From the NCBI GenBank assembly GCA_902524235.1, contig CABZCF010000009.1:1-44853 (forward strand): DNA of 44,853 bases, written 5' to 3'. Positions 1-44,853 of this stretch are shown here, piece by piece. The stretch is from an uncultured Pelagibacteraceae bacterium. GTDB lineage: Bacteria > Pseudomonadota > Alphaproteobacteria > Pelagibacterales > Pelagibacteraceae. Made by a program: the position numbers and the translations under genes. Under the pieces are notes generated by a model. The model saw only the letters and a program-made list of their open reading frames with translations. It ran no database searches and was not told the DNA's origin. Numbering within the stretch: the stretch's first letter is position 1; every line of letters begins with the position of its first letter.

Positions 1-68
1 AAACTTTTAAATTCTTTTTATCATTTTGATATTTAAGGTTAACATTTTGTAATTTAAGAAGTGTAGTC

Positions 69-677
69 ATGAATAAAATATTTTTTATTAAAATAATATT
101 GCTCTGTCTAGTAAGCATAAAAGTCTATGCAAAAGAAAAAATCTTACTTTTTGGGGATAGTATAATGGCTGGATATGGCCTACCAGCCGAATATCATTTA
201 TCAACCGTTTTAGAAAATGATTTAACTTCTGAAGGTTATAATTTTGAAGTTATTAATGGCAGTGTATCTGGTAGTACTTCAGCAAATGGATTAAACCGTG
301 CAGAATGGAGTTTATCTGATTCTGATATAAGTTTAATAATACTATGCCTCGGAGCAAATGATATGCTTAGAGGAATAAATCCAGATGAGACAAGAACAAA
401 CTTAGAAAAAATAATACAAATTGCCAATAAAAAAAAAATTAAAATCATTTTAGCAGGAATGTTAGCTCCAAATTCACATGGTAAAATCTATAAAAAAAAA
501 TTTGACAATGTTTATCCTAATTTATCAGAAAAATATAATTTACCATTAATACCATTCTTATTAAAAGACGTAGCATTGAAACCTGATTTAAATTTAAATG
601 ATGGGATTCATCCAAATAAAAAGGGTACGAAAATTATAAGCAACACAATAAAAAATAAAATTTTAGAAAACATATAA
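69..677 (+). CDS. tesA: SGNH/GDSL-family arylesterase / lysophospholipase (TesA-like)
   Basis: Periplasmic serine esterase of the TesA/lysophospholipase L1 type, hydrolysing acyl esters or thioesters. Residues 1-21 form a signal peptide ending VYA. The block I motif FGDSIMAGYG puts the nucleophile at Ser31. LGANDMLRG is the block III Gly-x-Asn-Asp, and DGIHPN at about 178-183 supplies the catalytic Asp and His. At 202 aa the protein matches family length and looks complete. The start is the first ATG, directly before the hydrophobic stretch. The next gene follows after 16 bp. tesA is often divergent from an ABC-exporter pair, but the 68 bp before this gene show no such start. The natural substrate cannot be told from sequence. 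Confidence 0.88.
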   Translation: MNKIFFIKIILLCLVSIKVYAKEKILLFGDSIMAGYGLPAEYHLSTVLENDLTSEGYNFEVINGSVSGSTSANGLNRAEWSLSDSDISLIILCLGANDMLRGINPDETRTNLEKIIQIANKKKIKIILAGMLAPNSHGKIYKKKFDNVYPNLSEKYNLPLIPFLLKDVALKPDLNLNDGIHPNKKGTKIISNTIKNKILENI

Positions 678-693
678 ATATTAATTTAAAAAT

Positions 694-1686
694 ATGATAA
701 AAAAATATCACCATTTAAAAGATGGAAGCTTCAGAAATCCAGAGGGATCTCCAGTAAGAGATATGAAGTTCAATTGGAGTTATAGAATATTTAATCAAGA
801 AAAAAAAAAATTAGATATGAACATTCCTAATGAACACGTAATTTCCAAGGATACGGTGATTAAATCACTTAAAGAAAATGAAAACAGTGATTACATTTTT
901 TGGATTGGCCATGCTACTTTTTTAATCAAATTGGGAAATACAACCATTATAACTGATCCAGTTTTTGAGAAAAATATGGGACCTTTAATTTTTGGTCCTA
1001 AAAGATACGTAGATCCAGCTATTGAATTAGATGAATTACCTAAAATTGATTTATTTCTTTTGACACACAACCATTATGATCATCTTAGTACTAGAACTAT
1101 ACAAAGATTCCCTTACAAGAAAGCTAAAGTTGCTACTGCTTTACAGCTCGGAAAATATTTTACTAAAAATGGATTTAAAGATGTGACTGAATTGGATTGG
1201 TATGACCAAATAAAAGTTAATGATTTAAAAATAACATTTGTACCTGCAGTTCATTGGTCAAAAAGAAGTCTTTGGGACACTAATAAAACTTTATGGGGTA
1301 GTTTTTTAATTGAGTATAATGGAAAAAAATTTTTCTTCGCATGTGATACTGGTTATGGTGAAATTTATAAAGATCTAGGTAAAAAATACGGACCTATTGA
1401 TCTAACCTTTATAAATATTGGAGCTTATAATTTTTATCCAATGGCGCCAAAAAAAGATAAATCCATTTATCATACAAATCCAGAAGAAGCTCTTAATATT
1501 GGACAAGATTTAAAAAGTAAAAAAGTTTTAGGAATGCATTGGGGTACGGTAGTACTTTCGTTAGAGCCGATTATGGAACCAGGCGTGAGATTTAAAAATT
1601 CTTCTAATCAATATGGTTATCATCCTAATGATGCGATAACATTTAAGATTGGTCAGTTAGAGACTATAGATAATATCTTACGCTAA
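694..1686 (+). CDS. MBL-fold metallohydrolase, NAPE-PLD/UlaG-like
   Basis: Metallo-beta-lactamase-fold hydrolase of the branch containing N-acyl-phosphatidylethanolamine phospholipase D and UlaG. The metal site THNHYDHL lies at residues 124-131 (His125, His127, Asp129, His130). Upstream signatures are GHATFLI (about 72-78) and TDPVF. A later VPAVHWS supplies another metal His, FACDTGYG the bridging Asp, and GMHWGT the last His. No signal peptide is seen, so the protein is probably cytoplasmic. A phosphodiesterase acting on N-acyl phospholipids would be consistent with the family, but the substrate is unknown. Its 3' end overlaps the convergent SDR gene by 9 bp. Confidence 0.82.
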   Translation: MIKKYHHLKDGSFRNPEGSPVRDMKFNWSYRIFNQEKKKLDMNIPNEHVISKDTVIKSLKENENSDYIFWIGHATFLIKLGNTTIITDPVFEKNMGPLIFGPKRYVDPAIELDELPKIDLFLLTHNHYDHLSTRTIQRFPYKKAKVATALQLGKYFTKNGFKDVTELDWYDQIKVNDLKITFVPAVHWSKRSLWDTNKTLWGSFLIEYNGKKFFFACDTGYGEIYKDLGKKYGPIDLTFINIGAYNFYPMAPKKDKSIYHTNPEEALNIGQDLKSKKVLGMHWGTVVLSLEPIMEPGVRFKNSSNQYGYHPNDAITFKIGQLETIDNILR

Positions 1687-2388
1687 TCTTGAACGACCAC
1701 CATCCACTGCAATTACTTGACCAGTAATCCATGAACTGTCTTCAGAAATTAAAAATTTAGCAAGTGATGCAGAGTCCTGTCCTTCACCAATTCTTTTTAA
1801 AGGATGTGCTTTTGCTATTCCATCTGCGATTGCTGAATTTTTTAACATCGGTTGAGCAATTTTAGATTTTGTTAAACTTGGAGCAATACAATTTACCCTG
1901 ATATTTGGAGCAAACTCTGCAGCTAGACTAATTGCAAGCCCTTCAACAGCTGCTTTTGCTGATGCAATAATAGAATGGTTTGTAAAACCTCGATGAACAG
2001 CCGCAGTGGAAAAAAGAACTATTGATCCTTTGTTCTTTCTAAGACTATCTTGAAAACCTTTAATAGCCTCAACTGCAGAATAAAGATTTAGTTTCATACA
2101 TTTATTGAAGTCTTCTTCTTTTGTCATTCTAACAGGTTTTAAATCTATAGATCCTATGCAATAAGCAATTCCTTTTGCCTCTGGTACATCGGACTTAACC
2201 TTCTCCATAAATCCATCCTGTAGAACATCAGCTACAGTAAAAGTGCAACCCAATTTTTCTGCGATCGGTTTAACTTCATCTTCATTTCTGGCAACTAAAT
2301 GAATTTCAGCTTTATCATTTGCGAGCTTCTCTGCAAGACTAGAGCCGATAGAACCTGTCGCACCAAAAATAATATATTTTCCTGACAT
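1678..2388 (-). CDS. SDR-family protein with no catalytic Tyr
   Basis: Short-chain dehydrogenase/reductase fold, 236 aa. The N-terminal nucleotide-binding motif is FGATGSIG (8-15), and Asn101 and Ser127 (LFSTAAV) sit at the usual catalytic positions. The Tyr-x-x-x-Lys pair reads Ile141-Ala-Ser-Ala-Lys145, so the general-base Tyr is absent. The end GQVIAVDGGRS is the normal SDR C-terminus. Family members of this kind often have a divergent active site and unassigned substrates, so redox activity should not be assumed. It is divergent from the FeS-type photolyase homologue, with only 27 bp between their starts, which suggests a shared promoter region. It overlaps the preceding convergent hydrolase by 9 bp. 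Confidence 0.8.
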   Translation of the reverse strand: MSGKYIIFGATGSIGSSLAEKLANDKAEIHLVARNEDEVKPIAEKLGCTFTVADVLQDGFMEKVKSDVPEAKGIAYCIGSIDLKPVRMTKEEDFNKCMKLNLYSAVEAIKGFQDSLRKNKGSIVLFSTAAVHRGFTNHSIIASAKAAVEGLAISLAAEFAPNIRVNCIAPSLTKSKIAQPMLKNSAIADGIAKAHPLKRIGEGQDSASLAKFLISEDSSWITGQVIAVDGGRSRLA

Positions 2389-2415
2389 AAATTTTTTTTT
2401 AGTTATATTAACATT

Positions 2416-3912
2416 ATGAAGTTATTTTTTATACTTGGAAATCAATTATTTCCACCAAAATACCTAGATCGCTACAAAAATGATCACCTATTTTTCATGG
2501 CAGAGGATCTAGAGCTTTGCACGTACGAGAAGCACCATAAGCTTAAAATATTACTATTTTTATCCTCTATGAGATCCTATGCAGATGAATTAAAAAAAAA
2601 TAAACTTAAAATAGAATATTCAGATATCGAGAATAATGAGTTCGGTAAAAGTTATACGGAAAAATTAAAAAAAATTATTAATTCAAAAAAAATAAATGAA
2701 GTAACAAGTTTTGAAGTTGAGGATAAATTTTTTGAAATCAAATTAACTAAATTTTTTAACAGTATAAAAGTCAAATGGAATATTATTAAAACACCAATGT
2801 TTCTTAATTCTCGTCAGGAGTTTGATGCATATTTAAATAAAAATAAAAAACCATTTATGGCAACTTTTTATAAAGAAACTAGAAAAAAACTGAATATTCT
2901 AATGGCAAAAGATGGAACACCAGTGGGTGGTAAATGGAGTTTCGATGAGGACAATAGAAATAAATTACCCAAAAATATTTCTATACCTAAATTTCCAAAA
3001 ATTAGTGAGACCAAACATACTGTAGCTTTAAAAAAAATAGTTGAAAAGAAATTTCCAAAACATCCAGGTAGTGTAGATAATTTTTGGTTAGCTACGACTC
3101 ATAAAGATGTTGTTAAGCTATTAGATTTTTTTATTAAGGAAAAGTCTAATTTGTTTGGAGATTATGAGGATGCGGTTGATCAAAAAGATAATATATTATT
3201 TCATAGCGCACTAAGTCCATATATTAATCTTGGTTTAATTACTCCGGAATTTGTTATTGATAGAATTTTAACCCATCACAAGAAAAACAAAATAAGATTA
3301 AACTCATTAGAAGGATACATAAGACAAGTAATTGGTTGGAGAGAATTCATGAGGGGAATTTATAGGGGTTATAATAAAGAGATGGAAACACGAAATTTCT
3401 TTAAACAAAATAGAAAAATGAAAAGTTCGTGGTATGAAGGTAATACGGGTTTGCCACCATTAGACTATGCAATTAAAAATGCTCTAACATACGGATGGTC
3501 ACACCACATTGAGAGATTAATGATATTAGCCAATATTATGAATCTTTGTGAAATCAAACCTATCTATGTTTATAAATGGTTTATGGAAATGTTTGTAGAT
3601 TCGTCTGACTGGGTAATGGTTCCCAATGTTTACGGTATGGGATTATTTAGTGATGGTGGAATTTTTGCAACTAAACCTTATATATGTGGATCAAGTTATT
3701 TTATGAAGATGATGGATTTTAAAAAAGGTGAGTGGTGTAATATTATGGATGGTCTTTATTGGAGGTTTATAAATAGAAACAGATCTTTCTTTTTGAAAAA
3801 TCCTAGATTATCAATGATGGTTCGAATCTTGGATAAAATGAAACAAGACAGAAAAAAATTAATTTTTTCTGCAGCTGACAAATTTATTAAGGAGAATACT
3901 AATGTCAGTTAA
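2416..3912 (+). CDS. FeS-BCP-type cryptochrome/photolyase homologue
   Basis: Photolyase-related flavoprotein of the prokaryotic (6-4)/FeS-BCP class. The first about 130 residues (FILGNQLFP, MAEDLELCTYEKHHKLK) form the alpha/beta antenna domain with the family's ribolumazine-site features. The helical FAD domain contains GWREFMRGIY, WYEGNTGLPPLDYAI, GWSHHIERLMI and PNVYGMGLFSDGG. From memory, the family binds [4Fe-4S] through four Cys. Here only Cys378 and Cys441 occupy such positions. The C-x-x-C pair is lost in a shortened segment around MMDFKKGEWC, although an extra Cys424 is present. It overlaps the downstream DCC gene by 11 bp. DNA repair or blue-light sensing are both possible. Confidence 0.85.
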   Translation: MKLFFILGNQLFPPKYLDRYKNDHLFFMAEDLELCTYEKHHKLKILLFLSSMRSYADELKKNKLKIEYSDIENNEFGKSYTEKLKKIINSKKINEVTSFEVEDKFFEIKLTKFFNSIKVKWNIIKTPMFLNSRQEFDAYLNKNKKPFMATFYKETRKKLNILMAKDGTPVGGKWSFDEDNRNKLPKNISIPKFPKISETKHTVALKKIVEKKFPKHPGSVDNFWLATTHKDVVKLLDFFIKEKSNLFGDYEDAVDQKDNILFHSALSPYINLGLITPEFVIDRILTHHKKNKIRLNSLEGYIRQVIGWREFMRGIYRGYNKEMETRNFFKQNRKMKSSWYEGNTGLPPLDYAIKNALTYGWSHHIERLMILANIMNLCEIKPIYVYKWFMEMFVDSSDWVMVPNVYGMGLFSDGGIFATKPYICGSSYFMKMMDFKKGEWCNIMDGLYWRFINRNRSFFLKNPRLSMMVRILDKMKQDRKKLIFSAADKFIKENTNVS

Positions 3913-4252
3913 AGTTTTTTTTAATAACTCATGTAAGATTTGTAAAATGGAAATTGATCACTACAAAAAATATTCAGATAATTCATTAGATTGGGTAGAC
4001 ATAACAAATAATGATGAGGCGATTTCATTGACATCAAAAACGCAGGCTGAGCTTTTAAGAAGACTTCACGTTATCCATGATGGAAAAGTAATTGGTGGGG
4101 CGAAAGCATTTTTAATTATTTGGTCGAGTATTCCGAAATACAATTTTTTATATAAAATCTTAAGTAAAAAACCACTATTTATATTATTTCATTGCGCATA
4201 TGAGATTGCTGCCTATTTTTTATTTTTAAAAAATAAACATCAATTAAAATGA
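3902..4252 (+). CDS. DCC-family (DUF393) thiol-disulfide oxidoreductase-like protein
   Basis: Small DUF393 protein of 116 aa. The N-terminal FFNNSCKICKMEIDHY carries the C-x-x-C motif of the DCC family, a thioredoxin-like half-fold. The middle segment (LHVIHDGKVIGGAKAFLIIW) is typical of the family, and a C-terminal hydrophobic helix (about 80-107) suggests membrane association. The start ATG lies inside the end of the photolyase-like gene (11-bp overlap), and its stop overlaps the next small ORF as ATGA, so the three are translationally coupled. A redox role with unknown partner is inferred. Members of this family recur next to photolyase genes in other bacteria. Confidence 0.82.
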   Translation: MSVKVFFNNSCKICKMEIDHYKKYSDNSLDWVDITNNDEAISLTSKTQAELLRRLHVIHDGKVIGGAKAFLIIWSSIPKYNFLYKILSKKPLFILFHCAYEIAAYFLFLKNKHQLK

Positions 4253-4404
4253 AAAAATCTAACTTACCTTCTAAACTATGCGTCGTTTGTAAAAGGCCTT
4301 TTAATTGGAGAAAAAAATGGAAACTTAACTGGGAGAAAGTCAAATTTTGTTCAAAAAAATGTTCAGGTAAAAAAAACTTAAATTTGTCACAGAGACTAGT
4401 TTAA
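4249..4404 (+). CDS. DUF2256-like 51-aa zinc-ribbon-type protein
   Basis: Short ORF of 51 codons beginning MKKSNLPSKLCVVCKRPFNW and ending NLSQRLV. Two cysteine pairs are present, C-V-V-C at residues 11-14 and C-S-K-K-C at 34-38, separated by a Trp-rich basic segment with three Trp. This matches the remembered pattern of DUF2256, a tiny putative zinc-binding family frequently found beside photolyase/cryptochrome genes. The ATG overlaps the stop of the DCC-family gene (ATGA), and 21 bp separate it from the class I photolyase gene. It is highly basic, so nucleic-acid contact is conceivable. Its function is unknown. Confidence 0.8.
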   Translation: MKKSNLPSKLCVVCKRPFNWRKKWKLNWEKVKFCSKKCSGKKNLNLSQRLV

Positions 4405-4425
4405 AAAAGAAATTATATAAAATTT

Positions 4426-5883
4426 ATGAATAAAATTATCTGGTTTAGATATGATTTAAGGCTAATTGATAACGATGCATTTTCTCATGCTGTTAAGCAA
4501 GGAAATACTCTGCCAATTTTTATTTTTGATAAAGATTATTTCAAACTAGATACCTCTAGCAGTTTTCATTTAGAGTTTATCAAAAAATCAATCGAAGATC
4601 TTGAAAAAAAGTTGCAAATAGAATATGGGTCTCATTTAAATATATACTACGGAAATACTTTAGAAATTTTAAAAAGAATTGTTGATAGATTTAAAATATC
4701 TGAGATTTATTCAAATAAAATTTTTAAAAACAGATATTTAACAGATCTAGATTTAAAAATCGAAGAATTTTTTTTAACAAAAAAAATTAAATGGAATGTC
4801 TTTAATCAGTTTGGTGTTCAGTTAAATCATAGAGATAGATATAAGTGGTCAAATAATTGGAACCAATTCATAAATACAGATTTGTCTTTGGCCAAATCAA
4901 ATTGCAAATTTATATTTGATCAAAAGTTTAACAATTTTGATAATATTAAGACTAACCAAATTAATATAAATTCAATTCAAGATGGTGGTAGATCAAATGC
5001 AATTAAATTATTAGATAGCTTTTTAAATTCAAGATCAAATAACTATCAAAAAGAAATGTCTTCACCAATCAGCGGAGAAAATTCATGTTCAAGGTTAAGC
5101 CCTCATATTACTTATGGTAATATTTCTTTAAAAGAAATTTACTATAAAACAAAAAAAAAAATGAGTAGTGAATTATCATATACTAATAAAAGATCCTTAA
5201 TAGCATTTAAAAGTAGACTTGCCTGGCACTGTCACTTTATTCAAAAATTATACGACGAGCCTGAAATAGAATATCAAAATTTAAACAAGGCTTATGATGG
5301 TTTAAGGGAGAATAATTTTAATGAAAAATATTTCCTGGCTTGGAAAAAAGGAAACACCGGATATCCCTTCATAGACGCTTGCATGCGATATTTATCTAAA
5401 ACAGGTTGGATCAATTTTAGAATGAGAGCTATGCTTGTTTCCTTTGCATCCTATCAACTTTGGCTTGATTGGAAAAAAACTTCTAAACATTTGGCAAAAT
5501 TATTTACGGATTATGAACCTGGTATTCATTATTCTCAATTTCAAATGCAATCAGGAACAACGGGAATTAATTCTATTAGAATTTACAACCCAATAAAGCA
5601 ATCACATGATCAAGATGTAGAGGGCAAATTTATAAAAAAATGGGTGCCGGAATTGAAAAATGTTCCTGATACATTAGTCCATGAGCCATGGAAATTAACT
5701 TATATGGAGCAAAAAAGTTTAAATATAGATATAGGTAAAGATTACCCATTACCTATAGTAGATAATAAATCCTCAACAAAATTGGCTAAAGATAAAATAT
5801 GGAACATTAAAAAATCAGAAAATGCAAAAATATTATCTAAAGAAATTTTAGAAAAACATGCAAGTCTGTCTTTAAGAAGATAA
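4426..5883 (+). CDS. phrB: Deoxyribodipyrimidine photolyase / cryptochrome, class I-like
   Basis: Light-driven DNA repair flavoenzyme or cryptochrome of 485 aa. It opens with the N-terminal photolyase domain (IIWFRYDLRLIDNDAF), and the C-terminal FAD domain begins near residue 200. FAD-domain signatures include SRLSPHITYGNIS, FKSRLAWHCHFIQ, KGNTGYPFIDACMRYL, INFRMRAMLVSFA, FTDYEPGIHYSQFQMQSG and RIYNPIKQSHDQD. The usual D-G-D-x-A-N signature is replaced by DYEPGIHYSQFQ, as in the branch near DASH/CryB and bacterial cryptochrome-like proteins, so CPD repair is likely but not certain. It follows the DUF2256 ORF and abuts the next gene by 2 bp. Confidence 0.85.
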   Translation: MNKIIWFRYDLRLIDNDAFSHAVKQGNTLPIFIFDKDYFKLDTSSSFHLEFIKKSIEDLEKKLQIEYGSHLNIYYGNTLEILKRIVDRFKISEIYSNKIFKNRYLTDLDLKIEEFFLTKKIKWNVFNQFGVQLNHRDRYKWSNNWNQFINTDLSLAKSNCKFIFDQKFNNFDNIKTNQININSIQDGGRSNAIKLLDSFLNSRSNNYQKEMSSPISGENSCSRLSPHITYGNISLKEIYYKTKKKMSSELSYTNKRSLIAFKSRLAWHCHFIQKLYDEPEIEYQNLNKAYDGLRENNFNEKYFLAWKKGNTGYPFIDACMRYLSKTGWINFRMRAMLVSFASYQLWLDWKKTSKHLAKLFTDYEPGIHYSQFQMQSGTTGINSIRIYNPIKQSHDQDVEGKFIKKWVPELKNVPDTLVHEPWKLTYMEQKSLNIDIGKDYPLPIVDNKSSTKLAKDKIWNIKKSENAKILSKEILEKHASLSLRR

Positions 5884-5885
5884 TT

Positions 5886-6419
5886 ATGAATTTAGAAAAA
5901 TATAAATGGAAAAGTAGAATTTTGTTTGTTTCAACACCCAATTACAAGGAAAAAAAATATTTAAATGTAAAAAAAATATATCAAAAAAAAATTAAAGAAT
6001 TTCACAAAAGATACATAAAATTAATTTGTAAAACTAACAAAAAAAATAATTTTTCAATTGATCTCATAGAATTCAATGGAAAATCAAAAAAAAAGTTGGA
6101 TAAACTTGATTATAAATTAGTTTTCAAAACCTTTAATAAAATGCCATTAAGCAATAAAATTAAACCAACAAATTTGTCTTTATTTTCAGATTATAATCCT
6201 AAAACAACCACTCAAGGCCTAGGTTTTAAAAATAAAGAAAAAGCTTTATACACAATTAATACAATAAAAAATAGATCAATAAAATATCAGGTAAACGTTA
6301 TTGCAACTATGCTTGGGAGGGCAAAAAATCATCCAAATAAAACTAGGGATATGAATGATGCTATAAAATTATTTAGTGAATGGATGAAACAATATAAAAG
6401 AAAAAAAAATGAAAATTAA
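5886..6419 (+). CDS. Two-part basic protein of unknown function
   Basis: I do not recognise a confident family. It has 177 aa, is very Lys/Asn-rich, and has no signal peptide or membrane segment. Residues about 1-70 (LEKYKWKSRILFVSTP then a helix) loosely resemble the DUF4174 start pattern, a thioredoxin-like segment of YkW-R-lLv form. Residues about 103-170 form a separate, better-conserved-looking module: TTQGLGFKNKEKALYTIN, YQVNVIATMLGRAKNHP and NDAIKLFSEWM. It starts 2 bp after the photolyase stop and overlaps the next gene by 11 bp, so it belongs to the same operon. Its position suggests a role linked to light or DNA damage, but that is inference only. Confidence 0.7.
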   Translation: MNLEKYKWKSRILFVSTPNYKEKKYLNVKKIYQKKIKEFHKRYIKLICKTNKKNNFSIDLIEFNGKSKKKLDKLDYKLVFKTFNKMPLSNKIKPTNLSLFSDYNPKTTTQGLGFKNKEKALYTINTIKNRSIKYQVNVIATMLGRAKNHPNKTRDMNDAIKLFSEWMKQYKRKKNEN

Positions 6420-7851
6420 CGTAATTATAAATTTAAAAAAAATTATATTCTTATTTTTGTTAATATTTCCAAATAAGCTTTATGCGAGTTTTTTTGAAGA
6501 TTTAACAAGTCAAATTATCGAAAACCCAAAAAGACTTAGTTACGGAGTTTCCGTGACCGATGTAAATAAAGATGGAAAATTTGATTTTGTAGTCACTGGA
6601 TTTGGTTATCTTAATTTAGCATTATCTTATAAAGATGGAAAATTAATAAATATTGTTAATGAAAATATTTTTTCTGATGAATTTAGAAGAACTATTGGTG
6701 TTGCTGCATGTGATATTGATAAAGATGGATACGAAGAAATTTATTTCCTTAACACAGACACCTACAGTGGTACGAAAAAATACTCAGATAGACTGATAGA
6801 CTTTGATGGAAACAAATTTTTAGATTTATTTGAAGTTGAAAAAAATAAAAAGGATTTAAATTTGACAGCTGGACGGTCAGTTGCTTGTGTAGATAGAAAA
6901 GGTGATGGAACATACGGCGTTTATGTTGCTAATTATGGGGGACCAACTAGATTTTATGAATATAGTGACGACGTAATAGTTGATAAGTCAGTTCAATTAA
7001 ATTTAGCAAAAGTAACAGGAGGTCGAGCAGTTGTAGCAGGTCATATTATTTCAAATAAAATGGATATTTTTGCTGCCAATGAGAGAGGTGCTAATTTTCT
7101 TTATAAAAATAATAATGGTAAATTTTTAGACGTTGCATACGAGTATAGAGTAGAGGATGTTCTTCAAAATGGTAGAGGTACAGCTTTATCAGACATATAT
7201 TATAGAGGTAGATTAGATATTTTAAACGGTAACTGGGGAGGATTTCATAGAGCTTATGTATTAAAAGATAAAATTTTTGAGGATATTGCAAAACCAACAT
7301 TTGATGTGCCAACAAGAATTAGAACGATTATTTCAGCTGATTTAGATAATGATGGATATGATGAAGTTTTTATGAACAACATAGGTGAACCAAATAAACT
7401 TTTCAAAATATTGGATAATGGAGTTTTAGAACAATTACCATTAGATATTGGTTTAGAACCAGATGGTTACGGAACTGGAGCCGCTGTAGCAGATATAGAC
7501 AATGACGGTATATTGGAATTATTGGTTTCTCATGGTGAAAGCAGAGATCAACCATTATCCCTTTATAAAGCAAAAGTGGACCCTAACCATAAATATCTTA
7601 GAGTAAAACCTTTGAATAAATATGGAGCACCAGCAAGGGGCGCAACTGTAACTCTTATTTCGAATTTAAGAAAACATTCTAAAACGATTGATGCTGGATC
7701 TGGATATTTGTGTCAGATGGAACCAGTTGCTCATTATGGAATTAGAAAAAATGAAAAAAATATTAGATTTCAAATTAAATGGACAAACGGAAAAACTAAA
7801 ATAATTTCAGTTAAAGATTTAAACCAAACAATTACTTTAAGACAAAAATAA
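6409..7851 (+). CDS. Secreted FG-GAP/VCBS repeat protein with ASPIC/UnbV domain (CRTAC1-like)
   Basis: Exported beta-propeller-type protein of 480 aa. A signal peptide (about 1-26, ending LYA) is followed by repeated calcium-type Asp loops: DVNKDGKFD, DIDKDGYEE, DLDNDGYDE and DIDNDGILE. These are the marks of FG-GAP/VCBS blades. The C-terminal about 85 residues (GAPARGATVTL, DAGSGYLCQMEPVAHYGI) match the ASPIC/UnbV domain, giving the CRTAC1-like architecture. Such proteins bind calcium and surfaces, and no enzymatic role is established. It overlaps the upstream unknown gene by 11 bp and abuts the convergent fasciclin gene with zero spacing. Confidence 0.83.
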   Translation: MKINVIINLKKIIFLFLLIFPNKLYASFFEDLTSQIIENPKRLSYGVSVTDVNKDGKFDFVVTGFGYLNLALSYKDGKLINIVNENIFSDEFRRTIGVAACDIDKDGYEEIYFLNTDTYSGTKKYSDRLIDFDGNKFLDLFEVEKNKKDLNLTAGRSVACVDRKGDGTYGVYVANYGGPTRFYEYSDDVIVDKSVQLNLAKVTGGRAVVAGHIISNKMDIFAANERGANFLYKNNNGKFLDVAYEYRVEDVLQNGRGTALSDIYYRGRLDILNGNWGGFHRAYVLKDKIFEDIAKPTFDVPTRIRTIISADLDNDGYDEVFMNNIGEPNKLFKILDNGVLEQLPLDIGLEPDGYGTGAAVADIDNDGILELLVSHGESRDQPLSLYKAKVDPNHKYLRVKPLNKYGAPARGATVTLISNLRKHSKTIDAGSGYLCQMEPVAHYGIRKNEKNIRFQIKWTNGKTKIISVKDLNQTITLRQK

Positions 7852-8325
7852 TTATTTTAAAGGTTGAAGAACTCTGTTTATATAATGTATTACACCGTTT
7901 GAAACTTCGACATCAGCTGTTACAACTTCTGCCTCATTAATATAAACTATACCATTTACTTTTTTAATCGTAATTTCTTCACCGTTAATAGCCTTAAGTT
8001 TAACTTCACCATCTATTTCGGAAGAAGTAATTTTTTTTGAAAAAACGTGTCGACCTAATATATTTACTAACTTATCTTTATTTTCTTCTCTTAAGAGACC
8101 GTAATATGTTTTCGCACTTATCGCAGCAAACGCGTCATCTAATGGCGCAAACACAGTGAAAGGTCCAGCCCCTCTTAGATTTTCATTTAAACCAGATTTA
8201 GCAAGAGTTTCATTTAATTTATTAAACTTACCTGCTTCATTAAGCTTTTCAATTACATTTCCAAATGTAATAGATGGGACAAACGTCATTATTAATACGC
8301 TTAAGATTAGATTGAATTTATTCAT
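7852..8325 (-). CDS. Secreted fasciclin (FAS1) domain protein
   Basis: Single FAS1-domain protein of 157 aa. A signal peptide covers about residues 1-22, followed by the FAS1 domain. H1-box features are GAGPFTVFAPLDDAFAAI, then LGRHVFSKKI, AINGEEITIKK, and a C-terminal H2-like VSNGVIHYINRVLQP. FAS1 proteins are extracytoplasmic adhesion or ligand-binding modules, and bacterial single-domain forms often sit in photo-oxidative-stress gene sets. Its own function is unknown. The stop codon abuts the stop of the convergent FG-GAP gene (TAATTA within a 14-bp palindrome, 7845-7858). Confidence 0.88.
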   Translation of the reverse strand: MNKFNLILSVLIMTFVPSITFGNVIEKLNEAGKFNKLNETLAKSGLNENLRGAGPFTVFAPLDDAFAAISAKTYYGLLREENKDKLVNILGRHVFSKKITSSEIDGEVKLKAINGEEITIKKVNGIVYINEAEVVTADVEVSNGVIHYINRVLQPLK

Positions 8326-8429
8326 AAACCCTAAATAACAATAAATTAATAATTTAAAAGCCTATTTAACTGCGACAAAAGTTAGAATAAAATTACTACA
8401 AAATATCAATATTTCATGTATTAAACCTT

Positions 8430-8573
8430 ATGACTTTTTGTTCTGTATCACTAATTGCATTATTTATTGCTGCACTAGGTATTTTTATTTTTAAAAAACC
8501 CTCAAAGGCAGAGTTAAATAAGTTCGAAAAAGAGGACCAAGAAAGATTTAACTGGTCAAAAATGGGTTTTTAA
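8430..8573 (+). CDS. Putative 47-aa single-span membrane protein
   Basis: Small ORF of 47 codons encoding MTFCSVSLIALFIAALGIFI followed by a charged tail ending FNWSKMGF. One transmembrane helix (about 5-21) is followed by a Lys/Glu-rich cytoplasmic segment, an organisation typical of real small membrane proteins. It fills most of an otherwise empty gap between the fasciclin gene and the Cys-rich secreted protein. The stop codon lies inside a perfect 18-bp palindrome (8563-8580). I recognise no family. Coding is supported only by composition, position and the hydrophobic pattern. Confidence 0.5.
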   Translation: MTFCSVSLIALFIAALGIFIFKKPSKAELNKFEKEDQERFNWSKMGF

Positions 8574-8580
8574 AAACCCA
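8563..8580. repeat. Perfect 18-bp palindrome
   Basis: TGGGTTTTTAAAAACCCA reads the same on both strands and spans the stop codon of the 47-aa ORF. As RNA it could fold as a GGGUU/AACCC hairpin, but no U tract follows, so it is not a typical intrinsic terminator. It lies 11 bp before the next gene start and could be an operator or an RNA-end hairpin. It may also be chance in an AT-rich sequence. Confidence 0.45.
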
Positions 8581-8591
8581 AATAAAATCAA

Positions 8592-9293
8592 ATGAAACTC
8601 TCGTTAAATTTTTTAAAATGGATTCCAATTTTTTTATTAACTCTAACTTTTTCAAACATTTCTATTTCTGCTGAAAAAAATTATTATAAAGATTTAGTTA
8701 CAGATTGGTCTAGGATCTTTCCAGACAATAATAGAAACGCTGCAGGTCCAAAATTTTTCAAGTATATAATTGATAAAGATATTACTTATAATGATTTTGT
8801 TGAATACAACAAATTATACTGTGCTGTATCTGGATCACTAATTGATCCTAATAGCACTGCTGAGTTTGTAAATATAAGTGAGAAAAAAACTGGAAAACAA
8901 ATTTGTGGAAATTATTATAGATGTTGTGTTCCTTGTTCATGTGATTTGATGAAATATACGACGGTTCAAAAAATGAAGCATAAGTTTAAAGATGGATTAA
9001 AAGAATTTTATGTTCTTACAATTAATAATCCTTGTACAAAAAAAGATTTTCCTGAAAGGGTAACAAAAAAATATTTCTGTGATGGTAGTAATATTTCAAA
9101 AGACCAAGTTTATAATCTAGATGGACGAATGGTAATTGGTTTGTTTCATAATACAAAACCATGTAATGATAATGACATAAAAATTGTGAAAGCTCATCCT
9201 GTCACTGGAGAATACTGTGATATCAGAAACAACACTCCTTTAGAAAAATTACAAGCTGGAATGGGAGATATATTTATAAAACTTGCTAGGTAA
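8592..9293 (+). CDS. Secreted cysteine-rich protein of unknown function
   Basis: I recognise no family. It has 233 aa with a signal peptide at about 1-27 (ending SISA) and a mature part with about a dozen Cys, including a dense cluster CGNYYRCCVPCSCDLM near residues 115-130. Further single Cys follow in NNPC, YFCDG, KPCND and EYCDI. The even Cys content and export signal suggest disulphides or a metal site in the periplasm. No membrane segment follows the signal. It sits between the small membrane ORF and the convergent short photolyase, overlapping the latter by 8 bp. Membership of the light-stress set is inferred from position only. Confidence 0.7.
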   Translation: MKLSLNFLKWIPIFLLTLTFSNISISAEKNYYKDLVTDWSRIFPDNNRNAAGPKFFKYIIDKDITYNDFVEYNKLYCAVSGSLIDPNSTAEFVNISEKKTGKQICGNYYRCCVPCSCDLMKYTTVQKMKHKFKDGLKEFYVLTINNPCTKKDFPERVTKKYFCDGSNISKDQVYNLDGRMVIGLFHNTKPCNDNDIKIVKAHPVTGEYCDIRNNTPLEKLQAGMGDIFIKLAR

Positions 9294-10428
9294 ACTTAGC
9301 AATTATCTTAGGTATATAAGTTTTAAAATTAAAAAAACCTTTGTTACAAAATTGCCAAGAAAATTGATCTAATTCCCTATAAATAAATTTATAATTACTT
9401 AAGTTAGACATAACAAAATCCAAATTTTCTCCAACAGATGGATAAAGAATATAAAAATCGCTCTTAATTTCTTTTAATTTATCAACTGAAACAATTTCGC
9501 AATCAATTGACAAACTCTCAATTCTTTCAAGTTGGTCATTAATTAATTCAGATTTAAATTTTATAACGTTATCACTTATTTTGACTTGTCTAAATTCATT
9601 AGAGTTAACTGCTAAAATTATTTTATTAAATTTAAATTTTTTTAAATTTGAAATTTCAAATGACAAACTATTTTCAAAAATAATAAGAGTTTTATCTTCA
9701 TTTATTGTTGGATTAATAAAATCATTCTTAATAATTGAATAAGTTTTATCGGCCATTTTGGGAGGTGCATTTTCATTTAATTTTATATTTTGAAACCTAT
9801 TATTAGTAAATTTTTTTATGTTCCATTCTGATGCTAAGTAATGTTTACCTTGTGTTTGAATACCAGCAACCCATCTCCAACCCAATGTGTTTGAAGCTGC
9901 ATCTCCATCATAAAGATGCTTTAAAAAAAATTCTGCTCCTAATTGCCAAGGTAAATCAAGTGTGAAAATCCATATACTAGCAAACCACATTCTCGTATGA
10001 TTGTGTAAGTAATTGTGTGTTTTTAATTCTTTTACCCACTCATCAAAACATTCGATATTAGTTTTTCCTTCTACAGCTTTTAGATAATTGATATCCTCTT
10101 TATATTTCTCTCTTATGCTATTTAAGCTAATTATATAATCACTCCAAACAGACGGTCTTAGCTCTAACCATCCTTTCCAATAAGTTCTCCAAAGCACTTC
10201 TTGAATAAATTTTTCATTTTTATTAAAGGAATATTTTGCTAGTGATTTTTTAATAATTTCAACTTCGTTAAGAACTCCATGAGTTATATATGGGGACAAA
10301 CAAGAAACATTACTACGTTTATCAGGTCCAAAATCAAAATTCCTCAATTTTGAATAGTCTGATAAGTTTTTTTCAACAAATCTATCTAACTTTTCAATGG
10401 CTTTCGCCCTAGATGTCTCGAAATTCAT
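9286..10428 (-). CDS. Short photolyase/cryptochrome-like FAD protein with C-terminal alpha/beta domain
   Basis: The photolyase FAD-binding domain is at the very N-terminus: LSPYITHGVL near 45-54, LWRTYWKGWLE, HNHTRMWFASIW and HLYDGDAASNTLGWRWVAG. The usual N-terminal antenna domain is missing. After about residue 245 come alternating strands and helices (TLIIFEN, KIILAVN, CEIVSVD, DFYILYP, YKFIYREL) that look like a Rossmann-type domain, giving a reversed domain order. The FAD-contacting Asp/Asn in DGDAASN are intact. It is probably a repair enzyme of the short photolyase-like group or a sensor. It lies 6 bp downstream of argG on the same strand, so probably co-transcribed. Confidence 0.8.
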   Translation of the reverse strand: MNFETSRAKAIEKLDRFVEKNLSDYSKLRNFDFGPDKRSNVSCLSPYITHGVLNEVEIIKKSLAKYSFNKNEKFIQEVLWRTYWKGWLELRPSVWSDYIISLNSIREKYKEDINYLKAVEGKTNIECFDEWVKELKTHNYLHNHTRMWFASIWIFTLDLPWQLGAEFFLKHLYDGDAASNTLGWRWVAGIQTQGKHYLASEWNIKKFTNNRFQNIKLNENAPPKMADKTYSIIKNDFINPTINEDKTLIIFENSLSFEISNLKKFKFNKIILAVNSNEFRQVKISDNVIKFKSELINDQLERIESLSIDCEIVSVDKLKEIKSDFYILYPSVGENLDFVMSNLSNYKFIYRELDQFSWQFCNKGFFNFKTYIPKIIAKFT

Positions 10429-10434
10429 AATTAT

Positions 10435-11619
10435 TTATTTTAGCTTTTTTTTGTGAAAATTAATAAATCTCTCAACGTTTGATTTATTAAATGTTTTATT
10501 TTCCTCAAACGAAACTTTTTTCATTGAATAAGCTTTGCTCTTAGTTTGTCTTGAATAAATTGTTATATTTCCTTTATAGAGTTTTAATTTTACTGAACCG
10601 TTTACTTTATTTCTTTTGTCATCAATAACCCTTTGTAACTTAAATCTTTCTTTAGAAAACCAATATCCATTATAAATTAATTCTGCATATCTTGGCATTA
10701 CCTTATCTTTTTTATGCGTAGTCTTTTTATCAACAGTGACGGACTCTATTGCTCTATGAGCATGAAGTAATAATGTTCCACCAGGGGTTTCATAAACACC
10801 TCTAGACTTTATTCCTATAAATCTATTTTCAACTAGATCAACTCTTCCAATTCCATTTTTACCAGCTAACTGATTAAGTTTTTCTAAAAGTTTAGCAGGA
10901 GAAGTTTTTTTTCCATTAATTCCATAAGGATCTCCATTTTTAAAATTGATGGTCACAAAACTTGACTTATTTGGAGCTTTCTCTGGAGATATTGTTCTTT
11001 GATATATAAACTCCGGGGCAAAATTTTTTGGATTTTCTAATGCTTTGCCTTCTGTAGAAGTATGAAATAAATTATCGTCAACAGAAAATGGTGGTGCACC
11101 TTTCTTATCTTTAGTAATAGGTATTTTGTTTTTTTTTGCGTACTTAATTAAATCAGATCTTGAATTCATTGTCCAAATACGCCAAGGGGCGATCACTTTT
11201 ATTTTTGGCGCAAAATAATAATACCCTAGCTCAAATCTCACCTGATCATTTCCTTTTCCCGTTGAGCCATGTGATACGGCAAAAGCTTTAAATTTCTTTG
11301 CAATTCTGATTTGATCTTTAGCAATTAAAGGTCTTGCAATAGATGTGCCAAGTAAATATGTACCTTCATACAAAGCATGACCTCTGATCATTGGATAAAC
11401 GTAGTCCTTTACAAAAACATCCTTTAAATCATTGATTATAATATTTTTTACACCTAGTTTTTTTGCATTATTGATAATTTTTTTTTTATCCATTTCCTGA
11501 CCCACATCAGCTGTGTATGCAATAACTTCAGCATCATAATTTTCCTGAAGCCATTTAAGTATAATGGAGGTATCTAGTCCACCGGAGTAGGCTAAAACAA
11601 TTTTTTTTTTTGATTTCAT
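10435..11619 (-). CDS. argG: Argininosuccinate synthase
   Basis: Catalyses ATP-dependent condensation of citrulline and aspartate in arginine biosynthesis, in the cytoplasm. The N-terminal ATP pyrophosphatase P-loop is AYSGGLDTSIILKWL (residues 9-23). Family blocks follow: YLLGTSIARPLIAK, SHGSTGKGNDQVRFE and NRFIGIKSRGVYETPGG. At 394 aa it matches family length with no disruption. It lies between the IalB-family gene (7 bp upstream) and the short photolyase gene (6 bp downstream), all on the minus strand. Confidence 0.97.
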   Translation of the reverse strand: MKSKKKIVLAYSGGLDTSIILKWLQENYDAEVIAYTADVGQEMDKKKIINNAKKLGVKNIIINDLKDVFVKDYVYPMIRGHALYEGTYLLGTSIARPLIAKDQIRIAKKFKAFAVSHGSTGKGNDQVRFELGYYYFAPKIKVIAPWRIWTMNSRSDLIKYAKKNKIPITKDKKGAPPFSVDDNLFHTSTEGKALENPKNFAPEFIYQRTISPEKAPNKSSFVTINFKNGDPYGINGKKTSPAKLLEKLNQLAGKNGIGRVDLVENRFIGIKSRGVYETPGGTLLLHAHRAIESVTVDKKTTHKKDKVMPRYAELIYNGYWFSKERFKLQRVIDDKRNKVNGSVKLKLYKGNITIYSRQTKSKAYSMKKVSFEENKTFNKSNVERFINFHKKKLK

Positions 11620-11626
11620 TCAAAAA

Positions 11627-12139
11627 TTATGTGCAACTTTTTTTTGCAGCACCATAAGCTTTTGTAAAACCCATTAAAGAATAATGGTCAATAGTTTGCG
11701 ACCCTTCTTTATTATAACCCGTAACCATAATTCTTGATGCTTTTTTCATAGTTTTAATAATTTTTCTCTCAATTTTATTATCAGCAATCCAGGCAAAACC
11801 TTCTTGTTTGATATCAAATTTATAGTTTTTCTTTCCTGATTTTGCAGAAACTGTATTCTGATTGTTATAATTGTAGCCAGATGTTGTGCTTACTTCGTCA
11901 ACTATTTTTTCATTGGGTCTAAAACTTACAAAAAGTCTTGCTTCTCTCTCTACTTTTTTTGGAGATTGCAAGACAGGCTTAGATTGTGCAAAACAAACTT
12001 TTTCAACCCCATTCAGGTATACCACTGCCTCCCAATCTTTATATTTACCGACCTTCTTAATTTCTTCCGCATTAACTAAACTAGAGCATATAAAGAAAGA
12101 TAAAAATAATTTTATTATAAGTTTTTTAATTAAGGACAT
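11627..12139 (-). CDS. Invasion-associated locus B (IalB) family protein
   Basis: Exported protein of 170 aa with a signal peptide of about 24 residues (ending VNA). The IalB domain begins KYKDWEAVVY and includes VCFAQSKP, REARLFVSFRPNE and a C-terminal MVTGYNKEGSQTIDHYSLMG with GAAKKSC. Two Cys (VCFAQ and the penultimate residue) could form a disulphide. The family is widespread in alphaproteobacteria. Despite its name it has no demonstrated virulence role in free-living species, and a periplasmic or envelope function is inferred. It overlaps the aldo/keto reductase gene by 10 bp. Confidence 0.88.
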   Translation of the reverse strand: MSLIKKLIIKLFLSFFICSSLVNAEEIKKVGKYKDWEAVVYLNGVEKVCFAQSKPVLQSPKKVEREARLFVSFRPNEKIVDEVSTTSGYNYNNQNTVSAKSGKKNYKFDIKQEGFAWIADNKIERKIIKTMKKASRIMVTGYNKEGSQTIDHYSLMGFTKAYGAAKKSCT

Positions 12140-13164
12140 GGATTGGGATATTTTCTTTGAATTGAGTTAATTTCATTTATTACATCTTTATGTAAATTTA
12201 CTTTTACACTTTCTATATTTGTTTTCAACTGGTCCATAGTAGTCGCACCAATTATCACACTTGTCATAAAGTCTTGAATCTCGCAAAATTTAATAGACAT
12301 TTGACTCATATCTAAATTATATTTTTTACTAATTTGATAATATTCCTCTACTGCGTTCTCAGATTGTGGTTTTCTATATCTTCCCCAAAATTCATAGTCC
12401 CTCTCTATTCTTGAACCTTTAGGCATCGCACCGTTTCTATATTTACCACTTAAATAACCACTTGCTAAAGGAGAATAAGATAAACAACCAATTTGTTCTC
12501 TAATCGATACCTCAGCAAGACCGACCTCATAGGATCTATTAAGTAAACTATAAGGATTTTGAATAGACATCATTCGTGGTAAATTTTTATCCTTTGATAA
12601 GTGAATATAATTCATAACTCCCCAAGGTGTTTCATTAGATAAACCGATATATCTAATTTTTCCCTCATCAATATATTTTTGTAAATGATTAAGCACATCT
12701 TCAAATTGACTCCATTCACTTTCTTTATGTATGTACCCAAGTTTCCCAAAATTATTTACATTCCTTTCTGGCCAATGTAATTGATATAAATCTATATATT
12801 CTGTTTTTAATCTTTTAAGACTATTATTAAGAGCACTTTCAAGATTTTTTCCAACAAAACTATTTTCGCCATTTCTAAGATAATCTCTCGAAGGTCCTGC
12901 AACTTTTGTTGCAAGCACAACTTCATCTCTTTTTTTTGATTTAGAAAACCAATTACCGATAATTTCCTCTGTTAATCCATAAGTATTTTTTTTTGGTGGT
13001 ACGGAATAAAGCTCGGCAGTATCCCAAAAATTTACACCGTTTTCTAAGGCATAATTCATTTGTTCAAAAGCATCTTCTTCGCTATTTTGCTCTCCCCAGG
13101 TCATTGTACCGAGACAAATTGTGCTAACATTTAGGTCAGTATTTCCTAATTTTTTATAATTCAT
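12130..13164 (-). CDS. Aldo/keto reductase, Tas-like
   Basis: NADP(H)-dependent aldo/keto reductase with a TIM-barrel fold, 344 aa. It opens MNYKKLGNTDLNVSTICLG, the family start. Catalytic Asp and Tyr lie in FWDTAELYSVP, with Lys in VLATKVAGP and His in DLYQLHWPERN. The cofactor-binding end includes SVIIGATTMDQLKTNIES. The YSVPPKK stretch and SIQNPYSLLNR resemble Tas (YghZ/MgrA branch). The substrate is unknown. It heads the minus-strand run AKR-ialB-argG-photolyase and is divergent from the Bax-inhibitor-1 gene across 70 bp. Confidence 0.92.
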   Translation of the reverse strand: MNYKKLGNTDLNVSTICLGTMTWGEQNSEEDAFEQMNYALENGVNFWDTAELYSVPPKKNTYGLTEEIIGNWFSKSKKRDEVVLATKVAGPSRDYLRNGENSFVGKNLESALNNSLKRLKTEYIDLYQLHWPERNVNNFGKLGYIHKESEWSQFEDVLNHLQKYIDEGKIRYIGLSNETPWGVMNYIHLSKDKNLPRMMSIQNPYSLLNRSYEVGLAEVSIREQIGCLSYSPLASGYLSGKYRNGAMPKGSRIERDYEFWGRYRKPQSENAVEEYYQISKKYNLDMSQMSIKFCEIQDFMTSVIIGATTMDQLKTNIESVKVNLHKDVINEINSIQRKYPNPCP

Positions 13165-13199
13165 AATTTTTTAATTAGCATTTGTTAGTGTTTGACTGC

Positions 13200-13228
13200 T
13201 TGAAAATATATTAAAATATTACTATATA
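13200..13228 (+). promoter_or_regulatory. Candidate promoter of the Bax-inhibitor-1 gene
   Basis: TTGAAA (13200-13205) and TATATA (13223-13228) are separated by exactly 17 bp. The predicted start of transcription falls about 7 bp after the -10 element, at or next to the ATG at 13235, so the mRNA would be leaderless or nearly so. No Shine-Dalgarno sequence is visible. The AT-rich background makes -10 matches frequent. Confidence 0.4.
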
Positions 13229-13234
13229 TATTCT

Positions 13235-13993
13235 ATGGAATTTAACAGAAATAATATTTTAAATAAAACAACAACTGCAAAAAAAGCAGTTGTTATGGAT
13301 GAAGGTTTAAGAGCTTACATGCTTAAAGTCTATAATTATATGTCAACAGGAGTTTTGTTAACAGGAATAGTTGCTCTATTAACATTTAAAATGTCAGTAG
13401 TGACTAGCACCGATGGTTCAATAGTTGGTCTTACAGAAATTGGAAACGCTATATATCTATCGGGTCTTAAATGGATTATAATGTTGGCGCCATTAGGTAT
13501 TGTACTTTATATGAGCTTTGGGATGAATAAAATGAGTGCATCAAAAGCTCAAACAACTTTTTGGGTCTTTGCAGGTTTGATGGGTCTATCTCTTTCTTCA
13601 ATATTACTTGTTTACACAGGATTAAGTGTTACTAGAGTATTCTTTATCACTTCCGCAACCTTTGGAGCAATGAGTATTTATGGTTATACAACTAAAAGAG
13701 ATTTAACTAAATTTGGATCTTTCTTAATGATGGGCTTGATAGGAATTATAATTGCATCATTAGTGAATATTTTTTTAAAATCCTCAATGATGTATTTTGT
13801 CATCTCAATTTTAGGTGTTTTAATTTTTGTTGGCTTAACTGCATACGATACACAAAAGATCAAAAACATGTACGCAGCATCAGATAGTGGTGAGTTGATG
13901 GGTAAGAAAGCAATAATGGGTGCTTTGACATTATACCTGGATTTTATAAACCTTTTTATTATGTTACTAAGATTGTTCGGTCAGAGAAGATAA
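13235..13993 (+). CDS. Bax inhibitor-1 / YccA family membrane protein
   Basis: Inner-membrane protein of 252 aa in the BI-1 (TMBIM) family, members of which include calcium-leak channels and FtsH-associated YccA. A cytoplasmic N-terminus (about 1-35) is followed by seven hydrophobic spans. The family signature near the end is LTAYDTQKIKNMY with its conserved Asp, then GALTLYLDFINLFIMLLRLF. It looks complete. The start ATG has no visible Shine-Dalgarno and lies close to a candidate promoter. Its stop abuts the convergent DUF2794 stop with zero spacing (TAATTA). Confidence 0.93.
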   Translation: MEFNRNNILNKTTTAKKAVVMDEGLRAYMLKVYNYMSTGVLLTGIVALLTFKMSVVTSTDGSIVGLTEIGNAIYLSGLKWIIMLAPLGIVLYMSFGMNKMSASKAQTTFWVFAGLMGLSLSSILLVYTGLSVTRVFFITSATFGAMSIYGYTTKRDLTKFGSFLMMGLIGIIIASLVNIFLKSSMMYFVISILGVLIFVGLTAYDTQKIKNMYAASDSGELMGKKAIMGALTLYLDFINLFIMLLRLFGQRR

Positions 13994-14341
13994 TTATCTC
14001 TGAAGCTTTTTCCAATTAGTATTATTCAATAAATTCTCAAGATTGTCTGAATTTCGATAGATAACACCTTTTGAATCTGTTATTAAGTATTTAAAATTTT
14101 TATTATTTGGTTTAAAATTTTTGCAAATTTTATACATAGCATTTTCTGCTGTGTTTTTAAAAACACTAAATCCAACTTGCTTAGCAGAAATTGTTAATCC
14201 ATAGTCTCTCCAAGATCCTTCAGAGACCATCTTAGCATAAAGATTTAATATGATTTTTAGTTCTTTTTTTTCAAAAAAATTATTTTTTATATTAAAATCA
14301 AAATTATTATTGACTATAAGTTTTAAGTTAGTTTTCATCAA
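13994..14341 (-). CDS. DUF2794 family protein
   Basis: Small cytoplasmic protein of 115 aa matching the alphaproteobacterial DUF2794 pattern: F-ELK-ILNLYAKMVSEGSWRDY, then AKQVGFSVFKNTAENAMYKI and YLITDSKGVIYRNSDNL. No known biochemical function. It overlaps the end of the ispZ/yciB gene by 14 bp, so the two are coupled. Similar pairing with neighbouring division or envelope genes is seen across alphaproteobacteria, but its role is not known. Confidence 0.85.
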   Translation of the reverse strand: MMKTNLKLIVNNNFDFNIKNNFFEKKELKIILNLYAKMVSEGSWRDYGLTISAKQVGFSVFKNTAENAMYKICKNFKPNNKNFKYLITDSKGVIYRNSDNLENLLNNTNWKKLQR

Positions 14342-14882
14342 TCTTATACTTGTTTATTAGACCTATTTGAAAAGCTGTAAATACAAAAGTTATAGGTAGT
14401 AACCCCCAAACTTTGAAATTAACCCAAAATTCCTCTGATTGAGTTCTCCAAACAGCTTCGTTTAGAATAGCTAATCCAAAAAAGAAGTAAATCCACCTAT
14501 TTGTTAGAATTTTCCAACCCTCATCTTTAAGTGGTAAAGATTTACCTAAAAATTTTTTTAAAAGTGGTTGGGATGAAAAAAATTTTCCAAATATTAATAC
14601 AAATCCAAATAAAATATTAACTACCGTAGGTTTAATATAAATAAATATAGGATTATCAAAATAAATTGTTAATGATCCAAAAAAAGTAATTAATATTCCT
14701 CCTACAAGAGGAATCATTGGAATTTTTTTTTCTAAGAACCAAATAATTACAACTGCTATTAATGTTGCAACTATAAATGGTGGTATAGCGACTTTAAGAT
14801 CTTTACCGCTATTATAATAAATACTAAAGAAAACCAATAACGGACCAAAGTCTGTGACAAATTTGATTAAAGATTTATTCAC
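14328..14882 (-). CDS. ispZ: Inner-membrane septation protein A family (YciB/IspZ)
   Basis: Polytopic membrane protein of 184 aa with about five spans. It matches the YciB/IspZ family through KFVTDFGPLLVFFSIYY at the N-terminus, then FGKFFSSQPLLKKFLGKSL, LNEAVWRTQSEEFWVNFKVW and PITFVFTAFQIGLI. Members are linked to envelope integrity and septation in enterobacteria. In alphaproteobacteria the gene often lies near ftsY and the ccm genes. Here ccm is less than 1 kb away, but ftsY is about 19 kb away. Confidence 0.92.
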   Translation of the reverse strand: MNKSLIKFVTDFGPLLVFFSIYYNSGKDLKVAIPPFIVATLIAVVIIWFLEKKIPMIPLVGGILITFFGSLTIYFDNPIFIYIKPTVVNILFGFVLIFGKFFSSQPLLKKFLGKSLPLKDEGWKILTNRWIYFFFGLAILNEAVWRTQSEEFWVNFKVWGLLPITFVFTAFQIGLINKYKIDEN

Positions 14883-14958
14883 ACTTCATATTAACAGATT
14901 AAAAAAACAATCATATTTTTTTTATTGATTTTTTTTAACAAATCCCCATACTAATAAT

Positions 14959-15279
14959 GTGACTATTCAAAAAGCAAAATTTTCTATTGGAGATGTGGTA
15001 AAACACAGACATTTTGATTTCAGGGGCGTAATATATGATGTTGATTTTGAATTTAATAATTCAGAAGAGTGGTATCAATCTATACCTAAAAATGTAAGAC
15101 CAAGAAAAGATCAGCCATTTTATCATTTGCTAGCAGAAAACGATGAAATCACATACGAGGCTTATGTCTCAGAACAAAATCTGTTGGTAGATAACTCAGG
15201 TGAGCCTATTAAGCATCCTTTAATTAATGAAATATTCTCAGGAAAAAGAGGATCAAGTTATTTTAAACCCTCAAATTAA
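14959..15279 (+). CDS. hspQ: Heat-shock protein HspQ
   Basis: HspQ/YccV-type protein of 106 aa, a hemimethylated-DNA-binding-fold protein that in enterobacteria is a specificity factor for Lon. Diagnostic stretches are FSIGDVVKHRHFDFRGVI, FNNSEEWYQSIP, PFYHLLAENDEITYEAYV and HPLINEIF. The start is GTG at 14959; the overlapping ATG at 14957 is out of frame and stops at once. There is no clear Shine-Dalgarno. It is divergent from ispZ across 76 bp of AT-rich sequence. Confidence 0.92.
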   Translation: MTIQKAKFSIGDVVKHRHFDFRGVIYDVDFEFNNSEEWYQSIPKNVRPRKDQPFYHLLAENDEITYEAYVSEQNLLVDNSGEPIKHPLINEIFSGKRGSSYFKPSN

Positions 15280-15334
15280 AAAATAGGTCAATTTTTAAAC
15301 ACATTTAACTCAAAACTTAGACATATCTAACAAT

Positions 15335-15340
15335 TATAAT
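15335..15340 (+). promoter_or_regulatory. Candidate -10 element of the ccm operon
   Basis: A perfect TATAAT lies 8 bp before the first base of the 16-bp hairpin at 15349, which would place the RNA start at or just before the stem. No good -35 match is found 15-18 bp upstream, so this rests on the -10 and its position alone. Confidence 0.4.
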
Positions 15341-15348
15341 TTAATTAA

Positions 15349-15406
15349 TCTGGCCAAGGATACAAACTTTCTTCCTTATTTATCTCCCTCTGTGTTCTTG
15401 GTCAGA
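15349..15406 (+). ncRNA. Structured RNA hairpin in the ccmC leader
   Basis: Left arm 15349-15364 (TCTGGCCAAGGATACA) pairs without a break to right arm 15391-15406 (TGTGTTCTTGGTCAGA), giving 16 consecutive pairs. Three are G-U wobbles that pair only in plus-strand RNA; on the other strand they become A-C mismatches. The 26-nt loop (15365-15390) is pyrimidine-rich with CUUCCUU and CUCCCUC, which could bind purine-rich ribosome-binding sites. No T tract follows, so it is not an intrinsic terminator. It lies 44 nt before the ccmC start. It could be a cis leader or a free small RNA. No family recognised. Confidence 0.65.
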
Positions 15407-15450
15407 ATTATATATAGAAAATATTTTCATAATGATTATGTATCTTTCAA

Positions 15451-16146
15451 ATGAATATTTTTTATAAAATTAATAATTTAAGCTTTAGGGCTCAAAAATA
15501 CGTTTTTTTTCTTTTCATAGTAGTTTTTTCTATAGGTGTTGTTGAAGCCCTAGTTCTATCACCTGCAGATTATAAACAAAGTGATAGCGTTAGAATAATG
15601 TATGTTCATGTACCATCTGCATGGACATCTGTTGGGATATTTTCAGTGATAGCAATTTTATCCCTAGGAAACTTAATTTTTAAAAATAAATATTTTTTAA
15701 CAATTGCAAAAAGCTTAGCTCCGTCTGGTCTAATATTTAATATAATTGCTTTAGTTACTGGAGCAATATGGGGCAGACCTACTTGGGGCACTTGGTGGGC
15801 GTGGGATGCAAGAATAACTTCTATGTTAGTACTGTGCATTTTTTATATTCTCTACATTTTAAGTTGGAGAGTCTTTGAGAATAAAGAAAGCGTAAATAAA
15901 ATTACCTCTGTAATATCAATCTTAGGCTTGATAAATTTACCTATAATTAAATTTTCTGTAGAGTGGTGGACAACACTTCATCAACCCGCTTCAATTACTT
16001 TATCTGGATCTTCGATACATTCCTCAATGTTATTGCCATTGTTTATAATGACTGCGGCATTTGTACTTTTTTCCGTTCTAATATTTTTGATGAAATATAA
16101 TACAGAACTGATAAAGATTAAAAATAAAGGTCTAGATAGAATATGA
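15451..16146 (+). CDS. ccmC: Heme export/handling protein CcmC
   Basis: Inner-membrane component of system I cytochrome c maturation that loads heme onto CcmE. It has 231 aa and six membrane spans. Family marks are MYVHVPSAW with the first heme-ligand His, the tryptophan-rich WGTWWAWDARITSML, and WWTTLHQPASI with the second His. The start ATG is preceded by a 44-nt AT-rich stretch and the structured hairpin, with no Shine-Dalgarno. It overlaps ccmD by 4 bp (ATGA). ccmA and ccmB are not upstream in this window. Confidence 0.95.
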   Translation: MNIFYKINNLSFRAQKYVFFLFIVVFSIGVVEALVLSPADYKQSDSVRIMYVHVPSAWTSVGIFSVIAILSLGNLIFKNKYFLTIAKSLAPSGLIFNIIALVTGAIWGRPTWGTWWAWDARITSMLVLCIFYILYILSWRVFENKESVNKITSVISILGLINLPIIKFSVEWWTTLHQPASITLSGSSIHSSMLLPLFIMTAAFVLFSVLIFLMKYNTELIKIKNKGLDRI

Positions 16147-16376
16147 CATTTGAAATTATATCAATGAATGGATACGGCTTATATGTATGGTCTTCTTTTA
16201 TTTTTACTTTTATAAGCTTTTTTGTTCTATACCATGTGATAAAATTTCAATTAAAAAAAGAACAGGAAAAATTCAAATCTAAATATTTTGATTTAACTGA
16301 AGAAAAAACCGAGAACGTCAAAAAACAGAAGACTTATAGAGAAATATTGGCTTTTACAAATATATCAAAAATTTAA
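16143..16376 (+). CDS. ccmD: Heme exporter protein CcmD
   Basis: Small membrane protein of 77 aa with one N-terminal span (about 10-30, beginning GYGLYVWSSFIFTFISF), the classic CcmD pattern, then a Lys/Glu-rich cytoplasmic tail. In system I, CcmD joins the CcmABC complex and helps release heme-loaded CcmE. The tail is somewhat longer than in many homologues. Overlaps ccmC by 4 bp and is 12 bp from ccmE. Confidence 0.85.
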   Translation: MTFEIISMNGYGLYVWSSFIFTFISFFVLYHVIKFQLKKEQEKFKSKYFDLTEEKTENVKKQKTYREILAFTNISKI

Positions 16377-16388
16377 TTTTAAAAATAT

Positions 16389-16808
16389 ATGTTTGGTAAA
16401 AAAGTAAAACTGAGAATTATTTTCTTATCTTTTGCTCTTGTTTCACTAATTTTAATTGTATTTTTAATATTAAAATCATTAGAGGAAAATGTAGTTTACT
16501 TTAAGTCTCCAACGGAAATTAAAAATTTATCTGAATTAACAAAGAAAAAGGTACGAGTTGGAGGTATGGTTAAAAAAAACTCATTAGAGGTAAATTCTAA
16601 AGAAATCAGTTTTGTAATAACTGATTTTAAAAATGAGATAAAAGTAACTTATTCTGGAATAGTTCCCAACCTCTTTGAGGAGGAGAAAGGCGTAGTTGCT
16701 GAAGGTTTTATTCAAGACAGAAAATTTTTTGTTGCAAAAAAAATTTTAGCTAAGCATGATGAAAATTATATGCCTCCCGAAGTTAAAAAGGCATTAGAAA
16801 ATAACTAA
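16389..16808 (+). CDS. ccmE: Periplasmic heme chaperone CcmE
   Basis: Membrane-anchored heme chaperone of 139 aa that carries heme covalently to CcmFH. An N-terminal signal anchor (about 10-28) is followed by an OB-fold domain with [14 protein letters not shown] and [14 protein letters not shown]. The heme-attachment His lies in [14 protein letters not shown], followed by the conserved Tyr. Length is normal. The stop overlaps the ccmF start by one base (TAATG). Confidence 0.96.
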
Positions 16809-18676
16809 TGATTAACCAACTAGGCAATTATTCTTTGGTATTTTGTGTTTTATTTTCTATATTTATAATTACTCAGTCAATAAGAGCAATCATTTCTAAA
16901 AATTCAAAATTTGATGGCATTTTTTATAATTTAGTTTTTTTACAACTTTTTCTAGTTGTATTTAGTTTTTTTTGTTTAGTTGTTAATTTCATAGTTTCAG
17001 ACTTTAGCAATGTAACCGTTTATAATAATTCTCATACATCTAAACCACTATTCTATAAAATATCAGGTGTTTGGGGAAATCACGAAGGTAGCTTGTTACT
17101 TTGGTTGCTTGTATTAATATTATTTTTATTTTTATTTATTTTAAATTCTAAAAAATCTGAAAATAGCTATAAATTATTAACAATATTATTTCAAGAAGTA
17201 ATCATATTTGGATTTTTGCTTTTTATAATCTTTACCTCAAACCCTTTTGAATATGTATTTCCAACTCCAATAGAGGGTCTAGGACTTAACCCAATTTTAC
17301 AAGATCCTGCGTTAGCCATTCATCCTCCTATTTTATATTTAGGATACGTTGGGACATCATTAGTATTTTCTTCATCTTTAGCTGCCACTGTAAACAAAAG
17401 TATTAACTCTGATTGGGCAAAACATATAAAGAAATGGATATTTGCATCATGGATATTTTTAACACTCGGCATAATGTTAGGTTCAATATGGGCTTATTAC
17501 GAACTTGGTTGGGGAGGATTTTGGTTTTGGGATCCTGTGGAAAATGTCTCCTTAATGCCATGGTTATGTTTAACAGCGTTATTACACTCAGTTTTAGTTT
17601 TAGAAAAAAGAAATTCATTGAAAAACTGGACAATCATACTTTCAATCGCAACTTTTGCATTAAGTATGAGTGGAACCTTTCTAGTAAGATCAGGGATTTT
17701 AAACTCAATACACACATTCGCAAATGATCCTTCAAGAGGTCTATTCATACTAATTTTTTTATTTATTTTAATTTTATTAGCAATAATTATTTACTTTTCA
17801 TATGAAATTAAAAATACTAATCCATCTAATAATTTTTTTTGGCTCAGTAAAGAAACTGCAGTTTTAATTAATAATTGGTTTATGATGTATTTTTTATCTG
17901 TGGTGTTAGTTGGAACATTATATCCAATTTTTTTAGAGGTAATCAGTAATGAAAAAATTTCAGTGGGTGCTCCATTTTATCACAAATTAATGGTTCCTTT
18001 TTTGATACCTTTTTTTATTTTTATGTCTATCGGACCTAGATTAAAATGGATTAAGGACAAGTTTACAAAAATAAATTACTATCAAATTTTAATACTTATT
18101 TTATCATTAGTTATATCTTACCTTATAGTTGAATATTCAGGCGTTAAATATCTTTTTTCAACTATATTAATTTCAACTTCAATTTTTTTATTTTATAGCA
18201 GTGCGAGTGATCTTGTTAAAAAAAATGTTCAGTTCCCCCAAAAAATTTCTCATTTTGCATTTAGCTTACTTATAATAAGTATTCTGGTTAATGGAATTTA
18301 TTCGAAAGAGATTAATTCAAATATGAAAGTTGGTGATAATCTTACTTTCATGAATAAAAAAATTGAGTTTAAAAGTATAAATTTTGAAAAACAGGATAAC
18401 TATAATTTGTTGAGAGGAAATTTTGAAATTACTGAAGAGGGAAAAATACCTATAAATTTTCAGCCAGAAATCAGGATATACGATCAACCCGTAATATCCA
18501 CTAGTGAAGCAGATATTAAGACAAATTTACTGAACGATAACTTTATTGTATTTAGTTTGCTAAAGGAGGGAGAGGTGTTTAACGTAAGATATCAACAAAA
18601 ACCCTTCATGATCTGGATTTGGATATCACTTATCATGTTAGCTTTTGGAGGCAGTTTAGCTTTAATTAAAAAATGA
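16808..18676 (+). CDS. ccmF: Cytochrome c heme lyase subunit CcmF
   Basis: Large polytopic inner-membrane protein of 622 aa that ligates heme to apocytochrome c together with CcmH. Key features are VWGNHEGSLLLWLL, the heme-handling tryptophan-rich ELGWGGFWFWDPVENVSLMP, HSVLVLEKR and the start of a C-terminal periplasmic domain after about residue 500. The last segment contains one more span (IWISLIMLAFGGSLAL). Slightly shorter than many homologues (about 650 aa) but intact. ATGA overlap with ccmG. Confidence 0.96.
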   Translation: MINQLGNYSLVFCVLFSIFIITQSIRAIISKNSKFDGIFYNLVFLQLFLVVFSFFCLVVNFIVSDFSNVTVYNNSHTSKPLFYKISGVWGNHEGSLLLWLLVLILFLFLFILNSKKSENSYKLLTILFQEVIIFGFLLFIIFTSNPFEYVFPTPIEGLGLNPILQDPALAIHPPILYLGYVGTSLVFSSSLAATVNKSINSDWAKHIKKWIFASWIFLTLGIMLGSIWAYYELGWGGFWFWDPVENVSLMPWLCLTALLHSVLVLEKRNSLKNWTIILSIATFALSMSGTFLVRSGILNSIHTFANDPSRGLFILIFLFILILLAIIIYFSYEIKNTNPSNNFFWLSKETAVLINNWFMMYFLSVVLVGTLYPIFLEVISNEKISVGAPFYHKLMVPFLIPFFIFMSIGPRLKWIKDKFTKINYYQILILILSLVISYLIVEYSGVKYLFSTILISTSIFLFYSSASDLVKKNVQFPQKISHFAFSLLIISILVNGIYSKEINSNMKVGDNLTFMNKKIEFKSINFEKQDNYNLLRGNFEITEEGKIPINFQPEIRIYDQPVISTSEADIKTNLLNDNFIVFSLLKEGEVFNVRYQQKPFMIWIWISLIMLAFGGSLALIKK

Positions 18677-19203
18677 AATTTAAAAAATTAAATTTAGTTT
18701 TAATATTATCAATAACAATTTTAGTTTTTTTTGCTTTGTATTTAGGTATGAAAAAACAAAATTTGTATACCACGGATCATATCGTAAATAAAAAAATGCC
18801 TAACTTAATAAGTACAGAACTTTTTACTGGAAAAGAAACAAATATAAGTGAATTAGTTACAAAAGAAAAGTTTACAATTTTAAATATATGGGCATCTTGG
18901 TGTGCACCTTGTAGGTCTGAGCATAAACATCTAATTACTCTTTCTTCTAATAATAATTCAAAAATAGTTGGTTTGAATTATAAAGATAAGATTGAAAATG
19001 CTAAATCTTTTATATCACAATTAGGTAATCCATATGATCATATACTATTAGATAAAAAAGGTTTTATTTCAATTGATATAGGTGCATACGGTGTTCCAGA
19101 GACATATATAATCGATAACACAAATAACAAAATTATAAAAAAATATCTTGGACCTATTGATGAGTTTATTTTAAAAGAAATTATAAATATATTAAATTCA
19201 TGA
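18673..19203 (+). CDS. ccmG: Thiol:disulfide interchange protein CcmG/DsbE
   Basis: Membrane-anchored periplasmic thioredoxin of 176 aa that reduces the apocytochrome haem-binding thiols. An N-terminal anchor (about 8-24) is followed by a thioredoxin fold with active site WASWCAPCRSEH. Downstream, GAYGVPETYIID holds the cis-Pro element of the family. ATGA overlaps on both sides (ccmF and ccmH) make translation coupled. Confidence 0.95.
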   Translation: MKFKKLNLVLILSITILVFFALYLGMKKQNLYTTDHIVNKKMPNLISTELFTGKETNISELVTKEKFTILNIWASWCAPCRSEHKHLITLSSNNNSKIVGLNYKDKIENAKSFISQLGNPYDHILLDKKGFISIDIGAYGVPETYIIDNTNNKIIKKYLGPIDEFILKEIINILNS

Positions 19204-19586
19204 AAAAAATTTTTAAATTAATAACCTTTTCTTTTTTATTTTTAATACTAATTAATAATTCAGTTTTAGCTGATAATAAAATTAGCAAAGTTGACTCAAT
19301 TTCAAAAAATTTAAGATGTTTAATCTGCCAAGGTCAATCTGTGTATGACTCGCAATCTGAATTTGCGATAAGTGTTAAAGATTTAATTAAAAAAAAAATT
19401 GAGGAGGGTAACTCAGACAATGATATTTATGAATATTTGAAAAATAAATATGGTGACTGGATAATGTATGAACCTAAATTAGACAAAAAAACACTTCTTC
19501 TTTGGATATTACCGTTGATTTTGTTTGTTTTTGGTGGTCTATTAATATTCAAAAAAGCATTTATAAATTATAATAAAAATGTTTAA
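19200..19586 (+). CDS. ccmH: Cytochrome c maturation protein CcmH/CycL
   Basis: Periplasmic thiol-reducing subunit of the heme lyase, 128 aa. A signal sequence (ending LADN) is followed by the redox motif LRCLICQGQSVYDSQSE and then YLKNKYGDWIMYEPKL. A C-terminal span (about 100-120) anchors it. Only the CcmH redox domain is present; the TPR-containing CcmI domain found fused or downstream in many species is absent here. Overlaps the PagL-like gene by 8 bp. Confidence 0.94.
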   Translation: MKKIFKLITFSFLFLILINNSVLADNKISKVDSISKNLRCLICQGQSVYDSQSEFAISVKDLIKKKIEEGNSDNDIYEYLKNKYGDWIMYEPKLDKKTLLLWILPLILFVFGGLLIFKKAFINYNKNV

Positions 19587-20088
19587 ATTTTTAAAAATAT
19601 TTGTACTTTATTTCTTTCTTTCTTTGCCTGTATATGCTGAAGAACAGAATAAATTTGAAAGTGACCATCAGTGGAATTTTTATTCCGGGATGTTTGATTT
19701 CAGTGATGATGGTGCAAAATCTACTTTATTTGGAATTCAACATCAGAATGAAAATCTTCTACGAGATAGTTTTCTAGGGACTCTTTCTCCTGTTACAGGT
19801 TTTATGCTGACAGCCGATAATGCAACTTATTTCTATACTGGTATACAAGCTGAATATAAACTTGGTTTTGTCAACTTTGTACCGAGCTTTACTCCTGGTT
19901 TATATGGCGAAGGTGATGGGAAAGATTTGGGACACCTAATCGAATTTAAGAGTGAAGTACAATTATCCTTAGATTTATTTAAAAATTCTCAACTCGGTCT
20001 ATCTTATAACCATATTTCTAATGCAAGTATTGGAGATAAAAATCCTGGGGCAAATAGTTATATGTTCAATTTTCTTCAAAAGTTTTAA
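19579..20088 (+). CDS. PagL-like lipid A 3-O-deacylase / acyloxyacyl hydrolase
   Basis: Outer-membrane beta-barrel-type protein of 169 aa. A signal peptide (about 1-20, ending VYA) precedes alternating strands. The C-terminal signature LGLSYNHISNASIGDKNPG carries the catalytic His and Ser of PagL, and the final Phe fits outer-membrane export. PagL removes the 3-O-linked acyl chain of lipid A. Its start lies within the end of ccmH (8-bp overlap), so it is expressed with the cytochrome maturation operon. A third residue (Glu or similar) of the catalytic site could not be located by eye. Confidence 0.78.
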   Translation: MFKFLKIFVLYFFLSLPVYAEEQNKFESDHQWNFYSGMFDFSDDGAKSTLFGIQHQNENLLRDSFLGTLSPVTGFMLTADNATYFYTGIQAEYKLGFVNFVPSFTPGLYGEGDGKDLGHLIEFKSEVQLSLDLFKNSQLGLSYNHISNASIGDKNPGANSYMFNFLQKF

Positions 20089-20097
20089 AGAAACTTT

Positions 20098-21246
20098 ATG
20101 AGCTTAAAAAATTGTCATAACTTTCAAGATTTTAGGAATCTTGCAAAAAGAAAATTACCATCACCAATATTTCACTATATTGATGGAGCAGCAGATGATG
20201 AAATAACTTATAACAGAAATACTTCTGCTTTTAATGATGTAGATCTAGTACCAAATGTTTTAAGAGGAGTTGAGAAGGTTGATTTGTCCACTACCATTTT
20301 TGGTAAAAAACTTGACTTACCTTTTTATTGCTCACCAACAGCATTACAAAGACTATTTCATTACGAAGGTGAAAGAGCTGTGGGTAAAGCAGCAAAAAAA
20401 TTTAATACAATGTTTGGAGTTTCTGCTTTAGCAACTGTGAGTGTTGAGGAGATATCATCTTTGATTGATACTCCAAAAATGTTTCAATTTTATTTCCATA
20501 AAGATAGAGGGTTAAACGACTCATGTTTAGAAAGAGCTAAAGCTGCAAAATTTGATGTAATGGCTTTAACAGTTGATACTATAACCGGTGGTAATCGTGA
20601 AAGAGATTTAAGAACCGGTTTTACTTCACCTCCAAAACTAACACTTGCGAGTTTATTTAGCTTTGCGACAAAACCAATGTGGGGCATTAATTATGTAACG
20701 AGAGGAAAGTTCGAATTACCTCATTTACAAGATTATGTAAAAGAGGGCACTAGTACTAATACATCAATAGGAAACTATTTTTCTACTATGTTAGATCAAT
20801 CTATGAACTGGAATGATGCAGAAAAACTTTGCGCGCAATGGGGAGGACATTTTGCTTTGAAGGGAATTATGAGTGTAGAGGATGCAAAAAAAGCAGTTGA
20901 TATTGGTTGTACAGGAATAATGGTTTCAAATCACGGAGGAAGACAGCTAGATGGAGCTAGATCACCGTTCGATCAACTGGCAGAGATAGTAGATGCAGTA
21001 GGTGATAAAATTGACGTTATTTGTGAAGGAGGTTTTCAAAGAGGTACACACATGTTAAAAGCTTTATCATTAGGTGCAAAAGCATGTGCTGGAGGACGGT
21101 TATACCTTTATGCATTAGCTGCAGCAGGACAAGCTGGTGTTGAAAGAGCTCTAGGACAGTACAAAACTGAGTTAGAAAGAGATATGAAATTAATGGGTTG
21201 TACAAAAATAAGTGACCTAAGTAGAAATAATTTAAGATTTAGATAG
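20098..21246 (+). CDS. FMN-dependent alpha-hydroxy-acid oxidizing protein (LldD/glycolate-oxidase family), copy 1
   Basis: FMN TIM-barrel enzyme of 382 aa oxidising L-2-hydroxyacids such as lactate or glycolate. Family marks are SPIFHYIDGAADDE, MALTVDTITGGNRERD, and the catalytic His/Arg signature SNHGGRQLDG. The usual D-G-G-V-R-R-G segment reads EGGFQRG (Glu310), so the Asp and first Arg of this FMN-binding motif are replaced, while the following G-G-R-L-Y-L-Y keeps its Arg. It starts 9 bp after the PagL-like gene and is followed 2 bp later by a paralogue. Substrate not determinable. Confidence 0.85.
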   Translation: MSLKNCHNFQDFRNLAKRKLPSPIFHYIDGAADDEITYNRNTSAFNDVDLVPNVLRGVEKVDLSTTIFGKKLDLPFYCSPTALQRLFHYEGERAVGKAAKKFNTMFGVSALATVSVEEISSLIDTPKMFQFYFHKDRGLNDSCLERAKAAKFDVMALTVDTITGGNRERDLRTGFTSPPKLTLASLFSFATKPMWGINYVTRGKFELPHLQDYVKEGTSTNTSIGNYFSTMLDQSMNWNDAEKLCAQWGGHFALKGIMSVEDAKKAVDIGCTGIMVSNHGGRQLDGARSPFDQLAEIVDAVGDKIDVICEGGFQRGTHMLKALSLGAKACAGGRLYLYALAAAGQAGVERALGQYKTELERDMKLMGCTKISDLSRNNLRFR

Positions 21247-21248
21247 TC

Positions 21249-22400
21249 ATGGGAGTTCATGACTGCCTCAATTTTGAGGATTTCCGAAATTTAGCAAAAA
21301 AAAAACTTCCTAGCCCAATTTTTCATTACATAGATGGCGGTGCAGATGATGAATCAACTTTAAAAAGAAATACAGAATCATTTAAAGACTGTGATCTAAT
21401 TCCAAATGTGTTAGCAAGTGTTGGAAAGCCTGATTTATCAACAACTCTATTTGGACGAAAAATTGATATGCCAATTTTTCTTTCTCCTGCTGCAATGCAA
21501 AGACTCTATCATCCAGATGGAGATAGAGCATCAGCAATAGCAGCTAATAAATTCGGTACCTTTTATAGCATGTCCTCTATGGGCAATAATACTATTGAGG
21601 AGATATCTAATATTTCAAGTGGACCAAAACTTTTTCAGCTTTATGTTCATAAAGATAGATCCATATCCGACGATTTAATTGAAAGGTCTAAAAGATCAGG
21701 ATTCGATGCAATGTGTTTAACAGTAGATACACTAGTTGCAGGTAATAGAGAAAAGGACCATAAAACAGGATTTACAACTCCACCAAAATTCACTTTTCAG
21801 AGTTTAATTAGTTTTGCAATGAGGCCAAGATGGGTGTTCAACTATCTAACTGGTAAAAAATTTGAATTATCAAATGTAAAAAAAAAAACAGATAAAGGAA
21901 CAAATATTTCAAAGTCAGTAATTGAGTATATAAATGAGCAATATGATCCTGCTATGGGATGGAAAGATGCAGAATATTGTGCAAAAAAATGGAATGGCCC
22001 ATTTGCGTTAAAAGGCGTAATGTCAGTTGAGGACGCAAAGAGAGCAATTGATATTGGATGTACAGCAATTATGATATCAAATCATGGAGGAAGACAATTG
22101 GATGGATCTAGGTCACCATTCGATCAAGTTAAAGCAATTTCTGATGCTGTAGGAGATAAACTTGAAATTATATTAGACGGAGGTGTGAGAAGAGGAACTC
22201 ATGTCTTGAAAGCGATCGCGGCAGGGGCAAAAGCATGTAGTTTTGGAAAGATGTTTCTGTTCTCTTTAGCCGCAGGTGGACAGCAAGGTGTTGAACACTT
22301 ATTAAAGATCATGCGTGAAGAAATTAATAGAAATATGGTTTTAATGGGGTGCAAAAATTTGAAAGAGTTAAATAGTTCAAAAATAATTTATAGAAAGTAA
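21249..22400 (+). CDS. FMN-dependent alpha-hydroxy-acid oxidizing protein, copy 2
   Basis: Tandem paralogue of the preceding gene, 383 aa, sharing the same start pattern (CLNFEDFRNLAKKKLPSPIF) and catalytic ISNHGGRQLDGSRSPFDQ. The FMN-phosphate motif is canonical here (DGGVRRGTHVLKA), but the later G-R-P equivalent reads SFGKMFLF with Arg replaced by Lys. The two copies have therefore diverged at different FMN contacts, which argues for two substrates rather than dosage. Co-transcribed with copy 1 (2-bp gap). A 91-bp gap without genes follows. Confidence 0.86.
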   Translation: MGVHDCLNFEDFRNLAKKKLPSPIFHYIDGGADDESTLKRNTESFKDCDLIPNVLASVGKPDLSTTLFGRKIDMPIFLSPAAMQRLYHPDGDRASAIAANKFGTFYSMSSMGNNTIEEISNISSGPKLFQLYVHKDRSISDDLIERSKRSGFDAMCLTVDTLVAGNREKDHKTGFTTPPKFTFQSLISFAMRPRWVFNYLTGKKFELSNVKKKTDKGTNISKSVIEYINEQYDPAMGWKDAEYCAKKWNGPFALKGVMSVEDAKRAIDIGCTAIMISNHGGRQLDGSRSPFDQVKAISDAVGDKLEIILDGGVRRGTHVLKAIAAGAKACSFGKMFLFSLAAGGQQGVEHLLKIMREEINRNMVLMGCKNLKELNSSKIIYRK

Positions 22401-22491
22401 TATAAATTATAAAAGTTTTATTAGACAGTTGGCATTTTTTAAGCTAATTTTTAAAAAAAATTAATCAAATATTTACGAAAGGTAAAATAAA

Positions 22492-23655
22492 ATGAAGTTG
22501 GCTACAAATTTAAATAGACTAGGTACAGAAACCGCTTTTAGTGTATTGGCTGAAGCAAAAGCTTTGGAGGCAAAGGGGAACCCTATGATACACTTAGGTT
22601 TAGGCCAACCTGATTTTAAAACACCAAAACACGTCGTTGACGCTGCAAAAAAAGCGTTAGATGACGGTCATCATGGATACGTAATGTCAAACGGAATACC
22701 AGAATGCCGACAAGCAGTTACTAGATGGATTAAAAGAAGATATAATGCAGATGTTGATTTTGAAAGAATTTTAATAATGCCTGGTGGCAAACCAACCATG
22801 AGTTATGCAATACAATGTTTTGGTGAACCAGGAGCAGAGATAATTCACCCTACACCTGCTTTCCCTATATATGAGTCTATGATAAATTATACAGGATCGA
22901 CTCCTGTTCCATATGATCTGACTGAAGATAAAGATTTAAAATTTAACCCTGAAAAAATTTTATCATTGATTACTGATAAGACTAGATTGCTAATTTTAAT
23001 TAACCCAAATAACCCAACTGGAAGTTTTGTAGAAAAAGAGTCAATTGATGTTTTAGCTGAAGGATTAAAAAAGCATCCGCATGTTACTATTTTAAGCGAT
23101 GAAATTTATAGTAGACAAATTTTTGATAACAAAGAAATGCCATCTTTTTTTCATTACCCAGAGCTTCGTGAGAGATTAATAGTCTTAGAAGGTTGGAGCA
23201 AAGCGTATTCTATGACTGGATGGAGATTAGGCTGGAGTTTTTGGCCTAAAGAATTAGTTGAACATGTTAATAAGCTTTTAATTAACAGTGTATCCTGTGT
23301 TAATGCTGCAGCGCAGTTTGCTGGTATAGCAGCCCTTGATGGACCAGATGATTCAATCGACGAAATGATGGTTAAGTTTACACAAAGAAGAGACTTAATT
23401 CATAAAGGACTTAATGAATTGCCTGGAGTCGAATGTAGTTTGCCAGGTGGTGCTTTTTACGCATTTCCAAAAGTAACTGGAACAGGAATGAGCGGTGCAG
23501 AATTTTGTAAAAAAGCCATGCATGAGGCTGGAGTTGCAATAGTTCCAGGTACAGCATTTGGTAAAACCTGTAATGAATATGTAAGATTTAGTTTTGCAGC
23601 ATCTAGAGACAATATTTCTCAAGCATTAGAGAATATTAAAAAGATGTTGGGATAA
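22492..23655 (+). CDS. Pyridoxal-phosphate aminotransferase (class I/II)
   Basis: Fold-type I aminotransferase of 387 aa. Visible features are LGLGQPDFKTPKHV (substrate/entry loop), INPNNPTGS, ILSDEIYSRQIF (PLP-binding Asp and Tyr) and the Schiff-base Lys in GWSKAYSMTGWRLGW. The C-terminal YVRFSFAASRDNI carries the substrate-carboxylate Arg. It resembles aspartate/aromatic or alanine-type enzymes; the exact amino donor is not clear. Surrounded by 2-hydroxyacid enzymes, so it may aminate the 2-oxoacids they make (inference). Weak Shine-Dalgarno GAAAGGT precedes the ATG. Confidence 0.9.
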   Translation: MKLATNLNRLGTETAFSVLAEAKALEAKGNPMIHLGLGQPDFKTPKHVVDAAKKALDDGHHGYVMSNGIPECRQAVTRWIKRRYNADVDFERILIMPGGKPTMSYAIQCFGEPGAEIIHPTPAFPIYESMINYTGSTPVPYDLTEDKDLKFNPEKILSLITDKTRLLILINPNNPTGSFVEKESIDVLAEGLKKHPHVTILSDEIYSRQIFDNKEMPSFFHYPELRERLIVLEGWSKAYSMTGWRLGWSFWPKELVEHVNKLLINSVSCVNAAAQFAGIAALDGPDDSIDEMMVKFTQRRDLIHKGLNELPGVECSLPGGAFYAFPKVTGTGMSGAEFCKKAMHEAGVAIVPGTAFGKTCNEYVRFSFAASRDNISQALENIKKMLG

Positions 23656-23692
23656 TTTAAATTTTCTTATAATCTATGTTCATTAAATTATT

Positions 23693-25069
23693 ATGAGCAT
23701 TGCATCTATAGAAACAGAGCTTAAAAGTATTTTTAGAGATCGTTTTTCAACATCCACATCTACAAGATTTAATTACTCTCGTGGAGAGGACACATACGAC
23801 CCGGTACCTTCAAAAGCAGTGGTTTTCCCTGAAACCAACGAGGAAGTATCGACTATTTTAAAATTATGCAATGAAAAAAAAATTCCCGTTGTGCCATTTG
23901 GAACGGGTACATCTTTAGAAGGAAACGTCGTTGGTAATGAAGATGGAATTACAATATCATTAGAAAAAATGAATAAAATTTTAAGCTTAAACGCTGAGGA
24001 TTTTGATTGTAGAGTACAAGCTAACGTTACAAGAGAACAATTGAATGAACATTTGAGGGAAGATGGAATATTTTTTCCAATAGATCCAGGAGCCAATGCT
24101 GCAATCGGTGGTATGGCAGCAACATCTGCCTCAGGGACAATGGCAGTCAAATATGGTACGATGAAAACTGTAATCTCTGGTTTAACTGTTGTTTTACCGA
24201 ATGGAGATATTTTAAATACTGGAGGCAGAACAAAAAAAACTTCCGCAGGTTATAATTTAACAAATTTGTTTATAGGATCGGAGGGCACACTAGGTGTAAT
24301 AACAGAAATACAATTAAGATTATCTCCAATTCCAGAAAATATAATGAGCGCTGTTTGTCATTTTCCAACATTAGAAGATGCTGTCAAAACTGCACAAGAA
24401 ACTATCCAATACGGTATTCCAATTGCAAGAATAGAAATGCTTAACAAAGATCAAATGGATATAAGTGTTAACTATTCAAAATTGAAAGATGTAAACGTAG
24501 AACCTACATTATTTTTCGAGTTTCATGGCTCAGAAATTTCTAATAAAGAGTCTATAAAAGTTGTAGAGGAGCTTTCAAATAATAATAAAGGAAGTAAATT
24601 TAAGTGGGCTGCTGATTTAAAAGAGAGAAATAAATTATGGCAAGCTAGATGGGATGTGTACTATTCTGTTAAAGCTTTGGTAAATAATGGCAGAGTATAT
24701 TCTACTGATGTATGTGTTCCAATTTCAAGGATAACAGAATGTGTAAAATTTGCTGAAGAGGAAGTAAATAAAATTGGTTTGAGAGCGCCTATGGTTGGCC
24801 ACTTGGGAGATGGGAACTTTCATGTATTATTTCCATACGATCCTAATGACAAAGAAATTTATAAAAAAATCCGAGAATTTAGTAATAAACTAATAGATAA
24901 AACTTTGGAATTAAAAGGAACGATAACCGGTGAACATGGGGTTGGTTTACACAAAAAAAGCTATCTTTTAAAAGAGCATCCAGACAACATACCACTGATG
25001 AAAACGATCAAAAGAAGCATCGATCCTAACAATATAATGAATCCTGGGAAAATTTTTGATCTAAATTGA
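23693..25069 (+). CDS. FAD-linked oxidase, GlcD/D-lactate dehydrogenase family
   Basis: VAO/PCMH-type flavoprotein of 458 aa oxidising D-2-hydroxyacids (glycolate, D-lactate or similar). The N-terminal FAD_binding_4 domain contains VVPFGTGTSLEGNVVG and PGANAAIGGMAATSASG. The C-terminal FAD-oxidase domain contains VGHLGDGNFHVLFPYD and GTITGEHGVGLHKKSYL with metal or substrate His. No GlcE or GlcF partner is present, so it is probably a single-subunit dehydrogenase. It is followed 2 bp later by the D-2-hydroxyacid dehydrogenase. Confidence 0.9.
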   Translation: MSIASIETELKSIFRDRFSTSTSTRFNYSRGEDTYDPVPSKAVVFPETNEEVSTILKLCNEKKIPVVPFGTGTSLEGNVVGNEDGITISLEKMNKILSLNAEDFDCRVQANVTREQLNEHLREDGIFFPIDPGANAAIGGMAATSASGTMAVKYGTMKTVISGLTVVLPNGDILNTGGRTKKTSAGYNLTNLFIGSEGTLGVITEIQLRLSPIPENIMSAVCHFPTLEDAVKTAQETIQYGIPIARIEMLNKDQMDISVNYSKLKDVNVEPTLFFEFHGSEISNKESIKVVEELSNNNKGSKFKWAADLKERNKLWQARWDVYYSVKALVNNGRVYSTDVCVPISRITECVKFAEEEVNKIGLRAPMVGHLGDGNFHVLFPYDPNDKEIYKKIREFSNKLIDKTLELKGTITGEHGVGLHKKSYLLKEHPDNIPLMKTIKRSIDPNNIMNPGKIFDLN

Positions 25070-25071
25070 TT

Positions 25072-26025
25072 ATGAAAAAAGTACTTGTCACTAGAAGGTT
25101 GCTAAGATCAAATGAGGATAAGCTTAAAAATTTATATGATGTGAATCTTAATTTAAATGACGAATTGTATTCCCAAGATAAACTAATAGAGCTTAGTCAA
25201 GGATGTGATGGAATTTTATCTGCGTTAACAGATAAATTAGATGAGGAAACAATAAATAAATTACCAGATAGCGTAAAAATTTTGTCTAATTTTGCAGTCG
25301 GTTTTGGAAATATTGATCTTGACGCTGCAAAAAAAAGAGGTATTGCAGTAACTAATACGCCAGAAGTCTTGACCGATGCTACTGCAGAAATTGGTATCTT
25401 ATTAATCTTGGGTGCGTGCAGGAGGGCTTCTGAAGGTATTGAGGGTGCAAGAGAGTCTAACTGGAAATGGTCAGCTGACTATCTTATTGGCAAACAATTA
25501 ACTGGAGCACGACTAGGAATATTGGGAATGGGTAGAATAGGTCAAAAAATTGCGCAGATAGCTAGATCATTAGGTATGATTATACATTACCACAACAGAT
25601 CCAAGCTTAGTGGTGAAAAAGAGCAAGGAGCAACTTATCATGAAACTCTAGACAGTTTATTGTCTGTATCTGACGTGTTATCAGTGTGTTGTCCAGCCTC
25701 CAAAGAGACTGTTAATTTAATAAATAAAGATGCACTAGAAAAATTGCCAAAAGGATCAGTAGTAACTAATGTGGCTAGAGGAGATATCGTTGATGACGAA
25801 GCTTTAATAGACGCATTAGATAGAAGAAAAGTTTATGCGGTTGGTCTTGACGTATATAAAGGAGAACCAAACTTAAATCCTGGGTACATTAAGCATAAGA
25901 GTGCATTTATATTACCGCATCTAGGTAGTGCCACAAAAGAAACTAGGACTGCAATGGCTAATCTAGCCATTGATAATCTTACAGAATTCTTTGATACAGG
26001 TGATTGTAAGAACAAAGTTAACTAA
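25072..26025 (+). CDS. D-isomer-specific 2-hydroxyacid dehydrogenase (glyoxylate/hydroxypyruvate reductase-like)
   Basis: NAD(P)-dependent oxidoreductase interconverting 2-oxoacids and D-2-hydroxyacids, 317 aa from the ATG at 25072. An upstream in-frame TTG at 25066 would overlap the previous stop and is less likely. The dinucleotide-binding motif is LGILGMGRIGQKIA. The catalytic Arg is in NVARGDIVDDEAL, Glu in YKGEPNLNP and His in LPHLGSATKETR. It resembles glyoxylate/hydroxypyruvate or gluconate reductases. Last gene before the TRAP promoter region. Confidence 0.92.
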   Translation: MKKVLVTRRLLRSNEDKLKNLYDVNLNLNDELYSQDKLIELSQGCDGILSALTDKLDEETINKLPDSVKILSNFAVGFGNIDLDAAKKRGIAVTNTPEVLTDATAEIGILLILGACRRASEGIEGARESNWKWSADYLIGKQLTGARLGILGMGRIGQKIAQIARSLGMIIHYHNRSKLSGEKEQGATYHETLDSLLSVSDVLSVCCPASKETVNLINKDALEKLPKGSVVTNVARGDIVDDEALIDALDRRKVYAVGLDVYKGEPNLNPGYIKHKSAFILPHLGSATKETRTAMANLAIDNLTEFFDTGDCKNKVN

Positions 26026-26062
26026 AGATTTAAATAATTACCACTCAAGGTTGTAAATAATT

Positions 26063-26143
26063 TATAATAAGTCTATTTAGCATAGGACTCTTCAACCCTT
26101 TTATGCTTTAATTGCATAGTTAATTAACTAAGAGGAGAGAAGA
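26063..26143 (+). promoter_or_regulatory. TRAP operon promoter/leader region
   Basis: TATAAT at 26063-26068 is a clear -10; the best -35 match is TTACCA (26038-26043) with a long 19-bp spacer. The leader then holds AGCATA (26079-26084), TATGCT (26102-26107) and GCATA (26114-26118), so the middle element can pair with either neighbour but not both. A strong Shine-Dalgarno AGGAG (26133-26137) sits 6 nt before the ATG, unusual beside the weak sites elsewhere in the window and consistent with a highly translated binding protein. Confidence 0.4.
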
Positions 26144-27289
26144 ATGATTAAATCTAAAAAATCTTTGAAGGGAAAAACACCTTCAAGACGAAAATTCTTC
26201 AAGACAGCAGCAGCAGCCGGTGTAGCAGCAGTTGCAATGCCTTACGTAAATTTAGGTGCAGCTCAAACCTTGAAAATGCAAGCAGCATGGCCAAGTGGAG
26301 CTAACATATTTTTCGAAATGGCAGGCGACTATTGTAAAATGGTTAGCGATATGTCTGGAGGATCTTTAAAAATTGATCTACAACCTGTTGGAGCAGTTGT
26401 AAAGACCAGTGAAATTGGTCAAGCTGTTAGCTCAGGTGCTGTTGATATGGGTCACTGGGTAACTGCATACTGGTATGGTAAAAATCCAGCTGCATCTTTA
26501 TTCGGAACTGGTCCGTCATACGGAATGTCATCTCAGGAAGTAATGGGATGGATGGAATATGGTGGAGGAAGAGCTCTGTATGAAGAGACTATTGCAAAAG
26601 TAGGCTTTGATTATACTGGTGTATTCCATATGCCAATGCCAGCACAACCATTTGGTTGGTTTAAGAAAAACGTAACTAAAGTATCTGATGTTAAAGGTAT
26701 GAAGTATAGAACAGTTGGTCTTGCTACTAACGTTCTTACTGCAATGGGAATGGTCGTAAGACAATTACCAGGTGGTGAAATTCAACCAGCAATGAAAACT
26801 GGTTTAATTGAAGCAGCTGAGTTTAACAACCCAACTTCAGACTCTCAGTTTGGTATGCAAGATGTTTCTAAGCACTATCACTTAGGAAGTTTCCACCAAT
26901 CACAAGAGATGTTTGAAATACCAATTAACAACAAATCTTTCAACAGTCTGTCACCAGCAAATCAAGCAATATTAAAAAATGCTGCTTATGCTGCAAACAC
27001 AGATAACTATTTCAAAGCATTAGTTAGATATTCAGCAGATTTATCCAAATTAATGAATGAACATAAAGTTAACGTTTACCAAACGTCTGATGAAATTTTA
27101 GCTCAACAACTAAAAGGTTGGGATAAAGTTATTGGCGATTTTACGAAGAAAGATGCTTTCTTCAAAAAAGTCGTAGATTCTCAAAAAGCATACGCTAAGA
27201 AAGTAATGAAATACTTGCTGATGAATCAGCCTAATTACAAGCTGGCATATGAAAATGAGTTTGGACCAATTGCTAAAGTTAAAATATAA
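26144..27289 (+). CDS. dctP: TRAP transporter substrate-binding protein, TakP-like (DctP family)
   Basis: Periplasmic solute receptor of 381 aa feeding the DctQM permease. The N-terminus has a twin-arginine signal, SRRKFFKTAAAAGVAAVAMP, with cleavage after the GAA that precedes the mature Gln. The ligand-binding region reads LPGGEIQPAMKTGLIEAAEF, matching the GEIYPAL-type segment of TakP, a 2-oxoacid binder, and related lactate binders. A 2-oxo or 2-hydroxy monocarboxylate is therefore the likely substrate, which agrees with the oxidases upstream. A strong terminator separates it from dctQ. Confidence 0.92.
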   Translation: MIKSKKSLKGKTPSRRKFFKTAAAAGVAAVAMPYVNLGAAQTLKMQAAWPSGANIFFEMAGDYCKMVSDMSGGSLKIDLQPVGAVVKTSEIGQAVSSGAVDMGHWVTAYWYGKNPAASLFGTGPSYGMSSQEVMGWMEYGGGRALYEETIAKVGFDYTGVFHMPMPAQPFGWFKKNVTKVSDVKGMKYRTVGLATNVLTAMGMVVRQLPGGEIQPAMKTGLIEAAEFNNPTSDSQFGMQDVSKHYHLGSFHQSQEMFEIPINNKSFNSLSPANQAILKNAAYAANTDNYFKALVRYSADLSKLMNEHKVNVYQTSDEILAQQLKGWDKVIGDFTKKDAFFKKVVDSQKAYAKKVMKYLLMNQPNYKLAYENEFGPIAKVKI

Positions 27290-27309
27290 ACTTTAACTAA
27301 AGTAAATTT

Positions 27310-27338
27310 AAAGGGGGCTAAAAGGCCCCCTTTTTTTT
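27310..27338 (+). terminator. Intrinsic terminator/attenuator between dctP and dctQ
   Basis: A 9-bp stem AAAGGGGGC (27310-27318) / GCCCCCTTT (27325-27333) with a 6-nt loop, running into eight T (27331-27338). The GC-rich core stands out in this AT-rich window. It follows the dctP stop by about 20 bp and precedes dctQ by 38 bp, so it should allow excess binding-protein mRNA over permease mRNA. Confidence 0.88.
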
Positions 27339-27376
27339 GTTTGCTAAACTAACTGTATTTATCATAAAGTAAAATA

Positions 27377-27964
27377 ATGAGATCTTTCATAAAATTTGCA
27401 GATACCCTTAGTGCCTCAATGGGAAAAGCTTTTTCTTGGTGTATTGTAATTCTAATGGGAGGCACATGTTATGAAGTAATTATGGCATATGCTTTTAATA
27501 GTCCTACATTATGGAACTTTGATTTTAGTTTACAGATGTATGGAGCTATTTTTATGATGGCAGGAGCATATACCTTATCTACCGAAGCGCATGTAAGAGG
27601 GGATGTCATTTACAGACTATTCCCAACAAGAGTTCAAGGTTGGATTGATTTAGTTTTATATTTTATTTTTTTCTTTCCAGGTATTTTAGCTTTAGTATTT
27701 TACGGGTATGAATATGCAGCACTCGCATGGAAAATAAAAGAAACTAGCTGGAATAGTCCAGCACAAATACAAATTTATATGGCAAAGTCTATAATACCTT
27801 TATCGGGACTCTTATTAGCAATTCAGGGTATTAGTGAAGTGTTTAGAGCAATTATATGTATTAAAACAGGTCACTGGCCAGAGAGACTTTCAGCAGACGC
27901 TGAAGAAACAGAAAAAGTATTAATGAGAACTTCACAAAAGGATGACAAAGCCGATGTTATTTGA
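27377..27964 (+). CDS. dctQ: TRAP transporter small permease subunit (DctQ)
   Basis: Membrane protein of 195 aa with four predicted spans, the normal topology of the TRAP Q subunit. Internal features include FDFSLQMYGAIFMMAGAYTL followed by the conserved HVRGDVIYRLF, then hydrophobic helices near 85-110 and 135-155. A charged C-terminal tail (DAEETEKVLMRTSQKDDK) extends into the cytoplasm. The coding end overlaps the large-permease start, indicating translational coupling. Confidence 0.9.
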   Translation: MRSFIKFADTLSASMGKAFSWCIVILMGGTCYEVIMAYAFNSPTLWNFDFSLQMYGAIFMMAGAYTLSTEAHVRGDVIYRLFPTRVQGWIDLVLYFIFFFPGILALVFYGYEYAALAWKIKETSWNSPAQIQIYMAKSIIPLSGLLLAIQGISEVFRAIICIKTGHWPERLSADAEETEKVLMRTSQKDDKADVI

Positions 27965-29315
27965 ACTTTCAAATCCTGAGATAGCAATTTTAATGATGAG
28001 TTTATTTCTTTTTGCTGTTTTATTAGGTTTCCCAATCGCATTCACCTTATTAGCGATGGGAGTTGGATTTGGTTATTACGCTTACTTTGATCCAAGTAGG
28101 ATGGATCATTTACTCGATAATCGGATATTTTCTTTATTAGTTCAAAATACCTATACGATAATGGATAATACCGTTTTAACTGCAGTCCCCTTGTTTCTTT
28201 TTATGGGCTATCTGGTAGAAAGAGCAGGAATTGTAGCAAAATTATTTTTTGCGATCAGATTAGCATCTCATCGACTGCCAGCATCAATGGCTGTTGCAGC
28301 ACTTGTAACTTGTGCACTATTCTCAACAGCAACAGGAATTATCGGTGCTGTTGTAACTTTAATGGGACTTCTAGCTTGGCCGGCAATGATAAGAGCTGGA
28401 TATGATAAAAAATTTGCATCAGGTGTAATTTGCTCTGGAGGTTGCTTAGGAATACTAATCCCACCAAGTATTATGTTAATTGTTTATGCTGTTATAGCTC
28501 AGCTTTCGCCCTTAAGACTTTTTGCAGCTGCGATATTTCCAGGTCTAATGTTAGCTGGTTTGTATATTCTTTATGTAATAATAAGAGCATATTTTAATCC
28601 ATCTTTAGCACCTAAACCAGCAGCAGAGGAAATACCACCAAGATCCGAGATATTAAAAGAAGTATTAGTATCTTTTGTTCCATTATTTTCTTTGATAATT
28701 TTAGTACTCGGCACAATTTTAGCAGGACTTGCCACTCCAGCCGAGGCAGCAGCAGTCGGTGCTTTTGGAGCTTTGGTGCTTTCATATTTCTATAAATCTT
28801 TAAAATGGAAAAACTTTAAAGAGTCGGTATTTCTTACAGCAAAAACAAGTGCAATGATTATGTGGTTGTTTGTGGGTTCATGGACCTTCGCATCCGTATT
28901 TTCATACCTTGGAGGACATGAAGTTTTTGAAACGTTCTTCAAATCAATGGATATTCAACCATGGCAATTTCTAGTAATTACTCAAATAATAATATTTTTA
29001 CTGGGTTGGCCCCTTGAGTGGACAGAAATTTTAATTATTTTTGTTCCAATATTCTTACCTCTTGTTGAGTTTTTTGGAGTAAACCCTTATTTTTTTGCAA
29101 TGCTAATAGCTTTAAATTTACAAACTTCTTTTTTAACACCACCTATGGCAATGTCAGCCTACTATTTGAAAGGAGTCCAAAGTAGGAATGTTGAACTAAT
29201 GCAAATATTTAGAGGTATCATGCCTTTTTTAGGCATTGTAATTTTAGCTATGGTCTTAATGTATATATTTCCAGGTATTGCACTGTGGTTACCAGATACT
29301 TTATTTGCTAATTAA
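27942..29315 (+). CDS. dctM: TRAP transporter large permease subunit (DctM)
   Basis: Polytopic transport subunit of 457 aa with about 11-12 spans, the ion-coupled channel of the TRAP system. It shows LLGFPIAFTLLAMGVGFGYY, TAVPLFLFMGYLVERAG, SGGCLGILIPPSIMLIVYAV, AGLATPAEAAAVGAFGALVL and FLTPPMAMSAYYLKG, all DctM landmarks. The start could be 27942 or the in-frame ATG at 27954; both overlap dctQ. A 440-460 aa length is usual for DctM. Confidence 0.93.
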   Translation: MTKPMLFELSNPEIAILMMSLFLFAVLLGFPIAFTLLAMGVGFGYYAYFDPSRMDHLLDNRIFSLLVQNTYTIMDNTVLTAVPLFLFMGYLVERAGIVAKLFFAIRLASHRLPASMAVAALVTCALFSTATGIIGAVVTLMGLLAWPAMIRAGYDKKFASGVICSGGCLGILIPPSIMLIVYAVIAQLSPLRLFAAAIFPGLMLAGLYILYVIIRAYFNPSLAPKPAAEEIPPRSEILKEVLVSFVPLFSLIILVLGTILAGLATPAEAAAVGAFGALVLSYFYKSLKWKNFKESVFLTAKTSAMIMWLFVGSWTFASVFSYLGGHEVFETFFKSMDIQPWQFLVITQIIIFLLGWPLEWTEILIIFVPIFLPLVEFFGVNPYFFAMLIALNLQTSFLTPPMAMSAYYLKGVQSRNVELMQIFRGIMPFLGIVILAMVLMYIFPGIALWLPDTLFAN

Positions 29316-29323
29316 AATTTTAA

Positions 29324-30661
29324 ATGTCAAATCTTTTTTCATTACCTGTTTATCAGTTAGCTGAAAAAATAAGAAAATCTGAATTGACATCTACAGAACT
29401 GTGTACGAATTATATCGATCAAATTAATAAATTTGAAAAAGATGTTAAAGCCTGGGTTCATTTTGATAAAAAACTTCTTCTAGAAAAAGCGGATGAGGCT
29501 GACAAACATCGTAAGTCTGGTAAGCCTATGGGTCCATTACATGGAATTCCAGTAGCATTAAAAGATATTATAGGAACTTATGATATGCCTACTGAATGTG
29601 GAACTGTTTTACGAAAAGGTAAGACACAATCTCAAAATGCAGAAATTGTTGATATATTAAAATCAGCCGGAGCCATTATAATGGGGAAAACTACAACATC
29701 TGAATTAGCATTTCTTGCCCCATCTGCAACTAGAAATCCTCACGATTACTCTAGAACTCCAGGTGGTTCATCTAGTGGATCTGCGGCAGTTATAGCAACG
29801 CATATGGCACCGTTGTCAATTGGATCTCAAACTGGAGGTTCAGTAATAAGGCCAGCCTCATATTGTGGTGTCGTTGGTTACAAACCTAGTTATGGATTAA
29901 TTTCTAGAAATGGAGTTTTAAGGACCTCATATAATTTAGATCATATTGGAGTTTTTGGCAAAACAGTGGAAGATGTTGCTCTCCTAGCAAAAATTCTAAT
30001 AAAAAAAGATCAATATGACGAAGCAACTATACATTATTCATCCGAATTCATGTTAGAAGAATGTCTAAAAGGACCGCTTTTTGAACCAAAATTTATTTTT
30101 TACAAAACAGATAGTTGGAAAAAAATTGATAAAAAATCAAGGGATTCATTTGAATATTTTATAAAATCTTTTAAAAAAAATATAGAAGTCTTTGATACTC
30201 CCTCCTATTTCAAAGATATTGATAAATTCCATAGAGTTATTCATGAATGCGATTTAGCAAATAATTTTCAAATGTATTATAAAAAATCAAAAAATAAATT
30301 GTCTAAAGAAATGCAAACAGCAATATCTAAAGGTATGAAACATACTGCAAAAGAATATTTAGATGCAGTAGATTTTATGAAAAGAAGCTATGAGTCTTAC
30401 AAGGAGGTTTTCGAGGATTATCATGGTGTACTAAGTCCTTGCAGTACTGGGGTTGCAGATAAGGGATTAAAAAGCACAGGTAGTGCAGATTTTAATAGAG
30501 TATGGTCCTATATGCACACACCAGCTATATCTCTACCTTTACTTCAAGGGGAAAATAATTTACCTTTAGGCGTTCAATTAACCGGCGACAAGTATGACGA
30601 TCATAGATTTCTTGGAGTTGCTAGGTGGTTGGAACAAAAAAGTAAGGAGCACAATGAATAA
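29324..30661 (+). CDS. Amidase-signature family hydrolase
   Basis: Amidase of 445 aa with the Ser-cisSer-Lys triad. The Lys is in GIPVALKDIIGTYDMPTE (about residue 80). The Gly/Ser-rich signature starts TPGGSSSGSAAVIATH (cis-Ser) and continues IGSQTGGSVIRPASYCG with the nucleophile Ser. It is not GatA, because no gatB or gatC lies nearby and the C-terminal region differs in length. It may release ammonia and a carboxylic acid from an amide carried in by the TRAP system (inference). It overlaps the next small ORF by 8 bp. Confidence 0.85.
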   Translation: MSNLFSLPVYQLAEKIRKSELTSTELCTNYIDQINKFEKDVKAWVHFDKKLLLEKADEADKHRKSGKPMGPLHGIPVALKDIIGTYDMPTECGTVLRKGKTQSQNAEIVDILKSAGAIIMGKTTTSELAFLAPSATRNPHDYSRTPGGSSSGSAAVIATHMAPLSIGSQTGGSVIRPASYCGVVGYKPSYGLISRNGVLRTSYNLDHIGVFGKTVEDVALLAKILIKKDQYDEATIHYSSEFMLEECLKGPLFEPKFIFYKTDSWKKIDKKSRDSFEYFIKSFKKNIEVFDTPSYFKDIDKFHRVIHECDLANNFQMYYKKSKNKLSKEMQTAISKGMKHTAKEYLDAVDFMKRSYESYKEVFEDYHGVLSPCSTGVADKGLKSTGSADFNRVWSYMHTPAISLPLLQGENNLPLGVQLTGDKYDDHRFLGVARWLEQKSKEHNE

Positions 30662-30830
30662 GATTACAACACTTGTGGGTTTATCTTTCGCAATATTTTT
30701 TTTAATAGGATTAGCTACAACTCTTACTAGGTCAATGATGATATCTTTTTTCGATGTTTTACCAGTATATATTTTAATGGGTATAGCCATTGTCATGATG
30801 GTTTACGAAGCTTTTTTTGATAAAAAATAA
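30654..30830 (+). CDS. 58-aa two-span membrane protein, unknown
   Basis: Begins at ATG 30654 with a good Shine-Dalgarno AAGGAG (30644-30649) inside the end of the amidase gene, so the longer upstream reading is not needed. The product has two hydrophobic segments (about 5-22 and 32-52) split by a short SMMISFFD link, and ends EAFFDKK. I recognise no family. The ribosome site, overlap and hydrophobic pattern support it as a real small membrane protein, possibly accessory to transport. Confidence 0.6.
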   Translation: MNKITTLVGLSFAIFFLIGLATTLTRSMMISFFDVLPVYILMGIAIVMMVYEAFFDKK

Positions 30831-30842
30831 ATCATACATAAA

Positions 30843-31751
30843 TTGAAAAACAATAGTGCAATTTTAATACCCTACTTATTGTTATTTATTCAACCTGTAT
30901 TCATGGCTAGTAATTTAATTGTTGCTAGGGGTGGAGTAGAATTTGTACCACCTATTTCTCTTGCTTTTTGGAGATGGACAATAGTCTTCATAATTTTATT
31001 TTTTTTTAATTACGAAAAATTAATAAAGAAAAAAAAAATAGTTAAAAAAGAATTTAAAAAACTTTTCTTTTTAGGAGCTATGGGTTGCGGCGTATGTGGA
31101 GCATTTCCTTTTCTTGCTGGTCAAACAACAACTATTATAAATATGGGAATAATATATACATCATCACCAATATTTATAATTTTAATTTCTTATTTTCTTT
31201 TTAAAGAAAAGTTTACTGTTCTTAAATTTATTGGTTTAGTTTTATGTTTAACTGGAGTCTTATTAATAATAATTAAAGCGGATGTAAATTTACTTTTATC
31301 TCTAAAATTTACCAAAGGTGATTTATGGATGTTAGGAGCTGCGATAGGTTGGGCCCTGTATTCAGTTTACCTTTTTTATTGGAGGTCAAATTTATCTGTT
31401 TTTGAACGTTTTACAATTATATCTTTATGTGGAGCATTAAGCTTGCTACCTTTTTACATTTCTGAGCAGATTTTAATAAAACCAACAATTTTTAATAAAT
31501 ACTTTTATATGTGGACTTTCTTTGCTGCTATCTCTCCAGGGATAATCGCTTTTAGTCTTTATACATATACACAAAAATATCTTGGTGCCACCACAACTGG
31601 ATTTACACTATATTTATTTACAGTCTATGGTGCTTTCTACGGTATTATTTTATTTAATGAAAAATTAGAGCCTTATCACTATTTATCAACTTTAATGGTA
31701 TTTTTAGGAATATATTTAGTTAAAAAAAAAATAGAAAATGAAAAAATATAA
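30843..31751 (+). CDS. EamA/DMT-family transporter
   Basis: Drug/metabolite-transporter superfamily permease of 302 aa, made of two EamA repeats giving about ten spans. Repeat 1 includes FMASNLIVARGGVEFVPPIS and SSPIFIILISYFLFKEKFT. Repeat 2 includes GAAIGWALYSVYLFYW and a matching TVYGAFYGIILFNEKLEPYH. The start is TTG at 30843, the only start before the first span. Substrate (amino acids, metabolites) unknown. Overlaps the alpha/beta hydrolase by 14 bp. Confidence 0.87.
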   Translation: MKNNSAILIPYLLLFIQPVFMASNLIVARGGVEFVPPISLAFWRWTIVFIILFFFNYEKLIKKKKIVKKEFKKLFFLGAMGCGVCGAFPFLAGQTTTIINMGIIYTSSPIFIILISYFLFKEKFTVLKFIGLVLCLTGVLLIIIKADVNLLLSLKFTKGDLWMLGAAIGWALYSVYLFYWRSNLSVFERFTIISLCGALSLLPFYISEQILIKPTIFNKYFYMWTFFAAISPGIIAFSLYTYTQKYLGATTTGFTLYLFTVYGAFYGIILFNEKLEPYHYLSTLMVFLGIYLVKKKIENEKI

Positions 31752-32547
31752 AATGAATTTACCAAACGTATTAATCGTTCTATTTATTGCATATTTGATT
31801 GTAGTTATGTTTATATATTTTTACCAAAGAAAGTTGTTATACCATCCTTCAGAGAATAATTATTTAGATGAATCAAATTTAAATCACAAGATTGAAAAAA
31901 TCTACGTACAATCAGATACTAAATTAATTTCTTGGTATTATAATAACAACAAAAGTTACAAAACTATTTTATTTTTCCATGGTAATGCTGGAAGATTAGA
32001 TAATAGAGTTTATAAACTTAATGAATTATCAAAATTAAATATAAATTATCTCATAGTTGCATATCGCGGTTTTAGTGGCAATCAAGGTAAACCAAGCGAA
32101 GAAGGAATATATAAGGATTCTGAGGCTGCAAAAAAATGGTTAAATGATAACGGGGTAGATGATAAAAACATTATCCTATATGGAGAGTCGCTTGGTACCG
32201 CAGTAGCGGTAGATTTAGCATCAAAAAATAATTTTGCTGGTATAATTTTGGAGTCTCCCTTTACTTCAATGATAAAACTTGCAAAAAAATATTATCCATA
32301 TTTACCAGTTAAAATTCTTTTAAAGGACAAATATGACTCAGAAAATAAACTACACAAAATTAATATGCCAATTCTTATTATGCATGGACATAAAGATACG
32401 ATTGTACCTTTTGAAATGGGAAAAGAAATGTTCAATAAATCTAACGACCCAAAATTTAAATATTTTAATAAAATAGATGACCACATGATGGATTACAACT
32501 CTGATCTAATTTCCAGTATAAAAAATTTTGTTGAAGGTTTAAATTAG
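31738..32547 (+). CDS. Membrane-anchored alpha/beta hydrolase (ABHD13/BEM46-like)
   Basis: Serine hydrolase of 269 aa with an N-terminal signal anchor (about 8-28). The fold markers are FFHGNAGRLDNRVY (oxyanion region), VAYRGFSGNQGKPSEEG, and the nucleophile elbow LYGESLGTAVAVDL with its Ser. Late features are ILIMHGHKDTIVPFEMG (acid) and DDHMM with the His. This is the BEM46/YtaP-type branch. Substrate is unknown. A 50-bp gap follows. Confidence 0.87.
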   Translation: MKKYKMNLPNVLIVLFIAYLIVVMFIYFYQRKLLYHPSENNYLDESNLNHKIEKIYVQSDTKLISWYYNNNKSYKTILFFHGNAGRLDNRVYKLNELSKLNINYLIVAYRGFSGNQGKPSEEGIYKDSEAAKKWLNDNGVDDKNIILYGESLGTAVAVDLASKNNFAGIILESPFTSMIKLAKKYYPYLPVKILLKDKYDSENKLHKINMPILIMHGHKDTIVPFEMGKEMFNKSNDPKFKYFNKIDDHMMDYNSDLISSIKNFVEGLN

Positions 32548-32597
32548 GCCACATTCTAGTCAAATAAGAAACTAATTTATCTTAAATATTTTTAAAA

Positions 32598-33158
32598 ATG
32601 AAATATTTATTAATAACTATTTTTACTTTTTTTATAAATATTAGTTTATCAGCAGAGATATCCCATGAAAATTTCGACAAATTATTTAATGTAGGAACGA
32701 TGAAATCTCATGATAATGAATTTACGTTATATTTTAAGTCGAGAAAAAAACCTGTTTTAGCTAGAGGTGAAAGAGAAAATTACATAAAAGATTACCCACA
32801 AGATCTTTATATTTACTTTCATAATACAAAAAGTGATTTACCACTCATTTCTTATGAATGGTTTCCCAAAGAAGCAAAAAAAATAAGTAATTATAATACT
32901 TATCCTGTATTCCCTGAAGATTTTGCATATTACTTATTACAAGACAATAATACACTTGTATTGATAAATGCAAAAAAGCAATTCAAGAAAAACTTTGAGT
33001 TTAATATTAGGGAAAGAAAATTAACACTTCGTGAAGATAAAAATAAAATAGATTTTATAATTTCAACTTTTGTAAAAAACTGTGGGTTTAAGAATATTAA
33101 AGAAAATTATAATTGTTATTTTTATAAACCATTAGTCTCAAGCTATCTTTTTAACTAG
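32598..33158 (+). CDS. Secreted protein of unknown function
   Basis: I recognise no family. It has 186 aa with a signal peptide of about 18 residues (ending LSA). The mature part is rich in aromatic and charged residues (DYPQDLYIYFHN, ISYEWFPKEAKK) with two closely spaced Cys near the C-terminus (VKNCGFKNI and YNCYF) that could bond. No repeats or membrane segments are seen. Its 3' end overlaps the convergent ftsY by 8 bp. Confidence 0.65.
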   Translation: MKYLLITIFTFFINISLSAEISHENFDKLFNVGTMKSHDNEFTLYFKSRKKPVLARGERENYIKDYPQDLYIYFHNTKSDLPLISYEWFPKEAKKISNYNTYPVFPEDFAYYLLQDNNTLVLINAKKQFKKNFEFNIRERKLTLREDKNKIDFIISTFVKNCGFKNIKENYNCYFYKPLVSSYLFN

Positions 33159-34068
33159 CTTCCAAAAAAGCATCAGCAAATTTACCTGAGTCAAAAATTT
33201 GCAAATCATCTATTTTTTCTCCTAGTCCAAGCGCGATTATTGGTAACCTAAATTTTTGAGCTATTGCTATTAAAATTCCACCTTTTGCAGTTCCATCTAG
33301 TTTTGTCATTATTATTCCTGTTATTGGGATTATTTTATTAAACTCATCGACTTGATTAATTATATTCTGACCTGAGGTTGCGTCTAACACTAATATTACT
33401 TCATGAGGAGAGTCTGAAATAATTTTTTTTGTTACATTTGCTATTTTTTTGTATTCTTCCATTAAGTTTTTTTTATTTTGAAGTCGTCCAGCTGTATCTA
33501 ATAGTGTTTTATTAACATTTTTTGATTTAGCTTGCTCAGCAGCTTTGTATGCAACTGCGGCAGGATCGGAACCAGTAGAGGATTTAATAATTTCTACACC
33601 AATTCTTTTTGACCATTCCTCAAGCTGCTCTATAGCAGCAGCCCTGAATGTATCACATGCAGCAAAAGCCACTTTATTATCATTATCCTTTAAAATTTTA
33701 CCAATTTTTCCAATAGTTGTTGTTTTTCCTGCACCATTCACACCTGAGATTAAAATTATATCATTTAAATTTGATCTATCAAAAAAATTCTTCTTCTCTA
33801 AAGGAAGCATCAAATTTATTATAAACTCTTTTAATATTTTATTTATCTCATTAATTGGATCTAAATTGGGATCAATTTTTCTATCTGATATAATCGTTTT
33901 AATCTTAGCAGATGCTTCAACTCCAACATCTGAACTAATTAAAAATTCTTCTATTTCATCGAGTTTTTTATCGTCGATTTCCTTTTTAACAACAATTTCT
34001 CTAAACCCTTCGGAGATTTTACTAGCACTTTTTTTAAAACCTAATTTAAACTTTTCAAATATTCCCAT
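33151..34068 (-). CDS. ftsY: Signal recognition particle receptor FtsY
   Basis: SRP receptor GTPase of 305 aa, essentially the NG domain with a very short N-terminal region. Motifs are P-loop ISGVNGAGKTTTIGKIG, DTFRAAAIEQL, DTAGRLQNKKNLMEE and TKLDGTAKGGI, plus ALGLGEKIDDLQIFD at the end. The acidic A domain of enterobacterial FtsY is missing, as is usual in streamlined species. It directly precedes dapF in reverse order and overlaps the unknown secreted gene by 8 bp. Its SRP partner ffh is transcribed divergently about 1 kb away. Confidence 0.96.
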   Translation of the reverse strand: MGIFEKFKLGFKKSASKISEGFREIVVKKEIDDKKLDEIEEFLISSDVGVEASAKIKTIISDRKIDPNLDPINEINKILKEFIINLMLPLEKKNFFDRSNLNDIILISGVNGAGKTTTIGKIGKILKDNDNKVAFAACDTFRAAAIEQLEEWSKRIGVEIIKSSTGSDPAAVAYKAAEQAKSKNVNKTLLDTAGRLQNKKNLMEEYKKIANVTKKIISDSPHEVILVLDATSGQNIINQVDEFNKIIPITGIIMTKLDGTAKGGILIAIAQKFRLPIIALGLGEKIDDLQIFDSGKFADAFLEAS

Positions 34069-34892
34069 TATAAATTTATTTCAATTGATTTAATATTAGA
34101 TACTGCACCTTTCATTTTTATAGAATTATTTTTATTTATAGAAATAGATAAATTCCCCAATTTAAATTCTATATCTACCTCATTTCCAGTTAGACCGTTT
34201 ATTTTACTAGCAAAAGCAGTAGCACATGCAGCCGATCCGCAAGCCTTAGTTAATCCTGCTCCCCTTTCCCAGACCTTAACAAATATTTTTTTGCTATTCT
34301 TAATTTCAGCAAGTGTAATGTTACATCTATCTGGAAATAATTTATTTATTTCTAAATTTGGTCCAATATCCTCTAAATCAAAATTTTCCAATTTATCAAC
34401 AAAGAAAATAGCATGAGGATTACCCACATTTACTGCCGTACCACCAAAATATTCATTTTTATTTTTATCCACGATTTTTAAATTTAAATTTTTTGTATCC
34501 ATTTTCTGGCTAATAGGTATTTCTTTCCATTCAGTTTTTGCTATTCCAATAACTGTTTCAACTAAATTTTTGTCCAAAATTTTAGAATTTAAAACTCCTG
34601 CTTTTGTTTTTAAGATTATTTCTTTTTTATTGCTTTCTTCAGATATTAAATAAGCAACACACCTTGTGCCATTTCCACAAGCTCCAGACTCGCTTCCATC
34701 TGAATTATAAAATACTAAATAAGCATCGAACTCCTCTGCGTGGTTCATGATAATAAGTTGATCACAACCTATAAATGACCGATTACAAATTTTAATTATT
34801 TGGTCACTAGAAAGCTTAATTTCATCAGTTCTGTTATCGATAATCACAAAATCATTACCTAATCCATCCATTTTAAAAGCTTTAAAATTCAT
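34068..34892 (-). CDS. dapF: Diaminopimelate epimerase
   Basis: Cofactor-independent epimerase of the lysine/peptidoglycan pathway, converting LL- to meso-diaminopimelate. Two catalytic Cys are visible: GACGNGTRCV (first half) and KACGSAACATAFAS (second half), in the expected pseudo-symmetric layout. MDGLGNDFVIID is the N-terminal signature. At 274 aa it is intact. It shares one base with ftsY on the minus strand. The start faces the structured region before ffh. Confidence 0.96.
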   Translation of the reverse strand: MNFKAFKMDGLGNDFVIIDNRTDEIKLSSDQIIKICNRSFIGCDQLIIMNHAEEFDAYLVFYNSDGSESGACGNGTRCVAYLISEESNKKEIILKTKAGVLNSKILDKNLVETVIGIAKTEWKEIPISQKMDTKNLNLKIVDKNKNEYFGGTAVNVGNPHAIFFVDKLENFDLEDIGPNLEINKLFPDRCNITLAEIKNSKKIFVKVWERGAGLTKACGSAACATAFASKINGLTGNEVDIEFKLGNLSISINKNNSIKMKGAVSNIKSIEINL

Positions 34893-34914
34893 ATATTTAT
34901 ACTTAACTTATTTA

Positions 34915-34940
34915 TTGACTTTTTGAACCTCTATTATACT
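34915..34940 (+). promoter_or_regulatory. Candidate ffh promoter
   Basis: TTGACT (34915-34920) and TATACT (34935-34940) are good matches to -35 and -10 but lie only 14 bp apart, shorter than ideal; TTATTG at 34912 gives a 17-bp alternative. Either would start RNA near 34946, exactly at the first paired base of the leader structure. Confidence 0.45.
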
Positions 34941-34945
34941 TTACC

Positions 34946-35028
34946 GATGTTTCCGCAAAAAACTGCTATTTGCGGTGTCTTTGTTTACAAAGAGATCGAC
35001 ATCAGTCAGCGATATTCGCCCACTGATG
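34946..35028 (+). ncRNA. Structured RNA leader of the ffh operon (two alternative folds)
   Basis: Four helices can be drawn by eye. P1 34946-34951 / 34998-35003 (GATGTT with GACATC, one G-U) encloses P2 34953-34959 / 34969-34975 (CCGCAAA with TTTGCGG) and P3 34978-34983 / 34988-34993 (TCTTTG with CAAAGA), making a three-way junction. P4 35000-35006 / 35022-35028 (CATCAGT with ACTGATG) holds an inner GCGA/TCGC hairpin. P1 and P4 share bases 35000-35003 and so exclude each other, which is switch-like. It does not have the GGAA tetraloop or internal loops of SRP RNA. It may belong to a catalogued ffh-linked RNA family; I could not check. Confidence 0.7.
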
Positions 35029-35049
35029 CGTTAACTGCTGGAATGAAAT

Positions 35050-36408
35050 ATGTTTGAAAATTTGACAAATAAATTTGATGAAGTTTTTTCATCTTTAAAA
35101 AAAGCTCCATCTCTTGATGAAAATCAAGTGGATGAGGGATTTAAAGGCATACGGCTAGCATTGCTAGAAGCGGATGTATCTTTAGAGGTTGTCAAAGATT
35201 TTATTGAAAAAGTAAAACCTAAAGCAATAGGTCAAGAAATTATAAGATCCACTTCTCCAGGGGATATGGTTGTGAAGGTTGTCTATGACGAGCTTGTAAA
35301 CTTATTAGGAACAAAAAATATAGAAATTAATCTAAACTCAGTCCCACCTGTTCCAATAATGATGGTTGGATTACAGGGTTCAGGAAAAACAACTACTACT
35401 GCGAAAATAGCTAAATATATTGAAAAGAATAATAAAAAAAAAGTTATGATGGTAAGTTTGGACGTTTATCGTCCTGCTGCACAAGAGCAATTAAAACTAT
35501 TGGGTGATCAAAATAATATTATAACTTTACCAATTATAGAGGGCCAATTACCCGCCGATATTTGTAGACGAGCATTAAGTGCAGCTAGCTTAAACGGATC
35601 TGAGGTCTTATTGTTTGATACTGCTGGCAGAACTCAAATTGATCTTCAAATGATGAGTGAGATTAAAGAAATAGAAAATATCATTAAACCAAATGAGGTA
35701 ATGCTTGTTGCAGACTCACTCACGGGTCAAGTTGCTGCAAACGTTGCAAAAGAATTTAAAAATACAGTAGATGTTTCAGGGATAGTTCTTACAAGATCAG
35801 ATGGTGACGGTCGTGGAGGTGCTGCTTTAAGCATGAAACACGTAGCAAATGTACCAGTAAAATTCTTGGGTGTAGGAGAAAAAATCGATAATCTAGAGGT
35901 TTTTCATCCTGATAGAGTTGCAAATAGAATATTAGGTATGGGGGATATTGTATCTCTTGTAGAAAAAGCTTCTGAAGATCTAGATGAGGAAAAATTAAAA
36001 AAAGCTGAAGAAAAATTAAAGAAAGGACAATTTTCTCTTGATGACTACCTAGGTCAACTAAGACAAATGAAAAAAATGGGTGGTATTGAAGGCGTAATGT
36101 CTTTTTTACCAGGGGTCTCTAAAATTAAATCTCAAATGGATCAAGCTGGCGTAGATGAAAAAATTATTACCCAAAATGAAGCTGTTATTTTATCGATGAC
36201 CAAAAGAGAGAGAGAAAATCCTAAAATAATTGATGGCTCAAGAAAAAAAAGAATTGCTAATGGTTCTGGAACCGACATTGCCACTATCAATAAATTATTA
36301 AAACAATTTAAAATGATGTCTGAAATGATGAAAAAGATGTCAAAAGGAAATATGAAAGGAATGGCGGACAAGGGATTGCCACCAGAACTTTTTAATCAAC
36401 TTAAATAA
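35050..36408 (+). CDS. ffh: Signal recognition particle protein Ffh
   Basis: SRP54-type GTPase of 452 aa that binds signal peptides and SRP RNA. The N domain is followed by the G domain with [31 protein letters not shown] and the alphaproteobacterial form [14 protein letters not shown], then the [13 protein letters not shown] linker. The Met-rich M domain contains the RNA-binding [13 protein letters not shown] and many Met near the end. A weak GGA site precedes the start; the leader upstream is structured. First gene of ffh-rpsP-trmD-rplS. Confidence 0.97.
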
Positions 36409-36419
36409 AAAGGAGAAAA

Positions 36420-36929
36420 ATGTTAAAACTTAGATTATCAATGGGAGGTACAAAAAAACGTCCCGTATACAAAATAGTTGTTGCGGATAGTAGATTTTCT
36501 AGAGACGGAAGATTTATTGAGAAACTTGGATTCTTTAATCCTCTAATACCAAAGGATAAAAAGGAACGTGTTGGTCTAGAGGCAGAGAGAATCAAATACT
36601 GGCTAGGACAAGGTGCTCAACCAACAACAAGAGTAGCTAGGATCTTAGGTGAAAATCAAATAATGCCTATGCCGCAAAAAGGAAACAATCCTCAAAAAGC
36701 TGTACCAAAGAAAGATAGAAAAAAAGAGGATAAATCGGAGACATCAAAAGACGGGGGCAAAACATCAGAAGCTCCTAAAGAAGAAAAGAAAGCGGAAGCT
36801 CCTAAGGAAGAGAAAAAGGAAGAGGCTCCTAAAGAAGAAAAGAAAGCGGAAGCTCCTAAGGAAGAGAAAAAGGAAGAGGCTCCTAAAGAAGAAAAGAAAG
36901 TGGAAGCTCCTAAGGAAGAGAAAAAATAA
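36420..36929 (+). CDS. rpsP: Ribosomal protein bS16 with long repetitive C-terminal tail
   Basis: Residues 1 to about 85 are normal bS16 ([52 protein letters not shown]). The remainder, up to residue 169, is a Lys/Glu-rich low-complexity tail; the last 52 residues are a tandem APKEEKKAE / APKEEKKEE repeat. The tail roughly doubles the usual 80-90 aa length. A clear AGGAG precedes the ATG. trmD follows after 2 bp, with no rimM between them. Confidence 0.95.
36771..36929 (+). repeat. 54-nt in-frame tandem repeat in rpsP
   Basis: Six 27-nt units starting GCTCCTAA, alternating two types so that the true period is 54 nt. Copies 36771-36824 and 36825-36878 appear identical base for base; the third (from 36879) has one substitution (GCG to GTG) and ends in the stop codon. 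Identity at synonymous sites indicates recent duplication by slippage, so copy number may vary between strains. Confidence 0.92.
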
Positions 36930-36931
36930 AA

Positions 36932-37621
36932 ATGTTTACTACAAGAATATTTACTTTGTACCCAGACATGTTTCCAGGCCCTCTAAACGAAGGATTATTT
37001 CGTAAGGCCATGGAAAAGAATATTTGGAATTTAGAAAAAGTAGATATTAGAAAATATGCTACTGATAAACATACTACAGTTGATGATACACCATATGGTG
37101 GAGGCTCTGGAATGCTCATGAAGCCAGATGTAGTAGCTAGTGCAATAGATAAAAATGTTAAAAAGGGTGAAAAGGTAATTTTTTTAACACCTAGGGGAAA
37201 AATTTTTAATCAAAGTATTGCCAAAGAACTTTCTTTGGAGAAATCAATAAATATAATTTGTGGTCGCTTCGAAGGCATAGACCAAAGAGTTGTTGAAACT
37301 AGGAATATTCAAGAATATAGCTTAGGTGATTTCATTTTATCAGGTGGGGAGACAGCAGCATTTGTCTTTGTCGATGCAATACTAAGATTGTTACCTGGAA
37401 TTCTTGGTAATGAAAATTCAATAAAAGATGAAAGTTTTGAAAATGGTCTTTTAGAGTATCCTCAGTATACAAAACCTCAAATTTGGGAGGAAAAAGGAGT
37501 CCCAAATGTACTTTTATCAGGAGATCATGCTAAAATTAAACACTGGCGTTTATCTCAATCTGAGGCTATAACACGCGACCGAAGGCCAGATTTATGGCAA
37601 AAATATAATAAAAAAAACTAA
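36932..37621 (+). CDS. trmD: tRNA (guanine-N1-)-methyltransferase TrmD
   Basis: SPOUT methyltransferase making m1G37 in tRNA to prevent frameshifting, 229 aa. Signatures are [41 protein letters not shown] and [17 protein letters not shown], which form the knot and AdoMet site, and the C-terminal [18 protein letters not shown]. Full length. It begins 2 bp after rpsP; the rplS ATG lies 16 bp downstream. Confidence 0.97.
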
Positions 37622-37637
37622 TTTGATAAACTTAATA

Positions 37638-38171
37638 ATGAAAACAATTGAAGAAATCAACAGAGCTAATGTTGCTAAAATATCTGCTGAAAAAAAGTTG
37701 CCTAATTTTTTTCCAGGAGACATTGTCAAAGTTGGTGTAAAAATAACTGAAGGTAAAAGAGATAGAATTCAGTACTTTGAAGGCGTTTGTATAGCGAAAA
37801 AAAATAGAGATATAAATTCATCATTTACAGTCAGAAAAATATCTTTTGGTGAAGGCGTTGAAAGAACATTTGCACTATATAGTCCGATTGTTGATTCTAT
37901 TAAAGTCATTAGATCTGGTCAGGTAAGAAGAGCTAAACTTTATTATTTAAGAGATAGAACTGGAAAATCAGCTCGTATTGCCGAAAAGATAAGAAAAAAT
38001 ATTGGAATAGAAGTAGAAACTAAATTAGAAAATAATAAAGAACCTATTCAAACGGAAAGCCAAGTCGCAGAAAATATTAAAGAAGAGTCAACTAAAAAAA
38101 CAGAAAACAAAGAAGATCCAAAAAAAGAGGAAGTTGTTAAAAAAGAAGAGGGATCTTCAGAAAAAAAATAA
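37638..38171 (+). CDS. rplS: Ribosomal protein bL19 with charged C-terminal tail
   Basis: Core residues about 5-118 are bL19: [50 protein letters not shown] and [18 protein letters not shown]. After that come about 58 residues of Glu/Lys/Ser/Thr-rich low complexity ([20 protein letters not shown]), absent from typical 115-120 aa L19. The ATG at 37638 is preferred over an upstream TTG at 37623 because homologues begin near MKTIEEI. leuC follows 9 bp later. Confidence 0.94.
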
Positions 38172-38180
38172 TTTTTTCTA

Positions 38181-39584
38181 ATGCCTTACACTTTATACGA
38201 TAAGATTTGGAATCAGCACTTAGTACACCAACAAGATGATGGTACATCTTTGCTTTTTGTAGATAGACATTTAGTTCATGAGGTAACAAGCCCTCAAGCT
38301 TTTGAAGGTTTAAGAACATCAAATAGAAAAGTTAGACAACCGAGTTTAACTTTAGCAGTTGCTGATCATAATGTGCCAACTACGGATAGGTCTGAGGGTA
38401 TAATAGATGAAGACTCAAAAATTCAAGTAGAGACATTAGAAAAAAATTGTAAAGAATTTGGAATAAAATTGTTTGGAATGAACGATAAAAGACAAGGAAT
38501 TGTTCATATTATAGGTCCTGAGCAAGGTTTTACACAACCTGGTACAGTGATTGTATGCGGTGATAGTCATACAGCCACACACGGTGCATTTGGTGCCTTA
38601 GCTTTTGGAATCGGAACTTCTGAAGTTGAACATGTATTAGCAACTCAAACTTTAGTTCAAAAAAAGTCAAAAAACCTAAGAATAAATGTAAACGGTGAAT
38701 TATCAATTGGTGTAACATCCAAAGATGTAATTTTGCAAATAATTGGTAATATTGGAACAGCAGGTGGAACAGGTTATGTTATTGAGTATTCTGGAGATGT
38801 AATATCTTCATTAAGTGTTGAGCAAAGAATGACAATTTGCAATATGACTATTGAAGGTGGAGCAAGAGCTGGTTTAATAAAGCCTGATGATAAAACTTTC
38901 AATTACCTAAAAGGAAGACCTCTGTCTCCAAAAAACGGTAATTGGGATAAAGCATTAGACTTTTGGAGTAAACTTTATTCAGATAAAGATGCCACTTTTG
39001 ACAAAGAGGTTAACTTAAATGCAGAGGAGATAAAACCAATGGTCACGTGGGGAACGTCACCACAAGACGTTGTTCCAATTGATGGAAAAGTTCCAAACCC
39101 AGAAAATATTGCTGATCCAGATAAGAAAAGCTCTATTGAGAGATCTTTAAAATATATGGGATTAAAACCAGATATAAATGTTCAAGATATAAAAATTGAT
39201 AAAGTTTTTATTGGCAGTTGTACAAACGGCAGAATAGAAGACCTTAGAGAAGCTGCTAAGATACTAAAGGATAAAAAAATTGCTAAACATGTTCAAGCAA
39301 TGGTTGTTCCAGGCTCTGGATTAGTCAAAGAACAAGCTGAACAAGAGGGATTACATAAAATATTTATTAGTTCAGGTTTTGAATGGAGAGAGCCCGGTTG
39401 TTCAATGTGTTTGGCAATGAACGCAGATAAATTAAAACCAGAGGAAAGATGTGCATCTACATCAAATAGAAATTTTGAGGGTCGTCAAGGTAGAGGTGGC
39501 AGAACTCATCTTGTAAGTCCTGCAATGGCAGCCGCAGCAGCTGTCTCTGGTAATTTGGACGATGTAAGAAAATATACAAATTAA
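38181..39584 (+). CDS. leuC: 3-isopropylmalate dehydratase large subunit
   Basis: Aconitase-family [4Fe-4S] enzyme subunit of leucine synthesis, 467 aa. It begins with [20 protein letters not shown]; cluster Cys appear in [11 protein letters not shown] and in [10 protein letters not shown], and [20 protein letters not shown] carries substrate-site residues. The end [18 protein letters not shown] is standard. Its last base is shared with the leuD start (TAATG). Confidence 0.97.
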
Positions 39585-40189
39585 TGAAAAAATTTAAAAA
39601 TCTGAAAAGCATTCCCGCTTATCTTCCAATAGTAAATATTGATACAGATATGATTATTCCAAAACAATTTTTAAAAACTATAAAAAGAACTGGTTTAGGA
39701 AAAAGCTTATTTTTTGAAATGCGATACGACCATAATGGAAAAGAAATAAAAGACTTTATATTAAATAATGAACCTTATAATAATTCAAAAATCTTAATTG
39801 CAGGAAAAAATTTTGGTTGTGGGTCCTCAAGGGAACATGCGCCTTGGGCGCTGCTAGATTTTGGAATAACTTGTGTAATAAGTTCAAGTTATGCAGATAT
39901 TTTTTATAATAATTGCTTTAAAAATGGGATATTGCCAATCACAATATCAGAGGAAAAAATTAAAGAATTGGCAGAATATTCTAATCGTAAAGAGGAAATT
40001 TCAATTGATTTAATTGAACAAAAAATAACGTTTGGAAATAACGAAATTAAATTTGAAATAGATGATTTTAAAAAAGAATGTCTTATAGAAGGTTATGACG
40101 ATATCGCTTTATCTTTAAATCATAAATCTAAAATTGAGTCTTTTGAAAATAAGGTTAAATCTGAAAGACCTTGGATTTTTAATGATTAA
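39584..40189 (+). CDS. leuD: 3-isopropylmalate dehydratase small subunit
   Basis: Swivelling-domain partner of LeuC, 201 aa. Signatures are [39 protein letters not shown] and [19 protein letters not shown]. Overlaps leuC by one base and leuB by 8 bp, so the three subunits or enzymes are translated together. Confidence 0.96.
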
Positions 40190-41291
40190 AGTAAAAAAAA
40201 GAAAAATCCTTTTATTACCAGGAGATGGTATCGGACCAGAGGTAATTGTAGAGGTTAGAAAAATAATAGAATGGCTAAATCATAATAGATCACTTGATTT
40301 TGAAATCGATGAAGATTTAGTTGGTGGAGCTGCTTATGATAAACATGGAACACCAATTACTGACGAAGTATTTTATAAAGCATTAGAAAGCCAAGCAGTA
40401 GTTTTAGGGGCAGTGGGTGGTCCTAAATGGGATAATTTAGAATTTTCAAAAAAACCAGAAAGAGCACTTCTAAAACTTCGAAAAGAATTAAAGTTATTTG
40501 CAAATTTGAGACCTGCGATATGCTTTAAGCAACTTGTTGATGCATCCAGTCTTAAGCCTGAAATAGTTTCCGGATTAGATATAATGATTGTTAGAGAATT
40601 AACTGGTGGGATTTATTTCGGTGAGCCTAGAGGTATCAAGCCAATTAATAATGGAGAAAGGAAAGGAATTAATACACATACCTATACATCAAAAGAAATA
40701 GAAAGGGTTGGTAGGATTGCTTTTGAATTAGCAAAGAAAAGAAATAATAAAGTTACCTCATGTGAAAAATCTAATGTCATGGAAGCAGGACAACTTTGGA
40801 AAGAGGAAATACAAACATTACATGATAAAGATTTTAAAGATGTACAACTGGAGCACATGCTTGCAGATAATTGTGCAATGCAGCTTTTAAGAAATCCTAA
40901 GCAATTTGATGTCATAGTTACTGATAATCTTTTTGGAGATATCCTTTCTGATGAAGCAGCTATGTTAACGGGTTCATTAGGGTTGCTGCCTTCAGCATCA
41001 CTAGGAGCAAAGGACAAGGACGGAAATATGAGATCAATGTATGAACCTGTCCATGGTTCAGCTCCTGATATCGCTGGTAAAGGTTTAGCTAATCCTATTG
41101 CAACAATTTTAAGTTTTTCAATGGCTTTGAAATACTCATTAAATTTAGATAAAGAAGCCAAAGAGCTAGAAAATGCGGTTCAAAAAGTCTTAAATGACGG
41201 ACTAAGAACAAAAGACATTTTGTCTAAGGGTAATAAGGAAGTTTCTACAAAAGTGATGGGTGATGCGGTTATTGCATATTTGCAAAAGTAG
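40182..41291 (+). CDS. leuB: 3-isopropylmalate dehydrogenase
   Basis: NAD-dependent oxidative decarboxylase of leucine synthesis, 369 aa from the ATG at 40182 ([20 protein letters not shown]), which overlaps leuD by 8 bp. A longer in-frame start at 40134 would add 16 residues unlike the family. Features include [24 protein letters not shown], and the substrate/metal site [19 protein letters not shown], then [19 protein letters not shown]. Complete. Confidence 0.97.
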
Positions 41292-41318
41292 TATTTTTAA
41301 ATTATTTTAACATAATAT

Positions 41319-43085
41319 ATGACAACATATACAGCACCAGTAGATGACATGATGTTTCTCTATGAGAAACTGAGAAACAATAAATTCTATAACGAGTTAG
41401 ATAAATATAAAGACGTAACTCCAGATCTTGTAAAAAATATTTTAGAGGAGGCTGCAAAAATTAACCAAAATCTCATTTTGCCTTTAGCAAAAGCTGGTGA
41501 TGAGCAACCAGCAGTTTTAGAAAATGGTGTAGTAAGAACACCACCAGGATATAAAGAGGCATATAAAAAATATATAGAAGATGGATGGACTTCATTATCC
41601 TGTGATCCTAAATATGGTGGCCAAGGAATGCCAAAAACTGTAAGTGCATTTTTTGATGAAATGCTTTCTTCGGCATCATTATCATTTAAATTATATAGCG
41701 AGTTAAGTATTGGCGCATACAATTGTATAAATCATCATGCAACAGATGATGTTAAAAAAAAGTTTTTACCAAAGATGGTTGAAGGTAAATGGAGTGGTAC
41801 AATGTGTTTAACAGAGCCAGTTTGTGGTACAGATTTAGGTTTACTAAAAACAAAAGCTGTAGAACAAAGTGATGGAACTTATAAACTAACCGGTCAAAAA
41901 ATTTTTATCACTTCTGGCGATCATGATTTAACTGAAAATATTATTCACCTAGTTATTGCTAGGTCATCCGACTCTCCGTCAGGAACAAGAGGTATAAGCC
42001 TTTTTCTGGTGCCTAAATTTATAGTCAACGAGGATGGATCTTTAGGTCCAAGAAATGGAATTAGTACAGGATCTATAGAAAGTAAAATGGGTATAAAAGG
42101 GTCAGCTACATGTGTATTAAATTTTGATGAGGCTGCAGGTTATATGATAGGTCCAAAAAATAAGGGATTAAATTCTATGTTTACAATGATGAACTTAGAG
42201 AGAATTGTTGTTGGAATTCAGGGACTTGGTATATCTGAAATCGCTTATCAAAACTCATTAATTTATTCTAAAGAAAGGAAACAAGGCAAAAGTAACAAAA
42301 ATAATTCATCTAATGGTTCTGCAGATTTTATAATTGAGCATGCAGATATAAGAAGATCTCTTTTAAATATGAAGTCAATAATAGAGGGTGAGAGAGCATT
42401 ATGTTTTTGGTTATCACAGCAAACAGAAGTTAGTTTGAACCATAATATCGAGGAAGTTAAACAAGAGGCTGCAGATTATGTTTCTTTGATGACACCTGTC
42501 GTCAAAGCTTTGTTTACAGATATGGGGTCTGAAATTACAAGTGAGGCAATGCAAATATTTGGTGGATATGGTTATACTAAAGACCAAGGTATAGAACAAT
42601 TATACAGAGATAATAGAATCACACCAATTTATGAGGGCACTAACTCTGTTCAAGCAATTGATTTGGTCTTTAGAAAATTAATTAACAAAAATGGAGATAT
42701 TATCGATAGATATATAAAAATGATTAAAAAAGACTTAGAAAATAATAATGAAAAGCTTTCACCATTTATTAAAGACTTAAATATATACTTAGATAAATTA
42801 ATTTCATTTACCACATGGATAAAAGATAAAGTTGAAAACTCTAAGGATGATGCAAATGCAGCATGTAATGACTATTTAAAAGTATTAGGTCTTATTGCGG
42901 TAGGTCACTCTTGGATTAAAGTCCTTGAGGTAAGTTTCAATGATTATGATAATAATAAAGAATTTTATGAGGATAAAATACAAACCGCTCGCTTTTTTTT
43001 TCAAAGGGTATTACCAAGAATTGATACACATTGCATATCTGCCATGAGTGGAAGCGGATATATAATGGATTTTAAATTCAATTAA
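41319..43085 (+). CDS. dmdC: Acyl-CoA dehydrogenase, DmdC-like
   Basis: Long-form acyl-CoA dehydrogenase of 588 aa, the size and layout of 3-methylmercaptopropionyl-CoA dehydrogenase (DmdC) of DMSP demethylation. Motifs include MCLTEPVCGTDLGLLKTKA, KIFITSGDHDLTENI, NLERIVVGIQGLG, QIFGGYGYTKDQGIEQLYRD and the catalytic Glu in PIYEGTNSVQAID. The next gene is a DmdB-like ligase, which strengthens the DMSP reading, but related long ACADs use other acyl-CoAs. No dmdA precedes it here; leuB is 27 bp upstream. Confidence 0.78.
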   Translation: MTTYTAPVDDMMFLYEKLRNNKFYNELDKYKDVTPDLVKNILEEAAKINQNLILPLAKAGDEQPAVLENGVVRTPPGYKEAYKKYIEDGWTSLSCDPKYGGQGMPKTVSAFFDEMLSSASLSFKLYSELSIGAYNCINHHATDDVKKKFLPKMVEGKWSGTMCLTEPVCGTDLGLLKTKAVEQSDGTYKLTGQKIFITSGDHDLTENIIHLVIARSSDSPSGTRGISLFLVPKFIVNEDGSLGPRNGISTGSIESKMGIKGSATCVLNFDEAAGYMIGPKNKGLNSMFTMMNLERIVVGIQGLGISEIAYQNSLIYSKERKQGKSNKNNSSNGSADFIIEHADIRRSLLNMKSIIEGERALCFWLSQQTEVSLNHNIEEVKQEAADYVSLMTPVVKALFTDMGSEITSEAMQIFGGYGYTKDQGIEQLYRDNRITPIYEGTNSVQAIDLVFRKLINKNGDIIDRYIKMIKKDLENNNEKLSPFIKDLNIYLDKLISFTTWIKDKVENSKDDANAACNDYLKVLGLIAVGHSWIKVLEVSFNDYDNNKEFYEDKIQTARFFFQRVLPRIDTHCISAMSGSGYIMDFKFN

Positions 43086-43086
43086 A

Positions 43087-44715
43087 ATGAGTAGTTTTGA
43101 AAAAAATTTGGACAAAAATCCTGCAAATTTTGTTCCTTTGACACCTTTAACATTTTTAGAGAGAGCAAAAGATATTTATCCAAATTATGAAGCATTAGTT
43201 TACGAAGATAGAAAATATACTTGGCTTGATGTTTACAAAAGATGTACTCAATTTGCGAGCGCTCTTGAAAAAATTGGAATTACTAAAGGAGATACAGTAT
43301 CCGTCATGGCATGTAATACTCCAGAAATATTTGAAGCACATTATTCGGTTCCTATGACAGGTGCTGTTCTTAATACAATTAATATTAGATTAGATTCTAA
43401 AACAGTTAGTTATATTTTGGAACATAGTGATGCTAAGGTATTAATTGTAGATAGACAGTTTCATGAAGTTGTAAAAAAAGCTTTATCTAATATTAAAAAA
43501 GAGATCAAAATAATTGATATTTTTGACAAGCAAGCTGATCAATCAAAGCTAGGTAAAATTGGAGATTTAGAATACGAGGAATTCTTAAAAACTGGTGACA
43601 CAGACTATGGATGGAAGAGACCAGATGATGAATGGCAGGCAATTTCATTAAGTTACACCTCAGGAACAACGGGTAATCCAAAAGGTGTAGTTTATCATCA
43701 TAGAGGTTCATACTTAATGGCAACAGGAAGTGCTGTAGCATGGAACATGCCAAATAGATTAGTATTTCTTTGTGTTGTCCCTATGTTTCATTGTAATGGG
43801 TGGTGTTACCCTTGGACTGTTCCAATGTTGAATGGAAAAACAATTTGTTTAAGAAATATAGATATAAAAAAAATTTTTGAATTAATTGAGACTTATAAAG
43901 TAACTCACTTTGGAGGGGCTCCAATCGTACTTAATATGATTACGGGTGCTTCTGAAAGTGACAGAAAAGAGTTAAAACATAAAGTATATGTTCTTACTGC
44001 AGGCGCACCTCCACCAAGTATAATTTTTAAAAAAATGAAAAGTCTAGGTTTTGAAGTTATGCATGTATATGGCTTAACGGAAACATATGGTCATATTACA
44101 CAATGTGCGTGGAATGATGATTGGAATTCACTGGATGAGGATAAAGTTAATGAGATTAAAGCTAGACAAGGTGTTAGATACCCTAATACTGAAGGGGTCT
44201 CGGTGATAGATCCAGAGTCAATGAAGCCAGTTCCAAGAGATGGAAAAACCATGGGTGAGATAATGATCAAAGGAAATGTAGTAATGAAAGGGTATTACAA
44301 GGACAAAGATGCAACTGATAAAGCTATGAAAGATGGATGGTTTCACTCAGGAGATTTGGCGGTAATGCATCCTGATGGTTATATAAAAATTCAAGACAGA
44401 TCAAAAGATATTATTATATCTGGCGGTGAAAATATTTCTTCAATCGAAATAGAAAATACTTTAGCAAAACACCCTTCTGTATCAATTGCAGCTGTAGTCG
44501 CTAAACCTGATGAAAAATGGGGTGAAGTACCATGTGCATTTATTGAGGCTGTAAAAGATAAATCTACCACAGAAAAAGAGCTAATAGATTTCTGTAAGGA
44601 AACCTTAGCTAACTTTAAAGTACCAAAAAAAATTGAATTTTGTGAATTACCAAAAACCTCAACAGGAAAAATCCAAAAGTTTGAATTAAGAAAAAAGGCT
44701 AAGGAGTTAAGCTGA
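43087..44715 (+). CDS. dmdB: Acyl-CoA synthetase, DmdB-like (3-methylmercaptopropionate-CoA ligase)
   Basis: ANL-superfamily adenylating enzyme of 542 aa. The P-loop-like signature is LSYTSGTTGNPKGVVYHH; further motifs are MFHCNGWCYPW, HVYGLTETYGHI, GWFHSGDLAVMHPDGYIKI and DRSKDIIISGGENISS. The C-terminal catalytic Lys is in LPKTSTGKIQKFELR. MHCNGWC-type enzymes include DmdB and medium-chain ligases. It starts 1 bp after the dmdC-like gene and is followed immediately by an alpha/beta hydrolase. Confidence 0.8.
   Translation: MSSFEKNLDKNPANFVPLTPLTFLERAKDIYPNYEALVYEDRKYTWLDVYKRCTQFASALEKIGITKGDTVSVMACNTPEIFEAHYSVPMTGAVLNTINIRLDSKTVSYILEHSDAKVLIVDRQFHEVVKKALSNIKKEIKIIDIFDKQADQSKLGKIGDLEYEEFLKTGDTDYGWKRPDDEWQAISLSYTSGTTGNPKGVVYHHRGSYLMATGSAVAWNMPNRLVFLCVVPMFHCNGWCYPWTVPMLNGKTICLRNIDIKKIFELIETYKVTHFGGAPIVLNMITGASESDRKELKHKVYVLTAGAPPPSIIFKKMKSLGFEVMHVYGLTETYGHITQCAWNDDWNSLDEDKVNEIKARQGVRYPNTEGVSVIDPESMKPVPRDGKTMGEIMIKGNVVMKGYYKDKDATDKAMKDGWFHSGDLAVMHPDGYIKIQDRSKDIIISGGENISSIEIENTLAKHPSVSIAAVVAKPDEKWGEVPCAFIEAVKDKSTTEKELIDFCKETLANFKVPKKIEFCELPKTSTGKIQKFELRKKAKELS
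44701..44706 (+). promoter_or_regulatory. Shine-Dalgarno site deciding a CTG start
   Basis: AAGGAG lies inside the end of the dmdB-like gene, 5 nt before CTG at 44712. In that reading frame a stop at 44700-44702 closes the upstream side and the first ATG is deep inside the hydrolase fold, so this site supports initiation at the CTG. Confidence 0.5.
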
Positions 44716-44853
44716 ATATAAACATCAATGATAAAGATGTTTTCATCTCAACTGGCGGCAGAGATATAGATCCTACCAAATCATCAATATTACTCATGCA
44801 CGGTAGTGGACTTAGTCACATCGTTTGGTCTTTGCATGAGCAATTTTATATTA
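44712..44853 (+). CDS. Alpha/beta hydrolase, 5' part only (cut by window end)
   Basis: Open frame of 47 codons running off the window. It encodes NINDKDVFISTGGRDI followed by SSILLMHGSGLSHIVW, the beta3 strand and HG oxyanion motif of an alpha/beta hydrolase. The probable start is CTG at 44712, overlapping the dmdB-like stop as CTGA with a good AAGGAG 5 nt upstream. No ATG, GTG or TTG precedes the conserved part in this frame. A role after the DmdC/DmdB steps, for example as a thioesterase or lipase, is unproven. Confidence 0.6.
   Translation, partial: MNININDKDVFISTGGRDIDPTKSSILLMHGSGLSHIVWSLHEQFYI

Follow-up and report, generated by a model that had tools for sequence, protein, structure and literature searches.

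The RNA element most closely related to the one considered here is the ffh motif. In its accessible text, PMC2704228 (Meyer et al. 2009) describes this motif as a single bulged hairpin upstream of ffh with more than 600 metagenomic representatives, reporting it from all fully sequenced Rhodobacterales, Sphingomonadales, and Rhizobiales and as absent from the Rhodospirillales, the Caulobacterales, and the other Rickettsiales. The same portion of the paper names no ligand, considers regulation of ffh possible, and mentions that the transcript was seen in metatranscriptome small-RNA studies. The motif is held in Rfam as family RF01793 ("ffh"), where it is typed as an sRNA. No role assigned to RF01793 was found in the literature that we searched, in which the term "ffh motif" could be traced to the 2009 paper only. 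The S. meliloti candidate sm5 lies in the dapF-ffh gap; according to the accessible part of PMC2573895, it has a predicted length of ~120 nt, no Northern blot was done, and its table row carries condition letters, which we take for array signals. A prediction from M. huakuii that bears the RF01793 label appears in the accessible text of PMC5596092; the gap in which it lies, called Pb-19, is another context. Among leaders of ribosomal protein operons, one in the Flavobacteria is proposed, in the part of PMC7247131 that is accessible, to have S16 as its likely ligand.

We analysed a stretch of 44,853 nucleotides from an uncultured Pelagibacteraceae bacterium (the window) and found that positions 34985 to 35037 on the + strand match RF01793 over the full 52-position model, with 51.2 bits against a gathering score of 35. 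This was the sole Rfam family at its gathering score across the entire window. As expected for RF01793, the match precedes ffh (start at 35050), and the near-constant cytosines of the bulged hairpin are present as C35007 and C35021. The leader RNA family is therefore one already known from Rfam and described in 2009; what is new here is a revised structure, a revised range, and a likely target. The initial annotation, which had proposed a structured leader and a search for an ffh-associated family, had called the published RF01793 hairpin P4.

A permissive Rfam search of 34800 to 35100 (E up to 5) returned nothing convincing besides RF01793. Two further matches, to a snoRNA and an archaeal sRNA, fell far under their gathering scores, and no Rfam ribosomal protein leader matched the leader region at E up to 5. 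Neither at the gathering score nor at E up to 5 did the leader match a metabolite riboswitch class, so nothing in these searches points to the riboswitch that had been offered as one option. The leader also had no match to RF00169 (SRP RNA), and the 4.5S RNA gene sits elsewhere in the genome, at G000:C1:4488-4580. Although genes of the same pathway lie nearby, 4.5S RNA is thus a separate gene, and the earlier statement that the leader is not SRP RNA itself was right.

The leader lies in a gap of exactly the reported 157 bp (34893 to 35049) that separates dapF (34068 to 34892, − strand) from ffh (35050 to 36408, + strand; TIGR00959, 565.6 bits, cutoff 473.2). On the + strand, ffh is followed by rpsP, the gene for the proposed ligand S16 (36420 to 36929; TIGR00002, 96.3 bits, cutoff 45.3), trmD (36932 to 37621; TIGR00088, 277.1 bits, cutoff 195), and rplS, encoding L19 (37623 to 38171; TIGR01024, 148.5 bits, cutoff 90.7, scanned from 37641), whose start codon is uncertain. 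The spacings are 11 nt between ffh and rpsP, 2 nt between rpsP and trmD, and 1 nt between trmD and rplS if the listed TTG is the rplS start, and from this close spacing the leader, ffh, and rpsP probably share one transcript. The ftsY and dapF genes (33151 to 34892) are divergent beside ffh, making both SRP GTPase genes near neighbors in the window. Viral contigs scanned with the window Ffh yielded no relative.

A candidate promoter on the + strand (34915 to 34940) consists of TTGACT at 34915 to 34920 and TATACT at 34935 to 34940. By eye, this stretch is conserved within the genus, but its boxes stand 14 nt apart, and for that reason a standard sigma-70 scan with 16- to 18-nt spacing found no promoter at the site. 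Transcription presumably starts near 34946. Positions 34943 to 34948, where the leader probably begins, change very fast among SAR11 relatives (14 to 28 inferred changes per column). They are flanked by the conserved stretch that resembles a promoter and by a UUCC that hardly varies.

For the comparison within SAR11, 129 leaders were reduced to 117 unique aligned rows; rows removed were L001, which is SRP RNA, L112, a second copy of the window, L017 and L104, whose match was off center, and L091, in which no start was found. The helices P2, P3, and P4 of the initial annotation are present and backed by these relatives, being fully formed in 97 of 116, 97 of 99, and all 117 gap-free rows, respectively. 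P2 is a hairpin on the + strand at 34953 to 34975 (34953-34959/34969-34975) with a variable loop and 97.3% of cells paired over the 117 rows; its pair 34955-34973 is G-C in 102 rows and A-U in 14. P3 (34973 to 34998, + strand) proved longer than first drawn. As built from the comparison, it consists of an outer part (34973-34976/34995-34998), formed in 117 of 117 leaders, a G-G mismatch at 34977/34994, and an inner part (34978-34983/34988-34993) with 98.1% of cells paired. The outermost pair, 34973-34998, is C-G in 102 rows, U-A in 13, and U-G in 2. P3 shares its first three bases with P2 and adjoins P4. The tree-based covariation test gives E values above 1 for the P2 and P3 pairs other than 34978-34993, which reaches an E of 0.45 under a uniform null and 0.17 with rates kept. 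Support for these two helices therefore comes from pairing frequency, the class-wide set, and the 58-sequence test described below.

P4, the known ffh motif, occupies 35000 to 35028 on the + strand (35000-35006/35022-35028 and 35009-35012/35016-35019), with a C-C mismatch at 35007/35021 and an A-C mismatch at 35008/35020 in its interior. It also covaries: in the tree-based test, its pair 35003-35025 is the only one that is clearly significant among the SAR11 leaders, and covariation in P4 is likewise seen in alignment A1, composed of the window and 57 of 104 listed references (58 rows, chosen by hand with a preference for clean P3 calls). Across these 58 rows, 35008/35020 is A-C in 35, A-A in 10, U-A in 6, C-G in 5, G-U in 1, and A-U in 1. 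The P4 internal loop would therefore be better read as a single C-C mismatch with a covarying neighbor at 35008/35020. The first mismatch C is replaced by T in L082 and L087, the two of 117 SAR11 rows that were missed by our P4 finder, which demands both cytosines and also missed 2 of 84 class rows. After P4 comes a tail, CGUUAACUGCUGGAA (35029 to 35043, + strand), recognized in the alignments and ending 6 nt before the ffh start, or 7 nt by the end of the match to the R1 model introduced below.

We examined how well P3, P4, and the tail hold beyond SAR11. The class set comprised 84 of 101 non-SAR11 genomes with the motif; its rows L120, L125, L137, and L188 come from the same genomes as four of the rows from the marine PS1/OCS116-type order. 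P4 is adjoined by a hairpin of at least 5 pairs in 76 of 82 class rows (50.2 in shuffles), 14 of 14 PS1 rows (4.3), and 115 of 115 SAR11 rows (71.3); P3 as an abutting hairpin thus exceeds the shuffles, but the shuffle values are themselves high. A loose form of the tail word lies no more than 20 nt from P4 in 99 of 115 SAR11, 63 of 82 class, and 14 of 14 PS1 rows, counted without a shuffled control. In the 58 chosen sequences, P3 and P4 together have 92.8% of cells paired, against 78.1% in shuffled and 31 to 41% in slid alignments, and a covariation score of 0.307 against 0.124 in shuffled ones; none of 500 shuffles reached the observed paired fraction or covariation score. Two weaker measures, pairs changed on both sides (16 versus 12.9) and further pair types (38 versus 33.3), were reached by 7 and 17 of 500 shuffles. 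Because short P3 hairpins were left unaligned, no more than 23 to 32 of the 58 rows entered the P3 counts, which lean toward P3 through the preference given to clean P3 calls. By comparison of sequences, the conserved core of the element thus consists of P3 and P4, a pair of neighboring hairpins, and of a conserved tail after them, with one near-constant C-C mismatch in P4. In location and in the P4 hairpin this agrees with RF01793 as published (PMC2704228), but P3 is here a second helix, whereas the RF01793 structure line leaves it unpaired although part of its letters lie inside the model, and the published internal loop becomes the C-C mismatch and its covarying neighbor.

Two features that had suggested a switch did not extend beyond the window. 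The initial annotation described a helix P1 (34946-34951/34998-35003) whose formation would exclude P4. P1 can pair in the window but in only 1 of 117 SAR11 leaders, namely the window itself, which refutes an exclusive P1-P4 switch. Across the 117 leaders, 50% of P1 cells are paired, compared with 7 to 52% in slid controls. The columns of its first three bases rank with the quickest to change (24, 28, and 17 inferred changes), whereas those of the next three show 7, 6, and 0. The P1 fold is also about 6 kcal/mol worse than that with P2, P3, and P4 (−19.4 versus −25.3), and the window ensemble gives P1 pair probabilities of 0.0. The sequence AACTGCT does occur twice, at 34961 to 34967 and at 35033 to 35039, as had been noted, but both sites are found together in 1 of 117 leaders only, and at least one 7-mer recurs in 1,790 of 3,000 mononucleotide shuffles of the gap; we therefore rejected the repeat as chance. 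The whole window contains AACTGCT 13 times, with 6.09 expected. Seen as they are in a single leader, P1 and the repeat are accidents of one sequence. The initial observations are in this way confirmed in part and their interpretation is supported in part: a cis-acting structured leader of an operon for signal recognition and ribosomal proteins is a fair reading.

The sequence from 34946 to 35049 folds better than its dinucleotide shuffles (z of −3.21), and P4 and the inner part of P3 dominate the window ensemble. Pair probabilities are 0.76 to 0.83 for P3 and 0.12 to 0.30 for its outer extension. P2 is nearly absent (0.00 to 0.01), since its 5′ strand is taken up, in the minimum-energy fold, by pairing with sequence that precedes the ffh start. 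A pairing of the conserved UUCC upstream of P2 with GGAA near the ffh start, which also belongs to that fold, has all four pairs in 28 of 114 SAR11 leaders, so it was rejected as a general mechanism; 68% of its cells are paired, against 40 to 62% when slid. A pairing of the P2 loop with the tail, visible by eye in some leaders, was rejected as well, having no support in the tree-based covariation test.

The shared bases of P2 and P3 raise the question of whether the SAR11 leader is a bistable switch in which the base of P2 (34953-34955/34973-34975) competes with the base of P3 (34973-34976/34995-34998). Positions 34955, 34973, and 34998 shift jointly from G, C, G to A, U, A on two branches, with L071 and L083 as intermediates that hold both pairings by wobble. 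Stems of the P2 type reach into P3 in 100 of 115 SAR11 leaders, where 15.2 would be expected, and the two alternative folds are near in computed energy (−25.3 and −24.7). Against the tree-based null, however, neither pair is significant (E of 13 to 36 for 34973-34998 and 6 to 18 for 34955-34973), both helix bases are improbable in the window ensemble (up to 0.01 for P2 and up to 0.30 for the P3 extension), and a base triple would give the same pattern. The overlap is found in 0 of 14 PS1 rows and in 11 of 76 rows from the rest of the class, near the 8.1 expected by chance. We regard such a switch as doubtful, and the overlap at 34973 to 34975 could be a base triple or a switch peculiar to this lineage, if it is either.

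A model of P3, P4, and the tail (R1) changed the apparent range of the element. At E up to 0.001, R1 finds it in 231 of 385 class genomes and 160 of 276 genera, counts that carry rough E values from a model trained partly on sampled genomes. At the same threshold RF01793 finds 106 of the 385 genomes and 69 of the 276 genera, with 81 genomes over the gathering score; the genome set is the same as far as the listed handles show. The fuller model thus roughly doubles the class genomes in which the element is recognized, and with them the published range of RF01793 within the class. In a sample across the phylum, R1 matched 70 of 86 class genomes, a total deduced from listing order, and 1 of 213 genomes of other classes, that one at an E of 7.6e-4. 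Within the SAR11 order, 348 of 397 genomes have an RF01793 match; the 49 without one include 14 of 151 near-complete genomes.

Each of the 40 best-scoring of the listed matches found by R1 only (E up to 2.4e-8) ends 3 to 75 nt before ffh, and 39 of the 40 have rpsP further downstream in the fetched stretch. Among 80 class genomes, ffh lies 11 to 287 nt past the element in 73, with distances measured up to where the profile match begins; in 72 of these 73, rpsP follows downstream on the same contig and strand, within 600 nt in 66. Four of the 72, all from one family, have rpsP 1.9 to 3.7 kb past ffh, and there the element stays with ffh. Four of the remaining seven genomes belong to one PS1-type family. 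Of the rest, G624 has a partial ffh 26 nt past the motif and was left out of the 73, which comprise ffh matches over the cutoff plus G494 only; G417, with its motif 58 nt from a contig end, and G567, with its motif near a contig start and ffh on another contig, cannot be judged.

The PS1/OCS116-type marine order breaks the tie to ffh. The SRP54 GTPase domain was over its cutoff in none of 18 draft genomes of this order, 6 of which have a completeness of 90% or more and a contamination of 5% or less, whereas 14 of 14 controls matched. 4.5S RNA was found in 0 of the 18 genomes and in 11 of 14 controls. The only trace of PF00448 in the order is a stretch of 41 residues at G779:C4:22967-23089, with 20.5 bits against 22.7. 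The order thus appears to lack the SRP system. To our knowledge, such an absence is unusual among free-living bacteria. No paper joining the PS1 clade and signal recognition was found in the literature searched.

RF01793 is nonetheless present in 14 of the 18 PS1-type genomes, and in all 14 the gene that follows it is rpsP, starting 59 to 66 nt past the start of the matched P4 core. The four PS1-family genomes in the 80-genome set likewise have no match to the Ffh profile, which in other genomes also picks up FtsY, and have rpsP 34 to 39 nt past the element. One PS1 record, L234, reads dapF (− strand), element, rpsP, rimM, and trmD, followed by rplS and leuC-leuD-leuB by open reading frame reading; its order is like that of the window, with ffh missing and rimM added. 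The PS1 elements carry compensating changes, C-G to U-A and A-U to G-C in P4 and G-C to A-U in P3. The element is therefore maintained where Ffh is undetectable, and it stays with rpsP. The apparent loss of the presumed target, with the RNA kept, serves as a deletion experiment done by nature; it directs attention to the ribosomal operon and to a testable ligand.

We infer that the RF01793 element is probably a protein-binding leader of the rpsP operon and that autoregulation by S16 is the likeliest form of this control. The element stands as a conserved structured leader at the 5′ end of an operon that carries ribosomal protein genes, rpsP being present in 72 of 73 ffh-linked cases and in 14 of 14 PS1 cases, and S16 is the first candidate because the leader abuts rpsP in PS1. 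In the proposed mechanism, an operon product in excess over rRNA, most likely S16, would bind P3, P4, and the tail and block translation of the first gene. Such a block of the ribosome is plausible because the element ends 3 to 75 nt before the ffh start in the 40 genomes with the best-scoring listed R1-only matches, and 7 nt before it in the window. The downstream genes would follow through close spacing and translational coupling. With ffh first in the operon, SRP protein would be made in step with ribosomal proteins, and with ffh lost, rpsP itself would be the gene on which the leader acts. It is possible that the element also affects ffh outside PS1, since the first gene there is nearly always ffh. 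If the proposal is true, SAR11, a group abundant in the sea, couples its supply of SRP to that of ribosomes. The Flavobacteria leader of PMC7247131, as described in the accessible text, likewise lies directly before rpsP with S16 as the proposed ligand, but it belongs to another phylum, and the window convincingly matches only RF01793.

The gene order also bears on other ligands. Ffh itself might bind the leader and autoregulate its own mRNA: ffh adjoins the element almost everywhere (the 73 of 80 class genomes and the 40 best-scoring listed R1-only matches), and regulation of ffh is the role considered possible in the accessible text of PMC2704228. PS1-type genomes keep the element, with compensating changes, in the absence of an Ffh/FtsY domain over the cutoff or of 4.5S RNA, so Ffh is unlikely as the required ligand unless the ligand changed there, and we consider Ffh autoregulation improbable. 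For L19 or TrmD, other products of the rpsP operon, the gene order speaks no less than for S16. Both genes are downstream in the window, and L234 has trmD by profile and rplS by reading of its open reading frames; in its accessible part, PMC7247131 mentions a Firmicutes L19 leader as known and calls the first gene a poor guide to the ligand of a ribosomal protein leader. On the other side, the leader directly precedes the S16 gene in PS1, and no Rfam ribosomal protein leader matched 34800 to 35100 at E up to 5; on balance a ligand of this kind seems rather unlikely.

The element might instead be processed into a separate, trans-acting small RNA, as its Rfam type, the predicted sm5 in the S. 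meliloti dapF-ffh gap (PMC2573895, accessible part), and the metatranscriptome small-RNA transcript mentioned in PMC2704228 (likewise) could suggest. The close position before the operon in all 40 of the best-scoring listed matches, and before rpsP where ffh is gone, favors cis action, and we hold a trans-acting RNA to be highly improbable. Returning to S16, a fuller version of the preferred reading can be put forward only tentatively, and we doubt it as a whole: RF01793 would be an ancient alphaproteobacterial S16 leader through which unassembled S16 shuts the whole ffh-rpsP operon, so linking the amount of SRP protein to ribosome assembly, PS1 would have lost the SRP system but kept the ribosomal half of that circuit, and SAR11 would read the signal through the exchange of P2 and P3 bases at 34973 to 34975.

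In the window, S16 (36690 to 36929) and L19 (38016 to 38171) both have long, lysine- and glutamate-rich C-terminal tails, which are repeat-like in S16. The S16 protein of the PS1 record L234 likewise has an acidic repeat tail.
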